This document shows, piece after piece, positions 1 to 49,803 of a DNA stretch of 49,803 nucleotides (positions are counted from its first letter, which is position 1; each line of letters begins with the position of its first letter). The translations under genes and the position numbers were made by a program. The notes beneath the pieces are model-generated. The model was not told where the DNA came from. It saw only the letters and a list, made by a program, of their open reading frames with translations, and ran no database searches. The stretch spans positions 1-49,803 of the forward strand of contig NZ_LRRB01000013.1 in NCBI RefSeq assembly GCF_001646865.1, read 5' to 3'. Source of the DNA: Aldersonia kunmingensis. GTDB lineage: Bacteria > Actinomycetota > Actinomycetes > Mycobacteriales > Mycobacteriaceae.

Positions 1-616
1 AGCCGATCGGCCTGCAGCCCACGCAGACCACCAGTTGCTTCGCCTGCCACGAGCCCGTCGGGCCGGACACCTCCACCCGGTCCCCGGTCTCGGCAATCGC
101 GGTGACCTCGCTGTGCAGCGCTATCTGCCCGCCCGCCGCGGTCACCTGCTCAGCCAACCTGTCGGTAATCCCCCGGTAGTCGACGATCCCGGTGCTCGGC
201 ACGAACAGTGCGCCCAGGCCGGCCACCGCGGGTTCGCGGCGCGCCAGCTCGGCACGATCGACAACCTCGACGTCGAGCTGGTTGTGCTTCGAGCGCTCGT
301 ACAGCGCCGTCATCCGCTCCATCTCGATCGGGCTGGTTGCCACCAGCAGCTTCCCGCACTCCTCGAAGGGGATGCCGTGCTCGGCCGCGAACTCCTTGGT
401 AGCCGCGGCACCGCGCCGACAGAGCTCGGCCTTGAGGCTGCCCGGCTGGTAGTAGATGCCCGAGTGGATGACGCCGCTGTTGTGACCGGTCTGCTGCCTG
501 CCGAGCGCGTCGCCCTTCTCCAGCAGCACCAGCGCTGCGCCGGGCCGCTCCGCGAGGATGCGTACGGCGGTCGCGACGCCCACAATCCCGCCGCCGATCA
601 CGCAGTAGTCATACAT
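1..616 (-). CDS. lhgO: L-2-hydroxyglutarate oxidase-like FAD enzyme (3' end outside window)
   Basis: The frame is open from about 616 down to base 1, so the C-terminal part is missing; about 205 residues are visible. The N-terminus reads MYDYCVIGGGIVG, an FAD-binding Rossmann fold, followed by the RQQTGHNSGVIHSGIYY stretch characteristic of the LhgO/DAO family. The family oxidises L-2-hydroxyglutarate to 2-oxoglutarate as metabolite repair, feeding electrons to the respiratory chain. Three ATGs are in frame (625, 622, 616). I chose 616 because AGGA lies 8 nt upstream of it and because family members begin MYDY. It is divergent from the next gene with about 50 bp between them. The family call is good; the exact substrate is inferred. 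Confidence 0.85.
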   Translation of the reverse strand, partial: MYDYCVIGGGIVGVATAVRILAERPGAALVLLEKGDALGRQQTGHNSGVIHSGIYYQPGSLKAELCRRGAAATKEFAAEHGIPFEECGKLLVATSPIEMERMTALYERSKHNQLDVEVVDRAELARREPAVAGLGALFVPSTGIVDYRGITDRLAEQVTAAGGQIALHSEVTAIAETGDRVEVSGPTGSWQAKQLVVCVGCRPIG

Positions 617-666
617 TCGCATCATCCTGCCAGCGCGCCTAGGCATACCCGTGCAACGATCACGTC

Positions 667-2715
667 ATGCTCACGACCGATTCGGGCGAGATCATCCAGC
701 GCATCGATACCCGGGCAGAGTTCGATGCGCTGTTCCAAACGGGAGCGACCGTCACTGCCGGAGCGCTCACCGAACTCAAGTTCTTGATCGATCGCACCGA
801 GAAACAGCTGTACTTCCTCCCCCCGGAGTTCGCGTTCCACTTCGACTTCTATCAGCGAGCCCTGAACGGTCCGCTCGACAACGCCGAGTTCAACCAGCGC
901 GCCTACAACCGGCCCGATCGGGATTTCATCCCCGGCACGGTGACCTCTTACGACAGCTTCGTTGACCCGGCCACCGGGAAACGCGGCCAGATCTGCTTCA
1001 GCTACTGGCCGACGGACAAGTTCGACGTCACGCTTCTTTCCCAGACCCGCGACATCCTGCGCGGCGGACTGGCGTTCCTCCCGCCCGGCAGCGATCTCGC
1101 GTTCCGGCCGGGTGGCCCGATCCAGCAACGGATTGTCAACGAGCTGCGCGCTCAGATCGTCGCGGCCGGGCTGACCGTGCGCACCAACCTGGAGATCTCG
1201 CGCGGGCTCGGCTATATCGCACTGTCCGTGGGGACCGCCGTCGGCAAACTCGTCATCGTCGAACCCGGTGCCGCGGTACCAGTGCTGTCGCGTACCGAGG
1301 CTGTCGCATTCCTCGGCGATGTCCCCGCCGACGCACCTCCGGTCGCGGCTATCTTCACGACCACCGTGCAGACCTACAACTCACATCTCGGGATCAAGTA
1401 TCGCCAGGACGACACCCCGTACTTCTACAAGTCCTTCACGGCGGCCGAGCTCGATTCGCTGCGCGGGTTGGCCGGCAAGTTCGTCTCGGTGGTCACCGAC
1501 GTCAAGGACGCCAGTGTCGTGGAGGCGACCTCGGAGCAGGCAAAGGAATACATCGATCGCGTCAAGCCGAAAGGCCGGGTTCGCTTGTCTCCCAACCTCG
1601 GTGAGAACAGCGCACGCGGCTACGCCGATCTCGCCGAGCGCGTCGTCGGGCCCGAAGGCGGGTGGGAAGCCGCCGCTCTCGCCGCATATGGCCGCAAGAC
1701 GTGTGGCGTGGTCGAGCTGTCTCGGTTGCATCTTGCAGGCACCTTCGCACTCACCGAACCCGGTGCGCCGCAAGTGATAGCACCCGCCGAGACGATCGGC
1801 ATTCCGGCGAACTGGTACGTCCGGTTCATGCGCAAAGCCGTCGACGGCAAGGGCCGCAAGTTCGCCGATCGCGCCCACGACATGATCGGAGACTCGCGTT
1901 TCAACGACCCGGTCTGGCGGACCCGCGCGCTGGCCAAGCTTCGCAAGGCCATGGTCGAGGCGGAGCTGCCCAAGAGCCTCCGAAAGAACCTGCTCGAGCA
2001 GGTCGTGCGCCCCTATCTCGACCTGCACCCGTACGCACGCAGCGCGCGGCTGCGCTCCTCGTCGCCCGTGGTGGAGGATTCCGGCGGTGCCTTACCTAAC
2101 ATGGCCGGCGCATTCGACTCGGACACCGCGCGCTGGAAGCCCGGAACGAAGGCGGATAAGACGGCAGAGAACTGCCTATCGGCCATCGCGGCTTCGCTTC
2201 AGTACGTCTGGGCATCGGTGTGGAACGACCGCGCACTGGCCGAATTGACCTGGCACAATGTCGATCTCGATGTCGGTTCAGTGACGATGGCCGTGCTTGT
2301 CACGCCGAACGAGGACAACGAACTCGCCAACGGAGTGGTGCGGGTCAACCGTGATCTCGCAGGATTCTTCTCGATCACCGGCGAGACCCAGTTCGGCGAG
2401 AACCTGGTGACCAATCCGGAGGCAGGCGCGACGCCGGATACCTGGATCGACGGCAACTACGACGTTCTCGACGGCGTCGAACGGCAGGACATCTCCTACG
2501 AGCGGGAGAGCAACCTGCATCCGGGCGACCCAAAGCGCCCGCATGCCTTCACCGACAACGAGATTCGCGCGGTGTACGAGGCAATGCGCAAACTCCGGCC
2601 CCATTTCGCCGAACTCGACGGCCGTGCGCCCGAGGATTACCTCGATGAATGCGAAGTGAAGATCACGTCCGCCGGCCGGGTTCTGATCAAGCAGGAAAGA
2701 TGTTGGGTCGATTGA
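667..2715 (+). CDS. 682-aa protein with a PEP/pyruvate-binding-like domain, otherwise unknown
   Basis: This is a long, well-formed gene starting at ATG 667 with only a weak ribosome site. Residues about 455-580 (RLRSSSPVVEDSG, then SLQYVWASVWNDRAL and VTMAVLV) resemble the ATP-grasp PEP/pyruvate-binding domain of PEP synthase and pyruvate phosphate dikinase, where AVRSSA..ED..ASFAG and AxxSVWxxRA are standard. The first 450 residues match nothing I recognise, and there is no phosphohistidine swivelling domain or TIM-barrel PEP-utilising domain. It is therefore not a normal PPS or PPDK. It could phosphorylate an unknown substrate with a dikinase-type domain, as rifampicin phosphotransferase does, but that is inference. 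The gene after it follows in the same direction 23 bp downstream. Confidence 0.6.
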   Translation: MLTTDSGEIIQRIDTRAEFDALFQTGATVTAGALTELKFLIDRTEKQLYFLPPEFAFHFDFYQRALNGPLDNAEFNQRAYNRPDRDFIPGTVTSYDSFVDPATGKRGQICFSYWPTDKFDVTLLSQTRDILRGGLAFLPPGSDLAFRPGGPIQQRIVNELRAQIVAAGLTVRTNLEISRGLGYIALSVGTAVGKLVIVEPGAAVPVLSRTEAVAFLGDVPADAPPVAAIFTTTVQTYNSHLGIKYRQDDTPYFYKSFTAAELDSLRGLAGKFVSVVTDVKDASVVEATSEQAKEYIDRVKPKGRVRLSPNLGENSARGYADLAERVVGPEGGWEAAALAAYGRKTCGVVELSRLHLAGTFALTEPGAPQVIAPAETIGIPANWYVRFMRKAVDGKGRKFADRAHDMIGDSRFNDPVWRTRALAKLRKAMVEAELPKSLRKNLLEQVVRPYLDLHPYARSARLRSSSPVVEDSGGALPNMAGAFDSDTARWKPGTKADKTAENCLSAIAASLQYVWASVWNDRALAELTWHNVDLDVGSVTMAVLVTPNEDNELANGVVRVNRDLAGFFSITGETQFGENLVTNPEAGATPDTWIDGNYDVLDGVERQDISYERESNLHPGDPKRPHAFTDNEIRAVYEAMRKLRPHFAELDGRAPEDYLDECEVKITSAGRVLIKQERCWVD

Positions 2716-2738
2716 CCTTTCGGATGTGAGGTGCACAC

Positions 2739-3164
2739 ATGAGTGAATCGGTCGATCTACCGCAGGATTCGATCACCGTTGTCCGCGAGTTCCTACACGC
2801 GCTGGAGATGGGCGAGATCGACGAGGCGCTCGAACTCGTCGATCCCGACCTGGTGTGGCGCAACACCGGCTGGCCGGTGATCCGCGGCCGCGAGCGGGTG
2901 CGCTGGCTGCTCACCCGGCAGTTTGCACTGCAAGTCCAGCTGTCCGCGCGAATCACCCACATCGCCGAAGACGTCGGGTCGGTGCTCGTGGAGCGGATCG
3001 ACGACCTGCGCTTCCGGCGCATCGAGGCGTCGTTCTTCGTGTGGGCCCGGTTCGACATCGTCGACGGCCGGATCGTCGGGTGGCATGACCGCTACAGCAT
3101 CGGCTCGGTGCTGGTGAACGTCGTCATCGGCGCGGCGCGGTCACTTCTGAAGCCGCGCCGCTGA
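2739..3164 (+). CDS. limonene-1,2-epoxide hydrolase-family protein (SnoaL-like fold)
   Basis: A 141-residue protein of the NTF2-like/limonene epoxide hydrolase family, which opens epoxides by direct attack of water activated by an Asp-Arg-Asp triad. R86 and D88 (in ERIDDL) and D117 (in GWHDRY) sit at the spacing expected for the known triad. The usual water-binding Tyr-x-Asn is W40-R-N42 here, so Tyr is replaced by Trp. This may change specificity or signal a non-hydrolase role. The C-terminus is a short amphipathic tail rich in Arg and Lys. Start ATG 2739. It probably shares a transcript with the upstream 682-aa gene and is convergent with the DapB-like gene, 4 bp apart. Confidence 0.7.
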   Translation: MSESVDLPQDSITVVREFLHALEMGEIDEALELVDPDLVWRNTGWPVIRGRERVRWLLTRQFALQVQLSARITHIAEDVGSVLVERIDDLRFRRIEASFFVWARFDIVDGRIVGWHDRYSIGSVLVNVVIGAARSLLKPRR

Positions 3165-3168
3165 CCGG

Positions 3169-4233
3169 TCACGCCTTCCCGGAGAGCTTCTTGTCCGCCC
3201 GCCCGCTCATGACCGGCAAATCGAGGTAGCTCTTGATACCCGGCTCCGCCTCGCAGACGTAGGGGACGGAGTTCACCAGGTGGTTCGCGGTAGCCACGAT
3301 GCCCGGATTTCGGATAAGGCCCTCTTCGGGCGTCTCCGGCTGCAATCCCTTGATACGCACCGAGATCGACGGATCACCGTGCAGCTCCACTTCGAAGCGC
3401 TCGCCCTCTGCGCCGAGCTCCCACGGCGGGTCGAGGTGTTCCTCACCCATCAGCCAGTTGACGGCAACGCTCGCGACAATATCGTCGCCGACCACGGCAT
3501 CCCACTGGAACCGTTGCGCCGCAACCTGTCCCGGTTTGATCGGACCGATCGGCGAATCGATATCGGCAGTCGCGACCGCGACCTGAAGGTTCGGCCGGAT
3601 CTCCGCGTTCGGGTCGAAACCGAGCGCCTCGACAATCATCCGGAGCGACTGGGCGAAGCCGGCGCCGAGCAACCCGAGCATCGGGCCCGACATCGCCTCA
3701 TCGGGCGTCGCACCGAACTGCATGATCGAGCGCACCACGTCCGGCGCGTTGTAGCTGCGGATATCGGAGAATTCCTCGGCCCGCACGAACGTCACCGACG
3801 AGGACAGCGACGAGAAGACCATCGGGATGAGGTCGGTGATTCCGCCGGGGTCGAGCCCGGTGCCGTGCAGGGACACCCCTGCCTCGACGGCTGTCGCCTC
3901 GATTCGGGCATCTCGCTCGCTGGGCAGGAACCAGCCGAGCGGTGTGACGACGTTCTTCCCCGACGCCAGCAGCGCCGCGACTTCCTTCTTGTCCGCAACG
4001 AGCGGGGAGTAGACGACGCAATCCGCGTCGAGACTCAGCAACTCGTCGGTGTCCTTGGTCGCGGCGACGCCGAGCGGCCCGATGCCGACGATCTCGCCGA
4101 CATCGCGGCCCGCCTTGTCATCGCTGTAGACCTTGCAGCCGACGAGCTCGAGCTCCGGATGCGCCACGATGGCACGTACGGCGGCCTGCCCGACCCCTCC
4201 GGTTGCCCACTGAATGACTCGATAGACCACCAC
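3169..4233 (-). CDS. DapB-like NAD(P)-dependent dehydrogenase
   Basis: A 354-residue member of the actinobacterial family usually called dihydrodipicolinate reductase-like or NAD(P)H-dependent amine dehydrogenase (2,4-diaminopentanoate dehydrogenase-like). The N-terminus (YRVIQWATGGVGQAAVRAI) is a Rossmann nucleotide site, and the C-terminal half carries the DAP-dehydrogenase-type domain. A paralogue with the same architecture lies at 11359-12420. The start is GTG, either 4233 or the adjacent 4230; GAGGAGG lies just upstream and fits 4230 slightly better. A KstR-type operator lies about 40 bp upstream, suggesting a role in sterol or related lipid catabolism. The substrate is unknown. Confidence 0.75.
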   Translation of the reverse strand: MVVYRVIQWATGGVGQAAVRAIVAHPELELVGCKVYSDDKAGRDVGEIVGIGPLGVAATKDTDELLSLDADCVVYSPLVADKKEVAALLASGKNVVTPLGWFLPSERDARIEATAVEAGVSLHGTGLDPGGITDLIPMVFSSLSSSVTFVRAEEFSDIRSYNAPDVVRSIMQFGATPDEAMSGPMLGLLGAGFAQSLRMIVEALGFDPNAEIRPNLQVAVATADIDSPIGPIKPGQVAAQRFQWDAVVGDDIVASVAVNWLMGEEHLDPPWELGAEGERFEVELHGDPSISVRIKGLQPETPEEGLIRNPGIVATANHLVNSVPYVCEAEPGIKSYLDLPVMSGRADKKLSGKA

Positions 4234-4273
4234 TGACCTCCTCGTCGGCAGGCGCCACCCGCTAGCGCCATGC

Positions 4274-4287
4274 TAGAACACGTTCTA
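4274..4287. promoter_or_regulatory. KstR-type operator
   Basis: TAGAACACGTTCTA matches every fixed base of the published KstR consensus TnnAACnnGTTnnA, and the inverted repeat extends to 7-bp arms (4273-4288) with a 2-nt centre. It lies between divergent genes. The DapB-like gene start (4233) is 40 bp away and the nuclease start (4430) is 142 bp away, so the former is the likely target. KstR is a TetR-family repressor of cholesterol catabolism released by sterol-CoA intermediates. Confidence 0.7.
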
Positions 4288-4348
4288 GTCGCAAAGGTGT
4301 GATCGGCACAACCCCCAGGTAGCGCCCGGATGCGCCGCGCGATTTCGA

Positions 4349-4360
4349 GTAGTGCGCTAC
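4349..4360 (+). promoter_or_regulatory. shared dyad box upstream of the nuclease gene
   Basis: GTAGTGCGCTAC, flanked to give the near-palindrome GAGTAGTGCGCTACTC. It ends exactly 69 nt before the nuclease ATG. The same GTAGTGnnCTAC box preceded by TTCG(A/G) occurs 69 nt before the subtilase ATG (5829-5840). It is probably an operator or promoter element for an unidentified regulator. Confidence 0.45.
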
Positions 4361-4429
4361 TCACGCCCCGCGCGACGGCGGCTCGCACACTTTTCCTACC
4401 CGATACGCACGCCAACCGGGAGGAACGCC

Positions 4430-5275
4430 ATGACCACCGTCGACATCGCCGCGATCTCGATCGATCCGGACTACTCCACGCGCGCCGGCTACGACCCGAA
4501 GTTCCTCGCCGTGACACTGCCGCTACCCGCCCCCGCGGCGTCATTGTCCGGGTTTGTTTCCGCCGAGCTGCGCTACCACCACTTCAGCGTCGTCATGCAC
4601 CGCAAACGCCGGATGGCGCTGTTCACGGCGGTGAACATCGACGGCGGCCAAGCGCAGCAGCTCGCCCGCGAGCCGGACCGCTGGATCCGCGACCCACGCA
4701 TCGCGGCGGACGAACAAACCGACGAAGCGCTCTACCGGCAAAACGACCTGGATCGAGGCCATCTGGTGCGTCGGCTCGACCCGGCCTGGGGACCGGCCGC
4801 GAAGGCTGCGAACGACGACACCTTCCACTTCACCAACTGCACTCCGCAGCATCACGAATTCAACGCCGGAGCCACGCTGTGGGTCGGCCTGGAAGATTAC
4901 GTACTGCGGAACACCGATACCCACGATCTGAAGGTCAGCGTGCTGACAGGGCCAGTGCTCGCCGACGGCGATGTGCCCTATCGCGGCATCGAATTGCCCC
5001 GCCAGTTCTGGAAGGTGGTGTCGGTGGTCAAGGAGGACGGCACCCTGTCCTCGACCGGCTATCTGCTCAGCCAGGAAGCACTGCTCGACGAATTCACAAT
5101 GGGCCCAGCGGAATTCACCTTCGGCGCGTACCACACTTACCAGGTACCTGTGCGCCGGATTGCAGAGCTGACCCACCTCGATCTCGGCGTCCATATCTCA
5201 GCCGACCCGCTCGAAACAATCGCGTTCAGCGGCTCCGCGCGCGAATTGTTGCGCGAGCAGGACGTATTCGTCTGA
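4430..5275 (+). CDS. DNA/RNA non-specific endonuclease (NUC family), no signal peptide
   Basis: A 281-residue metal-dependent NUC (Serratia nuclease-type) endonuclease. The hallmark DRGH lies at residues 108-111 (His111 the general base), followed by TNCTPQHHEFN with Asn136 and Asn145 at the 9-residue spacing of the Serratia enzyme, then WVGLE with Glu155 as the likely metal-site acid. The active site looks complete. Start ATG 4430 is preceded by GGGAGGA at ideal spacing; an in-frame ATG at 4352 has no such site. The N-terminus (MTTVDIAAISIDPDYS) has no signal peptide or membrane segment, so the enzyme appears cytoplasmic, which is odd for a sugar-non-specific nuclease. It shares an upstream box with the subtilase gene. 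Confidence 0.85.
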   Translation: MTTVDIAAISIDPDYSTRAGYDPKFLAVTLPLPAPAASLSGFVSAELRYHHFSVVMHRKRRMALFTAVNIDGGQAQQLAREPDRWIRDPRIAADEQTDEALYRQNDLDRGHLVRRLDPAWGPAAKAANDDTFHFTNCTPQHHEFNAGATLWVGLEDYVLRNTDTHDLKVSVLTGPVLADGDVPYRGIELPRQFWKVVSVVKEDGTLSSTGYLLSQEALLDEFTMGPAEFTFGAYHTYQVPVRRIAELTHLDLGVHISADPLETIAFSGSARELLREQDVFV

Positions 5276-5293
5276 CGGGTCTACCATCGGGAC

Positions 5294-5767
5294 ATGGCCT
5301 CGCCCCGAACCCTCGAAGAGTCGCGCGCCATTTCGCTTCCGCTCGCTGACGCGTACCACGGCACTATCGTTTTCCCGCTACCGGAATTGTTTCGGCACCG
5401 AAGCGGGCCGATTCCGCCGATCAAGGAGATCCGCGACCAGGACGGCGAATGGGGCACGGTCGGCCAAACCCGGACGATCCTGCTGCAGGGTGGCGGAAGC
5501 GTACGCGAGGAGTTGACGAGCGTCGACGCGCCGAACTCGTTCGGTTACCGCCTCGCCGAGGTCAAGGGCCCGATGTCGTTGCTGTTCACCGCTGTCGACG
5601 GGCTCTGGAGTTTCGCGCCAGACGGCACCGGAACCAACGTGAGCTGGCAGTGGACGGTACACCCGCGCGCTGCCGTTCCCGGCTTTGTGATTTCGGCGTT
5701 CGCGCACTACTGGCACGATTTCGCCGGCAAGTCGCTCGCCGAACTGTCCACTCGCCTGGCCGTCTAA
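5294..5767 (+). CDS. SRPBCC/polyketide cyclase-like small protein
   Basis: A 157-residue protein with the layout of the START/SRPBCC fold: an N-terminal strand and helix, then paired beta strands (TRTILLQGGGSVREELTSVD, SFGYRLAEVKGPM, GTNVSWQWTVHP) and a long C-terminal helix with WHDFAGKSLAELS. The fold binds hydrophobic ligands in a deep cavity; no ligand can be named. It begins 18 bp after the nuclease stop codon and is probably co-transcribed with it. No signal peptide is visible. Confidence 0.65.
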   Translation: MASPRTLEESRAISLPLADAYHGTIVFPLPELFRHRSGPIPPIKEIRDQDGEWGTVGQTRTILLQGGGSVREELTSVDAPNSFGYRLAEVKGPMSLLFTAVDGLWSFAPDGTGTNVSWQWTVHPRAAVPGFVISAFAHYWHDFAGKSLAELSTRLAV

Positions 5768-5828
5768 CTGCGCACCTGCGCAGGCAGGTATTCGCGTATC
5801 GAATGAGTACCCGGACAACGCTATTCGG

Positions 5829-5840
5829 GTAGTGAACTAC
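5829..5840 (+). promoter_or_regulatory. shared dyad box upstream of the subtilase gene
   Basis: GTAGTGAACTAC, preceded by TTCGG, ends 69 nt before the subtilase ATG at 5910. It matches the box upstream of the nuclease (4349-4360) in sequence and distance, suggesting control by one regulator or one promoter type. Confidence 0.45.
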
Positions 5841-5909
5841 GCCTGCTTTTCGGCTCCGCGGAACTCACAGTGGTAATTGTCCGCGACGGCATCCGAAAGG
5901 CAGAGAACA

Positions 5910-7124
5910 ATGATCTTCGACGACGACAACACCGGCGTAAGTCCGCTCGGCGCCGGCGAACAAACCACGGGACGGTTCGTGGTGGTGTTCGCCGAAGGCG
6001 CCGACTTCAACACCCAAGCTCGCGAGCTGCGCAGTGTCGCAGGGATTTCCGAGGTCGCCTCGGCAAGCGAGCTGCGTTCGCGCGCCGGCGGTACGGACGA
6101 GCTCTCCACCTCGCCCGCAACCGTTTTCGACCGGCTACGCATCGCGGTTGTCGATGCCGATCCACGGCAGACGGTCGCATTGCAAGCGGCCCAGGAGACC
6201 GACAGCCCCATCCTCTCCGTCGAACCGGAACTGATTCACCATCCGCTCGCTGCACCCGTGCTGAGCCAGGTGTGGGCCGATTCCGATGCGCACGCCTGGG
6301 GACTCGCGGCGACAGCTGTCCTCGGCTCGTCCGTGGACGGCACCGGCGTCAAGGTGGCCGTGCTCGACACCGGATTCGACCTGAAGCATCCCGACTTCGC
6401 CGGACGCAAGATCACCAGCCGGTCGTTCGTGCCGGGCGAAGACGTGCAGGACGCGAACGGCCACGGCACACACTGCATCGGCACCTCCTGCGGAGCGAAG
6501 CAGCCTCAGGGAGTGCGTCGCTACGGCGTTGCCCATGCCGCGGAGATATTTGCCGGAAAGGTGCTCTCCAACAGCGGATCCGGTAGCGATGCCAACATCC
6601 TCGCTGCGATCGAGTGGGCGATCGACAACGACTGCGACGTCATCTCGATGTCTCTCGGTGCCGATGTGCGGCGGAAGTCGATGGCCTACGAGGCGGTCGG
6701 TCGGCGCGCACTCGACGCAGGCACGCTGATCATCGCGGCGGCAGGCAACAATGCTCGACGACCCGGCGACCCCGGATTCGTCGGTATCCCCGCCAATAGC
6801 TCGACGATCATGGCGGTGGCCGCGATCGATCCCACCGAACTGGTGGCGGCGTTCTCCTCAGGCAGCAGCGACGTGGAGGGCGGCCAGATCGACATCGCGG
6901 CGCCGGGTGTCAACGTGTTCTCGTCGTGGCCCCTGCCGAAACGTCACCGCGCGATCAACGGCACCTCGATGGCGACTCCACACGTCTCCGGAATCGCCGC
7001 GCTATGGTGCCAGCAGTCCGGCAAACGTGGCCGCGACCTATGGACCCTGCTCACGCAGAATGCCCGCAGGCTCCCGCTGCCGTCGTCCGATGTTGGTGCC
7101 GGGTTGGTTCAGGCACCACGCTGA
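5910..7124 (+). CDS. S8 family serine protease (subtilase), no signal peptide
   Basis: A 404-residue subtilase with the complete triad: Asp153 in VAVLDTGFD, His185 in NGHGTHC and Ser353 in GTSMATPHVSG, plus AAAGNN for the oxyanion hole. Residues about 15-110 (RFVVVFAEG ... ILSVEPEL) look like an I9-type inhibitory propeptide that would fold the enzyme and then be cleaved. The N-terminus MIFDDDNTGVSPLG is acidic with no signal peptide, and there is no C-terminal anchor, so the protease seems to be made in the cytoplasm. Start ATG 5910 has GAAAGG about 10 nt upstream. It is followed 26 bp later by a small propeptide-like gene. Confidence 0.87.
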   Translation: MIFDDDNTGVSPLGAGEQTTGRFVVVFAEGADFNTQARELRSVAGISEVASASELRSRAGGTDELSTSPATVFDRLRIAVVDADPRQTVALQAAQETDSPILSVEPELIHHPLAAPVLSQVWADSDAHAWGLAATAVLGSSVDGTGVKVAVLDTGFDLKHPDFAGRKITSRSFVPGEDVQDANGHGTHCIGTSCGAKQPQGVRRYGVAHAAEIFAGKVLSNSGSGSDANILAAIEWAIDNDCDVISMSLGADVRRKSMAYEAVGRRALDAGTLIIAAAGNNARRPGDPGFVGIPANSSTIMAVAAIDPTELVAAFSSGSSDVEGGQIDIAAPGVNVFSSWPLPKRHRAINGTSMATPHVSGIAALWCQQSGKRGRDLWTLLTQNARRLPLPSSDVGAGLVQAPR

Positions 7125-7150
7125 CTCGCGACAGGGAGGTCACACCACCC

Positions 7151-7393
7151 ATGACGAGTCCGATCGGGGTGACCATCACGATCGACGATGCCGCGCTCGG
7201 CGATGTCCATGACATCGCCGAGCAGGCGCGTGCGGCGGGACTGACGGTGTCGTCGGTGCTTGACACCTTGGGCATCATCACCGGGTCCGTGGACCGCGAG
7301 GCGATTGCGGCGTTGGCTCGCATTCCGGGGGTGAGCGCCGTTGAGCCCGAGGCCGGGATCGGCATCGCGCCGCCGGATTCGCCCATCCAGTGA
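7151..7393 (+). CDS. 80-aa stand-alone I9/propeptide-like protein
   Basis: A small acidic protein lying directly behind the subtilase with a good ATG (7151) and AGGGAGG about 10 nt upstream. Its pattern GVTITIDDAALGDVHDIAEQ ... IPGVSAVEPE reproduces the beta-alpha-beta-beta layout of subtilisin propeptides, which end in xVxxVEPE. Small proteins of this sort beside subtilases are often mislabelled ketohydroxyglutarate aldolase in databases. I infer a chaperone or inhibitor acting in trans on the neighbouring protease, by analogy with fungal POIA1. The fold call comes from pattern only. Confidence 0.6.
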   Translation: MTSPIGVTITIDDAALGDVHDIAEQARAAGLTVSSVLDTLGIITGSVDREAIAALARIPGVSAVEPEAGIGIAPPDSPIQ

Positions 7394-7396
7394 GTC

Positions 7397-8326
7397 CTAG
7401 TCGAGCTGAGGCATGACCTCGGACGCCACGAGTTCCAGGTGCTCGATGTCGGACAGGTCGAGGGTCTGCAGGTAGATGCGGGTGGAGCCCAGGTCGCCGT
7501 AGTTGCCGAGCTTGTCGACGACCTCGGCGGGCGTGCCCGCGGCACCATTCGCGCGCAACTCATCGACCTCACGGCCTATGGCAGCAGCGCGCCGGGCGAT
7601 CTCCTCCTCGGTGCGGCCGCAGCACAGCACCAGCGCATTGGAATAGACCAGTTCGTCGGCGGACCGTCCGACGGCAGCGCATGCCTCGCGCACACGGCCG
7701 AACTGCTCGCGGGTGGTCTCCAACGGGACGAACGGCATGTTGAACTCGTCGGCATAACGTGCCGCAAGCGCCGGCGTGCGCTTCTTGCCCATCCCGCCGA
7801 TGATGATCGGCGGCCGCGGACGCTGCACCGGTTTCGGCAGCGCAGGCGAGCCGGTCACCGGGAAGTGCTTGCCGTCGTACGAAAAACTCTGTCCTACTGG
7901 GGTTTCCCACTTTCCGGTGATCACCGCGAGTGATTCCTCCAGGCGATCGAACCGCTCGCCCAGCGACGGGAATGGGATGCCGTATGCCTTGTGTTCGGCC
8001 TCGAACCAGCCCGCCCCGATACCGAGTTCGACCCGGCCGTCGCTCATCGCGTCGACCTGCGCCACCGCGACCGCGAGCGGTCCCGGGTAGCGGAAGGTCG
8101 CGGAGGTGACAAGGGTGCCGAGCCGGATGCTCGACGTCTCCCGGGCAAGCCCCGCGAGCGTGATCCAGGCGTCCGTCGGGCCGGGCAGGCCCTCGACGTT
8201 CATCGCCAGGTAGTGATCGGACCGGAAGAACGCACCGTATCCGAGTTGCTCTGCTGCCTGCGCTACGCGGAGCAGATCGTCGTAGGTCGCGCCCTGTTGT
8301 GGTTCGGTGAAGACCCGCAGTTCCAT
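7397..8326 (-). CDS. LLM-class F420-dependent oxidoreductase
   Basis: A bacterial luciferase-like (beta/alpha)8 protein of about 309 residues that begins MELRVFTEPQQGATYDDLL, the typical opening of one actinobacterial LLM subfamily (TEPQ motif). Members use coenzyme F420 (some use FMN) for hydride transfer; the substrate is unknown. The segment GRVELGIGAGWFEAEHKAYG and the barrel-end RPRPPIIIGG are typical of the family. I chose ATG 8326. The alternative GTG at 8350 lies inside an intrinsic terminator stem and would add only MIFGRVGR. Convergent with the 80-aa gene, 3 bp apart. Confidence 0.82.
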   Translation of the reverse strand: MELRVFTEPQQGATYDDLLRVAQAAEQLGYGAFFRSDHYLAMNVEGLPGPTDAWITLAGLARETSSIRLGTLVTSATFRYPGPLAVAVAQVDAMSDGRVELGIGAGWFEAEHKAYGIPFPSLGERFDRLEESLAVITGKWETPVGQSFSYDGKHFPVTGSPALPKPVQRPRPPIIIGGMGKKRTPALAARYADEFNMPFVPLETTREQFGRVREACAAVGRSADELVYSNALVLCCGRTEEEIARRAAAIGREVDELRANGAAGTPAEVVDKLGNYGDLGSTRIYLQTLDLSDIEHLELVASEVMPQLD

Positions 8327-8341
8327 GCGACCAACTCTGCC

Positions 8342-8381
8342 AAAAATCACTGCCCGCGGCAGCCGAGGCCGTCGCGGGCAG
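8342..8381 (-). terminator. intrinsic terminator behind the acg-like gene
   Basis: On the minus strand CTGCCCGCG and CGCGGGCAG form a 9-bp perfect stem (8350-8358 with 8373-8381) and are followed by ATTTTTG. This separates the nitroreductase gene from the LLM gene. Confidence 0.75.
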
Positions 8382-8394
8382 GGGGGAGCCGAGT

Positions 8395-9366
8395 TCAGCC
8401 GCTCATGAGTACGTCCGCAACCCGGCGACGCGGTGTCGGCTCGACCTCACCCGCGGGCGCATACCCGACGCGCAAGACCATCTGCGGGTAGGCCTTGTCG
8501 TCCAGCAGCTCTCGGCGGATATCGGCGCGAATGTCGAGGCATTCCAGCGGTTCTGTCACCGGGCAGGTCGCCAGGCCCAGCCGGGTGGCCTCGAGCATCG
8601 CTGCGCTCATCGCCTCGCCGGCACGCAGCCGCGCGGTGGGGTCGTCGGACTCGGTTGTGATCACGATGAGCGACGCGTAATCCATCGGCGCGGATTCGTC
8701 GTCTGCAGCCGCACCCTGCACGAAAACCCTCGCGGGCAGTGGTGCATTCCCCTGCGGTGCAACGCAGTTCGATGCCGGCACGCCGTCGGAGGTGCACTCC
8801 TGACCACTCCACATGACGAGTTCGAGTCGATAGTCGGGATCGCCTGCGTGCCGCCGTGCCGCGGCGCGCTGCGCAGCGCCGAGGTAGATGCCTTCGATCG
8901 GCGACATCTCCCTGGCGAGCGCGCCCGTTCCGGTCGCGGCGGCCAGCACGGCCTGCAACTGATCGGGCGGAACGGGATGCGCGTCGTATGGGCGGCGGTC
9001 GGTGCGCCGCTGCACAATCGCATCCGCCAGCGACAACTCGTCGGAAGTGGGGCGATGTTCGGTGAGGCGGATGGTCGCCAGATGCGTCGGATGGAACAGC
9101 CGCGGCATACGTTCCACCTCGGTCGCCCATCCCGCGGCGGCGCAGGCGGTGCGCAGGTGGTGCAACGCAGCGCCGCAGCTGAGCAGCAGCTCGCGGCCGT
9201 CGCTGTCCGCGGCCGACAGCATGAGGCTGTCGTCGGCGAAGAGATCGATCCGGTCGTCGACCAGGCGCCATCGCCACGGCTGGGTGTTATGTACCGAGGG
9301 GGCGCGGGTGGCGAGGGTGATCGCCTGCTCGAGCGTTCCTGGGTCGGCTTGTGTGTGCCGTGTCAT
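8395..9366 (-). CDS. acg: Acg-family nitroreductase-like FMN-binding protein
   Basis: A protein of about 323 residues with the Acg signature near the N-terminus (LATRAPSVHNTQPWRW), two nitroreductase half-domains, and the C-terminal GLATCPVTEPLE segment. In M. tuberculosis Acg (Rv2032) and Rv3131 are DosR-controlled flavin-binding proteins of this family that appear to sequester FMN rather than reduce nitro compounds. Start ATG 9366 has GGAG 9 nt upstream; the ATG at 9375 abuts the same GGAG and is less likely. A DosR-like box lies about 58 bp upstream and a terminator follows. Single-gene transcript. Confidence 0.82.
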   Translation of the reverse strand: MTRHTQADPGTLEQAITLATRAPSVHNTQPWRWRLVDDRIDLFADDSLMLSAADSDGRELLLSCGAALHHLRTACAAAGWATEVERMPRLFHPTHLATIRLTEHRPTSDELSLADAIVQRRTDRRPYDAHPVPPDQLQAVLAAATGTGALAREMSPIEGIYLGAAQRAAARRHAGDPDYRLELVMWSGQECTSDGVPASNCVAPQGNAPLPARVFVQGAAADDESAPMDYASLIVITTESDDPTARLRAGEAMSAAMLEATRLGLATCPVTEPLECLDIRADIRRELLDDKAYPQMVLRVGYAPAGEVEPTPRRRVADVLMSG

Positions 9367-9423
9367 CGTGCTCATCTCCGATGGAAGAAGTCACATTCGA
9401 CAATGGCACCGCGCCAGCTCGGC

Positions 9424-9443
9424 GGGTAGGGACCTTCGGCACC
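9424..9443 (-). promoter_or_regulatory. DosR-like box upstream of acg
   Basis: The 20-mer reads TCGGTGCCGAAGGTCCCTAC on the minus strand and agrees with the dormancy consensus TTSGGGACTWWAGTCCCSAA at 13 of 20 positions, with a perfect GTCCC half-site. acg genes are classic DosR targets, which supports the call; the match is imperfect. Confidence 0.45.
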
Positions 9444-9468
9444 GATCCGAGGGCCAACTGGATGCGCG

Positions 9469-10827
9469 TCAGGCCACCTCGGGAACCCCCGCCAGCGCCG
9501 CCCGAAGCTCATCCTCGGAAAGCGGGTCGTCGGCGAGCGTCCCGCTCAGGTACTGCTCGTAGGCGCCGAGCTCGAGCAGGCCGTGGCCGGACAGGCCGAT
9601 GACGATGACCTTCTCCGTTCCGGCCTCCTTCGCCGCGATCGCCTCCCGGCGCGCCTGGGCCAGCGCGTGCGAGGATTCCGGCGCCGGAACGATGCCCTGG
9701 GTGCGTGCGAACTCGAGACCAGCCTGGAAGCACTCGGTCTGGTGCAGCGCGACCGCCTCGATGTAGCCCTCGTGGACGGCATGCGAGACCAGCGGCGCCA
9801 TGCCGTGATAGCGCAGGCCACCGGCGTGGATCGGCGATGGCACGAAGTCGTGGCCGAGGGTGTACATCATCATCAGCGGCGTCATGCCCGCCGTGTCACC
9901 GAAGTCGTAGCGGAATTCGCCGCGCGTGATCGTCGGGCAGGACGACGGCTCGACCGCGAGGATGCGCGTGCTCGCCCCGTTCACCAGGTTCTCTCGAAGG
10001 AACGGGAAGGACAGCCCAGCGAAGTTCGATCCGCCACCGGCACAACCGAGCAGGACGTCGACCTTCTCCTCGCCGGCCTTGGCGAGCTGCTTCAACGCCT
10101 CTTCGCCGATAACCGTCTGGTGCAGCAGTACGTGATTGAGGACGGACCCGAGCGCGTACTTCGCGGCCGGATCCTGCGCGGCGACCTCTACGGCCTCCGA
10201 GATCGCGATGCCGAGCGAACCGGTGTGTCCCTCCGGGTAGGACTTGCCCGCCTCGGTCAGCCGCGACGGCGAGCGGTGCACGGTACCGCCGAAAACCTCT
10301 ATGAGCGTGCGGCGTTGGGGCTTTGTGTCGTACGAGACGCCGACCTGCCAAACCTCACATTCGACGCCGAAGAGAGCGCTCGCGTACGCGAGGGCTGTGC
10401 CCCACTGCCCGGCGCCGGTCTCGGTGGTGAGCCGATTGATGCCGTTGATCTTGTTGTAGTAGACCTGCGGCACCGCGGTATTGACCTTGTGCGAGCCGGC
10501 CGGAGAAACACCCTCGTACTTGAAGTAGATGCGCGCCGGGGTGTCGAGTGCCTTCTCCCAGCGCCGCGCGCGATACAGCGGTGACGGACGGTACTGACGG
10601 TAGACGTCGAGGACTGGACCGGGGATGTCGATATAGCGCTCACTGCTGACTTCCTGCGCGATCAACTCCGGTGGGAAGAGCGGTGCGAGATCGTCCGGAC
10701 CGACCGGCTGATGCGTGCCGGGGTGCAGCGGCGGCGGCGGAGGCGTCGGGAGGTCCGCGATGATGTTGTACCACTGGGTGATCTCGTCATCCGGGCCGAG
10801 CGTGTACACGACCTGCTCGTCGCTCAT
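9469..10827 (-). CDS. trpB2: TrpB2-type tryptophan synthase beta-like PLP enzyme
   Basis: A 452-residue PLP enzyme of the TrpB2 branch, longer than TrpB1 and normally found away from trpA. PLP is held by Lys114 in [16 protein letters not shown] and the phosphate-binding loop [11 protein letters not shown] are both present. TrpB2 joins indole or a related acceptor with serine or phosphoserine and may salvage indole. No trpA or other trp gene is nearby. Start ATG 10827 has GAAGGAG upstream. The nitrobindin gene ends 13 bp before it and a DapB-like gene precedes that, giving a likely three-gene operon. Confidence 0.88.
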
Positions 10828-10840
10828 CCGTGCTCCTTCT

Positions 10841-11320
10841 CTACTGCCGGCGCAGGGTCGCCGACAAATGGTGTTGCAGCGGCTGTCCGACCGCAGCCAT
10901 CTCCACGGTGTACGTCATCTCGTCACCTACGACACGAAACGAACGGGTCAGCGCGTCCACTTCTTTCGCAGTCGCGGTGAGCCCGATTTGTGCGCTGACG
11001 AGGTCGAGCGCGATCGTGCCCCCTTCGACGGTGAACGTGCCTTCCTGGATCTCGGTCACCCCGGTCGGATGCACGAAAACCCACTCGACGCGGCCGGGCG
11101 TGGGCATCCGCAGATAGCCGGTCTCGGCATGCAACGGACGGCCATCGTCGGCAGCCTTCGTGCGCTGGCCGTAGGCGAGAAACGGCTTGCCGACGTGACC
11201 GAAGGTGATCTCCTCGAGGTATTCGAACGAATCGATGGTCGGGTACTCGCCGCTTCCGGTACCCGCCCAGGTGCCGAGCAGCGGGGCGAGCGGGGCGACG
11301 TCGGGATGCAGATCCGGCAC
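10841..11320 (-). CDS. nitrobindin-like heme-binding beta-barrel protein
   Basis: A 159-residue lipocalin-like barrel of the FABP-like/nitrobindin family (M. tuberculosis Rv2717c type). The signature [12 protein letters not shown] is at residues 16-27, and the C-terminal [11 protein letters not shown] holds His150/His151, where the proximal heme histidine sits in this family. Nitrobindins bind ferric heme and isomerise peroxynitrite to nitrate or handle NO. Start GTG 11320 is chosen because the family begins close to [10 protein letters not shown]; the frame is open further upstream but reads as non-coding. It lies between the DapB-like and trpB2 genes on the same strand. Confidence 0.8.
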
Positions 11321-11358
11321 CGCACCGACGTTACGCCCGGGGTGCGGTGCCGTCGGGA

Positions 11359-12420
11359 CTAATCGACTGGGACGACGCCGCGCGGGAGGACGAGCGACAG
11401 GTCGGTGTAGGTGACGATGCCGGACTCGGCGGCGACAACTCCGGGGATCGCGTTGATCGGCGGCATCGCCGTCATGATGTGGCCGATCACCATGAAGTCC
11501 TCGAGCGTCTCGGCCTGGAAGTCCGGTGGCGGCAGGAAGCTGACGACGTTGCGCACGGTCGGGCGGCCGTCGACCTGAAGTACCCAGCCGTCCTGATCGA
11601 TCTTCCAATCCGGTTCCAGCGTCTGGCCTTTGCGCCACCGGACAGTCAGTTCGACGATTGTCTTGCCGTTCCGGATTCCCTTCCAGCTCGCATAGACGCC
11701 CGCGACGCAGCCTGCCGGGATCGTCCACGAGCCCAGATCGAGATCGGCCGTGGTCTGCGCATACTCGGCGTCGCAGCGCACCTCGTCGAGTTCGACGTCG
11801 AGCGCATCGGCGATCATCCGGACCGCCTCGCCGAACACACCGGTACCGTGTGCCGTCATCGCGGCCAGGTCCGGGTGGTCGATCGGCTGTCCGAAGCCCA
11901 CCGGCTTCTCGGTCGCGGGCGAGTCGTAGAACGTCGTGTCGGCCGCCTCGCTGACGGTGACCTTGTCAACCCGGTCGCAGATGCCCGCCGAGACGATCGC
12001 CAACAGGTTGATGAAGCCGGGGCTGATGCCGGAACCGAACATGGTCGACCCACCGGTCTTGCACGCCTCCGCGATCTTGTCGCGGCCCGCGCCCTGGTTG
12101 TGCCCGGTGATGAAGGACGCCGTGGATACGACGTTCACTCCCGCGGACAGGATGCGCGCGAGCTCGTCGACGTCGATCCACATCGGGTTGTAGACGACGA
12201 CGTCGGGACGCAGCCCGAGCAGCGCGTCGACATCGTCGGTCGCCGTCACTCCAAGCGGCTCGATACCCGCGAGTTCGCCGACATCGCGCCCGACTTTGTC
12301 CTTCGACCAGGCGTAACAGCCGACTAGTTCCAGGCTCGGGTTCGCAGCGATCGCTGCCACCGAGCTCTTACCAACGTTGCCCGTCGTCCACTGAACGACC
12401 CGGTACGGCGTGTTCGTCAT
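11359..12420 (-). CDS. DapB-like NAD(P)-dependent dehydrogenase, second paralogue
   Basis: A 353-residue protein in the same family as 3169-4233. It starts [19 protein letters not shown], and [15 protein letters not shown] aligns with GRDVGEIVGIGPLGV in the first copy. The fold is an N-terminal NAD(P) Rossmann domain and a C-terminal DAP-dehydrogenase-like domain. Start ATG 12420. It heads a probable operon with nitrobindin and trpB2, and its upstream region is shared with the divergent TetR gene, which makes it a candidate target of that regulator. The substrate is unknown. Confidence 0.75.
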
Positions 12421-12450
12421 GGCCAGAGAATAGGCCCGTTAGGCGAGAGT

Positions 12451-12488
12451 GAGAAGGCCTCTCTCCACAATTGAGAAGGGTATTTCTC
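12451..12488. promoter_or_regulatory. candidate TetR operators between the DapB-like and tetR genes
   Basis: Two short dyads lie in the 128-bp divergent gap: GAGAAGGCCTCTC (12451-12463, one mismatch) and GAGAAGGGTATTTCTC (12473-12488, 5-bp perfect arms). Both begin GAGAAGG and are spaced 22 bp start to start, about two helical turns, as expected for a dimeric repressor pair. Confidence 0.4.
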
Positions 12489-12548
12489 GACTATTCGAGT
12501 CCCTCGAACCCCTTGACAGGCCTAGTGATGGGGATCACACTCCTAACC

Positions 12549-13154
12549 ATGACAGTTTTGCCTAATCGGGATAGGCGTGCCGAACGACGTGAGGCCACCC
12601 GACGGGAGATAGTCGATACGGCGTGGGATATCGCCCGATCCGAAGGACTCGCCGCGGTGACACTGCGCGAGATCGCGAACCGGATCGGGATGCGTCCCCC
12701 GTCGCTCTATACGCACTTCGAATCGAAGAACGCCGTGTTCGACGCGATGTTCACCGATGCGTATACGCAACTGGGCGAGGCCTTTGCCGCCATGTCACTG
12801 CCCGACGATCCGCGCGCCGCATTGCTCATGAGCACGGAGGTGTACTTCGACTTCGCCACCGCGGACGCAGCGAGGTATCAGCTGATGAACCAGCCTGCCT
12901 TGCCCGACTTCCAACCGAGCGAGACCGCCTACGCCGCATCCCTGAGCCAGTACGAACGACTGCGGTCGATCATGGCGACGGTCGGGGTGACCAGCCAGGA
13001 AGACCTCGACCTCTGGACCGGTGTCACCAGTGGATTCGTCAACCAACAACTCGCCAACGATCCCGGTGGGAATCGCTGGCGGGACCAACTTCCCAGGCTC
13101 GTGGACCTGTTCTGCCACGCAGTGGGAATCGAACCGAGGGGCGCCGAGGAATGA
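12549..13154 (+). CDS. TetR/AcrR family transcriptional regulator
   Basis: A 201-residue regulator. The N-terminal helix-turn-helix runs ATRREIVDTAWDIA ... VTLREIANRIGMRPPSLYTHF, a textbook TetR DNA-binding domain with recognition helix PPSLYTHF; the C-terminal part is a TetR ligand domain (DUF/WHG-like). Start ATG 12549 keeps the usual short basic leader (NRDRRAERREATRRE). In-frame ATGs at 12528 and 12471 would add non-conserved sequence. No clear Shine-Dalgarno precedes 12549, so translation may be leaderless. Its stop overlaps the next start (ATGA), so the two are translationally coupled. Probably autoregulatory and controls the divergent DapB-like operon. Confidence 0.85.
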   Translation: MTVLPNRDRRAERREATRREIVDTAWDIARSEGLAAVTLREIANRIGMRPPSLYTHFESKNAVFDAMFTDAYTQLGEAFAAMSLPDDPRAALLMSTEVYFDFATADAARYQLMNQPALPDFQPSETAYAASLSQYERLRSIMATVGVTSQEDLDLWTGVTSGFVNQQLANDPGGNRWRDQLPRLVDLFCHAVGIEPRGAEE

Positions 13155-13912
13155 CCACCACCGACCCCGATCGCACCGCGCCGCGTACCCCGAATCTGGA
13201 TCGGGACGTGGCAATGACATTGGCTGCCAACGAATACCAACGGGTGCTCGACCTGCTGCGATCGCTACAGCCGGAACAGTGGGCGGCCACCACCGAGTGT
13301 CCGGCCTGGACCGTGCGCGACCTCGCTGCGCACATGCTGGGAATGGTCGAAATGTCGGCGAGCCTCCGGGAACAACGCCGCCAGATGCGCGAAGCGGGCC
13401 GGCGTTCGACGGGGGTCTTCATCGACGCACTCACCGGGCTCCAGGTCAACGAGCGCTCCGGCATGCCGCCCGCCGAAATCGTCGCGCGGTTCGCCACGCG
13501 CGCACCGAAAGCCGCCCGCAGCCGACGGCGCGCGCCCGGACTCATCCGGCGGCGCCAGTTTCTGATGCCTGGCGAGTTCTGTGGCGTGGCGGAGTCGTGG
13601 ACGATCGGATTCCTCAATGACATCGTGCTGACCCGCGATCCCTGGATGCACCGCATCGACATCACCCGCGCCACCGGCGCCGAACTCGTCCTCACCCCCG
13701 AGCACGACGGCGTCCTCGTCGCCGACGTCGTGTCCGAGTGGGCTTCTCGGCACGGCAAGCCCTACACCCTGCACCTCACCGGCCCCGCCGGCGGCCAGTG
13801 GTCCCGCGGTGGCGATGGACCCGAAATCGAGCTCGACGCAATCGAATTCACCCGAATTCTGTCCGGGCGCGAGCCCGGAACCGGTCTCCTATCCACCCCA
13901 GTCCCCTTCTGA
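13151..13912 (+). CDS. maleylpyruvate isomerase-family mycothiol-dependent enzyme
   Basis: A 253-residue protein with the DinB-like four-helix MDMPI N-terminal domain. CPAWTVRDLAAHMLGMVEM carries the first metal-site His, and DPWMHRIDITRATG carries the downstream His, so the metal-binding face looks intact. Family members use mycothiol as cofactor for isomerisation or S-transfer. The ATG overlaps the TetR stop by 4 nt, and the MBL hydrolase follows 15 bp downstream. Together these look like a regulated detoxification or degradation operon; the substrate is unknown. Confidence 0.75.
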   Translation: MTTTDPDRTAPRTPNLDRDVAMTLAANEYQRVLDLLRSLQPEQWAATTECPAWTVRDLAAHMLGMVEMSASLREQRRQMREAGRRSTGVFIDALTGLQVNERSGMPPAEIVARFATRAPKAARSRRRAPGLIRRRQFLMPGEFCGVAESWTIGFLNDIVLTRDPWMHRIDITRATGAELVLTPEHDGVLVADVVSEWASRHGKPYTLHLTGPAGGQWSRGGDGPEIELDAIEFTRILSGREPGTGLLSTPVPF

Positions 13913-13927
13913 TGCAAAGGAACTCCC

Positions 13928-14731
13928 ATGAACATTCATCGCCTCGGCAACGACGTCACTGTGCTCAACGACCAATTCGAGATACCCGCCCTCGGCCACC
14001 TCCCGATCAACGCGTTCGTGCTGCACGCCGAACAGCCCGTCGTCGTCGACACCGGCGTGGGCACGCCCGACCGCGACTTCCTCAGCACCCTTTCGTCGGT
14101 GATCGACCCCGCCGACGTGAAGTGGATCTACCTCACCCACCCCGATCGCGACCACACCGGCGGGCTGTACGACCTGCTCGAGGCCGCCCCCGAGGCACGG
14201 GTGATCACCACCTTCCTCGGCGTCGGAATCCTGTCCTGTGAGAATCCGCTACCGATGGATCGGGTCTACCTGCTCAATCCAGGCCAGCGCATCGACGTCG
14301 GCGACCGCAGCCTTGCCGCCTTCCGGCCTCCGCTGTTCGACAGCCCGGCGACGACTGGCTTCTTCGATACGCGTACCGGCGTCTGCTTCTCCTCGGACTG
14401 CTTCGGCGCCGTGATGGAGAGTCCGGACCATGCCGCCGTATCCGATCTCGCGCACATGCCGCAAGCGGAACTCAAAGGGCGCCAGCAACTATGGGCCACC
14501 GTCGACAGCCCATGGGTGCACAACGTGGACCCGAAGCGGTTTGCGGGAGCACTGTCCGAGTTGCTCCGCTCGGACCCGACGTTGGTTCTCAGCTCACACC
14601 TGCCGCCGACGCGTTCGGTCACGACCTTGCTCGACAACCTCGTCGACGTTCCCCTGGCCGACCCATTCGTCGGTCCGGATCAAGCAGCACTCGAGGCGAT
14701 GCTGGCGGAGTTCGAACCCATCTCTGCCTGA
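13928..14731 (+). CDS. MBL-fold metallo-hydrolase with HxDxDH motif
   Basis: A 267-residue metallo-beta-lactamase-fold protein. The metal motif is THPDRDHTGG: His71, Asp73, Asp75 and His76. Asp73 replaces the second His of HxHxDH, a change also seen in the diiron oxygen-binding (ODP/flavodiiron-like) branch. Later ligands are likely in CFSSDCFGAV and LSSHLPP. It could be a hydrolase or a diiron sensor or oxidoreductase. AAAGGAACTCCC supplies a ribosome site for ATG 13928. Third gene of the TetR operon. Its last 46 bp, including the stop, are repeated exactly at 15840-15885 beside a broken second copy. Confidence 0.8.
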   Translation: MNIHRLGNDVTVLNDQFEIPALGHLPINAFVLHAEQPVVVDTGVGTPDRDFLSTLSSVIDPADVKWIYLTHPDRDHTGGLYDLLEAAPEARVITTFLGVGILSCENPLPMDRVYLLNPGQRIDVGDRSLAAFRPPLFDSPATTGFFDTRTGVCFSSDCFGAVMESPDHAAVSDLAHMPQAELKGRQQLWATVDSPWVHNVDPKRFAGALSELLRSDPTLVLSSHLPPTRSVTTLLDNLVDVPLADPFVGPDQAALEAMLAEFEPISA

Positions 14732-14737
14732 GCGGGC
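14692..14737 (+). repeat. 46-bp direct repeat, copy 1 (3' end of MBL gene)
   Basis: The last 13 codons, the stop and 6 downstream bases of the MBL gene recur identically at 15840-15885. Confidence 0.95.
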
Positions 14738-14749
14738 ACCTGTGCTGAT

Positions 14750-14827
14750 CTGAACGTCCGTGCCCACTTTTCGACCATTCACGCAAGATCCCATCCCTGA
14801 CAACGAAAAATGGGCGCGGACGCTCAA
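14750..14827. repeat. 78-bp inverted-repeat element, copy A
   Basis: Runs from CTGAAC to GCTCAA. Arms GTCCGTGCCCACTTTTCG (14756-14773) and its near-complement (14804-14821) pair with 2 mismatches in 18 around a 30-nt loop. Copy B at 17677-17754 has the same length, arm position and ends but a different loop. Confidence 0.8.
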
Positions 14828-14859
14828 GGCACCGGAGTCAGGTTCGGCGCTGATATCTC

Positions 14860-15609
14860 TCACACTCGAGCGAGAAGCTCGGCCTTCTTCTGAGCGAACT
14901 CGTCCTCGGTCAAGATGCCCGAGTCACGTAGCTCGCCCAGCCGCGTTATCTGTGCAATAACGTCTGTCTCCACGGCAGCCGGGCGGGCCGGCTGCGCCGG
15001 GGCCGTATGCACTGGCGCCACGGGCGCGGCGTTGGATGTGACGTGGCGAGTGTTCGCCAGCGTGTGCGCAACGTAGCGCGCCTGCGCGGCAGCCTCGTTG
15101 ATGACGTTCACAGCCTCTCGCGGATTCGGCACATCATTCAGAACAACAACCTCCACGCCGGTCGCGCGCTGTACGTGCACTACCACGTCGCCGACATTCC
15201 GAGCCTTCTGCGTGATCGTCTGCCGCAGATCGATGTCGAACAATTGATTCGTGGGTACCTGCTGGGCATTTGTCGTCAGAGTGCCACTTTCGAAGAACAG
15301 TGTCGTGGAGGTCAGTCGGTAACGGCCACCGCCAATCCCAGTAAGTGGCTGGCCTTTGGCTGACCAAAGAACATCGGGTGAGCCATCGAGTGCAGCCGAC
15401 TCGGCAGACGCTCGTCGTGCGAAGTCCTCGGTCGCCGTCTTGACCCGACTGGCGATTCCTGCAAGCCCCGATGTTGCCTGATCGTCCACCACCAATTGCC
15501 AACCCTCAGGTGCTGGAGGCCATGAAGGATCGGGGGCCCAGCCCGCGTACGGAAGCCAGCCATCCGGCGCGCTCGGCCATCCGGGTGGGGGGTTGAACCT
15601 CTGTGCCAT
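14860..15609 (-). CDS. DUF2510/bacterial-PH/SHOCT-domain protein
   Basis: A 249-residue multidomain protein. Residues 1-40 hold two short W-P-x-P-x-GW units (PPGWPSAPDGWLPYAGWAPDPS) of DUF2510 type. The centre (SPDVLWSAKGQPLTGIGGGRYRLTSTTLFFESG) resembles the bacterial PH-like domain, and the C-terminus (ITRLGELRDSGILTEDEFAQKKAELL) is a SHOCT helix pair. There is no transmembrane segment. Such proteins are thought to be membrane-associated or oligomerising adaptors, but no function is established. Start ATG 15609 has AAGGAG 4 nt upstream; the frame is open 10 codons further. It sits alone between a hairpin repeat and a gene remnant. Confidence 0.75.
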   Translation of the reverse strand: MAQRFNPPPGWPSAPDGWLPYAGWAPDPSWPPAPEGWQLVVDDQATSGLAGIASRVKTATEDFARRASAESAALDGSPDVLWSAKGQPLTGIGGGRYRLTSTTLFFESGTLTTNAQQVPTNQLFDIDLRQTITQKARNVGDVVVHVQRATGVEVVVLNDVPNPREAVNVINEAAAQARYVAHTLANTRHVTSNAAPVAPVHTAPAQPARPAAVETDVIAQITRLGELRDSGILTEDEFAQKKAELLARV

Positions 15610-15772
15610 ATTGCTCCTTCGTCGTGAACTGCGGCTCACTGAATATCAAGCGAGGACGACAGTTCCTGTTCGACCGTCCGATCCCGTGCAATTCCGCCGT
15701 ATCCGATGTGAGTTCACAGGTCTTTCGTATGACCGGCGAAGGTTCGTTACGGAAAGCACGTGCACAAGGGCC

Positions 15773-15885
15773 GGCTTTTTCGATTCGCGCACCGGGATCT
15801 GCTTCTCCTCCGACTGCTTCGGCGCCGTTATCAGAGTCCCGAGGCGATGCTGGCGGAGTTCGAACCCATCTCTGCCTGAGCGGGC
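15773..15885 (+). pseudogene. remnant of a second MBL-fold hydrolase gene
   Basis: Bases 15773-15838 encode GFFDSRTGICFSSDCFGAV, nearly the GFFDTRTGVCFSSDCFGAV of the intact MBL gene, with several silent differences. At 15840 the sequence jumps to the last 46 bp of that gene with no difference, skipping about 260 bp, and the two parts are in different frames. No start or N-terminal part is present. The remnant runs up to the stop codon of the minus-strand membrane-protein gene. Confidence 0.85.
15840..15885 (+). repeat. 46-bp direct repeat, copy 2
   Basis: Identical to 14692-14737. The two copies flank about 1.1 kb holding hairpin element A and the SHOCT gene. Confidence 0.95.
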
Positions 15886-17234
15886 TATTCGAAACCGAAC
15901 AGCGGCGGCAACACGGCGATCATCAGGAACGCCCAGGCGCCGAAGACCGGTAGATAGCGCGTCTGCCAGCGTTCTGTCGCGGCGAAACCACTTCGGCCCC
16001 GGATGAATCCGAGGACAAGCCACGCCGACCACGACAGGTTCACCAACAACACCAGGTTCAGCCCGAGCGCGGCCGTCTTGTTCGGCGTGAATCCGAACTC
16101 CGCGATCCGGGAAAGCATCGCGATCAGCATCAACACATCGACCGCCAAGGCGCTGACCACAAGCAACAGCTGCAATCGGTCGAACGCATCTGGCGGCAAC
16201 TGCGGGTCGCGGGCCGAGATGGCGTACAGCAGCAGTCCGAGGACGACCACGAGAATGAGGTCCATCAGGATCAGCAGATTCCGGTCGACGTCGACAAGGC
16301 TGCCGGCCGTCGCGAACGCGACGAGCAGCACCAGCAACATCAAGGTGGTCAGCGGCGTGAACACCCGGGTGAGGACGGGTGCGATGTTCTCCACCACATT
16401 CTGTTTCGCCTCCACCAGCCATGCGGCCACGATCACCGCACCGGCGGCGCCGAAGGGCACCACCCAGTCCTCGACCACCCATTCGGCATCGGTCCCGAGA
16501 GCGTCGAACGCGCCGATCGTCAGGCCGATGAGGACGCCGCCACCGAGAGCGAGCAGCGTGAGGTAGACGATCCATTCGCCGGTGAACCGGATGAAATCCA
16601 TTCGCCGACGGTCGGATTGCCATTCGCCACCGACGTAGGCGAGGCCGACCGCGAACCACAGCGCGATCGGCGCGTGGATGGCCGCGACCACCTCCGTCGT
16701 GCCGTCCGACGCGAACGGATATACGTTCAGCAGCACCGCCGCAACGGCGAAGTACAGCAGCAGCAGCAGAGCCGCGACCCGCATGCTTACCCGGCGTTTC
16801 CAGGCGAAATATCCGGTGAGGAACGGCAGCACGAAAAGGCCGACGTTGCGCGCGAATCCGTTATCGCCCAGTGCTTCGAACCCCACCTTCACCGCGACGC
16901 CGGCACCGAAGGCGAATGCGAGGACGACGAGCAGTTCCCGCGTGGGCCTGCGCTTATCCGCGTCGGAGCCGGCGGGCATGAGGACAAGCTGCTTCCACAG
17001 CCGGTCGGAGTGCTCGCGCGCGAACTCCCTGGAGATGGAGTCGACGCTGCCCATCCGTTTGACGGCGACGAGGAAGGCTTCGTCCGAGGAGAGGCCTACA
17101 GCGGAGAGGTCCGAAATCTGGTTGCGCAGATGGTCTTCCATCTCGTCGGTATCCGCACGCGAGATGACCTGGCGCCGTTCGACGTAACCGCGCCACTGCC
17201 CGATCTGGGATTCCAGCTGCGCCTCGGTCTCCAT
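15885..17234 (-). CDS. multi-pass membrane protein with N-terminal permease-prefix domain
   Basis: A 449-residue protein. The first 80 residues (METEAQLESQIGQWRGYVERRQVISRADTDEMEDHLRNQISDL is the region; GLSSDEAFLVAVKRMGS follows) are the helical permease-prefix/HAAS-like domain often found next to PadR regulators. The remainder is about ten hydrophobic segments with no transport motif I recognise. ATG 17234 overlaps the PadR stop (TGATG), so translation is coupled. PadR-adjacent membrane proteins usually take part in envelope stress or drug response, but the function here is unknown. Its stop codon abuts the 46-bp repeat. Confidence 0.75.
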   Translation of the reverse strand: METEAQLESQIGQWRGYVERRQVISRADTDEMEDHLRNQISDLSAVGLSSDEAFLVAVKRMGSVDSISREFAREHSDRLWKQLVLMPAGSDADKRRPTRELLVVLAFAFGAGVAVKVGFEALGDNGFARNVGLFVLPFLTGYFAWKRRVSMRVAALLLLLYFAVAAVLLNVYPFASDGTTEVVAAIHAPIALWFAVGLAYVGGEWQSDRRRMDFIRFTGEWIVYLTLLALGGGVLIGLTIGAFDALGTDAEWVVEDWVVPFGAAGAVIVAAWLVEAKQNVVENIAPVLTRVFTPLTTLMLLVLLVAFATAGSLVDVDRNLLILMDLILVVVLGLLLYAISARDPQLPPDAFDRLQLLLVVSALAVDVLMLIAMLSRIAEFGFTPNKTAALGLNLVLLVNLSWSAWLVLGFIRGRSGFAATERWQTRYLPVFGAWAFLMIAVLPPLFGFE

Positions 17235-17596
17235 CACAGTCCCCCTTCGGCGACCACAGGTGGAAGCTTGGCGACGCGCCACACCTGATCGAGCGCCGCG
17301 GCGACCACCTCCCATTGACTGCGCCGCTCCGCGAGCATCGCGCTCCCCGCAGCGGTGATCGCGTAATGCTTGCGGCGACGGCCGGTCTCGGAGACGCCCC
17401 AGGACGCAGACACGTACCCGAGCCGTTCCAGCCGATGCAGTAGGGGGTACAACATGCCGTCGGTCCACTGGATACGCCCGCCCGACAGGTCGTTGACGCG
17501 CTTCAGGATCGCGTAACCGTAGGACTCACCATCGGCGAGGATGCCGAGCACGAGCGGAGTGGCCGAGGCCGCCACCAGGTCTTTTTCGATATGCAT
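17234..17596 (-). CDS. PadR family transcriptional regulator
   Basis: A 120-residue winged-helix regulator of PadR subfamily type: TPLVLGILADGESYGYAILKRV, WTDGMLYPLLHRLERLGYV and GRRRKHYAITAAG match the family's winged helix, followed by a short C-terminal dimerisation helix. PadR proteins repress their own promoter and the adjacent membrane-protein gene. The stop is fused to the next start. A 13-bp imperfect dyad immediately upstream is the likely operator. Confidence 0.88.
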   Translation of the reverse strand: MHIEKDLVAASATPLVLGILADGESYGYAILKRVNDLSGGRIQWTDGMLYPLLHRLERLGYVSASWGVSETGRRRKHYAITAAGSAMLAERRSQWEVVAAALDQVWRVAKLPPVVAEGGL

Positions 17597-17606
17597 CGCG
17601 GCTCCT

Positions 17607-17648
17607 ATACATAGAGCTGTTAGTTATGAGCCTAGCAGCTCTAGGTAT
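17607..17648. promoter_or_regulatory. candidate PadR operator
   Basis: ATACATAGAGCTG (17607-17619) and CAGCTCTAGGTAT (17636-17648) are complementary at 12 of 13 positions around a 16-nt spacer, starting 11 bp upstream of the padR ATG. Its AT-rich outer ends resemble ATAC/GTAT-type PadR sites. Confidence 0.5.
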
Positions 17649-17676
17649 GCGGTTTGTGGTGCTTCGCCGGATGCTT

Positions 17677-17754
17677 CTGAACATGCGCGCCCACTTTTCG
17701 CGCCTTCGAGCGGCATCCCGCGCGCGGCGCCGAAAAGTGGGCGCGGGCGCTCAA
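17677..17754. repeat. 78-bp inverted-repeat element, copy B
   Basis: CTGAAC to GCTCAA, the same length as copy A. Arms CGCGCCCACTTTTCG (17686-17700) and its exact complement (17731-17745) form a 15-bp perfect stem around a 30-nt loop. Outside the loop the two copies agree at about 45 of 48 positions. Confidence 0.8.
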
Positions 17755-17811
17755 TCCGGACACCTCCGGCCGCGCTCGGCGGGGTCGCGGCGTGAGGTCT
17801 ACTGTGCCTGC

Positions 17812-19194
17812 ATGACACAGCACCGCGCACGGGTCGACCTGCGCAACCGCGTCGGCGGTGACGCCGTGTTCGCCCGCGGGTCCACGTTGCGTGCGACCGT
17901 CCCGGCCGGCGCGCACGATCACCCTGCCGAGGGCGCCGAGCGGCCCGAGGTCATGGCGTTCATCGAGGCAAGCAATGAGGGCCGACTGCCTGACTTGATC
18001 CCGCTGCGCATCGGCCGAATGATCGAATCGCCCTTCGCGTTCTTCCGCGGCGCGGCAGGCCTGATGGCGGCCGACCTCGCCGACTCCCCGGCGAACGGGC
18101 TGATCGCGCAACTGTGCGGCGACGCGCATGCGGCGAACTTCGGCCTCTACGGCACACCGGATGGCGAAATCGTCATGGACATCAACGATTTCGATGAAAC
18201 CGCACCGGGACCGTGGGAATGGGACCTCAAACGGCTCGCGGCGAGCCTGGTACTCGCCGGCCGGGAGGGCGGGGTGACGGAGGCCGGGTGCATCGACGCC
18301 GCCGAAGACGCGGTGAAGTCGTACCGGCGCACGATTCGCGCGCTCGCCGACCTGCCGTTCATGGGGTCCTGGAATGCGTTGCCAGATAAATCGGTCGTCG
18401 AACGAGTCCGAGCGGACGCGCTGCTCGATGACTTCGAGAAGGCCTCGGAGAAGGCGAGGCGCAACACCAGCGCAAAAGTCGCGGCGAAATGGACCGAACA
18501 CCTCGACGATCACGCAACCGGTATTCGGCAGCGCCGGTTCATCGAGGACCCGCCCATCCTGCGCCGCGTCGACAGCGCCGCAGCGGACGCGGTGATCGAC
18601 GGCCTCGAAGGCTACGTCGAAACCCTGCGGGAATCCCGCCGAAACTTGATCACCCGATTCTCGGTAGCGGACATCGCGTTTCGCATCGTCGGGACCGGCA
18701 GTGTCGGCCTACGCAGCTATGTCGCACTGCTCCTTGGCAACGCGGACGAGGTGCTGGTGCTGCAGTTGAAACAGGCGCAGCCGTCGGCCCTCGCGCCATT
18801 TCTGCAGCACGACGCGCCGAAGCACGAGGGCAAGCGCATCGTTCAGGGCGCCCGGTTGGTGCAGGCAGAAACCGACATCCTGCTCGGCTGGACCACAATC
18901 GACGGCAAGCCATACACCGTTCGGCAGTTCCGCAATCTGAAGGGCGATATCGACCCGACGCGTCTCGCACGCGATCATCTCGACGATTACGGCCGACTGG
19001 CCGGCGCGCTGCTCGCGCGGGCGCACACCCGTTCGCTCGACCCGCGGCTGCTCGCCGGATATTTCGAAGGCGATGAGGACCTGGACGAGTCAATCGGTCG
19101 ATTCGCTGTGCGGTATGCCGATCGCACCGAAGCCGATCACGCCGAACTGGTTGCCGCGGTGAAGTCCGGGCAGATCGCGGCCGAGGTGGGCTGA
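17812..19194 (+). CDS. DUF2252 family protein
   Basis: A 460-residue protein of the DUF2252 family. It carries GDAHAANFG and DINDFDE, which resemble the catalytic HGDxxxxN and metal-binding D of the aminoglycoside-phosphotransferase/kinase-like fold, so a kinase-type activity is possible but unproven. PHGDRIPE-like openings are typical of the family; here the start region reads MTQHRARVDLRNRVGG. Start ATG 17812 is used because the open frame upstream crosses the hairpin repeat and the PadR operator and is not coding. Monocistronic by spacing. Confidence 0.75.
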   Translation: MTQHRARVDLRNRVGGDAVFARGSTLRATVPAGAHDHPAEGAERPEVMAFIEASNEGRLPDLIPLRIGRMIESPFAFFRGAAGLMAADLADSPANGLIAQLCGDAHAANFGLYGTPDGEIVMDINDFDETAPGPWEWDLKRLAASLVLAGREGGVTEAGCIDAAEDAVKSYRRTIRALADLPFMGSWNALPDKSVVERVRADALLDDFEKASEKARRNTSAKVAAKWTEHLDDHATGIRQRRFIEDPPILRRVDSAAADAVIDGLEGYVETLRESRRNLITRFSVADIAFRIVGTGSVGLRSYVALLLGNADEVLVLQLKQAQPSALAPFLQHDAPKHEGKRIVQGARLVQAETDILLGWTTIDGKPYTVRQFRNLKGDIDPTRLARDHLDDYGRLAGALLARAHTRSLDPRLLAGYFEGDEDLDESIGRFAVRYADRTEADHAELVAAVKSGQIAAEVG

Positions 19195-19282
19195 GTCCTT
19201 GGCCGGCGCTTCCTGAACATGTCCGACACATCGATCAGGAATCAAGAAGCAACGCGCTTCCGACCCTCCTACCGTTGAAACC

Positions 19283-19906
19283 ATGACAACGACAATCGAT
19301 CACATCACCCTCGAAGTGCCGGACGTCGAGGCAGCTAAGCGGTTCTACGACAGCGCTTTCGGGCTGGGCGATCGAGTCCGGTTCCGGCAGTCGACTGCTG
19401 ATACGGCCGGGTTCCGCGGCTTCGTGGTCTCCCTCGTCGTCGCCGACTCTGCGGTCGTCGATTCCTTCATGGAACCCGCGATTGAGGCCGGGGCGAAGGT
19501 CATCAAGCCTGCGAAGAAGTCCTTCTGGGGTTACGGTGGCGTCGTCGAGGGCCCGGACGGAAGCCTGTGGAAGATCGCCTCGTCGAAGAAGAAGCCCACT
19601 GGCGCGCCCCTGCGCACCACCGATGACCTGGTGATTCTTCTCGGCGCCGACGACGTGGCCGCGAGCAAGCAGTTCTACGTCGACCACGGTCTCGAGGTGG
19701 CAAAGGCCTACGGCCGCAAGTACGTGCAGTTCACCCAGCCCGCTCAGGGGATCACGCTTGGCCTCTACGGGCGAAAGGGTCTCGCGAAGGATGCCGGTGT
19801 CGACATCGAAGGAAGCGGCTCGCACCGAGTCGTGATCGGCGGCGGGGATTCAGCCGTCACCGATCCCGACGGATTCGGTTGGGAAGCAGCAACTTCAGCG
19901 AACTGA
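19283..19906 (+). CDS. VOC (glyoxalase/bleomycin-resistance) family protein
   Basis: A 207-residue protein with two betaalphabetabetabeta modules: ITLEVPDVEAAKRFYDSAFGLG in the first half and LVILLGADDVAASKQFYVDHGLEVAK in the second. The fold covers glyoxalases, dioxygenases and resistance proteins; only His8 (TIDHITLEV) and scattered acids could bind a metal, so it may be non-enzymatic. Start ATG 19283. A strong hairpin follows, and the next gene is convergent. Confidence 0.75.
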   Translation: MTTTIDHITLEVPDVEAAKRFYDSAFGLGDRVRFRQSTADTAGFRGFVVSLVVADSAVVDSFMEPAIEAGAKVIKPAKKSFWGYGGVVEGPDGSLWKIASSKKKPTGAPLRTTDDLVILLGADDVAASKQFYVDHGLEVAKAYGRKYVQFTQPAQGITLGLYGRKGLAKDAGVDIEGSGSHRVVIGGGDSAVTDPDGFGWEAATSAN

Positions 19907-19930
19907 ATCGGGGGTTCCGCGCACGCGGCC

Positions 19931-19956
19931 GGCCCGCTCCGTTTCCGGAGCGGGCC
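19931..19956. terminator. bidirectional hairpin between convergent genes
   Basis: An 11-bp perfect stem, GGCCCGCTCCG with CGGAGCGGGCC, around a TTTC loop, between the VOC and fasciclin genes. There is no long U tract. Confidence 0.65.
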
Positions 19957-19969
19957 AACCACCCGAGGG

Positions 19970-20632
19970 TCACTGCGCCGGAGGCATCAGCACCGTATCG
20001 ATCAGGTACACAGTCGCATTCGCGGTCTTGACTCCACCGCAGATAACATTGGCGTCGTTGACCTTCATCTCGTCACCGGAACCGGTCACCGTGAGCTGCG
20101 CACCCTGGGCGGTCGGATGCTGGCCCGCCACCTGGTCGGGAGCAAGCTGACCGGGCACGACGTGGTAGGTCAGGATGCTGGTCAGGGTCGCGGAATCAGT
20201 CTTCAGAGATTCGATCGTCGCCGGGTCGATCTTCGCGAACGCCGCGTCCACCGGGGCGAATACGGTGAACTGGCCGCCGTTGAGCGTGTCGACAAGGTTC
20301 ACCTGCGGATTGAGCTGTCCGGATACCGCGGCGGTGAGCGTCGTCAGCTGCGGATTGTTCGATGCCGCCACGGCGACCGGATCCTGCGCCATACCCTCGA
20401 CCGATCCGGCGCCGGTCGGCACTGCCTGCGCGTACTCATCGCAGCCCGGCCCGACGAGATTCGCCGCCGGTTCGGCCGTCATACCCGTATCCGAGGACAT
20501 CTCCGAGGTCATGCCGGACGCCGGTGTCGGATCGGCGGACGAGTCAGAGTCGTCGGAGGAACAGGCCGACAGCCCCAGGACTGCGATCGCCGACAGGCTG
20601 ACGGCGGCAGCCGTCATTCGTCGCTTCTGCAT
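19970..20632 (-). CDS. fasciclin-domain lipoprotein (MPT70/MPT83-like)
   Basis: A 220-residue exported lipoprotein. A signal peptide (KRR n-region, hydrophobic core) ends in the lipobox LSAC with the lipidated Cys at residue 24, followed by a Ser/Asp-rich linker and a single FAS1 domain ([25 protein letters not shown] ... [14 protein letters not shown] ... [10 protein letters not shown]). It resembles mycobacterial MPT83 and MPT70, which are SigK-controlled surface adhesin-like proteins. A SigK-type promoter motif lies upstream (20697-20723), and a divergent molybdopterin oxidoreductase gene carries another. Confidence 0.88.
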
Positions 20633-20696
20633 TGGATTTCACCACTTTCGGCTGGGACGGCCGGTTTGCCGTCACCTTTCTGATCGGTCAGCAGTC

Positions 20697-20723
20697 ATTC
20701 GGTGCGCTCGACATGCCGGATGG
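20697..20723 (-). promoter_or_regulatory. SigK-type promoter for the fasciclin gene
   Basis: On the minus strand CCATCC (20718-20723) and CCGAAT (20697-20702) are 15 bp apart, identical to the hexamers of the mycobacterial SigK consensus, about 65 bp upstream of the fasciclin ATG. The spacer is one base shorter than in the divergent promoter. Confidence 0.6.
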
Positions 20724-20769
20724 GCGCGATTCGAAAAATGCTGCGCGGCAGCGAAGTCATCGGCCGCAC

Positions 20770-20797
20770 CCATCCGCTGGCAACCCCCGCACCGAAT
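20770..20797 (+). promoter_or_regulatory. SigK-type promoter for the molybdopterin oxidoreductase gene
   Basis: CCATCC (20770-20775), 16 bp, then CCGAAT (20792-20797), exact matches to both SigK consensus hexamers, 28 bp upstream of ATG 20826. Confidence 0.7.
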
Positions 20798-20825
20798 ACG
20801 GGAAAAGTCGGCGGAAGGTGCCACC

Positions 20826-22400
20826 ATGACGCACACAATTGACGAAACATCTTCTGCGACAACCAGTCCGAGGCGTCGTCGGCATGTGGTCGCACGCGCC
20901 ACGGCCGGAGTGCTCGCGGGCCTTACCATCCTCGGCGTCGGCCAATTGGTGTCCGTACTAATTGCGCCCGCGTCTGCCCCGCTGCTCGCGATCGGCGCGA
21001 CAGCAGTCGACCGCGCCCCGGCTTGGGCGCGTCAGTTCGCCATCGACACGTTCGGCACGAACGACAAACTCGCGCTGTTCGTCGGCATGGGAGCGGCGAC
21101 TGTCCTGGTCGCGGCCGTTGCCGGCGTCCTCGAGCGTTCCAACCGGCCGTTCGGCAGCATCATCTTCGCCATCCTCGGCCTTGTCGCCGCCGGTGCCGCC
21201 CTGCAGCGCCCTGGCGCGACCTGGCTCTATGCACTACCGACCCTGGTCGGAGTCGTCGCGGGCATCACGGTTTTGCGGCTGCTCACCGCGTCCGCCCGGC
21301 CACCCGTGGCGGAGGCAGCCCCGGACTTCTCCCGCCGCCGGTTTCTCGTACTGGCGACGACTGCCGCGGCGGTTGCCGCAGGCAGCGCCGCGACCGGCCG
21401 GTTCCTTGCCCAGCAACTGAACAATGCCATCGAGAACCGCCGCAATTTCCGGCTCCCGTTCATAGCCGCGCGCGACCGTGCGGCCGCGATCGCGGCCGGT
21501 ACCGACGTGGCAGTCCCAGGCGTCAGCACCTTCGTCACACCGAACGCCAGCTTCTACCGGATTGACACCGCACTGCAGGTGCCGCGGCTGACGACCGACG
21601 AATGGCAGTTGCGCATTCACGGCATGGTCGATCGGGAACTAACGCTGAGCTGGGACGACCTCACCGCTCGAACTCCGATCGAGCGCGTCATCACGCTCAC
21701 CTGCGTGTCCAACGAGGTGGGTGGCCCCCTGGCGGGCAACGCCACCTGGACCGGATATCCGATCGCATCCATCCTCGAGCAGGTCGGCATTTCACCCGAT
21801 GCCGACATGCTCCTCTCCAAGAGTTCGGACGGCTTCACAGCGGGCACTCCGCTGGCGGTGCTGCGGGACGGGCGCGACGCATTGCTCGCGGTGACGATGA
21901 ACGGCGAACCGCTGCCGTTCGAACACGGGTATCCGGTCCGGCAGGTAGTGCCCGGTCTGTACGGCTTCGTGTCTGCGACGAAATGGGTGGTGGACTGGGA
22001 GATCACCCGATTCGACCGTGCCGAGGCGTACTGGACGAAACGAGGCTGGGGCGCGCAGGCACCGATCAAGACCGCGTCTCGCATCGAGGTACCGGCAGCC
22101 CTCGCGCCGGTCGCGGCGGGTTCGGTTCTGGTCGCCGGCACGGCATGGGCTCAACACCGCGGAATCGCCAAGGTCGAGGTGCGTGTCGACAACGGCCCCT
22201 GGAATCTCGCTACCTTGGCGCCGCAGTACTCGATCGACACCTGGCGTCAGTGGACGTGGCAATGGCAGGCGACGCCCGGCCTGCACACACTGCAGGTCCG
22301 CGCCACCGATCTCGACGGAAACGTGCAAGTCGAGGAGCGCACCCCGCCCATTCCTGGCGGCGCGACGGGCTGGCACAACCGCTCGATCACCGTCGCCTAG
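20826..22400 (+). CDS. membrane-anchored molybdopterin-dependent oxidoreductase (sulfite oxidase family)
   Basis: A 524-residue protein. Residues about 20-160 contain about four hydrophobic segments, then RRRFLVLATTAAAVAAGS, a twin-arginine-like (RRRF) stretch before another hydrophobic segment, suggesting Tat-dependent placement of the catalytic part outside. The rest is the sulfite oxidase-type Moco domain with the ligand Cys293 in TLTCVSNEVGG, followed by the C-terminal Mo-co dimerisation domain (VEVRVDNGPWN ... WQWQATPGLHTLQVRATD). ATG 20826 has GGAAGG 8 nt upstream. It is divergent from the fasciclin gene, and both have SigK-type promoters. The substrate is unknown; reduction of oxidised residues or sulfoxides is possible. 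Confidence 0.87.
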   Translation: MTHTIDETSSATTSPRRRRHVVARATAGVLAGLTILGVGQLVSVLIAPASAPLLAIGATAVDRAPAWARQFAIDTFGTNDKLALFVGMGAATVLVAAVAGVLERSNRPFGSIIFAILGLVAAGAALQRPGATWLYALPTLVGVVAGITVLRLLTASARPPVAEAAPDFSRRRFLVLATTAAAVAAGSAATGRFLAQQLNNAIENRRNFRLPFIAARDRAAAIAAGTDVAVPGVSTFVTPNASFYRIDTALQVPRLTTDEWQLRIHGMVDRELTLSWDDLTARTPIERVITLTCVSNEVGGPLAGNATWTGYPIASILEQVGISPDADMLLSKSSDGFTAGTPLAVLRDGRDALLAVTMNGEPLPFEHGYPVRQVVPGLYGFVSATKWVVDWEITRFDRAEAYWTKRGWGAQAPIKTASRIEVPAALAPVAAGSVLVAGTAWAQHRGIAKVEVRVDNGPWNLATLAPQYSIDTWRQWTWQWQATPGLHTLQVRATDLDGNVQVEERTPPIPGGATGWHNRSITVA

Positions 22401-22473
22401 CGCCGAGGCCCTTTCGCCGGCGGTCGGACGGGGTATAGGTTCCGCACACCACGTCGAGCTGAGCGGAGTTCGT

Positions 22474-23487
22474 ATGTCGAATGCGGTCGAGGTTCCTGGA
22501 ATCGACCATGCGTCGGTGACGGCCTGGTTCACCGAACACGTCGACGACGTCACGGCGCCATTGCAATTCGAGTTGATCGCCGGCGGCCGCTCCAATCTCA
22601 CCTATCACGTCCGCGACGCTGCGAGCGGGCACTGGGTCTTGCGACGACCTCCGACTGGGCATCTGCTCTCGACCGCGCACGACGTTGTGCGGGAGTGGCG
22701 GGTGCTCGACGCCATCGCAGACACGCCGGTGCCGGTACCACCGGTGGTCGGCAGTTGCACCGACCCGGCGGTCACTGGCGCCGACTTCTATGTCATGCGC
22801 TACGTCGACGGCGTCATTCTCGACGGCGACGACACTGTGGCCGGAATCGAGCCGTCTGCAAGGCAATTCGCGTCGATCGACATCGTCGACACCCTCGCGG
22901 CGATCCATGCGGTGGACACGGACACCGGCCCGCTCGCCGAATTCCGCAGGCCCGGAAGTTATCTGGAACGGCAGCTGCGGCGCTGGCACCGTCAACTCGA
23001 GGCCGGTGGCATCACGTCGGGGCCTCTCATCGAACTTCATGACGCGCTCACCCGAGCCATCCCTGCCGAGCGCTGGACCGGTCTGGTGCACGGCGACTAC
23101 CGCCCGGGAAACCTCATCATCGGTCCCGACGGACACGTTCGTGCGGTGCTGGACTGGGAAATGTGGACAGTCGGCGATGTCATGGCCGACGTGGGCTGGC
23201 TGGCCGCGTGGGGTGTGCCCGGCGCCGGCGGCTGGGTTCCCGATCCGGCCGATGGCTTCCTCGACATCGACGCGGTGTGCGCTCGCTACGCGGAGACGAC
23301 CGGGCGCGACCTGAGCGATCTGAACTACTACCACGCGTTCGCGCTGTGGCGGCTCGCTGCGATCGCCGAGGGCGTTTACCAGCGCTTCCGCGATGGCGCG
23401 ATGGGTGACCAGGACGTCGACATCGAGGAATTGGCCGAGCGGCCGGTGCTGCTCGCCGAGCGGAGCTTCCAGATCTTGTCGGAGTGA
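22474..23487 (+). CDS. phosphotransferase family protein (APH/ACAD10-like kinase)
   Basis: A 337-residue APH-fold kinase. The nucleotide loop region is GGRSNLTYHV with VLRRPP supplying the Lys/Arg strand; the catalytic loop is VHGDYRPGNLII (HGDxxxxN) and the metal Asp is in VLDWEM. Proteins of this subfamily are often fused to or neighbours of acyl-CoA dehydrogenases and phosphorylate hydroxyacyl-CoA intermediates, as in ACAD10/11. No such gene lies beside it here, so the substrate is inferred only by family. ATG 22474 is chosen from GAGCGGAG upstream and the family N-terminus; the frame is open far upstream into the previous gene. Confidence 0.82.
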   Translation: MSNAVEVPGIDHASVTAWFTEHVDDVTAPLQFELIAGGRSNLTYHVRDAASGHWVLRRPPTGHLLSTAHDVVREWRVLDAIADTPVPVPPVVGSCTDPAVTGADFYVMRYVDGVILDGDDTVAGIEPSARQFASIDIVDTLAAIHAVDTDTGPLAEFRRPGSYLERQLRRWHRQLEAGGITSGPLIELHDALTRAIPAERWTGLVHGDYRPGNLIIGPDGHVRAVLDWEMWTVGDVMADVGWLAAWGVPGAGGWVPDPADGFLDIDAVCARYAETTGRDLSDLNYYHAFALWRLAAIAEGVYQRFRDGAMGDQDVDIEELAERPVLLAERSFQILSE

Positions 23488-23511
23488 ACTGCCTGGCCGC
23501 AGTATGAAGTC

Positions 23512-24342
23512 ATGTCGGCTTCGGCGCTCGGGCGGATCTTCCTGATCATGCTCTGCGTCGTCGCGCTGCTGCTGGTCGCAGCGTGGGCTTTCCAGCGACG
23601 GTTGATCTACCTCCCCGACCGCACACCGCCGCCCCCCGCGCACACCGTGCTCGAGAACGCTCGAGACGTCCGACTGCTCACCACCGACGGCCTCGAACTC
23701 GGCGGCTGGTACGTCCCGGCGATCGGCGGCTCGGGCATCACCGTCCTCGTCGCCAATGGCAATGCGGGCAACCGGTTGGATCGTGCGGCGTTGGCCGAAG
23801 GGCTCTCCGCGGCCGGGTTCGCCGTCCTGTTGTTCGATTACCGCGGATACGGCGGAAATCCCGGCAGTCCCAGCGAGGACGGACTCGCCCTCGATGTCCG
23901 TGCAGCGCACCGGTATCTCGTCGAAGAGCGACAGGTGCCGTCGTCCCGTCTGCTGTATTTCGGTGAGAGCCTCGGCGCTGGTGTCGTGGCCGAGCTGGCG
24001 ACCGACCACCCGCCCGCAGGACTGCTGTTGCGCTCTCCGTTCGCAGACCTTGCTGGGGTCGGACGGGAGCACTACCCGTTCCTGCCCGTCGGGCTGCTAC
24101 TGAAGGACCGGTTTCAGGTGGTGGATCACATTGCACGCGTGAGTGTTCCGACGACGGTCGTCTACGGCACGGCCGACACCATCGTCCCGGCCAGCCACAG
24201 CGAGCGGGTGGCGGCCGCGGCAGGGGGTCCCGTCGAGCGGGTCGTACTGCCTCGCGTAGGCCACAACGACGCCGAGATGTTCGGGCCCCGGATCGTCGAC
24301 GCGGTCGAAGCGCTCGCGGTCAGGGCGATCGCGGATCGCTGA
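23512..24342 (+). CDS. membrane-anchored alpha/beta hydrolase (BEM46/ABHD13-like)
   Basis: A 276-residue hydrolase with one N-terminal transmembrane segment (residues about 8-27) then an alpha/beta-hydrolase domain. The nucleophile is Ser153 in FGESLGAG; the acid is in YGTADTIVP and the base His in VGHNDAEM; GNAGN forms the oxyanion-hole loop. It resembles the BEM46/YqkD group of serine hydrolases of unknown substrate, probably facing the periplasm-like space. It starts 24 bp after the phosphotransferase gene and may share its transcript. Confidence 0.82.
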   Translation: MSASALGRIFLIMLCVVALLLVAAWAFQRRLIYLPDRTPPPPAHTVLENARDVRLLTTDGLELGGWYVPAIGGSGITVLVANGNAGNRLDRAALAEGLSAAGFAVLLFDYRGYGGNPGSPSEDGLALDVRAAHRYLVEERQVPSSRLLYFGESLGAGVVAELATDHPPAGLLLRSPFADLAGVGREHYPFLPVGLLLKDRFQVVDHIARVSVPTTVVYGTADTIVPASHSERVAAAAGGPVERVVLPRVGHNDAEMFGPRIVDAVEALAVRAIADR

Positions 24343-24485
24343 GTTGTCTGCAGTGCGCACGAGATGACTTCAGCTCTCGAATATTCGGTCGTTGACACGG
24401 CACCCGCCGCCCGACCATTGTGATTCCAGGTAACCCTGGGTCCGCGGCTGTCGTGCCACGGTTCGTCGAATACCCGGGGCAGAAG

Positions 24486-25007
24486 ATGCACAGGTTCACC
24501 GAACCGACTCCCATCCCCTCGACCGTCAGCATCATCGCCGTGTTCGTCGAAGGCTGGGAGATCGAATGCTGCGGCACTCCTCCCGTGGTCGGACAAGACA
24601 CCACGTGGATGCTGACCTTCGTGGAAGCGGACGCGGAGCCAGACATGGCGCTGCCGGCCGGTGCTCGCTGGGATCGGGACAGCAGGATCGTGACTGCCGG
24701 GGGTGTCCAGGCGTACTGGCTCAACCCTGACAACACGCCGCCGGCGAACGCGCGCGGCTACTTCTCGGGGACACGCCACGGCGGGATTGCGCCCGCAGAT
24801 ATCAGGGCTACCACCGGCCGTGTACTCGGTCTGCAACTCGAGAGCTGGCAATACCGGCTGATCGACCAGATGTGGCAGCCGGTTCCGAGCACCCGGATCC
24901 TGCGGCGTGTTCCGCGCAGTCCGAAGTGGTTTGCCAGGGATCTCGATACCACGGGACGAGTCGAGTCCGGTGTCCTGATGGAGGTGGCGGTGCTGACACC
25001 GCAATGA
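24486..25007 (+). CDS. small CCG-motif protein, DUF6578-like
   Basis: About 173 residues from ATG 24486; the frame is open to a GTG at 24420 but the conserved-looking part begins MHRFTEPT. The N-terminal VFVEGWEIECCGTPPVVGQDTTWMLT pattern (WxxxCCGxPFxVG) is what I associate with DUF6578 proteins of actinobacteria, a family without known function. The CC pair could bind metal. No signal peptide or membrane segment. It is followed closely by the lon control region. Confidence 0.55.
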   Translation: MHRFTEPTPIPSTVSIIAVFVEGWEIECCGTPPVVGQDTTWMLTFVEADAEPDMALPAGARWDRDSRIVTAGGVQAYWLNPDNTPPANARGYFSGTRHGGIAPADIRATTGRVLGLQLESWQYRLIDQMWQPVPSTRILRRVPRSPKWFARDLDTTGRVESGVLMEVAVLTPQ

Positions 25008-25015
25008 GAATTCGC

Positions 25016-25033
25016 TCATCGCTCACAGCGAAC
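25016..25033 (+). promoter_or_regulatory. ClgR box upstream of lon
   Basis: TCATCGCTCACAGCGAAC fits every position of the ClgR consensus WNNWCGCYNANRGCGWWS described in Corynebacterium. It sits just upstream of an ECF-type -35 element, where an activator would bind. Confidence 0.75.
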
Positions 25034-25041
25034 AGCGCCGC

Positions 25042-25067
25042 GGAACAATCCGTACCCCACCGGGGTT
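25042..25067 (+). promoter_or_regulatory. SigE/SigH-type ECF promoter of lon
   Basis: GGAAC (25042-25046), 18 bp, then GTT (25065-25067), matching the GGAAC/GTT elements of stress ECF sigma factors of the SigE/SigH class; about 37 bp upstream of the start codon. Confidence 0.6.
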
Positions 25068-25103
25068 GAGTAGGTGACGCTCAACTTTTGGAGGGCAACA
25101 AAC

Positions 25104-27458
25104 GTGACTTCAACACTGCGCTTACCAGTGCTTTTCCTGACCGACCCGATCGTGCTGCCGGGCATGGTGGTGCCGATCGAACTCGACGAGTCCGCCCAAG
25201 CGGCTGTCGATGCTGCCCGGACCGGCAGCGACAGCAAGGTGCTCATCGCGCCTCGCCTCGACGAGGGCTACGCGTCGTACGGCGTTATCGCGTCGATCGA
25301 GCAGGTGGGCCGGATGCGCGGCGGCACCCCGGCCGCGGTGCTCAAGGCCGAGGAACGCGCCAAGATCGGGCACGGTGTCACCGGGCCCGGCGCTGCGCTG
25401 TGGGTGGAGGCGGAACCCGTCGCCTCGCCCGCACCCGACGGGCGCACCACCGATCTCGCCGCCGAGTACAAGAAACTGGTTGTCTCGGTCCTACAGCGCC
25501 GTGAGGCGTGGCAGATCATCGACGCGGTCAACCGGCTGACAGATCCATCGGCAATCGCCGATACCGCGGGCTATGCGCCGTACCTCAGCGACGAGCAGAA
25601 GCGTCAACTGCTCGAAACCCCGGATGTAGCGGCGCGTTTGACGGTACTCATCGATTGGACCAAGGCTCACATCGCCGAATCCGAGGTCACCGAGAAGATC
25701 GGTGCCGACGTGCGCGAGGGGATGGAGAAGCAGCAGAAGGAGTTTCTGCTGCGCCAGCAGTTGGCCGCGATCCGTAAGGAACTCGGCGAGGGCGAACCCG
25801 ACGGTGCGGACGATTACCGCACCCGCGTCGAGGCCGCCGACCTGCCGGACAACGTCCGCGAGGCCGCGCTACGCGAGGTCGATCGGCTCGAACGGTCCAG
25901 CGACCAGAGTCCGGAGACCGGCTGGATCCGAACCTGGCTCGACACCGTGCTGGACTTGCCGTGGGCGGTGAAAACCACTGACAAAACCGATGTTTCGGCC
26001 GCACGGGCCGTTCTCGACGCCGATCATCACGGCCTGGACGAGGTGAAGGACCGCATGGTCGAGTACCTCGCGGTGCGGTCCCGGCGGGCCCAGCGCGGGC
26101 TCGACGTCATCGGTGGCCGCGGCTCGGGTGCCGTCATGGTGCTCGTCGGACCGCCCGGTGTCGGCAAGACCTCGCTCGGCGAAAGCGTGGCAAGGGCGTT
26201 GGACCGCAAGTTCGTTCGCGTCGCGCTCGGTGGCGTCCGGGACGAGGCGGAGATCCGCGGGCATCGGCGTACCTATGTCGGCGCGCTGCCGGGACGCATC
26301 GTCCGTGCCGTCAAGGAGGCCGGTTCGATGAACCCGGTCATCCTGCTCGACGAGATCGACAAGGTCGGGTCCGACTACCGCGGTGACCCCGCGGCAGCCC
26401 TGCTCGAGGTGCTGGATCCGGCGCAGAACCACACGTTCCGCGACCACTACCTCGATCTGGACCTCGACCTGTCCGACGTGCTGTTCATCGCGACCGCCAA
26501 CGTCATGGAGACCATCCCCGGCCCGTTGCTGGATCGGATGGAACTGATCACGGTGGACGGCTACACCGAGGACGACAAGGTGGCCATCGCTCGCGACTTC
26601 CTGCTGCCCCGGCAGTTGGAGCGGGCGGCGCTCACCGCGGACGAGGTGTCGCTCACCGATGAGGCGCTGCGCGAGATCGCGGCGAACTACACCCGTGAGG
26701 CCGGCGTGCGGCAGATGGAACGGTTGCTCGCCAAGGCATTGCGCAAGGCGGCAACCAAGTTGGCCGATGAGCAGGATCCCGAAGCTGTGGTCATCGACCG
26801 TGTGGACCTGAAGGAGTTCCTCGGCCGGCCGCGGTTCACCCCCGAATCGGTGGAACGCACTGCGGTGCCCGGTGTTTCGACCGGACTCGCAGTGACGGGC
26901 CTGGGTGGCGACGTGCTCTTCATCGAGGCCAATAGCGCCGACGGGGGCGAGCGAAGCGACGGGGGATATCGCGGCGATCGGTCGTTGACTCTGACCGGTC
27001 AACTGGGTGACGTGATGAAGGAGTCGGCACAAATCGCGCTGACCTACGTCCGGTCACACCTGGCCGAGCTTGGTGTCGATGCGAGCGCGCTGGACAAGAA
27101 CATTCACGTGCACGTTCCGGCGGGCGCTGTACCGAAGGATGGCCCGTCCGCGGGCGTCACCATGGTCACTGCGTTGGTGTCGCTGGCCCTTGCCCGCCCG
27201 GTCCGTTCGGATGTCGGGATGACCGGCGAGGTGACGCTGAACGGCCGCGTCCTGCCGATCGGCGGGGTGAAGCAGAAGTTGCTGGCCGCGCAGCGAGCCG
27301 GACTGAAGACCGTCTTCATTCCGGCCCGCAACGAGCCGGATCTCGATGACGTTCCAGCCGACGTGCTCGAGGCGCTGGACGTGCGGCCGGTGGCGGACGT
27401 TGCGGAGATTCTGGCGTTCGCGATTGCGGATAGCGGGGTTGCTGCAGCAGCGGCCTGA
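25104..27458 (+). CDS. lon: ATP-dependent protease Lon
   Basis: A 784-residue Lon: N-terminal substrate domain (LPVLFLTDPIVLPGMVVPIE), AAA+ module with Walker A GPPGVGKTS (about 349-357) and Walker B LLDEIDK, and the LonP domain with the Ser682-Lys723 dyad (DGPSAGVTM and GGVKQKLLAAQRAG). It degrades misfolded and regulatory proteins in the cytoplasm. GTG 25104 is preferred because GGAGG is 9 nt upstream; GTG 25074 lacks a ribosome site. Odd: at residues about 612-625 (NSADGGERSDGGYRGDRS) there is a hydrophilic insertion encoded by an imperfect DNA repeat, just before the conserved LTLTGQLGDVMKESA. Confidence 0.95.
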   Translation: MTSTLRLPVLFLTDPIVLPGMVVPIELDESAQAAVDAARTGSDSKVLIAPRLDEGYASYGVIASIEQVGRMRGGTPAAVLKAEERAKIGHGVTGPGAALWVEAEPVASPAPDGRTTDLAAEYKKLVVSVLQRREAWQIIDAVNRLTDPSAIADTAGYAPYLSDEQKRQLLETPDVAARLTVLIDWTKAHIAESEVTEKIGADVREGMEKQQKEFLLRQQLAAIRKELGEGEPDGADDYRTRVEAADLPDNVREAALREVDRLERSSDQSPETGWIRTWLDTVLDLPWAVKTTDKTDVSAARAVLDADHHGLDEVKDRMVEYLAVRSRRAQRGLDVIGGRGSGAVMVLVGPPGVGKTSLGESVARALDRKFVRVALGGVRDEAEIRGHRRTYVGALPGRIVRAVKEAGSMNPVILLDEIDKVGSDYRGDPAAALLEVLDPAQNHTFRDHYLDLDLDLSDVLFIATANVMETIPGPLLDRMELITVDGYTEDDKVAIARDFLLPRQLERAALTADEVSLTDEALREIAANYTREAGVRQMERLLAKALRKAATKLADEQDPEAVVIDRVDLKEFLGRPRFTPESVERTAVPGVSTGLAVTGLGGDVLFIEANSADGGERSDGGYRGDRSLTLTGQLGDVMKESAQIALTYVRSHLAELGVDASALDKNIHVHVPAGAVPKDGPSAGVTMVTALVSLALARPVRSDVGMTGEVTLNGRVLPIGGVKQKLLAAQRAGLKTVFIPARNEPDLDDVPADVLEALDVRPVADVAEILAFAIADSGVAAAAA
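26937..26966 (+). repeat. in-frame repeat insertion inside lon
   Basis: Two GACGGGGG units (26940-26947 and 26958-26965) flank CGAGCGAAGC, the core of a GAGCGAAGCGA-type dispersed repeat common in actinobacterial intergenic DNA. It is read in frame as SADGGERSDGG. Confidence 0.5.
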
Positions 27459-27466
27459 GCCTGATC

Positions 27467-27520
27467 GCCCACAATTCGGCCTCACGCGCGGAATCCCCCA
27501 TGTGAGGCCGAATTGTGGGC
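27467..27520. terminator. long hairpin between convergent lon and the 106-aa gene
   Basis: A 19-bp perfect stem (27467-27485 with 27502-27520) and a 16-nt loop, starting 9 bp after the lon stop. It begins GCCCAC and ends GTGGGC like the 78-bp elements but is otherwise unrelated in sequence. Confidence 0.7.
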
Positions 27521-27538
27521 ACCCCCGTTCCCCCGGAA

Positions 27539-27859
27539 TCACGCGTAGACGGGCACCCGCTCCCGCCGTACGACCTGCCACCTGTCCAGCACGGCCCGCA
27601 GGGCGGGCTGTTCGGCTGCCAGCTCGCGCGCGACCTGCTGTGGGTCGGCCCATTCCGACTCGTCGTGCAGGTCCATCCGGGCCTGCATGTGGTTGCGCCA
27701 CCGGTACTGCAACATCAGCAGCACGCCTTGGACGCCACCGAACAGCCGGTCCAGTTCGGGCAGATCCCGGAAGAGATCCGGGTCTTCGGGGTTGCGCGCA
27801 GCACGCGCCAACACCTCGTCGATGATTTCGTTGCGCCTGTGCAGATCGGTCCACGACAT
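27539..27859 (-). CDS. conserved-looking 106-aa cytoplasmic protein, unknown
   Basis: Begins MSWTDLHRRNEIIDEVLARA; the sequence is entirely helical in character (RNEIIDEVLARAAR, DLFRDLPELDRLFGGVQGVLLMLQYRWRNHMQARMD) and ends with a basic tail. I do not recognise a family function; proteins with this opening occur in mycobacteria and nocardiae as hypotheticals. ATG 27859 has AGGGG 9 nt upstream; ATGs at 27877 and 27904 lack a ribosome site. Convergent with lon, and divergent from the histidine kinase gene with a 168-bp gap. Confidence 0.6.
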   Translation of the reverse strand: MSWTDLHRRNEIIDEVLARAARNPEDPDLFRDLPELDRLFGGVQGVLLMLQYRWRNHMQARMDLHDESEWADPQQVARELAAEQPALRAVLDRWQVVRRERVPVYA

Positions 27860-28027
27860 CTCGATCACCCCTCGCATGGGTTCGGCGAATTCCGTTACAC
27901 CCACGCTATGGACGGCGCAGCGGCCGCGCGCCGTGCCGTGGTCGCGACTTTTTCTCCTACCAGGGGTGGAGCCGGAGACCGCTTGGAGAACGATGCGCCG
28001 GTCCTATGTCCGACCTACGCTGGGTTG

Positions 28028-29296
28028 ATGAATATCGCCGCACCTGTGCGCGCCAGGACCGAGCGGGTCCTGCAGTCACGGATGATGCCGGCGAAGATCG
28101 TCGACTACATCTACCGGCGCATGGCCGCGATGCCGCACGAATATCCGCCGATCGTCGTCATCGTGTCCGACGTGGCGATGATCGTCGTGACCATCGTCGC
28201 GGTGGGTCAACGCGGCTGGCCCCCGCCCGTTGTCACGCTGGTCGGCGGCGTAGTCGCGCTCGCACCGCTCGTCGCCATGCTGGCCCGCAAGAATTTCGTG
28301 CCAACCAAGGCGCGAATGCTCGTGACACTGACTGCCGCGGCGATCCTCGGCGCCTCGCTGATCATGGTCGAACCCGCGCAGGCCGACGTCACGCCCTTCA
28401 TCCTCGTCCTCATCGCAGGTGAGGTCTCGGCGATGGCACGTCCGCGCGTGAGCCTCGCGGTGGGCGCGGTCGCGATCCTCGCTGTGGTGATTCCCGCGTC
28501 ACTCGGCCGGCTCGAATACGCGCCGGTCTACATCATGATGGTTGCGACCGGCTGGTTCGTCGGGTTCATCCTGCAGACCCAACTTCGACTGCTCGAGCAG
28601 GAACGCGCCACCCAGAAGGCCCGCGCCGAACAGGCGGCCAGCGACGAGCGGCAACGCATCGCGCGCGAGGTGCACGATGTGGTGGCGCACTCGCTGAGCG
28701 TCACCCTGCTGCACCTGACGGGAGCTCGGCGGGCACTGCAGGAGGACGGTGACATCGAAGAGGCGATCGACGCTCTCAAGGACGCCGAACAGCTCGGGCG
28801 GCAATCGATGAGTGATATCCGGCGAACGGTCGGGCTGCTCGACAATGCGCCGTCGAAGCACACTCCCGAGCCGGGCGTAGCCGATATCGATGCCCTGGTT
28901 TCGGATTTCGTCCGGGCCGGCATGCCTGTCGCGTATTTCGTCCGCGGCGATGCGACGGCGGTTTCCGCCGCGACCGGGCTGTGCCTCTATCGCATCATGC
29001 AGGAATCGCTCGCCAACGTCGCCAAACACGCACCTGGCGCGAAAGTTCATGCAGCACTGCGGATCACCAGCGTCATTGCCACAATGACTGTCACCAATGA
29101 CCTGCCTCGTCGCGCGACACACAAGGAACTACGCGGCGGATCCGGCATACGCGGGATGCAACACCGCGCCGAGGCGCTCGGCGGGCAGTTGACCGCCGAG
29201 CCAACCAAGCACGGCTGGTGTGTCACCGCCGAAATACCGTTTGCCCCACACGATCCCGACTATGCGAATTGCTGGCTGTTTGGAGGTCAGGAGTGA
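28028..29296 (+). CDS. DesK/NarL-type sensor histidine kinase
   Basis: A 422-residue membrane kinase. Residues about 45-190 contain five or six transmembrane segments and no large extracellular loop, then a coiled-coil (LRLLEQERATQKARAEQAASDERQRIAREVHD) leading to the HisKA_3 phosphoacceptor His216 in REVHDVVAHSL. A HATPase_c domain follows (QESLANVAKHAPGA, GGSGIRGMQHRAEALGG). The signal is probably sensed in the membrane, as in DesK, but is unknown. ATG 28028 is chosen to begin shortly before the first hydrophobic segment; the ribosome site is weak. The stop overlaps the response regulator start. Confidence 0.87.
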   Translation: MNIAAPVRARTERVLQSRMMPAKIVDYIYRRMAAMPHEYPPIVVIVSDVAMIVVTIVAVGQRGWPPPVVTLVGGVVALAPLVAMLARKNFVPTKARMLVTLTAAAILGASLIMVEPAQADVTPFILVLIAGEVSAMARPRVSLAVGAVAILAVVIPASLGRLEYAPVYIMMVATGWFVGFILQTQLRLLEQERATQKARAEQAASDERQRIAREVHDVVAHSLSVTLLHLTGARRALQEDGDIEEAIDALKDAEQLGRQSMSDIRRTVGLLDNAPSKHTPEPGVADIDALVSDFVRAGMPVAYFVRGDATAVSAATGLCLYRIMQESLANVAKHAPGAKVHAALRITSVIATMTVTNDLPRRATHKELRGGSGIRGMQHRAEALGGQLTAEPTKHGWCVTAEIPFAPHDPDYANCWLFGGQE

Positions 29297-29994
29297 CTGC
29301 GCCCGGGATCGACGTGCTGCTCGTTGACGATCAGGACCTGGTCCGCTCCGGCCTGCGGCGCATCTTGCGGCGCAAGGATGGATTCGCGATCGTCGCCGAA
29401 TGTGCCGACGGCTCCGAAGTTCCCGAGGCGATCGCGACGCATTCCCCGGATGTGGTGGTCATGGATCTGCGGATGAAGAATGTCGGTGGCATCGAGGCGA
29501 CCGAGCAGATCACCCGGAGCGAAAACCCGGTTCCCGTCCTCGTGCTCACCACGTTCGACGACGACGAGCTGCTCTCCGGCGCGCTGCGTGCCGGCGCAGC
29601 AGGGTTTCTGCTGAAGGATTCTCCGGCCGAGGAACTGATCCGCGCGGTTCGCATGGTCGCCGGCGGCTCGTCGTGGCTCGACCCGGCGGTGACCGCTCGC
29701 GTGCTGTCCACGTATCGCAGCGCGCCGGTTTCCCGTGCCCGCACCGCCATAGCGGTGGACGAACTCACCTCGCGCGAGCGGGATGTCCTCGGGCTGATCG
29801 GGCGCGGCCGCAGCAACGCCGAGATCGCCGCCGATCTGCATATCTCCGAGGTGACCGTGAAAAGCCATGTCGGACATATCTTCGGCAAGCTCGACCTGCG
29901 TGACCGTGCTGCGGCAATCGTGTACGCGTTCGATCATGGCATTGTGTCGCCACGCGACGGCGGAATCGTTTCCCCGCGTGACGTTCGAGCCTGA
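29293..29994 (+). CDS. NarL/LuxR-type response regulator
   Basis: A 233-residue response regulator: receiver domain with acidic pair Asp12/Asp13 (VDDQD), phosphoacceptor Asp58 (VVVMDLRM), T (LTTFDD) and K (LLKDS), then a LuxR helix-turn-helix (LTSREREDVLG-like; NAEIAADLHISEVTVKSHVGHIFGKLDLRDR). GTG 29293 overlaps the kinase stop by 4 nt and has GGAGG 8 nt upstream, so the pair is translationally coupled. The C-terminus carries a short repeated GGIVSPRD. Convergent with the SGNH gene, whose stop codon abuts. Confidence 0.9.
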   Translation: MTAPGIDVLLVDDQDLVRSGLRRILRRKDGFAIVAECADGSEVPEAIATHSPDVVVMDLRMKNVGGIEATEQITRSENPVPVLVLTTFDDDELLSGALRAGAAGFLLKDSPAEELIRAVRMVAGGSSWLDPAVTARVLSTYRSAPVSRARTAIAVDELTSRERDVLGLIGRGRSNAEIAADLHISEVTVKSHVGHIFGKLDLRDRAAAIVYAFDHGIVSPRDGGIVSPRDVRA

Positions 29995-30852
29995 TCAGCT
30001 CGGCAGTGCATCGAGCGCGGCGGCGAACTTCGCTGCTAGTAGGTCGAATCCGCGACCCGTCGGATGCAGTTCGTTGGCCCAGTACTCGCGATAGTCCTCG
30101 CCGGTGGGCAGGGTGCCGAGCAGATCCACATATTTGACGTGTGACGCGGATGGACGCTGGACGAACTCGGTCAGCATCGCGTTGTAGCTGTCCACGATCA
30201 CGGCGGCGATGCGCTTCTTCTCATTGAGATCGGTGAAATCCTTCGCCTCGAGGCTCGGCGACAGCCACGGGCCGGGTAGCGGACCCCAACCGCCAAGGAA
30301 GCCGCGGCCGTCCGGAACGGGATAGTCGTAGCCGTGCACCACGATTGGGATGGTGACGCCGAACAGGCTCTCGCACGCGCGGGTGATGGCGGCAACGAGA
30401 TGAGCGAGCGCGGACTGCATTCGGCAGCCGATGAAGTCGGCCAGGATCGCATCATCCACACCAGGCCGCTGACTGTTCTTGTTTCCGATGAACACTCCGA
30501 ACTCCGGGCCGGCGAAGTCATTGCCGCCGGCCGACAGCAGGATCGCCGCCGGAACCTCGTTGCGGCTGAGCGCCCATTCGAGTTGCCGCATCAACCCGGT
30601 GAGTTGGGCGTCGCTGTAGGACATCGAATTGAGGGTGTCGCCGTAGTGCGCGACCGAGACAACCTCCCACGAATCCTCGTCCTGCAGCACCTCGAGGATG
30701 TCGCGACCCGGGTAGTCGAACCACGAGTCGCCCTCCGCGACGAGAAGCCCGCGCCGGTCGTCACGCGCTGCGAACCTCTGGCGCTGGGCGAGGATGCGCT
30801 CGGCGGTAGCGGTGCCCGCCGCGGTTTCCTCATCGATCGGACAGTCCGCCAT
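29995..30852 (-). CDS. SGNH/GDSL-type hydrolase
   Basis: A 285-residue cytoplasmic esterase-like protein. Block I is AEGDSWFDYPG with Ser43; block III GGNDFAGPE gives the oxyanion Asn; block V NELHPTGRGF gives His, with Asp or Glu in the same strand. All SGNH residues are present. No signal peptide. Family members hydrolyse esters or thioesters; the substrate is unknown. Start ATG 30852 has GGAGGAGGC upstream. Divergent from the AcuI-type gene. Confidence 0.78.
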   Translation of the reverse strand: MADCPIDEETAAGTATAERILAQRQRFAARDDRRGLLVAEGDSWFDYPGRDILEVLQDEDSWEVVSVAHYGDTLNSMSYSDAQLTGLMRQLEWALSRNEVPAAILLSAGGNDFAGPEFGVFIGNKNSQRPGVDDAILADFIGCRMQSALAHLVAAITRACESLFGVTIPIVVHGYDYPVPDGRGFLGGWGPLPGPWLSPSLEAKDFTDLNEKKRIAAVIVDSYNAMLTEFVQRPSASHVKYVDLLGTLPTGEDYREYWANELHPTGRGFDLLAAKFAAALDALPS

Positions 30853-30950
30853 GGCCGCCTCCTCCGCCGGGCGAGGCGCGTCGGCGCGTCCCGCATGGTG
30901 AGAATTCTCCGCTCCCGCGCCGCCGTGAACGGAAGATTCGTTGCGTTAGA

Positions 30951-30976
30951 CGGAGTGAACGCTTCCGTTCACTCCG
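30951..30976. promoter_or_regulatory. 26-bp palindromic operator upstream of the AcuI-type gene
   Basis: Perfect 11-bp arms (CGGAGTGAACG and CGTTCACTCCG) around CTTC, 16 bp before the ATG at 30993, with an extra GTGAACG half-site at 30925-30931. The layout is typical of a TetR-family repressor site covering the promoter. Confidence 0.65.
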
Positions 30977-30992
30977 GTCGTATATTCAGGCC

Positions 30993-31988
30993 ATGACGTT
31001 CTCCGCGATGGTGGCCCGGGAATCCGACGACAAGATCGTGCTCGCCGCAGAGCAGGTCGAGGAGGATTTCCTCCCGGCCGGCGAAGTGACGATCAAAGTG
31101 CACTACTCGAGCGTGAACTACAAGGACGCGCTCGCGGTCACCCCGAAGGGTGGCGTGGTGCGCGAGTACCCGATCATTCCCGGCATCGATATTGCCGGTG
31201 AAGTTGTTGCGTCCGAGGATGATTCGTTCGCCGTCGGCGACCAGGTGGTTGCCCACGGTTACGACATCGGCACGGCCCGCCACGGCGGTTACGCCGAGCT
31301 CGCCCGCGTCCCGGCCGGGTGGGTGGTGAAGCTCGACGGGCTCACCACGCGCGAGGCCGCGGCAATCGGCACCGCCGGGTTCACCGCCGCGCTCAGCGTG
31401 CAGGCGCTGCTCGACCGCGGCCTCACTCCCGACGCAGGTCCGGTGCTGGTCACGGGCGCGAGCGGTGGTGTCGGCAGCGTGAGCGTCGACCTGCTCGCGG
31501 CGAACGGTTTCGAGGTCATTGCATCGAGCGGCAAGGCCGACGCGAAGGACCTGCTGAGCAGCCTCGGTGCCGCATCGGTGATCGGCCGCCTGCCCGAGGA
31601 TCCGGACGCCAAGCCTCGGCCGCTGGGCAAGTCGCAGTGGGCGGGCGCCGTGGATTGCGTCGGCGGCGCGACCCTCGCATATGTCATCAGCACGCTGAAC
31701 TGGGGTGCGGCGGTCGCTGCGAGCGGCAACACCGGCGGTATCGGCCTGTCCACCACGGTGCTCCCGTTCATCCTCCGTGGCGTCGACCTGATCGGCATCG
31801 ACTCGGTGCAGTTGCCGATGGAAATCCGGCGTCGCACCTGGGCGAGCCTCGCCGCCGACCTCAAGCCACGCCATCTCGGCGACCTCGAGCGCCTCGTCGC
31901 GGTTCGCGACGTGCCCGGCGTGCTCGACGAGATCAGGCGCGGGGAGCGCACCGGGCGTGCCGTCGTGGACGTCCACAGCGGATTCTGA
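30993..31988 (+). CDS. acrylyl-CoA reductase-like MDR oxidoreductase (AcuI/YhdH)
   Basis: A 331-residue zinc-independent medium-chain reductase. VHYSSVNYKDALAVT, PGIDIAGEV and the NADPH-binding VTGASGGVGSVSVDLLAANG are the AcuI/YhdH signatures. The family reduces acrylyl-CoA or other alpha,beta-unsaturated carbonyls with NADPH, detoxifying electrophiles. Start ATG 30993. The start is immediately downstream of a perfect 26-bp palindrome, so expression is likely repressed until a reactive compound appears. Convergent with the ABC exporter gene. Confidence 0.88.
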   Translation: MTFSAMVARESDDKIVLAAEQVEEDFLPAGEVTIKVHYSSVNYKDALAVTPKGGVVREYPIIPGIDIAGEVVASEDDSFAVGDQVVAHGYDIGTARHGGYAELARVPAGWVVKLDGLTTREAAAIGTAGFTAALSVQALLDRGLTPDAGPVLVTGASGGVGSVSVDLLAANGFEVIASSGKADAKDLLSSLGAASVIGRLPEDPDAKPRPLGKSQWAGAVDCVGGATLAYVISTLNWGAAVAASGNTGGIGLSTTVLPFILRGVDLIGIDSVQLPMEIRRRTWASLAADLKPRHLGDLERLVAVRDVPGVLDEIRRGERTGRAVVDVHSGF

Positions 31989-32014
31989 CGCGTGCAGTGG
32001 CGCGCTAGCGGGTT

Positions 32015-33910
32015 TTAGCTCGCGTTGACGAACTCTGCGCCGTTCGCCCCGTCCTCCTGGAACTGCGTGCGGTAGAGCTGCTCGTAGCGCCCCCGCGCTG
32101 CGAGCAGCTCGGAGTGCGTTCCGTTTTCGATCACTCGGCCGTCCTCAATCACGAGGATCGCGTCGGCGGCACGAATTGTGGACAGCCGGTGCGCGATCAC
32201 CAGCGCGGTCCGTCCAGCCAGCGCCTCGCTGAGCGCCTCCTGCACCGCGGCCTCGGATGTGGAGTCCAACGATGCCGTGGCCTCGTCCAGGATCACCACC
32301 CGCGGCTGCTTGAGCAGCAACCGCGCGATGGTCAGTCGTTGCCGCTCGCCTCCGGACAGTCGATAACCACGTTCGCCGACGACCGTGGCCAGACCATCCG
32401 GCAGCGAAGCCACCAGATCCCCTAGCCGCGCACGCTCCAGCGCCTCCCACAGCTCGGCGTCGGTCGCTTCGGGCCGCGCAAGCTGCAGGTTCCCGCGGAT
32501 CGTGTCGTGGAAAAGGTGCCCGTCCTGGGTCACCATGCCGACGGTTTCCTGGATTGCCTGCGCGGACAGATCCCGGACATCGACACCGGATAGCCGGACT
32601 GCGCCGGAGTCGACGTCGTAGAGGCGCGAAATCAATTGCGCGATAGTCGACTTACCAGCACCCGACGAACCGACCAATGCGATTACCTGGCCCGGCTCGG
32701 CATGCAACGAAATCCCGTGCAGCACTTCGTCTCCGCCGCGACTGTCCAGCGTTGCCACCTCCTCGAGCGAGGCAAGCGACACCTTGTCGGCGGCCGGGTA
32801 GGCGAACCGGACGTTGTCGAGTTCCACTGAGACCGGGCCTACGGGCACCTTCCGCGCATCGGGCTTGTCGGTGATCAACGGATTCAGGTCGAGCACCTCG
32901 AATACCCGCTCGAAGCTGACCATTGCGCTCATTACCTCGACCCGTGCGCTCGCCAGCGCGGTGAGCGGTGCATACAGCCGGGTGAGCAACAGCGACAAGG
33001 CCACGACCGAGCCGGCGTCGAGTTGGCCCCGTAGTGCGTAGAAGCCGCCGAGTCCGTAGACGACGGCCACCGCGAGGGCCGACACCAGCGTGAGCGAGGT
33101 GACGAACACGGTCTGCACCATCGCGGTGCGCACACCGATATCGCGCACCCGGCTGGCCCGGGCGGCAAACTCGGCGGATTCCTGCCCCGGACGGCCGAAC
33201 AGCTTGACCAGCGTGGCGCCGGGAGCCGAGAACCGCTCGGTCATCTGTGTGCTCATCGCGGCATTGTGGTCCGCAGCCTCCCGCTGGATGCCGGCCAGTC
33301 GGTTCCCCATCCGGCGCGCCGGCAGCACGAACACCGGGAGGAGCAGCAAGGCGAGCAGCGTGATCTGCCATGAGATACCGAGCATCACGACCAGCGTCAG
33401 GACGAGGGTGACGAGGTTCGCGACAACTCCGGACAGGGTGTCGCTGAATGCGCGCTGTGCACCGATGACGTCGTTGTTCAGCCTGCTCACCAGCGCGCCC
33501 GTCCGGGTACGGGTGAAGAAGGCGATCGGCATGCGCTGCACATGATCGAAAACCGCGGTACGCAGGTCGAGGATCAGGCCCTCGCCGATGCTCGCCGACA
33601 GCCACCGGGTGACCAGGCCGAGCGCTGCGTCGAACACCGCGATCAGGCCGATCAGCAATGCGAGCCGGACCACGACTTCCGGGGCGGCGCTTTCCGTGAT
33701 CGCGTCCACGACCCGGCCGGCGAGGACTGGCGTTGCCACTGCGAGGATCGCGCTGACGACGCTGAGCACCAGGAATCCGGCGAGCATTCGCTTGTGCGGG
33801 CGCGCGAACCCGCCGATCCGCCGCAGCGTGGCCATCCGGAACGGCCTCCGCTCGTCGGGCGCGTTGGCCCGCCGGTACATCTGGTTCCACGCCACCGATT
33901 CGATACTCAT
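32015..33910 (-). CDS. ABC-type exporter, fused permease and ATPase
   Basis: A 631-residue half-transporter with six transmembrane helices (residues about 40-330) and a C-terminal nucleotide-binding domain: Walker A VGSSGAGKST, Q-loop VTQDG, signature LSGGERQRL, Walker B VVILDEATAS and H-loop IAHRLS. It would function as a homodimer exporting lipids, peptides or drugs. ATG 33910 (MSIESVAWNQMYRR) has GGGAG 6 nt upstream; the frame is open a further 45 codons through the promoter. The promoter has a MerR/SoxR-type arrangement. Divergent from the FAD/Fe-S oxidase. Confidence 0.9.
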   Translation of the reverse strand: MSIESVAWNQMYRRANAPDERRPFRMATLRRIGGFARPHKRMLAGFLVLSVVSAILAVATPVLAGRVVDAITESAAPEVVVRLALLIGLIAVFDAALGLVTRWLSASIGEGLILDLRTAVFDHVQRMPIAFFTRTRTGALVSRLNNDVIGAQRAFSDTLSGVVANLVTLVLTLVVMLGISWQITLLALLLLPVFVLPARRMGNRLAGIQREAADHNAAMSTQMTERFSAPGATLVKLFGRPGQESAEFAARASRVRDIGVRTAMVQTVFVTSLTLVSALAVAVVYGLGGFYALRGQLDAGSVVALSLLLTRLYAPLTALASARVEVMSAMVSFERVFEVLDLNPLITDKPDARKVPVGPVSVELDNVRFAYPAADKVSLASLEEVATLDSRGGDEVLHGISLHAEPGQVIALVGSSGAGKSTIAQLISRLYDVDSGAVRLSGVDVRDLSAQAIQETVGMVTQDGHLFHDTIRGNLQLARPEATDAELWEALERARLGDLVASLPDGLATVVGERGYRLSGGERQRLTIARLLLKQPRVVILDEATASLDSTSEAAVQEALSEALAGRTALVIAHRLSTIRAADAILVIEDGRVIENGTHSELLAARGRYEQLYRTQFQEDGANGAEFVNAS

Positions 33911-33953
33911 CCCACACTCCCGTCGTGCCCTCGTAGTGAAGCACTGACCACCG

Positions 33954-33984
33954 ACGGTAAAACCTCGACTTAACTTCAGGTCAA
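33954..33984 (-). promoter_or_regulatory. MerR/SoxR-type promoter of the ABC exporter
   Basis: On the minus strand TTGACC (33979-33984) and TACCGT (33954-33959) are separated by 19 bp, the long spacer peculiar to MerR-activated promoters. A dyad ACCT...TTAA...AGGT (33962-33981) fills the spacer and resembles SoxR sites. Predicted leader about 35 nt. Confidence 0.6.
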
Positions 33985-34009
33985 GCGCGGACCGCCCTAC
34001 TCTTATTCC

Positions 34010-36772
34010 ATGACGGCGGCGCGGATTGGCCTGCCCCTCGCTCACCTGCGGGCCCAGCTCGCGGGCGACGTCGACGACTCACCTCGACGCCGCGCGGAAT
34101 ACTCGTCCGATGCGTCGAACTATCGGGTCCCGCCGTTAGCGGTGGTGTTCCCACGCAGCGGGGACGATGTGGCGGCGACGCTGGACTTCGCTCGTTCGCA
34201 CGGCGTAACACTGACCGGTCGCGGCGGCGGCACATCCGTCGCCGGAAACGCCATCGGTCCCGGGCTCGTCCTCGACTTCAGTCGCCATCTCGGTGCCGTG
34301 CTCGAACTCGATCCGGATGCCCGTCGCGCGATCGTGCAACCGGGCATCGTGCTCGCCGACCTGCAGCGCGCGGCAGGAGTGCATGGGCTGCGCTTCGGCC
34401 CGGATCCGTCCACCGCGTCACGCGCCACTGTCGGCGGGATGATCGGCAACAACGCCTGCGGGCCGCGTGCCGCCGCGTGGGGACGAACTTCGGACAATGT
34501 TGTCACCATTCGCATCCTGGACGGATCGGGCACCGAGCGCGTTCTCGGCCCCGGGCTCGACGGCATTCCCGGACTCGACCGGTTCGTCCAGCACAACCTT
34601 GCCGCCATCCGTACCGGGCTCGGCCATTTCGATCGGCAGGCCTCCGGCTATTCGCTGGAACACCTCCTACCCGAACGTGATCCGAATACCGCCCGCGCAT
34701 TTGTCGGGACCGAGGGAACGTGCGGGCTGATTCTCGACGCGACCATCGACCTGGTGCCGATTCCGCGCGCGACGACCCTCGTGGTGCTCGGCTATCCCGA
34801 CCTGGCCACCGCTGCCGAGGACACGGCGACGGTGCTCGAATTCGCTCCCACGGCGATCGAGGGACTCGATGCCCGACTGGTCGACGTCGTGCGCACCCAT
34901 CGTGGCGCAGTACCCGACCTACCGCGCGGAGACTGCTGGTTGTTCGTCGAAGTCGCTGGGGAGTCACCTCACGAAAGCTCCTCTCATGCAGCTGGTTTGG
35001 CCGCAGCGGCCCATGCGCTCGACGCCCGGGCGGTGCACGACCGAGCCGAAGCCGCGACCCTCTGGCGGATCCGCGCGGACGGGGCAGGGCTGGCGGGACG
35101 CACCCCGGATGGCGCACCGGCGTGGCCGGGGTGGGAGGACGCCGCGGTGCCGCAGCGCAATCTCGCGGCGTACCTACGCGACTTCGCCGTTCTCACACAT
35201 GACCACGGCGTGGACGGCCTGCTGTACGGGCACTTCGGCGACGGCTGCATCCACGTGCGACTCGACCTGCCGATTTCTCACGCACCTCAGCGGTTCCGCG
35301 AGTTCCTTGTCGACGCCGCGAAACTGGTTGCAGCGCATGGCGGCTCGCTGTCAGGAGAGCACGGCGACGGCCGTGCCCGGTCCGAACTGCTCCCATTGAT
35401 GTACGCCCCGGAGGTGATTGCGGCATTCGAAGGCTTCAAAGGGATATTCGATCCCGACAACGTTTTGAATCCGGGGGTGCTGGTCACGCCTCGCCCAGTC
35501 GATGCCGATCTGCGGCTCGCAGCCATCGTCGGTAAGCACGACCCCGACCTCTCGGCTGCCGTGCACCGTTGCGTCGGCGTTGGCAAATGCCGCTCATCCA
35601 CCGCAGACGGCGGGTTCATGTGTCCGTCCTACCGTGCGACTCGCGACGAACGCGACAGCACCCGCGGCCGGGCACGGGTGTTGCAGGAAGTCATCAACGG
35701 CTCGCTGCTCGCACCGGACTGGTCGTCGACAGCGGTCGAGGAATCCCTGGACCTATGCCTGTCCTGCAAGGCCTGCGCCGCCGATTGCCCGGCCGGTGTG
35801 GATATGGCCGCGTACAAGGCCGAGGTACTGCATCGTCGGTACCGCCGCCGGGTCCGCCCAGTCACGCACTACTCGCTCGGCTGGCTACCGCGGTGGCTGC
35901 GCGCTGCCAGGGCGGCCCCGCGTGCGGCCAATGTGCTGGCCAGGCGGGACGGACTACGCCGGCTCGCGGGCGTCGACCCGCGGCGGCCCGCACCCAGGCT
36001 GGCCGCCGAGCCGTTCCGCGCATGGTGGAAACACCATCGTGGCCACGTCGCCCAGGCCCCGGTGATGCTCTGGAGCGACACGTTCACCAACGCATTTCGT
36101 CCGGAGGTCGGTATCGCGGCCACAGAACTACTCGAATCGCTCGGCCATTCGGTCACCATTCCCGGACGGCAGGTGTGCTGTGGCCTGACCTGGATCAGTA
36201 CCGGCCAGCTCGACGGCGCGCGCAGGCAACTGCGCCGGACACTGGACGCGCTGGCGGACCACGTCGACGCGGGTGGTGTGGTCATCGGCCTCGAGCCGTC
36301 GTGCACCGCGGTGCTGCGCTCGGAGCTGACTGTGCTGCTTCCGGACGATCCCCGTGTGGCTCGCGTGGCGGTAGCTACACGAACGCTGGCCGAGTTCCTC
36401 ACCGACCAGTCGGGCTGGTCGCCGCCGCGTCTGGACGGCATGGAACTGGTGGTCCAGCCGCACTGCCACCAATATGCGGCACTTGGCTTCGGGCCCGACC
36501 GGGCACTACTCGAGCGCACCGGAGCGCGGGTTCAGCAGATCTCGGGGTGCTGCGGGCTGGCCGGGAACTTCGGGATGGAACGCGGCCACTACGAGGTGTC
36601 GGTCGCGGTCGCGGAGACCGGTCTGCTCCCGGCGATTCGCGGCGCCGGCACAGCGGCACTGCTGGTGGCGGACGGTTTCTCCTGCGCCACACAAGCCGAG
36701 CAATTAACTGGGTTCAGGGGTATGCATCTTGCCGAGTTATTTCGGGATACGCAGGCAAATGCTAGCGATTAG
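34010..36772 (+). CDS. FAD-binding and Fe-S domain oxidase (GlcD-GlcF-type fusion, D-lactate dehydrogenase-like)
   Basis: A 920-residue fusion. The N-terminus is a FAD_binding_4 domain (VVFPRSGDDVAATLDFARSHGVTLTGRGGGTSVAGNAIGPG) and FAD-oxidase C-terminal domain (LYGHFGDGCIHVRLD, SGEHGDGRARS). It continues with a 4Fe-4S pair (CVGVGKC and CLSCKACAADCP) and two cysteine-rich CCG domains (QVCCGLTW, GCCGLAGNFGME). Family members oxidise D-2-hydroxy acids such as D-lactate or D-2-hydroxyglutarate and pass electrons to quinone. Interesting next to the LhgO gene at the other end of the window, though 34 kb apart. Start ATG 34010; full length for the family. Confidence 0.88.
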   Translation: MTAARIGLPLAHLRAQLAGDVDDSPRRRAEYSSDASNYRVPPLAVVFPRSGDDVAATLDFARSHGVTLTGRGGGTSVAGNAIGPGLVLDFSRHLGAVLELDPDARRAIVQPGIVLADLQRAAGVHGLRFGPDPSTASRATVGGMIGNNACGPRAAAWGRTSDNVVTIRILDGSGTERVLGPGLDGIPGLDRFVQHNLAAIRTGLGHFDRQASGYSLEHLLPERDPNTARAFVGTEGTCGLILDATIDLVPIPRATTLVVLGYPDLATAAEDTATVLEFAPTAIEGLDARLVDVVRTHRGAVPDLPRGDCWLFVEVAGESPHESSSHAAGLAAAAHALDARAVHDRAEAATLWRIRADGAGLAGRTPDGAPAWPGWEDAAVPQRNLAAYLRDFAVLTHDHGVDGLLYGHFGDGCIHVRLDLPISHAPQRFREFLVDAAKLVAAHGGSLSGEHGDGRARSELLPLMYAPEVIAAFEGFKGIFDPDNVLNPGVLVTPRPVDADLRLAAIVGKHDPDLSAAVHRCVGVGKCRSSTADGGFMCPSYRATRDERDSTRGRARVLQEVINGSLLAPDWSSTAVEESLDLCLSCKACAADCPAGVDMAAYKAEVLHRRYRRRVRPVTHYSLGWLPRWLRAARAAPRAANVLARRDGLRRLAGVDPRRPAPRLAAEPFRAWWKHHRGHVAQAPVMLWSDTFTNAFRPEVGIAATELLESLGHSVTIPGRQVCCGLTWISTGQLDGARRQLRRTLDALADHVDAGGVVIGLEPSCTAVLRSELTVLLPDDPRVARVAVATRTLAEFLTDQSGWSPPRLDGMELVVQPHCHQYAALGFGPDRALLERTGARVQQISGCCGLAGNFGMERGHYEVSVAVAETGLLPAIRGAGTAALLVADGFSCATQAEQLTGFRGMHLAELFRDTQANASD

Positions 36773-36787
36773 CCGAACCCGGACAAG

Positions 36788-36820
36788 AAAAAGCCCGGAG
36801 CATTCCGCCCCGGGCTTTCG
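36788..36820 (-). terminator. intrinsic terminator of the 36-aa gene
   Basis: On the minus strand AAAGCCCGG and CCGGGCTTT (9-bp stem, 11-nt loop) are followed by TTCTTG, giving CTTTTTCTT. It starts 8 bp after the small gene's stop. In the plus direction only three T's follow, so it serves the small gene better. Confidence 0.8.
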
Positions 36821-36827
36821 TTGCGCG

Positions 36828-36938
36828 TCAGCTGCCGAAAGGCAAGACGCCGGGCGCGAGGTAGTAGCCACCGCTACCGGCGGACAGGTTGCCCCACTGA
36901 CCCAGCAACCAGTTGATCGCATTCGTAATCGGGTACAT
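36828..36938 (-). CDS. hidden 36-residue small protein, no known family
   Basis: A complete small gene: ATG 36938 preceded by AAAGGTAGGAA at ideal distance, 36 codons, TGA 36828, then a strong intrinsic terminator 8 bp on. The peptide begins MYPITNAINWLLGQWGN and ends in a Gly/Ser/Tyr-rich stretch, LPFGS last. It is hydrophobic with no charged residue that I can see, has no signal peptide, and could form a short amphipathic or membrane-lying helix in residues 4-16. Small leaderless channel-forming peptides (PorA/PorH) are known in mycolate bacteria; membership here is only a guess. It has its own promoter region divergent from pirin. Confidence 0.75.
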   Translation of the reverse strand: MYPITNAINWLLGQWGNLSAGSGGYYLAPGVLPFGS

Positions 36939-37049
36939 TTCCTACCTTTCGTTAATCGGGTCACGTTGTTCGGCGACCCCATTTGCTCGCTATTCCGCAG
37001 CGCTGACCCCAAGCGCACTCCACCTACGGTACCTGAATTCGTAAAAGGC

Positions 37050-37073
37050 TCATGCGGACTCTGTGGCGCATGA
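37050..37073. promoter_or_regulatory. dyad before the pirin gene
   Basis: TCATGCG (37050-37056) and CGCATGA (37067-37073) are perfect 7-bp arms with a 10-nt spacer, ending 7 bp before the pirin ATG. Possible repressor site. Confidence 0.35.
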
Positions 37074-37080
37074 TTGAGAC

Positions 37081-38076
37081 ATGAGCAATCTCGAAGCGAC
37101 AGCGGACGTGGTTACCTGCCCCGAGACGGACGGCACCGAGCATCCCAACGCCCCGGTTGAGGTGATCACTCCGCGTAGTGTGCCGCTCGGCGGACTGCGC
37201 GCGATGCCGGTCCGGCGCACCCTTCCGCAGCGGGCGCGCTCACTGATCGGAGCATGGTGTTTCGCCGATCACTACGGCCCCGACGACGTCGCGACCACCG
37301 GCGGAATGGTGGTGCCGCCGCATCCGCACACGGGATTGCAGACTGTTAGCTGGCTGTTCGAAGGCGAGATCGAGCATCGGGACAGCACCGGCGTCCACGC
37401 GATGGTTCATCCCGGCGAGCTCAACCTGATGACCGCCGGCCGCGGCATCGCGCACTCGGAGATTTCCACCGAGCGCACCACCGTCCTGCACGGCGCCCAA
37501 CTCTGGCTCGCGCTGCCCGACGATGCCCGCGACACCGCGCCGGGCTTCCAGCACTACGCACCGACGCCGATCGAGGTGCCCGGGGCGCGGCTGAGCGTGT
37601 TCCTCGGGACGCTGGCCGGCGATACGTCGCCCGTGCAGACCTTCAGTCCACTTCTCGGCGCCGAGATCACCGTCGAGCCCGGTGCACGGGTGGCGCTCGA
37701 TATCGATGAGCATTTCGAACACGGCGTGCTCGTCGACACCGGGGCGCTGCTGTTGGACGGAGCCCGGATCGAGCGCTCCGAGCTCGGCTATCTCGCTCCC
37801 GGGCGGCGGCAGGTTGTGCTGCGCAACCCCACCGCGGCGCCCACCCGCGCGTTGCTGCTCGGCGGCACACCGTTCGGCGAACAGATCATCATGTGGTGGA
37901 ACTTCGTCGGTCGCGCCACCGAGGAGATCAAGTCCTACCGCCGGCAGTGGCAGGCCGAGATCGGTGATGCGGAGGCGGGTGCACCGGACGGGACGCGGTT
38001 CGGCCCGGTGTCTGGCGGCCGCAGCCCGATCCCCGCGCCCACGCTTCCGAACGTGTCGCTCAAGCCGCGCAGCTGA
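37081..38076 (+). CDS. pirin family protein
   Basis: A 331-residue bicupin. The N-terminal cupin has the metal-site PPHPHTGLQTVSWLFEGEIEHRDSTG (His-x-His and Glu/His) followed by LMTAGRGIAHSE, both hallmarks of pirin; the second half is the pirin C-terminal domain (RALLLGGTPFGEQIIMWWNFVG). Pirins are iron-containing and include quercetin dioxygenases and redox-responsive regulators; the role here is unknown. Start ATG 37081. Followed by the DUF389 gene at 21 bp. Confidence 0.9.
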   Translation: MSNLEATADVVTCPETDGTEHPNAPVEVITPRSVPLGGLRAMPVRRTLPQRARSLIGAWCFADHYGPDDVATTGGMVVPPHPHTGLQTVSWLFEGEIEHRDSTGVHAMVHPGELNLMTAGRGIAHSEISTERTTVLHGAQLWLALPDDARDTAPGFQHYAPTPIEVPGARLSVFLGTLAGDTSPVQTFSPLLGAEITVEPGARVALDIDEHFEHGVLVDTGALLLDGARIERSELGYLAPGRRQVVLRNPTAAPTRALLLGGTPFGEQIIMWWNFVGRATEEIKSYRRQWQAEIGDAEAGAPDGTRFGPVSGGRSPIPAPTLPNVSLKPRS

Positions 38077-38097
38077 GTCACGGCCCAAACTGACAGG

Positions 38098-39060
38098 GTG
38101 CTGCATCTGCGCATCCTGTCGCCTGCTGCCTTGACCGACGAGGTAGTCGCCATCCTCGATTCCGACCCGGCCGTGAGCGGCCTGGCGATCGTGCGCGGTG
38201 CCGCTGTCCGCCCGGCTGGGGACGTGGTGCTGGCAGACCTCGCACGTGAGGCCGCCAACGACATCGTGGAACGGCTGCGGGCCACCAAGGTGCATCGGGA
38301 AGGCAGCATCGAGATCGACCCCGTGCCGACCTTCATTTCGCAGGCGGGCTTCGAAGCGGAACTGCGCACACCGGGCAGTAGCGCCGACGCGGTGGTGTGG
38401 GCCGAGGTCGCGCAACGCTCCTACGACGACAGCGAACTCAACTGGACGTTCCTGAGCTTCCTGACGCTGGCGACGATCATCGCGAGCATTGCGATCATCG
38501 TCGATTCGCAGATCCTGGTGATCGGCGCGATGGTGCTCGGACCCGAGTTCGGACCGATCGCCGCGCTGGGGGTCGCGCTCGTCAAGAAGAGGTTCGTGCT
38601 GTTCGGGCTCGCGGTACGCACGTTGGTGATCGGGTTCTTCGTCGCGATCAGCATGACCATCGTGCTGGCCCTGATCGGACGTGCGATCGGGTGGATCACC
38701 GTCGAGGACGTCACGGGACCACGACCGGAGACCGCGTTCATCTACACCCCGGACAAGTGGTCGTTCATCGTTGCGGTGATCGCCGCCGCGGCAGGCGTGC
38801 TGTCGCTGACCTCGTCCAAGGTCGGCGGTCTGACGGGTGTCTTCATCTCGGTGACCACCGTGCCCGCGGCGGGCAATATCGCGCTCGGCGCCGCGTTCGG
38901 TGTGGGCCACGAGGTGTGGGGCAGCATGGCGCAGCTCGGGGTGAACCTCACCGGTATGGCCGTCGCGGGCTGGGCGACGCTCGCCCTGCAGAACGCGCTG
39001 TGGTCGCGGGTGTCACCGCGCCGTCCGCGAGCCATGACCCGGCCGTACCGCATGCTCTAG
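38098..39060 (+). CDS. DUF389 membrane protein
   Basis: A 320-residue protein: an N-terminal soluble domain of about 100 residues (MLHLRILSPAALTDEVVAILDSDPAVSGLAIVRG is the region) and about six transmembrane segments with the family's ATIIASIAIIVDSQILVIGAMVLGPEFGPIAALG motif region, where IxDSxxxxIGAMxxxP is conserved. DUF389/TIGR00341 proteins are of unknown function, possibly transport. Start GTG 38098 has ACAGG just upstream. It lies between pirin and a DNA glycosylase, all one strand. Confidence 0.82.
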   Translation: MLHLRILSPAALTDEVVAILDSDPAVSGLAIVRGAAVRPAGDVVLADLAREAANDIVERLRATKVHREGSIEIDPVPTFISQAGFEAELRTPGSSADAVVWAEVAQRSYDDSELNWTFLSFLTLATIIASIAIIVDSQILVIGAMVLGPEFGPIAALGVALVKKRFVLFGLAVRTLVIGFFVAISMTIVLALIGRAIGWITVEDVTGPRPETAFIYTPDKWSFIVAVIAAAAGVLSLTSSKVGGLTGVFISVTTVPAAGNIALGAAFGVGHEVWGSMAQLGVNLTGMAVAGWATLALQNALWSRVSPRRPRAMTRPYRML

Positions 39061-39073
39061 GCTTCCCACCAGT

Positions 39074-40009
39074 ATGTTTTCCCCGCAAGAGCAGGTCGGC
39101 GCACAGGAGCGGGTGCTGCACACCCCGATTCCGGTGAATCTGGCCGCGACACTCTCGCCGCTGAGCCGAGGACGCGGGGACCCGTGCCATCACGTCAGCA
39201 CCGACCGCTCGATCTGGCGCACCTCCCGCATGCCGACCGGCCCGGTGACGTACCGACTGCGTCAACGCGGCAGGCATGAGGTGCGCGCCCAGGCCTGGGG
39301 GCCCGGCGGCGAGGAGCTTCTCGATCAGCTGCCGGACATGCTGTGCCTCGATGAGACACTCGACGACTTCGCGCCCGAACATCCGAAGATCATCGAGGCA
39401 CACCGGCGCCACCCGGACCTGCGCATGCTGCGTACTCGACGGGTGTTCGAGGCATTGGTGCCCGCGATTCTGGAACAGAAGGTGCACGGAGTCGCGGCCC
39501 GCGCATCGTGGCGCCATCTGGTGCGGCGCTTCGGCGAGCACGCCCCGGGACCGGCACCCGAAGGGATGCGCGTACCGCCCAGCGCCGAGGACTGGCGGCG
39601 GGTCCCGTCGTGGGAGTTCCACCGCGCCAATGTCGATCCGCGCCGCGCCCGCACGATCGTGACCGCCGCGCGGCTCGCGGACCGGCTCGAACTGTTGGCC
39701 GGGCTTCCGCCGGCGCAGGCACAGCATCGGCTGCAGACCGTGCCGGGGATCGGGATCTGGACTGCTGCCGAGGTGGCCCAGCGCGCCTTCGGCGACGCCG
39801 ATGCGTTGTCGGTCGGCGATTTTCATCTCGCGTCGATGGTCGGCTGGACACTGCTGGGCCGCCCGATCGATGACGACGAGATGGTCGAGTACCTGAAACC
39901 GCTACAGCCGCACCGCTATCGCGCGGTGCGGCTGCTCGAGATCAGCGGGCAGGTGGTGCTGCCGAGGTTCGGCCCGCGGACGCCGGTAACCGACCACCGC
40001 GGGCACTGA
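39074..40009 (+). CDS. AlkA-type DNA-3-methyladenine glycosylase
   Basis: A 311-residue HhH-GPD glycosylase. The helix-hairpin-helix LQTVPGIGIWTAAEVAQRAFGDADAL is followed by SVGDFHLASMVGWTLLG, in which the Asp is the catalytic residue. The N-terminal 100 residues are the TBP-like beta domain of AlkA. It removes alkylated bases in base-excision repair. There is no Ada domain. Start ATG 39074, 13 bp after the DUF389 stop, so likely in the same transcript. Convergent with FabG, with a small hairpin between. Confidence 0.82.
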   Translation: MFSPQEQVGAQERVLHTPIPVNLAATLSPLSRGRGDPCHHVSTDRSIWRTSRMPTGPVTYRLRQRGRHEVRAQAWGPGGEELLDQLPDMLCLDETLDDFAPEHPKIIEAHRRHPDLRMLRTRRVFEALVPAILEQKVHGVAARASWRHLVRRFGEHAPGPAPEGMRVPPSAEDWRRVPSWEFHRANVDPRRARTIVTAARLADRLELLAGLPPAQAQHRLQTVPGIGIWTAAEVAQRAFGDADALSVGDFHLASMVGWTLLGRPIDDDEMVEYLKPLQPHRYRAVRLLEISGQVVLPRFGPRTPVTDHRGH

Positions 40010-40034
40010 CCCTGCACGTACGAACTAGTCCCAC

Positions 40035-40049
40035 GGTGCCGGAGGCACC
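40035..40049. terminator. small hairpin between convergent alkA-like and fabG genes
   Basis: GGTGCC-GGA-GGCACC, 6-bp stem, no U tract; a weak candidate. Confidence 0.35.
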
Positions 40050-40811
40050 TCAGTCCCGCGGGCCACCGGCGACGTAGATGACCTGACCGGAGACGAAGCC
40101 CGAGCCCTCGCTGACCAGGTAGGACGCGGTATGTGCGATGTCCTCCGGGTAGCCGACGCGCGCGACCGGCGTGGCCGAGGCGTTCATCTTGATGAAGTCG
40201 TCGAACTCGACGCCGACGCGCTCCGCGGTCGCCTTGGTCATCTCGGTGACGATGAAGCCGGGCGCGATCGCGTTTGCGGTGACACCGAACTTGCCGAGCT
40301 CGAAGGCGAGCGTCTTGGTGAAGCCCTGCATGCCGGCCTTCGCCGCCGAGTAGTTCACCTGGCCGCGGTTGCCCTGCGCGGACACGCTCGAGAGGTTGAC
40401 GATGCGGCCCCACTTCGCGTCGACCATGTACTTCTGCGCCGCGCGGGTCAGCAGGAACGCGCCGCGCAGGTGTACGGCCATGACCGCGTCCCAGTCCGAG
40501 ACCGGCATCTTGAACAGCAGGTTGTCGCGGGTGATTCCGGCGTTGTTGATGACGACGGTCGGTCCGCCGAGCTCCTCGGCGAGCTTGTTGATCGCGGCCT
40601 CGACCGATGCCTCGTCGGAGACGTCCGCGCCGAGCGCGACAGCCGTGCCGCCCGCCGCCTTGATCGCGTCGACGGTCGTGGCACACGCGCTCTCGTCGAG
40701 GTCGAGCACGCCCACGGCGAGTCCGTCCGCGGCGAGCCGGGTAGCGATCGCGGCTCCGATGCCCCGGGCTGCACCCGAGACCACGGCAACTCGTGGCGTC
40801 GATTCGGTCAT
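40050..40811 (-). CDS. fabG: 3-oxoacyl-(ACP) reductase/acetoacetyl-CoA reductase-type SDR
   Basis: A 253-residue classical short-chain dehydrogenase: VSGAARGIGAAIATRL for NADP(H), NNAGITRDNLLFKM, the catalytic Ser in IVNLSSVSAQGNRGQVNYSAAKAG with Tyr-x3-Lys, and a C-terminus ending FVSGQVIYVAGGPRD. It reduces 3-oxoacyl thioesters or related substrates. ATG 40811 has GGAG 6 nt upstream; the frame is open 17 codons further. No fatty-acid gene lies alongside, so the pathway is uncertain. Confidence 0.88.
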   Translation of the reverse strand: MTESTPRVAVVSGAARGIGAAIATRLAADGLAVGVLDLDESACATTVDAIKAAGGTAVALGADVSDEASVEAAINKLAEELGGPTVVINNAGITRDNLLFKMPVSDWDAVMAVHLRGAFLLTRAAQKYMVDAKWGRIVNLSSVSAQGNRGQVNYSAAKAGMQGFTKTLAFELGKFGVTANAIAPGFIVTEMTKATAERVGVEFDDFIKMNASATPVARVGYPEDIAHTASYLVSEGSGFVSGQVIYVAGGPRD

Positions 40812-40902
40812 GTCTGCTCCTTGTGTCCTTCTCGGCTGGCGGATCGTGCCCCGAGGTGACAATACGAGCCGCGCCGAACGCCGACCTCCGACCCCCGCCG
40901 AC

Positions 40903-43095
40903 TCACTGTGCCGGGCGTGCCGACTCGGCCAGCACCAAGGCCATCGAGCGGCGGATCGTTTCGCACACGACGGCGGTGTTCGGGTCCGGAGCCTGGCTCG
41001 CCATCGTCGTCCAGGTGTCGATCTCGGCTCGCGCCAGACCGATCAGGGCGATCGACCCGGTGCCGCCGGTGGTGGACGGGTGAGCGCCGACCCGTTGCTC
41101 GAGCAACTGCTTTGCCATGTCGAGGTAGTGGCCATTCAACTGGGTGAGGCCGCCGCTGATGATCGCCAGAGCCCGCAGTTCGTTCACTGCATGCATCATT
41201 GGCAGCCGCCGAAACGCCGCTATCCGCTCTTCCACCCAGCGCCGATCCGGTGCGGCGACATTGGGTTCGTTCGCAATTCGATGCAGCGACTGCAGGATTC
41301 GCGCAACCGTGTGCAGCCGAGCCGGTGCGAGGTACAGCGTTTCCATCGATTCGCGCAATTGCTTCATCCCGGTCAGGATGCGCAGCGTGCTCACCACATC
41401 CTTGGCGGTGCAACCCGAGTCCAGTGCGTCGCACAACTGCTGGACCATCGGGATGCCCAGGTAGCCGACCAGCCAGGCGTGACCATAGCGCGGTATTCCA
41501 TAGGAATTGATGCGCTTCGACGTGTCATCCTCCAATGCCCGCCGGCGAGCGTTCGAAGACCGGCCGGCGAGTAGGCGAATCCACTCCGCCTGCTCCGGGC
41601 CGACCTCCCCAACCCGGGCCATCGCGGCGATTTCAACGATCAGACCGCACTGCACGAAACCCGGATTCCGGCCGCCGAATGCCTGTGTGAGGTTCGGCGG
41701 CAGACGGTCGAATCCTCTACTGGCGCAGAATAACCCGACCGCCGGCAAGACCAGATCGAAGGGATCATCGGGCGGGTTGAAGAACTTTGAGAGTGTCTCC
41801 CATTCAACGTAGTCGAGTTGGCCAGGACCGAACACGAACACCGGGGCGTCGTAATCGGGAACCAGCGGCGGGCGATCGGTGTCGAAGTCGTTCGTCCCCG
41901 TCAGCAGTGGCTGGTCGATGAGATCGAAGGAGCGCAGTGGCGCGAGGTCCACGCCGACGTCGAGGCGGGTGAGCCGGCGGGGACCGAACTCGACCGTGTC
42001 GTAGTGATCGGCGGTCACGGTGATCGGGAAGGGTTCGCCGGTAACCGGGACTCCCTGCACCTGAAACCTTCGCGCCCAGTGGTAGCGCACCGGCACATTG
42101 GTCGGCCGATGCACACCGAGTACGCGCGACCCCAGTAGGGCATCAACCAGTGCCCGACGCTCCGGTCGCGGACGCCCCACCAGGGCGATCGTGAACTTCC
42201 GCTTGAGACTTGCCTGCAACTCGGCGATCGAGCCTCCCGAGACCGATCCGAGGCGACTCTTTGACTCCTTCAGGACGCGGGTCAGTTCGTCGAAGAGATC
42301 GACCGGGGGTGTCGGCCCCTGGCCACGCAATCGCAAGGCTTTGGTCGCCGCGTCCGCGAGCGCGCCGCACGTGTCGTAACGCCGTTCCGGGGCGCTGGAC
42401 ATCGCCTTCTTGATCACCGCCGCGAACGCCCCTGTTGGTTCGAGCGCCCCACTCGCATTCGGCGGATCTCCGGTCAGGAGGTAGTGGAACGTCGCACCGA
42501 GGGCGAAGACGTCGGCACGCTCATCGACCTCCAGAGCCGGGTTGTACTGCTCCGGTGCGGAATAGCCCGGCGAGACCAGCAACATTGTCTGCGGCGTACC
42601 CATCGCCTTCGCGATCCCGAAGTCGGCGAGTAGGACGCGTTCCGCCTCGCCGTGCTCGGCACGGCGGATGAGGATATTCGCGGGCTTCACATCGCGGTGC
42701 ACGATGCCGTGTCGGTGCGCGTGATCGAGCGCTTCGGCAACCTCGCGCAGCACTCGCACGGCCCGCGGCGGCGGCATCGGTCCGTGGCCGATCACCTCGT
42801 CACGGGCGCTCACACCGGCAACGAATTGCATGGAAATCCACAGGCAGCCGTTCTCGTTCCCCCGGTCGTGGACCGTCACGATGTTGGGATGATCGAGCAG
42901 CGCGACATGGTCGGCTTCTTCCTCGAACTTGTGCCGTGCGTGCTCCTCGGAATTCCGCAGTAGCTTCAATGCGACCGATTTCGGCAGATTCGGATGACGG
43001 GCGCGATAGACCACACCGAATCCGCCCTCGCCAAGACGCTCCTCGATTAGATAGCCGGCGAAGGCGTCTCCTGGGTTGAGGTCGAACGGGCCCAC
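40903..43095 (-). CDS. Ser/Thr protein kinase fused to a degenerate dynamin-like GTPase domain
   Basis: A 730-residue protein. Residues 15-275 are a complete Hanks kinase: glycine loop RLGEGGFGVVY, Lys44, HRD at 133-135, DFG at 158-160, SAPEQ at 179-183. No transmembrane segment follows, unlike PknB. From about 298, KFTIALVGRPRPERRALVDALLG looks like a dynamin/IniA-type P-loop whose GxxxxGKS has become GRPRPERR; a G2-like PTNVPVRYHW and a G3-like FDLIDQPLL follow at plausible spacing. The rest is helical as in bacterial dynamin-like proteins. I infer a kinase with a pseudo-GTPase regulatory domain. Divergent from the secreted protease gene. Kinase call firm, GTPase resemblance moderate. Confidence 0.75.
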   Translation of the reverse strand: MGPFDLNPGDAFAGYLIEERLGEGGFGVVYRARHPNLPKSVALKLLRNSEEHARHKFEEEADHVALLDHPNIVTVHDRGNENGCLWISMQFVAGVSARDEVIGHGPMPPPRAVRVLREVAEALDHAHRHGIVHRDVKPANILIRRAEHGEAERVLLADFGIAKAMGTPQTMLLVSPGYSAPEQYNPALEVDERADVFALGATFHYLLTGDPPNASGALEPTGAFAAVIKKAMSSAPERRYDTCGALADAATKALRLRGQGPTPPVDLFDELTRVLKESKSRLGSVSGGSIAELQASLKRKFTIALVGRPRPERRALVDALLGSRVLGVHRPTNVPVRYHWARRFQVQGVPVTGEPFPITVTADHYDTVEFGPRRLTRLDVGVDLAPLRSFDLIDQPLLTGTNDFDTDRPPLVPDYDAPVFVFGPGQLDYVEWETLSKFFNPPDDPFDLVLPAVGLFCASRGFDRLPPNLTQAFGGRNPGFVQCGLIVEIAAMARVGEVGPEQAEWIRLLAGRSSNARRRALEDDTSKRINSYGIPRYGHAWLVGYLGIPMVQQLCDALDSGCTAKDVVSTLRILTGMKQLRESMETLYLAPARLHTVARILQSLHRIANEPNVAAPDRRWVEERIAAFRRLPMMHAVNELRALAIISGGLTQLNGHYLDMAKQLLEQRVGAHPSTTGGTGSIALIGLARAEIDTWTTMASQAPDPNTAVVCETIRRSMALVLAESARPAQ

Positions 43096-43533
43096 GCCAC
43101 CTCCTGCACGTGGAGTCCGGCGGCCACGCTCGGCACGGCTACCGCTCGGCCACCGGGTGTACGCGCTATCAGGGAATGAATTTTAGCGTTCATGCTGCGT
43201 TATGCGCCGATCGCGCCCAGAATTGAAATTACTCACGCTGCGCCGAGGTTACTGCCTAATCGCCGGTGGGGTGTGGGCCGATTCGTGCTGATCTTGTTTT
43301 CTGCGCCGTGGAGGCGACGATCGGTGGAGTCCACTCGCGATCCGAAGTGCCGGAGGCAATTGCCCCCGCCATTTCTGCTGCCCCAGCACCTCGGTTCGGA
43401 TCAATTGCTGAGCCGTCGCGGTGCGCCGCCGTCGGCGCGTGTTTGCGAATGGTTCGCTCACGACAGTCGACCATCCTCTGTTACTCGCCGACGCGGCGCC
43501 GCATAGGTGACGTTGCGAAGGAAAGGTAAATCC
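43096..43533. other. 438-bp divergent intergenic region
   Basis: Between kinase and protease genes. Open frames here (for example 43192-43506 plus and 43256-43474 minus) overlap each other, are low in typical codon bias and have no ribosome sites. It holds AT-richer stretches near 43180-43240 that may be promoters for both genes, and small imperfect dyads only. I see no gene. Confidence 0.6.
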
Positions 43534-44760
43534 ATGAACCGACCATTCTGCGTATTGGCGGCGATTTCACTGGCCGGTACGGCATTGTTCGGGGGTGCAC
43601 CGGTTGCGTGGGCACAGGATCAGCCTTCGTTCGATGCCGCCGCGGTGGAAAAGTCCCTGCTCGTCATGCAGACCGAATGGCACGGCTACGTGCGGGTGCC
43701 TGCTACGGCGACGACCGGCGGCGAACCGGCCTGGCGCGAGACCACCGCCTACTCGTTGTGCTCTGGATTCTTCGTCTCCGACCAGGGCCACATCGCATCG
43801 GCTGGGCATTGCGTTGACCCGGAGTCCGGAAAGGACGCCCTGGTCGAGGCACTGTTCGAGGAAGACGAAGTCGACAACCCGCAGTTACTCGCGGAGGCTC
43901 AGGTCGACTGGACTGTCGAGGGGCGCGAGACCGGCGGGCCGATCGACCGGGCAGTCACCGTCAACCAGAGCAAAATGGAGGGCACGGTAATCGACTCGTT
44001 CGTCCCGGCCCAGGTGGTCGACTTCCAAGGGTTCGACAACGGTGACAACGCGCTGCTCAAGGTCAACAACACAAGTGCCCCCTCGGTCCCGCTGGTCATC
44101 GCGGAAACAGACCCGGAACCACGCGATCAACTCACCGCGGTTGGTTTTCCCGCCGGTGTACGCGACGTTTCCGACGTCGCCCCCGACCAGATCAACCCGC
44201 CGAGTTTCAAGACCGGCACGGTCAGCTCGCAACAAACCACCAACGGCGTTCCGAAGACCGAGGTGGATGCTCCGATTAGCCCTGGGATGTCCGGCGGTCC
44301 CTCGCTGGACGACGCAGGCTTGGTAATCGGTGTGAACAGTTCCGGGCTCCAGGGCGAGGAAAACTTCAACTTCATCACCGACACAACGGAACTGCGCGAT
44401 TTCATGACCTCGCACAGTGTTCCACTCGCCGCGCCGCCGACGAGCGACGACGGGTTCCCGTGGCAGTGGGTGATCATCGGCGGAATTGTGGTGGCAGTGA
44501 TCATCGTGGTCGTCGTCACGACACTGATCATGCGTAGGCGCCGCGCGAAGCCGGCCGCCCCACCGACAGGGCCGTTCCAGGGGTTCGGCTACCCGACCAA
44601 CACCGGGGGACCCCAGCAGCCGGGGCCCTATCCGCAGAACAACCCCTACCCGCAGAACAACCCCTACCCGCAGAACAACCCCTACCCGCCGGGTAACCCA
44701 CAGCAGCAACCAGGGTCGGGCCCACCGGTGGACTGGGGCGACGACACCAAGAAGTACTGA
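43534..44760 (+). CDS. membrane-anchored trypsin-like serine protease with repeat tail
   Basis: A 408-residue protein. Signal peptide with cleavage expected after AWA (residue 27), then a chymotrypsin-fold protease with His92 (SAGHC), Asp171 (NGDNALL) and Ser253 (SPGMSGGPS). Residues about 312-337 (WQWVIIGGIVVAVIIVVVVTTLIM) form one transmembrane helix followed by RRRR, so the protease is outside and the tail inside. The tail is Pro/Asn/Tyr-rich with three identical PQNNPY units. ATG 43534 has GGAAAGG upstream; GTG 43507 would place extra basic residues before the signal. Flanked by two Ser/Thr kinases, which suggests signalling through the tail. Confidence 0.88.
   Translation: MNRPFCVLAAISLAGTALFGGAPVAWAQDQPSFDAAAVEKSLLVMQTEWHGYVRVPATATTGGEPAWRETTAYSLCSGFFVSDQGHIASAGHCVDPESGKDALVEALFEEDEVDNPQLLAEAQVDWTVEGRETGGPIDRAVTVNQSKMEGTVIDSFVPAQVVDFQGFDNGDNALLKVNNTSAPSVPLVIAETDPEPRDQLTAVGFPAGVRDVSDVAPDQINPPSFKTGTVSSQQTTNGVPKTEVDAPISPGMSGGPSLDDAGLVIGVNSSGLQGEENFNFITDTTELRDFMTSHSVPLAAPPTSDDGFPWQWVIIGGIVVAVIIVVVVTTLIMRRRRAKPAAPPTGPFQGFGYPTNTGGPQQPGPYPQNNPYPQNNPYPQNNPYPPGNPQQQPGSGPPVDWGDDTKKY
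44632..44685 (+). repeat. three exact 18-bp tandem repeats in the protease tail
   Basis: CCGCAGAACAACCCCTAC three times, encoding PQNNPY repeats; a partial unit (PPGNP) follows. Confidence 0.95.
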
Positions 44761-44802
44761 GAAGCCCCCGAAGGGGTCGATCCGCCGACGGATTCGGGCT
44801 TC
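44761..44802. terminator. hairpin between convergent protease and kinase genes
   Basis: GAAGCCC (44761-44767) pairs with GGGCTTC (44796-44802), extended by GAA/TTC. It starts at the first base after the protease stop and runs into the kinase stop codon. Confidence 0.4.
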
Positions 44803-45622
44803 AACCGTCCTGAAGCGCGGCGAGCCGATCGGCGACGATTGCGGCAGTCGGTAGACGGGTCTCGACCGGAGCCAGGCAGGCTCGGACCAAATCCGCCACA
44901 TCTGGTTCGAGCCGTTCCGAGACCTGCGCTGCGCCCGCCTGCACGGCCCGGATCGCCAGAATGGGCTGGTTCACCGGCAGATCGCCATAGAGTCCCTCAC
45001 CGCTGAGCGCGCGATTTATCGTGGCGCCGAGGGCATAGATATCGCTCTCCCGCGAGGGCACGCCGCCGTAGAACAAATCCCGGTCAATGAATTCGACCGA
45101 AGTGGCGGGCGCCATCCCGGTGACGGTGCTTTCCGAGTTGAGCACCCGAACCAGGCCGAGATCGGACAGTTTTCCGCCGCCCTCGTCGAGCATGATGTTC
45201 GCTGGCTTGATATCGCCGTGCACCAGACCGGCGTCGTGGAGATCGTGCACGGCGCGTGCCGCGTGTTCGAGCGCCCGGAGCACCTCGGCCCGGCTCAATG
45301 GACGCTGCGGGCGGCCGAGCGAGCCCATCGGAAAGTACTGCATCGAATACAGAAAGCCCTGCTCGAGCACCGCGTCGTAGATACGCACCAGGTACGGAGA
45401 TTCGACGGCGGCGAATGCCCGCAATTCGCGGACCCCGCGCCGATAAGTGTCCTCGCTTATTTCGCCGGAGAACACCTTCACCGCAACCAGAGGTGCGCTG
45501 ATTCCGAGACGCTGGGGTGTCTGCGCGAGATAAAACTTGCCGTGATTACCCTCACCGAGGAATCCCACTATTCGGTAGTCGGCGATCGCCGACGGTGTCT
45601 CGCCGTTCGGTTCACCTGGCAT
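44801..45622 (-). CDS. small cytoplasmic Ser/Thr protein kinase
   Basis: A 273-residue stand-alone kinase domain: FLGEGNHGKFYLA loop, Lys49 (VAVKVF), catalytic loop VHGDIKPANIM (HGD at 135-137 in place of HRD) and DLG at 154-156 in place of DFG. The activation segment ends VEFIDRDLF with no APE. All catalytic residues are present, so it is probably active. It lacks any membrane or sensor domain. ATG 45622 has AGAGGG 9 nt upstream; the frame is open 32 codons further with no ribosome site. Convergent with the protease and divergent from the antiporter. Confidence 0.85.
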   Translation of the reverse strand: MPGEPNGETPSAIADYRIVGFLGEGNHGKFYLAQTPQRLGISAPLVAVKVFSGEISEDTYRRGVRELRAFAAVESPYLVRIYDAVLEQGFLYSMQYFPMGSLGRPQRPLSRAEVLRALEHAARAVHDLHDAGLVHGDIKPANIMLDEGGGKLSDLGLVRVLNSESTVTGMAPATSVEFIDRDLFYGGVPSRESDIYALGATINRALSGEGLYGDLPVNQPILAIRAVQAGAAQVSERLEPDVADLVRACLAPVETRLPTAAIVADRLAALQDG

Positions 45623-45704
45623 CGAATTTCGCCCTCTCGCTGCAACGAATCCGGAGCGTCCGTTTAACGTAATCCCCTGCCGCGAGCGTGATGCACTTGT
45701 TGTC

Positions 45705-47768
45705 GTGAACCACAGCACAACCGAGATATTTGCCTACGTTCTCCTCGATATCGCAGTGATCATCGTGATCGCCCGGGTGTTCGGCCGCGCTGCCCGGGCG
45801 CTTGGCCAGCCTGCTGTGGTCGGTGAGATCGTTGCGGGCATTGCCTTGGGCCCCAGCCTGCTTGGTGCGCTGCCCGGAGATCTCGACAGTCGGCTGTTTC
45901 CGGCCGACGTGGTCCCATACTTGCAAATCCTGGCACAGCTGGGCCTGGTGCTGTTCATGTTCATCGTAGGGCTGGAACTTGATATTGCGCTCATTCGCGG
46001 TCGCGGACGACTTGCCGGCGGGGTGTCGCTGGCATCCATCGTCGCGCCGTTCGCGCTGGGTGCGGGCGCCACCCTGATCCTGCATCCGCTGCACGACGAG
46101 GTCGATGGCGAACCGGTGCCGCTATTCGAACTGATGCTGTTCATGGGCGTGGCGATGTCCATCACCGCATTTCCGGTGCTGGCGCGCATCCTCACCGACC
46201 GAGGTATGCATCGCACCACGATCGGCGTGCTCGCACTGGCCGCTGCGGCGGTGGACGACGTCGTGGCTTGGACCTTGCTCGCGTTCGTGGTGGCGGTGGT
46301 GGAGGGCGGGAGTCCGCTCGAAGTCGTTCGGATCGTCGCGCTGACCGCAGCGTTCGCTGCGGTGGTGCTGCTTATCGTCCGGCCACTGCTGCGCCGCCTG
46401 CTCGACGTGTATCGCCGCGTCGGCCGGCTGACTCCGGATATCCTCGCGGTCATCCTGGTCGGTGTCCTGGTCTCGGCCTACATCACCGAGCAGATCGGCA
46501 TCCACGCCATTTTCGGCGCGTTCCTGTTCGGCACCGCACTGCCGCGCGCCGGCGCCGAGGCGATGACGCAGGAAATTCTGGAGCGCCTGGAACAGGTCAG
46601 CATGCTGTTGCTGTTGCCAATCTTCTTCGTGGTCACCGGTTTCGGCGTGGATATCCTCGGGTTGTCCGGATCCGGCTGGTTGCAACTGCTGCTCGTGCTC
46701 GCCGTGGCTGTCGTGGGAAAGTTCGGCGGCGCATTCGTCGGCGCTCGCGCACAGCGACTACCCCGCCAGTCCAGCGCTGCTCTCGGTGTGTTGATGAATA
46801 CCCGCGGCCTCACCGAATTGGTGATCCTGACCATCGGCGTGAAACTCGGCATCCTTGATCAGGAACTGTTCACGATGATGGTGCTGATGGCGTTGATCAC
46901 CACCGCGATGGCCGCGCCGCTACTGCGAGTAATTTACCCCGACAAGGCAATCGAGCGAGATATCGAGCTGGCGGCACGATCCGAGCTTGGCAGCGAAGCG
47001 GCGTTCCGCGTATTCCTCGTACTCGATGGGCCTCCCGACCCGAATACCGAAGCGCTGCTGCGTATTGCGCGACTCGCGGCGGGGGGCGCGGCGACAAGCG
47101 AGATCGTGTTGACCCGCTTCCTGCCGGCGCCCGATGCCGATCCACGCGGCGTTGAACTCGGGGCAGGCCCACTGCCCGATCTCGCCGCAATGGCGCGCGC
47201 GGTCGAAGAGTTGGAGCATTATGCCCGAGCGGGACCGTCCGGCCCGGGACGAGTGCGCGTGATGTGCCGGTTCAGTGCCTCGCAGGCCTTGGATCTGCAG
47301 CGTCAGGTGCACGCTGCGGCGGCTGATGTTGTTGTCACCGAACGTGATTGGGCCGAGCGGTACCGCCAGGAACTGGCCGGGTTCGAAGGCGTGGTCATAC
47401 TGGTACTTGCCCAGGGTCGGGCCGACCCGGCATCCGGTGCAGCGGTGGCCGTGGACGAGCAGTCGATCTATGTGTGCGACGACGGGTCGGCAGACGGGAG
47501 CCGCGCGGTGTTGCTCGGCGTTCGGGCCGCACTCGCCTCGGGAAAGCGGTTGGTCGCCGTGCCGATCGGTTCCAGCCGGATCGGGCGTCGGCTCAGCTAC
47601 GCCCTCCAGGGTTTGCGTCGGTACGACGTCGATATCAGTTTCGCGCCGGATTCCCCGTCGCTGCCCTCGCCATGTGCACGGGTGTCGGACCAACTCGCGG
47701 GATCCGAGGTCAACCTCCGAGAGGAGGTCGACCGACTGGCAACCGACCATGCGGGGAGTCGAAAATGA
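45705..47768 (+). CDS. CPA2-family cation:proton antiporter with C-terminal soluble domain
   Basis: A 687-residue protein. Residues 1-410 are a twelve-or-more-helix Na+/H+ exchanger domain of the KefB/NhaS type (VVGEIVAGIALGPSLLG, MSITAFPVLARILTDRG, AVDDVVAWTLLAF). DD at AAAVDDV matches the family ion site. The remaining 270 residues are soluble, with a USP-like character (RVRVMCRFSASQALDLQRQV ... VDEQSIYVCDDGS), perhaps nucleotide-binding regulation. Start GTG 45705. Its end overlaps the convergent FHA gene by 59 bp. Divergent from the small kinase, from which it may take regulation. Confidence 0.87.
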   Translation: MNHSTTEIFAYVLLDIAVIIVIARVFGRAARALGQPAVVGEIVAGIALGPSLLGALPGDLDSRLFPADVVPYLQILAQLGLVLFMFIVGLELDIALIRGRGRLAGGVSLASIVAPFALGAGATLILHPLHDEVDGEPVPLFELMLFMGVAMSITAFPVLARILTDRGMHRTTIGVLALAAAAVDDVVAWTLLAFVVAVVEGGSPLEVVRIVALTAAFAAVVLLIVRPLLRRLLDVYRRVGRLTPDILAVILVGVLVSAYITEQIGIHAIFGAFLFGTALPRAGAEAMTQEILERLEQVSMLLLLPIFFVVTGFGVDILGLSGSGWLQLLLVLAVAVVGKFGGAFVGARAQRLPRQSSAALGVLMNTRGLTELVILTIGVKLGILDQELFTMMVLMALITTAMAAPLLRVIYPDKAIERDIELAARSELGSEAAFRVFLVLDGPPDPNTEALLRIARLAAGGAATSEIVLTRFLPAPDADPRGVELGAGPLPDLAAMARAVEELEHYARAGPSGPGRVRVMCRFSASQALDLQRQVHAAAADVVVTERDWAERYRQELAGFEGVVILVLAQGRADPASGAAVAVDEQSIYVCDDGSADGSRAVLLGVRAALASGKRLVAVPIGSSRIGRRLSYALQGLRRYDVDISFAPDSPSLPSPCARVSDQLAGSEVNLREEVDRLATDHAGSRK

Positions 47769-48882
47769 TCAGCCGACGCCCGACTGCGACCTCCGAACCG
47801 GGCGCCAGGATCGCCGGCTGTCCGGGCAGCAGGCGGAACCAGTCGAATGTGCCGGGCGCACGCACGAAGGTCCCGTTCGTCGATTCCCGATCAATGACAA
47901 GCACGTCCCATTCGTGCAACCGGATTTCCACGTGGGCGCGGGACATACCGCCGGAATTGTCGCTCAGCCGAATCGAACGCATGCCCTGGCGCGCCGCATC
48001 TGATCGCTCCGGATCACGTCCAATGACGCAGTCGGTGTCGAGCACGATCGTGAAGCCGTCGTCGACCACGAGGAGACCGAGCGGCGGCCGCACCCCCTCT
48101 TGGAGGATCCCGGTGCGCTGATCCATGCGGATTCCACACACACTGCAGAACGAAACCCGCGGATCGTTGAGGTGGTGCCGGGCACAGTAGTAGCCCCGAA
48201 CCCGACTGCGTCCGGGGGTGCTCGCGGTGCCTGCTCCTGCGGCGCGAATCGGCAGCGGCGCACGCTCGGCCAGAGTCGAATCCGCGGCTCCGTCGATGCG
48301 GGCCGAGACCGCCGGTGGCGGTAGCTCCTCCGCTTCACCGGCGGACAGGGTCGCCGCGCCGCCCGGCTCGAACACGAACCGGATGACCGCCCCGCCGCCG
48401 ACGGCCACGCCGTCGACCAGATCGCCGACACCCCGGATTGCGGGGACGGCCGGTTCGGTCCCTGGTTCGTCGACAAAGATGCCGGCGGCCACGCGCGGCA
48501 CCGCGAGTACCCGGTTGACCGCACTGCCATCGCCTTGTCCGCCGATCCGCTCGACGACGCCGGCCCCATTGTCCGCCACCAGCGTGAGCGCGCCGGAAAG
48601 GTGCACGCCCAGTCCACTTTCCGTGGCCAGCGCGACGCCGAATTCGGACGGGTTGTCGATCTCGGAGAGTCGCCCGCCAACCAACCGTGCGAACGTCTGC
48701 CACGGCGCGCCGGGCTCCTCCTCGGCCGCCTCGTAGACCAGCCCGCGCAGCAGCGCAAGGGTGTGCATTGCCGGGGAATCCGCGGTCACCGGCGCGCCGC
48801 CCGGATGCGCGACGACGATGATCGCCGACCCGGTCCGCGCAATCACGTGGGCGCCTGGCAGGACTTCCACTTGCGCGATCAC
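47710..48882 (-). CDS. FHA-domain protein with zinc ribbon
   Basis: A 390-residue protein. The C-terminal 100 residues are an FHA domain with all phosphothreonine-binding residues: VIGRDP (Arg), SRAHVEI (Ser, His) and STNGTFV (Asn). Before it, YYCARHHLNDPRVSFCSVCG is a likely zinc ribbon (C-x3-H-x10-CxxC). The N-terminal 220 residues are beta-rich and unrecognised. FHA domains read phosphothreonine laid down by Ser/Thr kinases, two of which lie upstream. GTG 48882 overlaps the upstream membrane-protein stop by 4 nt (GTGA), so translation is coupled; it is an unusual start, chosen on that overlap. Confidence 0.8.
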   Translation of the reverse strand: MIAQVEVLPGAHVIARTGSAIIVVAHPGGAPVTADSPAMHTLALLRGLVYEAAEEEPGAPWQTFARLVGGRLSEIDNPSEFGVALATESGLGVHLSGALTLVADNGAGVVERIGGQGDGSAVNRVLAVPRVAAGIFVDEPGTEPAVPAIRGVGDLVDGVAVGGGAVIRFVFEPGGAATLSAGEAEELPPPAVSARIDGAADSTLAERAPLPIRAAGAGTASTPGRSRVRGYYCARHHLNDPRVSFCSVCGIRMDQRTGILQEGVRPPLGLLVVDDGFTIVLDTDCVIGRDPERSDAARQGMRSIRLSDNSGGMSRAHVEIRLHEWDVLVIDRESTNGTFVRAPGTFDWFRLLPGQPAILAPGSEVAVGRRLIIFDSPHGRLPVGRPPLGG

Positions 48883-49322
48883 AGGAACCGGCCTCCCGAG
48901 AAGCGCCACCGATGGAAGACGATCCGGATCGGCCCATTGACGAGCAGCCAGAATCCCAGCCAGGTCGCCAGGAACTGGATCAGGAAGGCGCCGGTGGACG
49001 GCGTCAGCCGTTGCGGTACGACCACGCCCGTGTGTTCCACAAGTACCCACATCAACGCGCCTTCGTTGACGACCGTGATCAACCCGAACAGGGTGGGCCA
49101 GTCCTTCTCCCAACGAAATTGCTGAAGCAGGTGGTAGACGAACTCCCAGCCGATCCCCACGATGACGGTCGCCACCAGCACGCTGAACGTGACCAGGTAT
49201 CCGTCGGCGAGGGACGAGCCCGATGGCCGAATGAATGGCGTAATAATCAGTGCGACAACAAGTCCCACGAACCCGAGCACGAAGATTCGAGTCTGGATGC
49301 GTCCGTTCAGGGTGGGCAGCAC
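48879..49322 (-). CDS. small integral membrane protein, unknown
   Basis: A 147-residue protein with four hydrophobic segments (residues about 12-30, 44-62, 80-98, 115-135) and a basic C-terminal VFHRWRFSGG. No family recognised. Start GTG 49322 lies 1 nt after the stop of the upstream flavoprotein, and its stop overlaps the FHA start, so all three genes form one operon. It may anchor or partner the FHA protein. Confidence 0.65.
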   Translation of the reverse strand: MLPTLNGRIQTRIFVLGFVGLVVALIITPFIRPSGSSLADGYLVTFSVLVATVIVGIGWEFVYHLLQQFRWEKDWPTLFGLITVVNEGALMWVLVEHTGVVVPQRLTPSTGAFLIQFLATWLGFWLLVNGPIRIVFHRWRFSGGRFL

Positions 49323-49323
49323 G

Positions 49324-49803
49324 TCAGATCTTTTTGTTCCGGGCCCATAGCCACCATTGGCGCGTCGAACGCGCCGGACCCATGCGCCGACAGAAGCCGA
49401 TCCCCGCGAGGTCGTCGGCGATCTCCTGGGCCGCGATCTGCAACCCGAGAAACGTGTCGACGCCCGGGAAATACCCGCCGAGCGTGGCGCTTCCGGAGGC
49501 GTACATGCGGCCGGTGCCGCTGCGGGTGCCGATCAGTTCGAAGTTCCGGTCGACGTCGAGCCGGCCGAGCGGGTTGCGGCCGGCCCCGGTGTGGTCGAGC
49601 AGATCGGCGAGCAGTCGGTGCTCGCGGATATCCGCCTCCAAGCCGGTGCAGTCGATGACGTAGTCGACCCGGACATCGAAAGGATCCCGAGGCGGCGGAA
49701 ACGGTAGCGGCGCATCGGGGTCCGGCACGATGGTCGTGACTATGCCCTGGCCATCGGGCGCCGGATGCATGTCCCGCGCGCTGCCTGCCATCACCTGGTA
49801 CCA
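49324..49803 (-). CDS. C-terminal part of a FAD/NAD(P)-binding oxidoreductase (5' end outside window)
   Basis: The frame is open to the window edge, so the N-terminus with the Rossmann motif is missing; an in-frame GTG at 49794 is not the real start. VDYVIDCTGLEAD and RMYASGSATLGGYFPGVDTFLGLQIAAQEIADDL are typical of the FAD/NAD(P)-binding domain C-terminal half (pfam13454-like). The last residues are WWLWARNKKI. First visible gene of the operon with the membrane and FHA proteins. The substrate is unknown. Confidence 0.7.
   Translation of the reverse strand, partial: WYQVMAGSARDMHPAPDGQGIVTTIVPDPDAPLPFPPPRDPFDVRVDYVIDCTGLEADIREHRLLADLLDHTGAGRNPLGRLDVDRNFELIGTRSGTGRMYASGSATLGGYFPGVDTFLGLQIAAQEIADDLAGIGFCRRMGPARSTRQWWLWARNKKI

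Follow-up and report, generated by a model that had tools for sequence, protein, structure and literature searches.

A 36-codon gene under protein-level selection in Nocardia, Rhodococcus and their relatives, and its possible place among leaderless mycomembrane peptides

An open reading frame between an oxidase gene and a pirin gene

ORFs (open reading frames) of 36 codons are common in GC-rich DNA, and in the 49,803-nucleotide stretch of Aldersonia kunmingensis DNA analysed here (the window), 74 ORFs of at least 30 aa overlap positions 34000-40000. One minus-strand ORF, in the gap between two plus-strand genes, had been proposed in an original prediction to be a real small-peptide gene, which raises the question of whether it is indeed a gene and, if so, what its product may do. 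The reading of the locus itself was confirmed: an ATG lies at 36938 on the minus strand, the final sense codon extends to 36831 and a TGA follows at 36830-36828, giving a product of 36 aa, with a ribosome site upstream. The peptide is also uncharged, as had been claimed, the window copy having no K, R, D or E. The features of the locus are as follows.

34010-36772, plus strand: convergent neighbour, FAD-linked oxidase / Fe-S protein
36789-36819, minus strand: intrinsic terminator-like hairpin, 13-bp stem and 5-nt loop, into TTTTT (36792-36788)
36828-36938, minus strand: 36-codon gene MYPITNAINWLLGQWGNLSAGSGGYYLAPGVLPFGS, TGA included, from the ORF reading and homologues
36939-36949, minus strand: Shine-Dalgarno region AAAGGTAGGAA, directly 5' of the ATG, with GAAAGG six bases before the ATG
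37026-37031, minus strand: candidate -10 hexamer TACCGT, 93 nt before the ATG, on weak evidence
37081-38076, plus strand: divergent neighbour, pirin

The window copy is solitary, flanked by the FAD/Fe-S oxidase and pirin genes. The hairpin begins 8 nt past the stop codon, its stem arms occupy 36819-36807 and 36801-36789 with G-U pairs included, and in a folding computation it reached -26.7 kcal/mol compared with -15.3 for shuffled sequences (z -3.95). The 9-bp stem described originally proved to be the perfect core of this longer stem. A consensus scanner called no terminator at the peptide gene, probably because its rule counts T residues only after the stem, and no sigma-70 promoter either. 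Elsewhere in the window, an ORF at 40903-43095 (minus strand) resembles, by eye, a serine/threonine protein kinase (GEGGFGVVY).

Occurrence, conservation and gene context in related genomes

A 33-member profile was used to search 401 genomes sampled from the GTDB family to which Nocardia and Rhodococcus belong. At E 0.01 it matched 128 genomes, of which 120, from 11 of 31 genera, were accepted as true at E 4.7e-6 or better, with values reaching 1e-22; the eight weak genomes (E 0.0023-0.0084) were excluded, the locus having been inspected in one of them (G156). A single-sequence search recovered 119 of the 401 genomes at E ≤0.1, the worst of these having E 2.9e-4. The peptide was present in both genomes of Aldersonia, the genus of the window (2/2), in all 37 genomes sampled from the Rhodococcoides group (g6), in 122 of 148 Nocardia genomes (g22) and in 18 of 28 Rhodococcus genomes (g23). 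It was not found in 26 Nocardia and 10 Rhodococcus genomes, counts that are upper bounds because in many genomes the profile scored part of the first-look candidates (at most 19 per genome in the 401-genome family search and at most 53 in Nocardia), and from these absences we take the peptide to be dispensable. A pattern scan of GTDB contigs yielded at least 120 loci and, among those listed, which came from Nocardia, Rhodococcus, Rhodococcoides, Prescottella, Aldersonia, Antrihabitans, Skermania and Millisia, every one encoded the peptide. The gene is nearly always present as a single copy. On contig C1 of one genome (G333; L069 and L070) there are two copies with identical flanking gene predictions, perhaps through an assembly duplication.

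An order-wide profile search of 298 genomes, part of them from the same family, gave 41 genomes with a match at E 0.1; the eight strong ones all lay within the family, the remaining 33 (E 0.0039 or worse) were at chance level, and eight weak loci that we inspected contained no family member. In the 401-genome search, genus g3 gave no match better than E 0.0032; g3 is probably Corynebacterium, since a PorA query matches 6 of its 81 genomes. Genus g29, by our assignment probably Mycobacterium, gave chance-level matches only, both order-wide and in the family search. The phages searched gave no match, and the plasmids one, to a 2.66-Mb N. farcinica record. As far as we searched, the peptide family appears to be restricted to the GTDB family holding Nocardia and Rhodococcus.

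To look at the genomes lacking the peptide, we chose ten of the misses (eight Nocardia, one g10 and one g21), and all ten kept a match to the FAD/Fe-S gene. One Nocardia genome (G677, L228) retains a degraded vestige of the peptide gene on the minus strand near position 1436, beside the FAD/Fe-S oxidase gene and readable only in its C-terminal part, and the remaining nine loci gave nothing better than E 2 over the short stretches examined. The g10 miss says little, because in those g10 relatives that have the gene it sits elsewhere.

The frame is conserved in Nocardia and Rhodococcus, and substitutions favour synonymous sites, in agreement with the comparison of relatives by which the original prediction was to be judged. 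Across 61 sequences and 34 columns, mean pS and pN were 0.405 and 0.119 within genera and 0.542 and 0.268 between genera, with pN below pS in more than 99% of 1825 differing pairs and values of 0.449 (pS) and 0.134 (pN) for the window copy against Aldersonia sp. NBC_00410; all of these figures are descriptive, as pS is near saturation and the pairs are non-independent. Variability at the third codon position was 0.442, compared with 0.275 and 0.200 at the other two. A chance ORF, which the abundance of such frames in GC-rich DNA might have suggested, was rejected, the intact frames in the 120 family genomes and the family-wide profile matches leaving this reading a negligible probability. These comparisons make it almost certain, in our judgement, that the 36-codon ORF is a real gene under protein-level selection, and both the distribution and the synonymous bias bear out the small-peptide gene that had been proposed.

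The signals around the gene were compared across the same relatives. The start codon is ATG in 60 of 63 loci and GTG in three, the stop codon is TGA in 65 of 69 (some loci having been fetched twice) and 62 of 63 loci have a purine-rich site no more than 20 nt from the start. Of 63 loci, 30 carry the hexamer TACC[GC]T at 35-95 nt upstream, compared with a shuffle mean of 1.15 and a maximum of 5, with one occurrence in 20 Nocardia loci and none in three Antrihabitans loci; it is a plausible candidate for a -10 element. By inspection, a GGTACC[GC]T-type hexamer recurs upstream in several genera, possibly as a -10 without a clear -35, and several Nocardia upstream regions instead share a TTGTAAC...GATAAT-like layout, as judged by eye. 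Downstream, the folding z value was below -2 in 49% of the 63 loci, but in none of five in g10 and two of 11 in g23. Given this uneven distribution of both hexamer and downstream folding, the layout of the gene is not uniform across genera.

Genomic context was examined in 40 loci from 39 genomes, chosen for genus diversity and with ORFs picked by a crude GC rule; an ancestral neighbour was defined as a gene from the 30993-40009 part of the window, matched at 60% identity or higher within 5 kb of the peptide gene. At least one such neighbour was kept in 15 of the 40 loci (g1, g16, g21, g22, g26 and g31) and none in the other 25. The next downstream predicted gene (at least 100 aa) was convergent in 21 loci and on the same strand in 19, and the upstream predicted gene, by the same size limit, was divergent in 30. 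With neighbourhoods that change around a protein that is kept, the gene has moved in the manner of a free-standing unit. In Aldersonia sp. NBC_00410 (G001, contig C17, L032) the peptide gene was found between pirin and ABC transporter genes, with the FAD-linked oxidase gene not adjacent.

The peptide and its possible functions

The family peptides are about 31-36 aa long, with the consensus MITNALNWLLGAWGGVSAGSSGYQIPPGTLPFGS. Among 70 distinct proteins, 68 fit 34 alignment columns, and the two left out are shorter, one of them being without P31. Ten positions are unchanged in all 68 aligned proteins (M1, T3, N7, L10, G19, S20, G22, G28, P31 and G33), including an invariant Gly-Ser-x-Gly motif that is followed by a Pro/Gly tail, and conservation spans the full length with no variable core. 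The window copy carries two extra residues after Met, and in it Gly stands where the motif has its second Ser, a change seen in no other of the 68. Lys or Arg occurs in one of the 70 distinct proteins and Cys in none, and net charge ranges from 0 to -3. No signal peptide is visible in the family peptides, as judged by eye. The hydrophobic moment of residues 2-15 was 0.409 against a permuted-column mean of 0.186, a value reached in 0.25% of 2000 permutations, and these residues are predicted to form an amphipathic helix. An AlphaFold2 model from 33 sequences places a helix at residues 3-21 (block means of pLDDT 82 and 76) before a loose tail (approximately 59), with an overall mean of 70.1.

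Searches of family libraries gave chance-level results for Pfam with the window peptide and 33 members (best E 0.013) and for PHROGs with the 33 members (best E 0.067). The window peptide alone had no match in NCBIfam and a best E of 3.8 against PDB sequences, the AlphaFold2 model had no Foldseek match in the PDB, and our literature searches found no published description of the peptide. Although the peptide is present throughout the sampled Rhodococcoides group and in most of the sampled Nocardia genomes, none of Pfam, NCBIfam, PHROGs and the PDB offered a convincing counterpart.

The gene product is probably a very small peptide located in or on one of the membranes of the cell envelope. Our working interpretation, which we hold tentatively, is that of a leaderless peptide of the mycomembrane or envelope, possibly mycoloylated on the invariant Ser and similar in kind to PorA and PorH. 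The peptide would be synthesised with no signal peptide, roughly the first 20 of its residues would form an amphipathic helix in or across a lipid layer, and it would be exported by a route common to PorA, PorH and ProtX. A mycoloyltransferase would then place a mycolate on the invariant Ser of a flexible A-G-S-S-G-Y/F turn and so anchor the peptide in the mycomembrane, where several copies might assemble into a small channel or serve as a mycomembrane anchor, the conserved Pro/Gly tail (xPGTLPFGS) contacting other copies or the cell wall. O-mycoloylation is described as occurring on Ser, less often on Thr, among Gly, Ala and Ser residues in flexible stretches (PMC11066868), and Gly-Ser-x-Gly with its invariant Ser20 is a compatible candidate site; since the same source describes no strict consensus, the Gly/Ser turn is weak evidence for the modification. 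Cmt1 is reported there to have close orthologs in Nocardia and Rhodococcus and no strict ortholog in mycobacteria. In the genome of the window we found 24 Esterase-family matches, 21 of them above cut-off, and the two mycoloyltransferase-like proteins tested resembled C. glutamicum PS1 and Cmt1 more than antigen 85, both scoring higher with PS1 than with Cmt1. The working interpretation is weakened by this precedence of PS1 over Cmt1, by the modest confidence of the AlphaFold2 model and its lack of a PDB counterpart, by the dispensability of the peptide and by the Gly that replaces the second Ser in the window copy.

The same helix could instead belong to a small inner-membrane or peripheral protein that binds the plasma membrane from the cytoplasmic side, or a membrane complex, and is never exported, for which SpoVM and CydX are models. 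We consider this a real possibility, if a somewhat doubtful one. Both the lack of a visible signal peptide and the predicted amphipathic N-terminal helix would fit it, the conserved tail at the C terminus might serve to bind a protein partner and the gene neighbourhood differs from genus to genus, as would that of a free-standing regulator, whereas the near absence of Lys and Arg is unusual for a helix on the anionic inner membrane and the family is confined to mycolic-acid bacteria, although this is true of much else in them. Small size would likewise suit a secreted signal peptide, bacteriocin or modified-peptide precursor, and two of 33 members touch Pfam AgrD, though at E 0.1, which is chance level; conservation over the full length, the absence of Cys and the lack of consistent partner genes, with the ancestral neighbourhood seen in 15 of 40 loci and not in 25, make such a precursor improbable.

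A leader (attenuation) peptide, or a passenger ORF of a regulatory RNA, might be suspected from the hairpin that directly follows the ORF in the window and from the loci (19 of 40) whose next predicted gene shares the strand of the peptide gene. This we regard as very unlikely, as that next gene is convergent in the other loci and in the window, the window has no Rfam match at gathering scores, and the changes are biased towards synonymous sites, which indicates that the protein is what selection keeps. Hardly to be expected either is a hydrophobic type I toxin, which would also be tiny, hydrophobic and solitary, but which accords poorly with a gene that seldom occurs in more than one copy and is found in every sampled Rhodococcoides-group genome, with a strongly conserved tail and almost no Lys or Arg, and with the lack of any match in phages or in plasmids other than the N. 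farcinica record.

If the peptide is indeed located in the mycomembrane, it would offer a small, tractable substrate for asking by what means proteins lacking a signal sequence pass the plasma membrane of mycolic-acid bacteria, which PMC12632848 calls unclear, and how widely protein mycoloylation extends beyond C. glutamicum, a question raised in PMC11066868.

Comparison with PorA, PorH and other mycomembrane proteins

PorA (45 aa) and PorH (57 aa) of C. glutamicum are described as residing in the mycomembrane without signal sequences and as carrying mycolates on serine (PMC11927696, PMC12632848 and PMC11066868), and a 37-aa channel former without a presequence has been reported from Corynebacterium (PMC5944148). 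The comparison with PorA and PorH made in the original prediction holds for the kind of protein, i.e. fewer than 60 aa, no visible signal peptide, an amphipathic helix and a Gly/Ser-rich site, but not for homology or for the paired locus. Alignment by hhalign gave probabilities of 0.6%, 0.3% and 0.4%, and hence no homology, in a test to which so short a family gives little power. The porA and porH genes are usually paired between groEL2 and a polyphosphate kinase gene (PMC5944148), whereas the peptide gene of the window is solitary at the FAD/Fe-S oxidase-pirin locus. As homology was tested and not found, and as the locus differs, we do not claim membership of PorA/PorH for the peptide family. 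PorA and PorH also have two helices, unlike the one predicted helix and Pro/Gly tail of the present family.

The described channels of Nocardia and Rhodococcus are MspA-like (PMC9233653), so that no porin is missing there, which counts against our working interpretation of the peptide. These MspA-like porins occur in the same genera as the peptide, but by description they are set apart as far larger proteins (213 and 267 aa in R. ruber) of the beta-barrel type with a signal peptide (PMC9233653).

The likeness to PorA and PorH of C. glutamicum, and to PorACj and PorACur, lies in the length below 60 aa, the lack of a signal peptide, the amphipathic helix, the Gly/Ser-rich turn with a conserved serine and the origin from mycolic-acid bacteria. 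In PorA this serine, S15, is invariant in all five aligned sequences and is described as lying within the short linker that joins two model helices (PMC11927696). ProtX of C. glutamicum is described as a mycomembrane protein with no identifiable signal sequence (PMC12632848) and, by that description, would belong to the same proposed class of signal-less mycomembrane proteins. Size, helix, motif and host range match the picture drawn by PorA, PorH and ProtX, and make a consistent, if unproven, case for a mycomembrane peptide. It is conceivable, though we think it less likely than not, that the family is an independently evolved second lineage of leaderless mycoloylated helical peptides, which in Nocardia and Rhodococcus would assemble in the mycomembrane, in which case the PorA-type system of Corynebacterium would be one of several and signal-less export to the outer membrane would be general in mycolic-acid bacteria.
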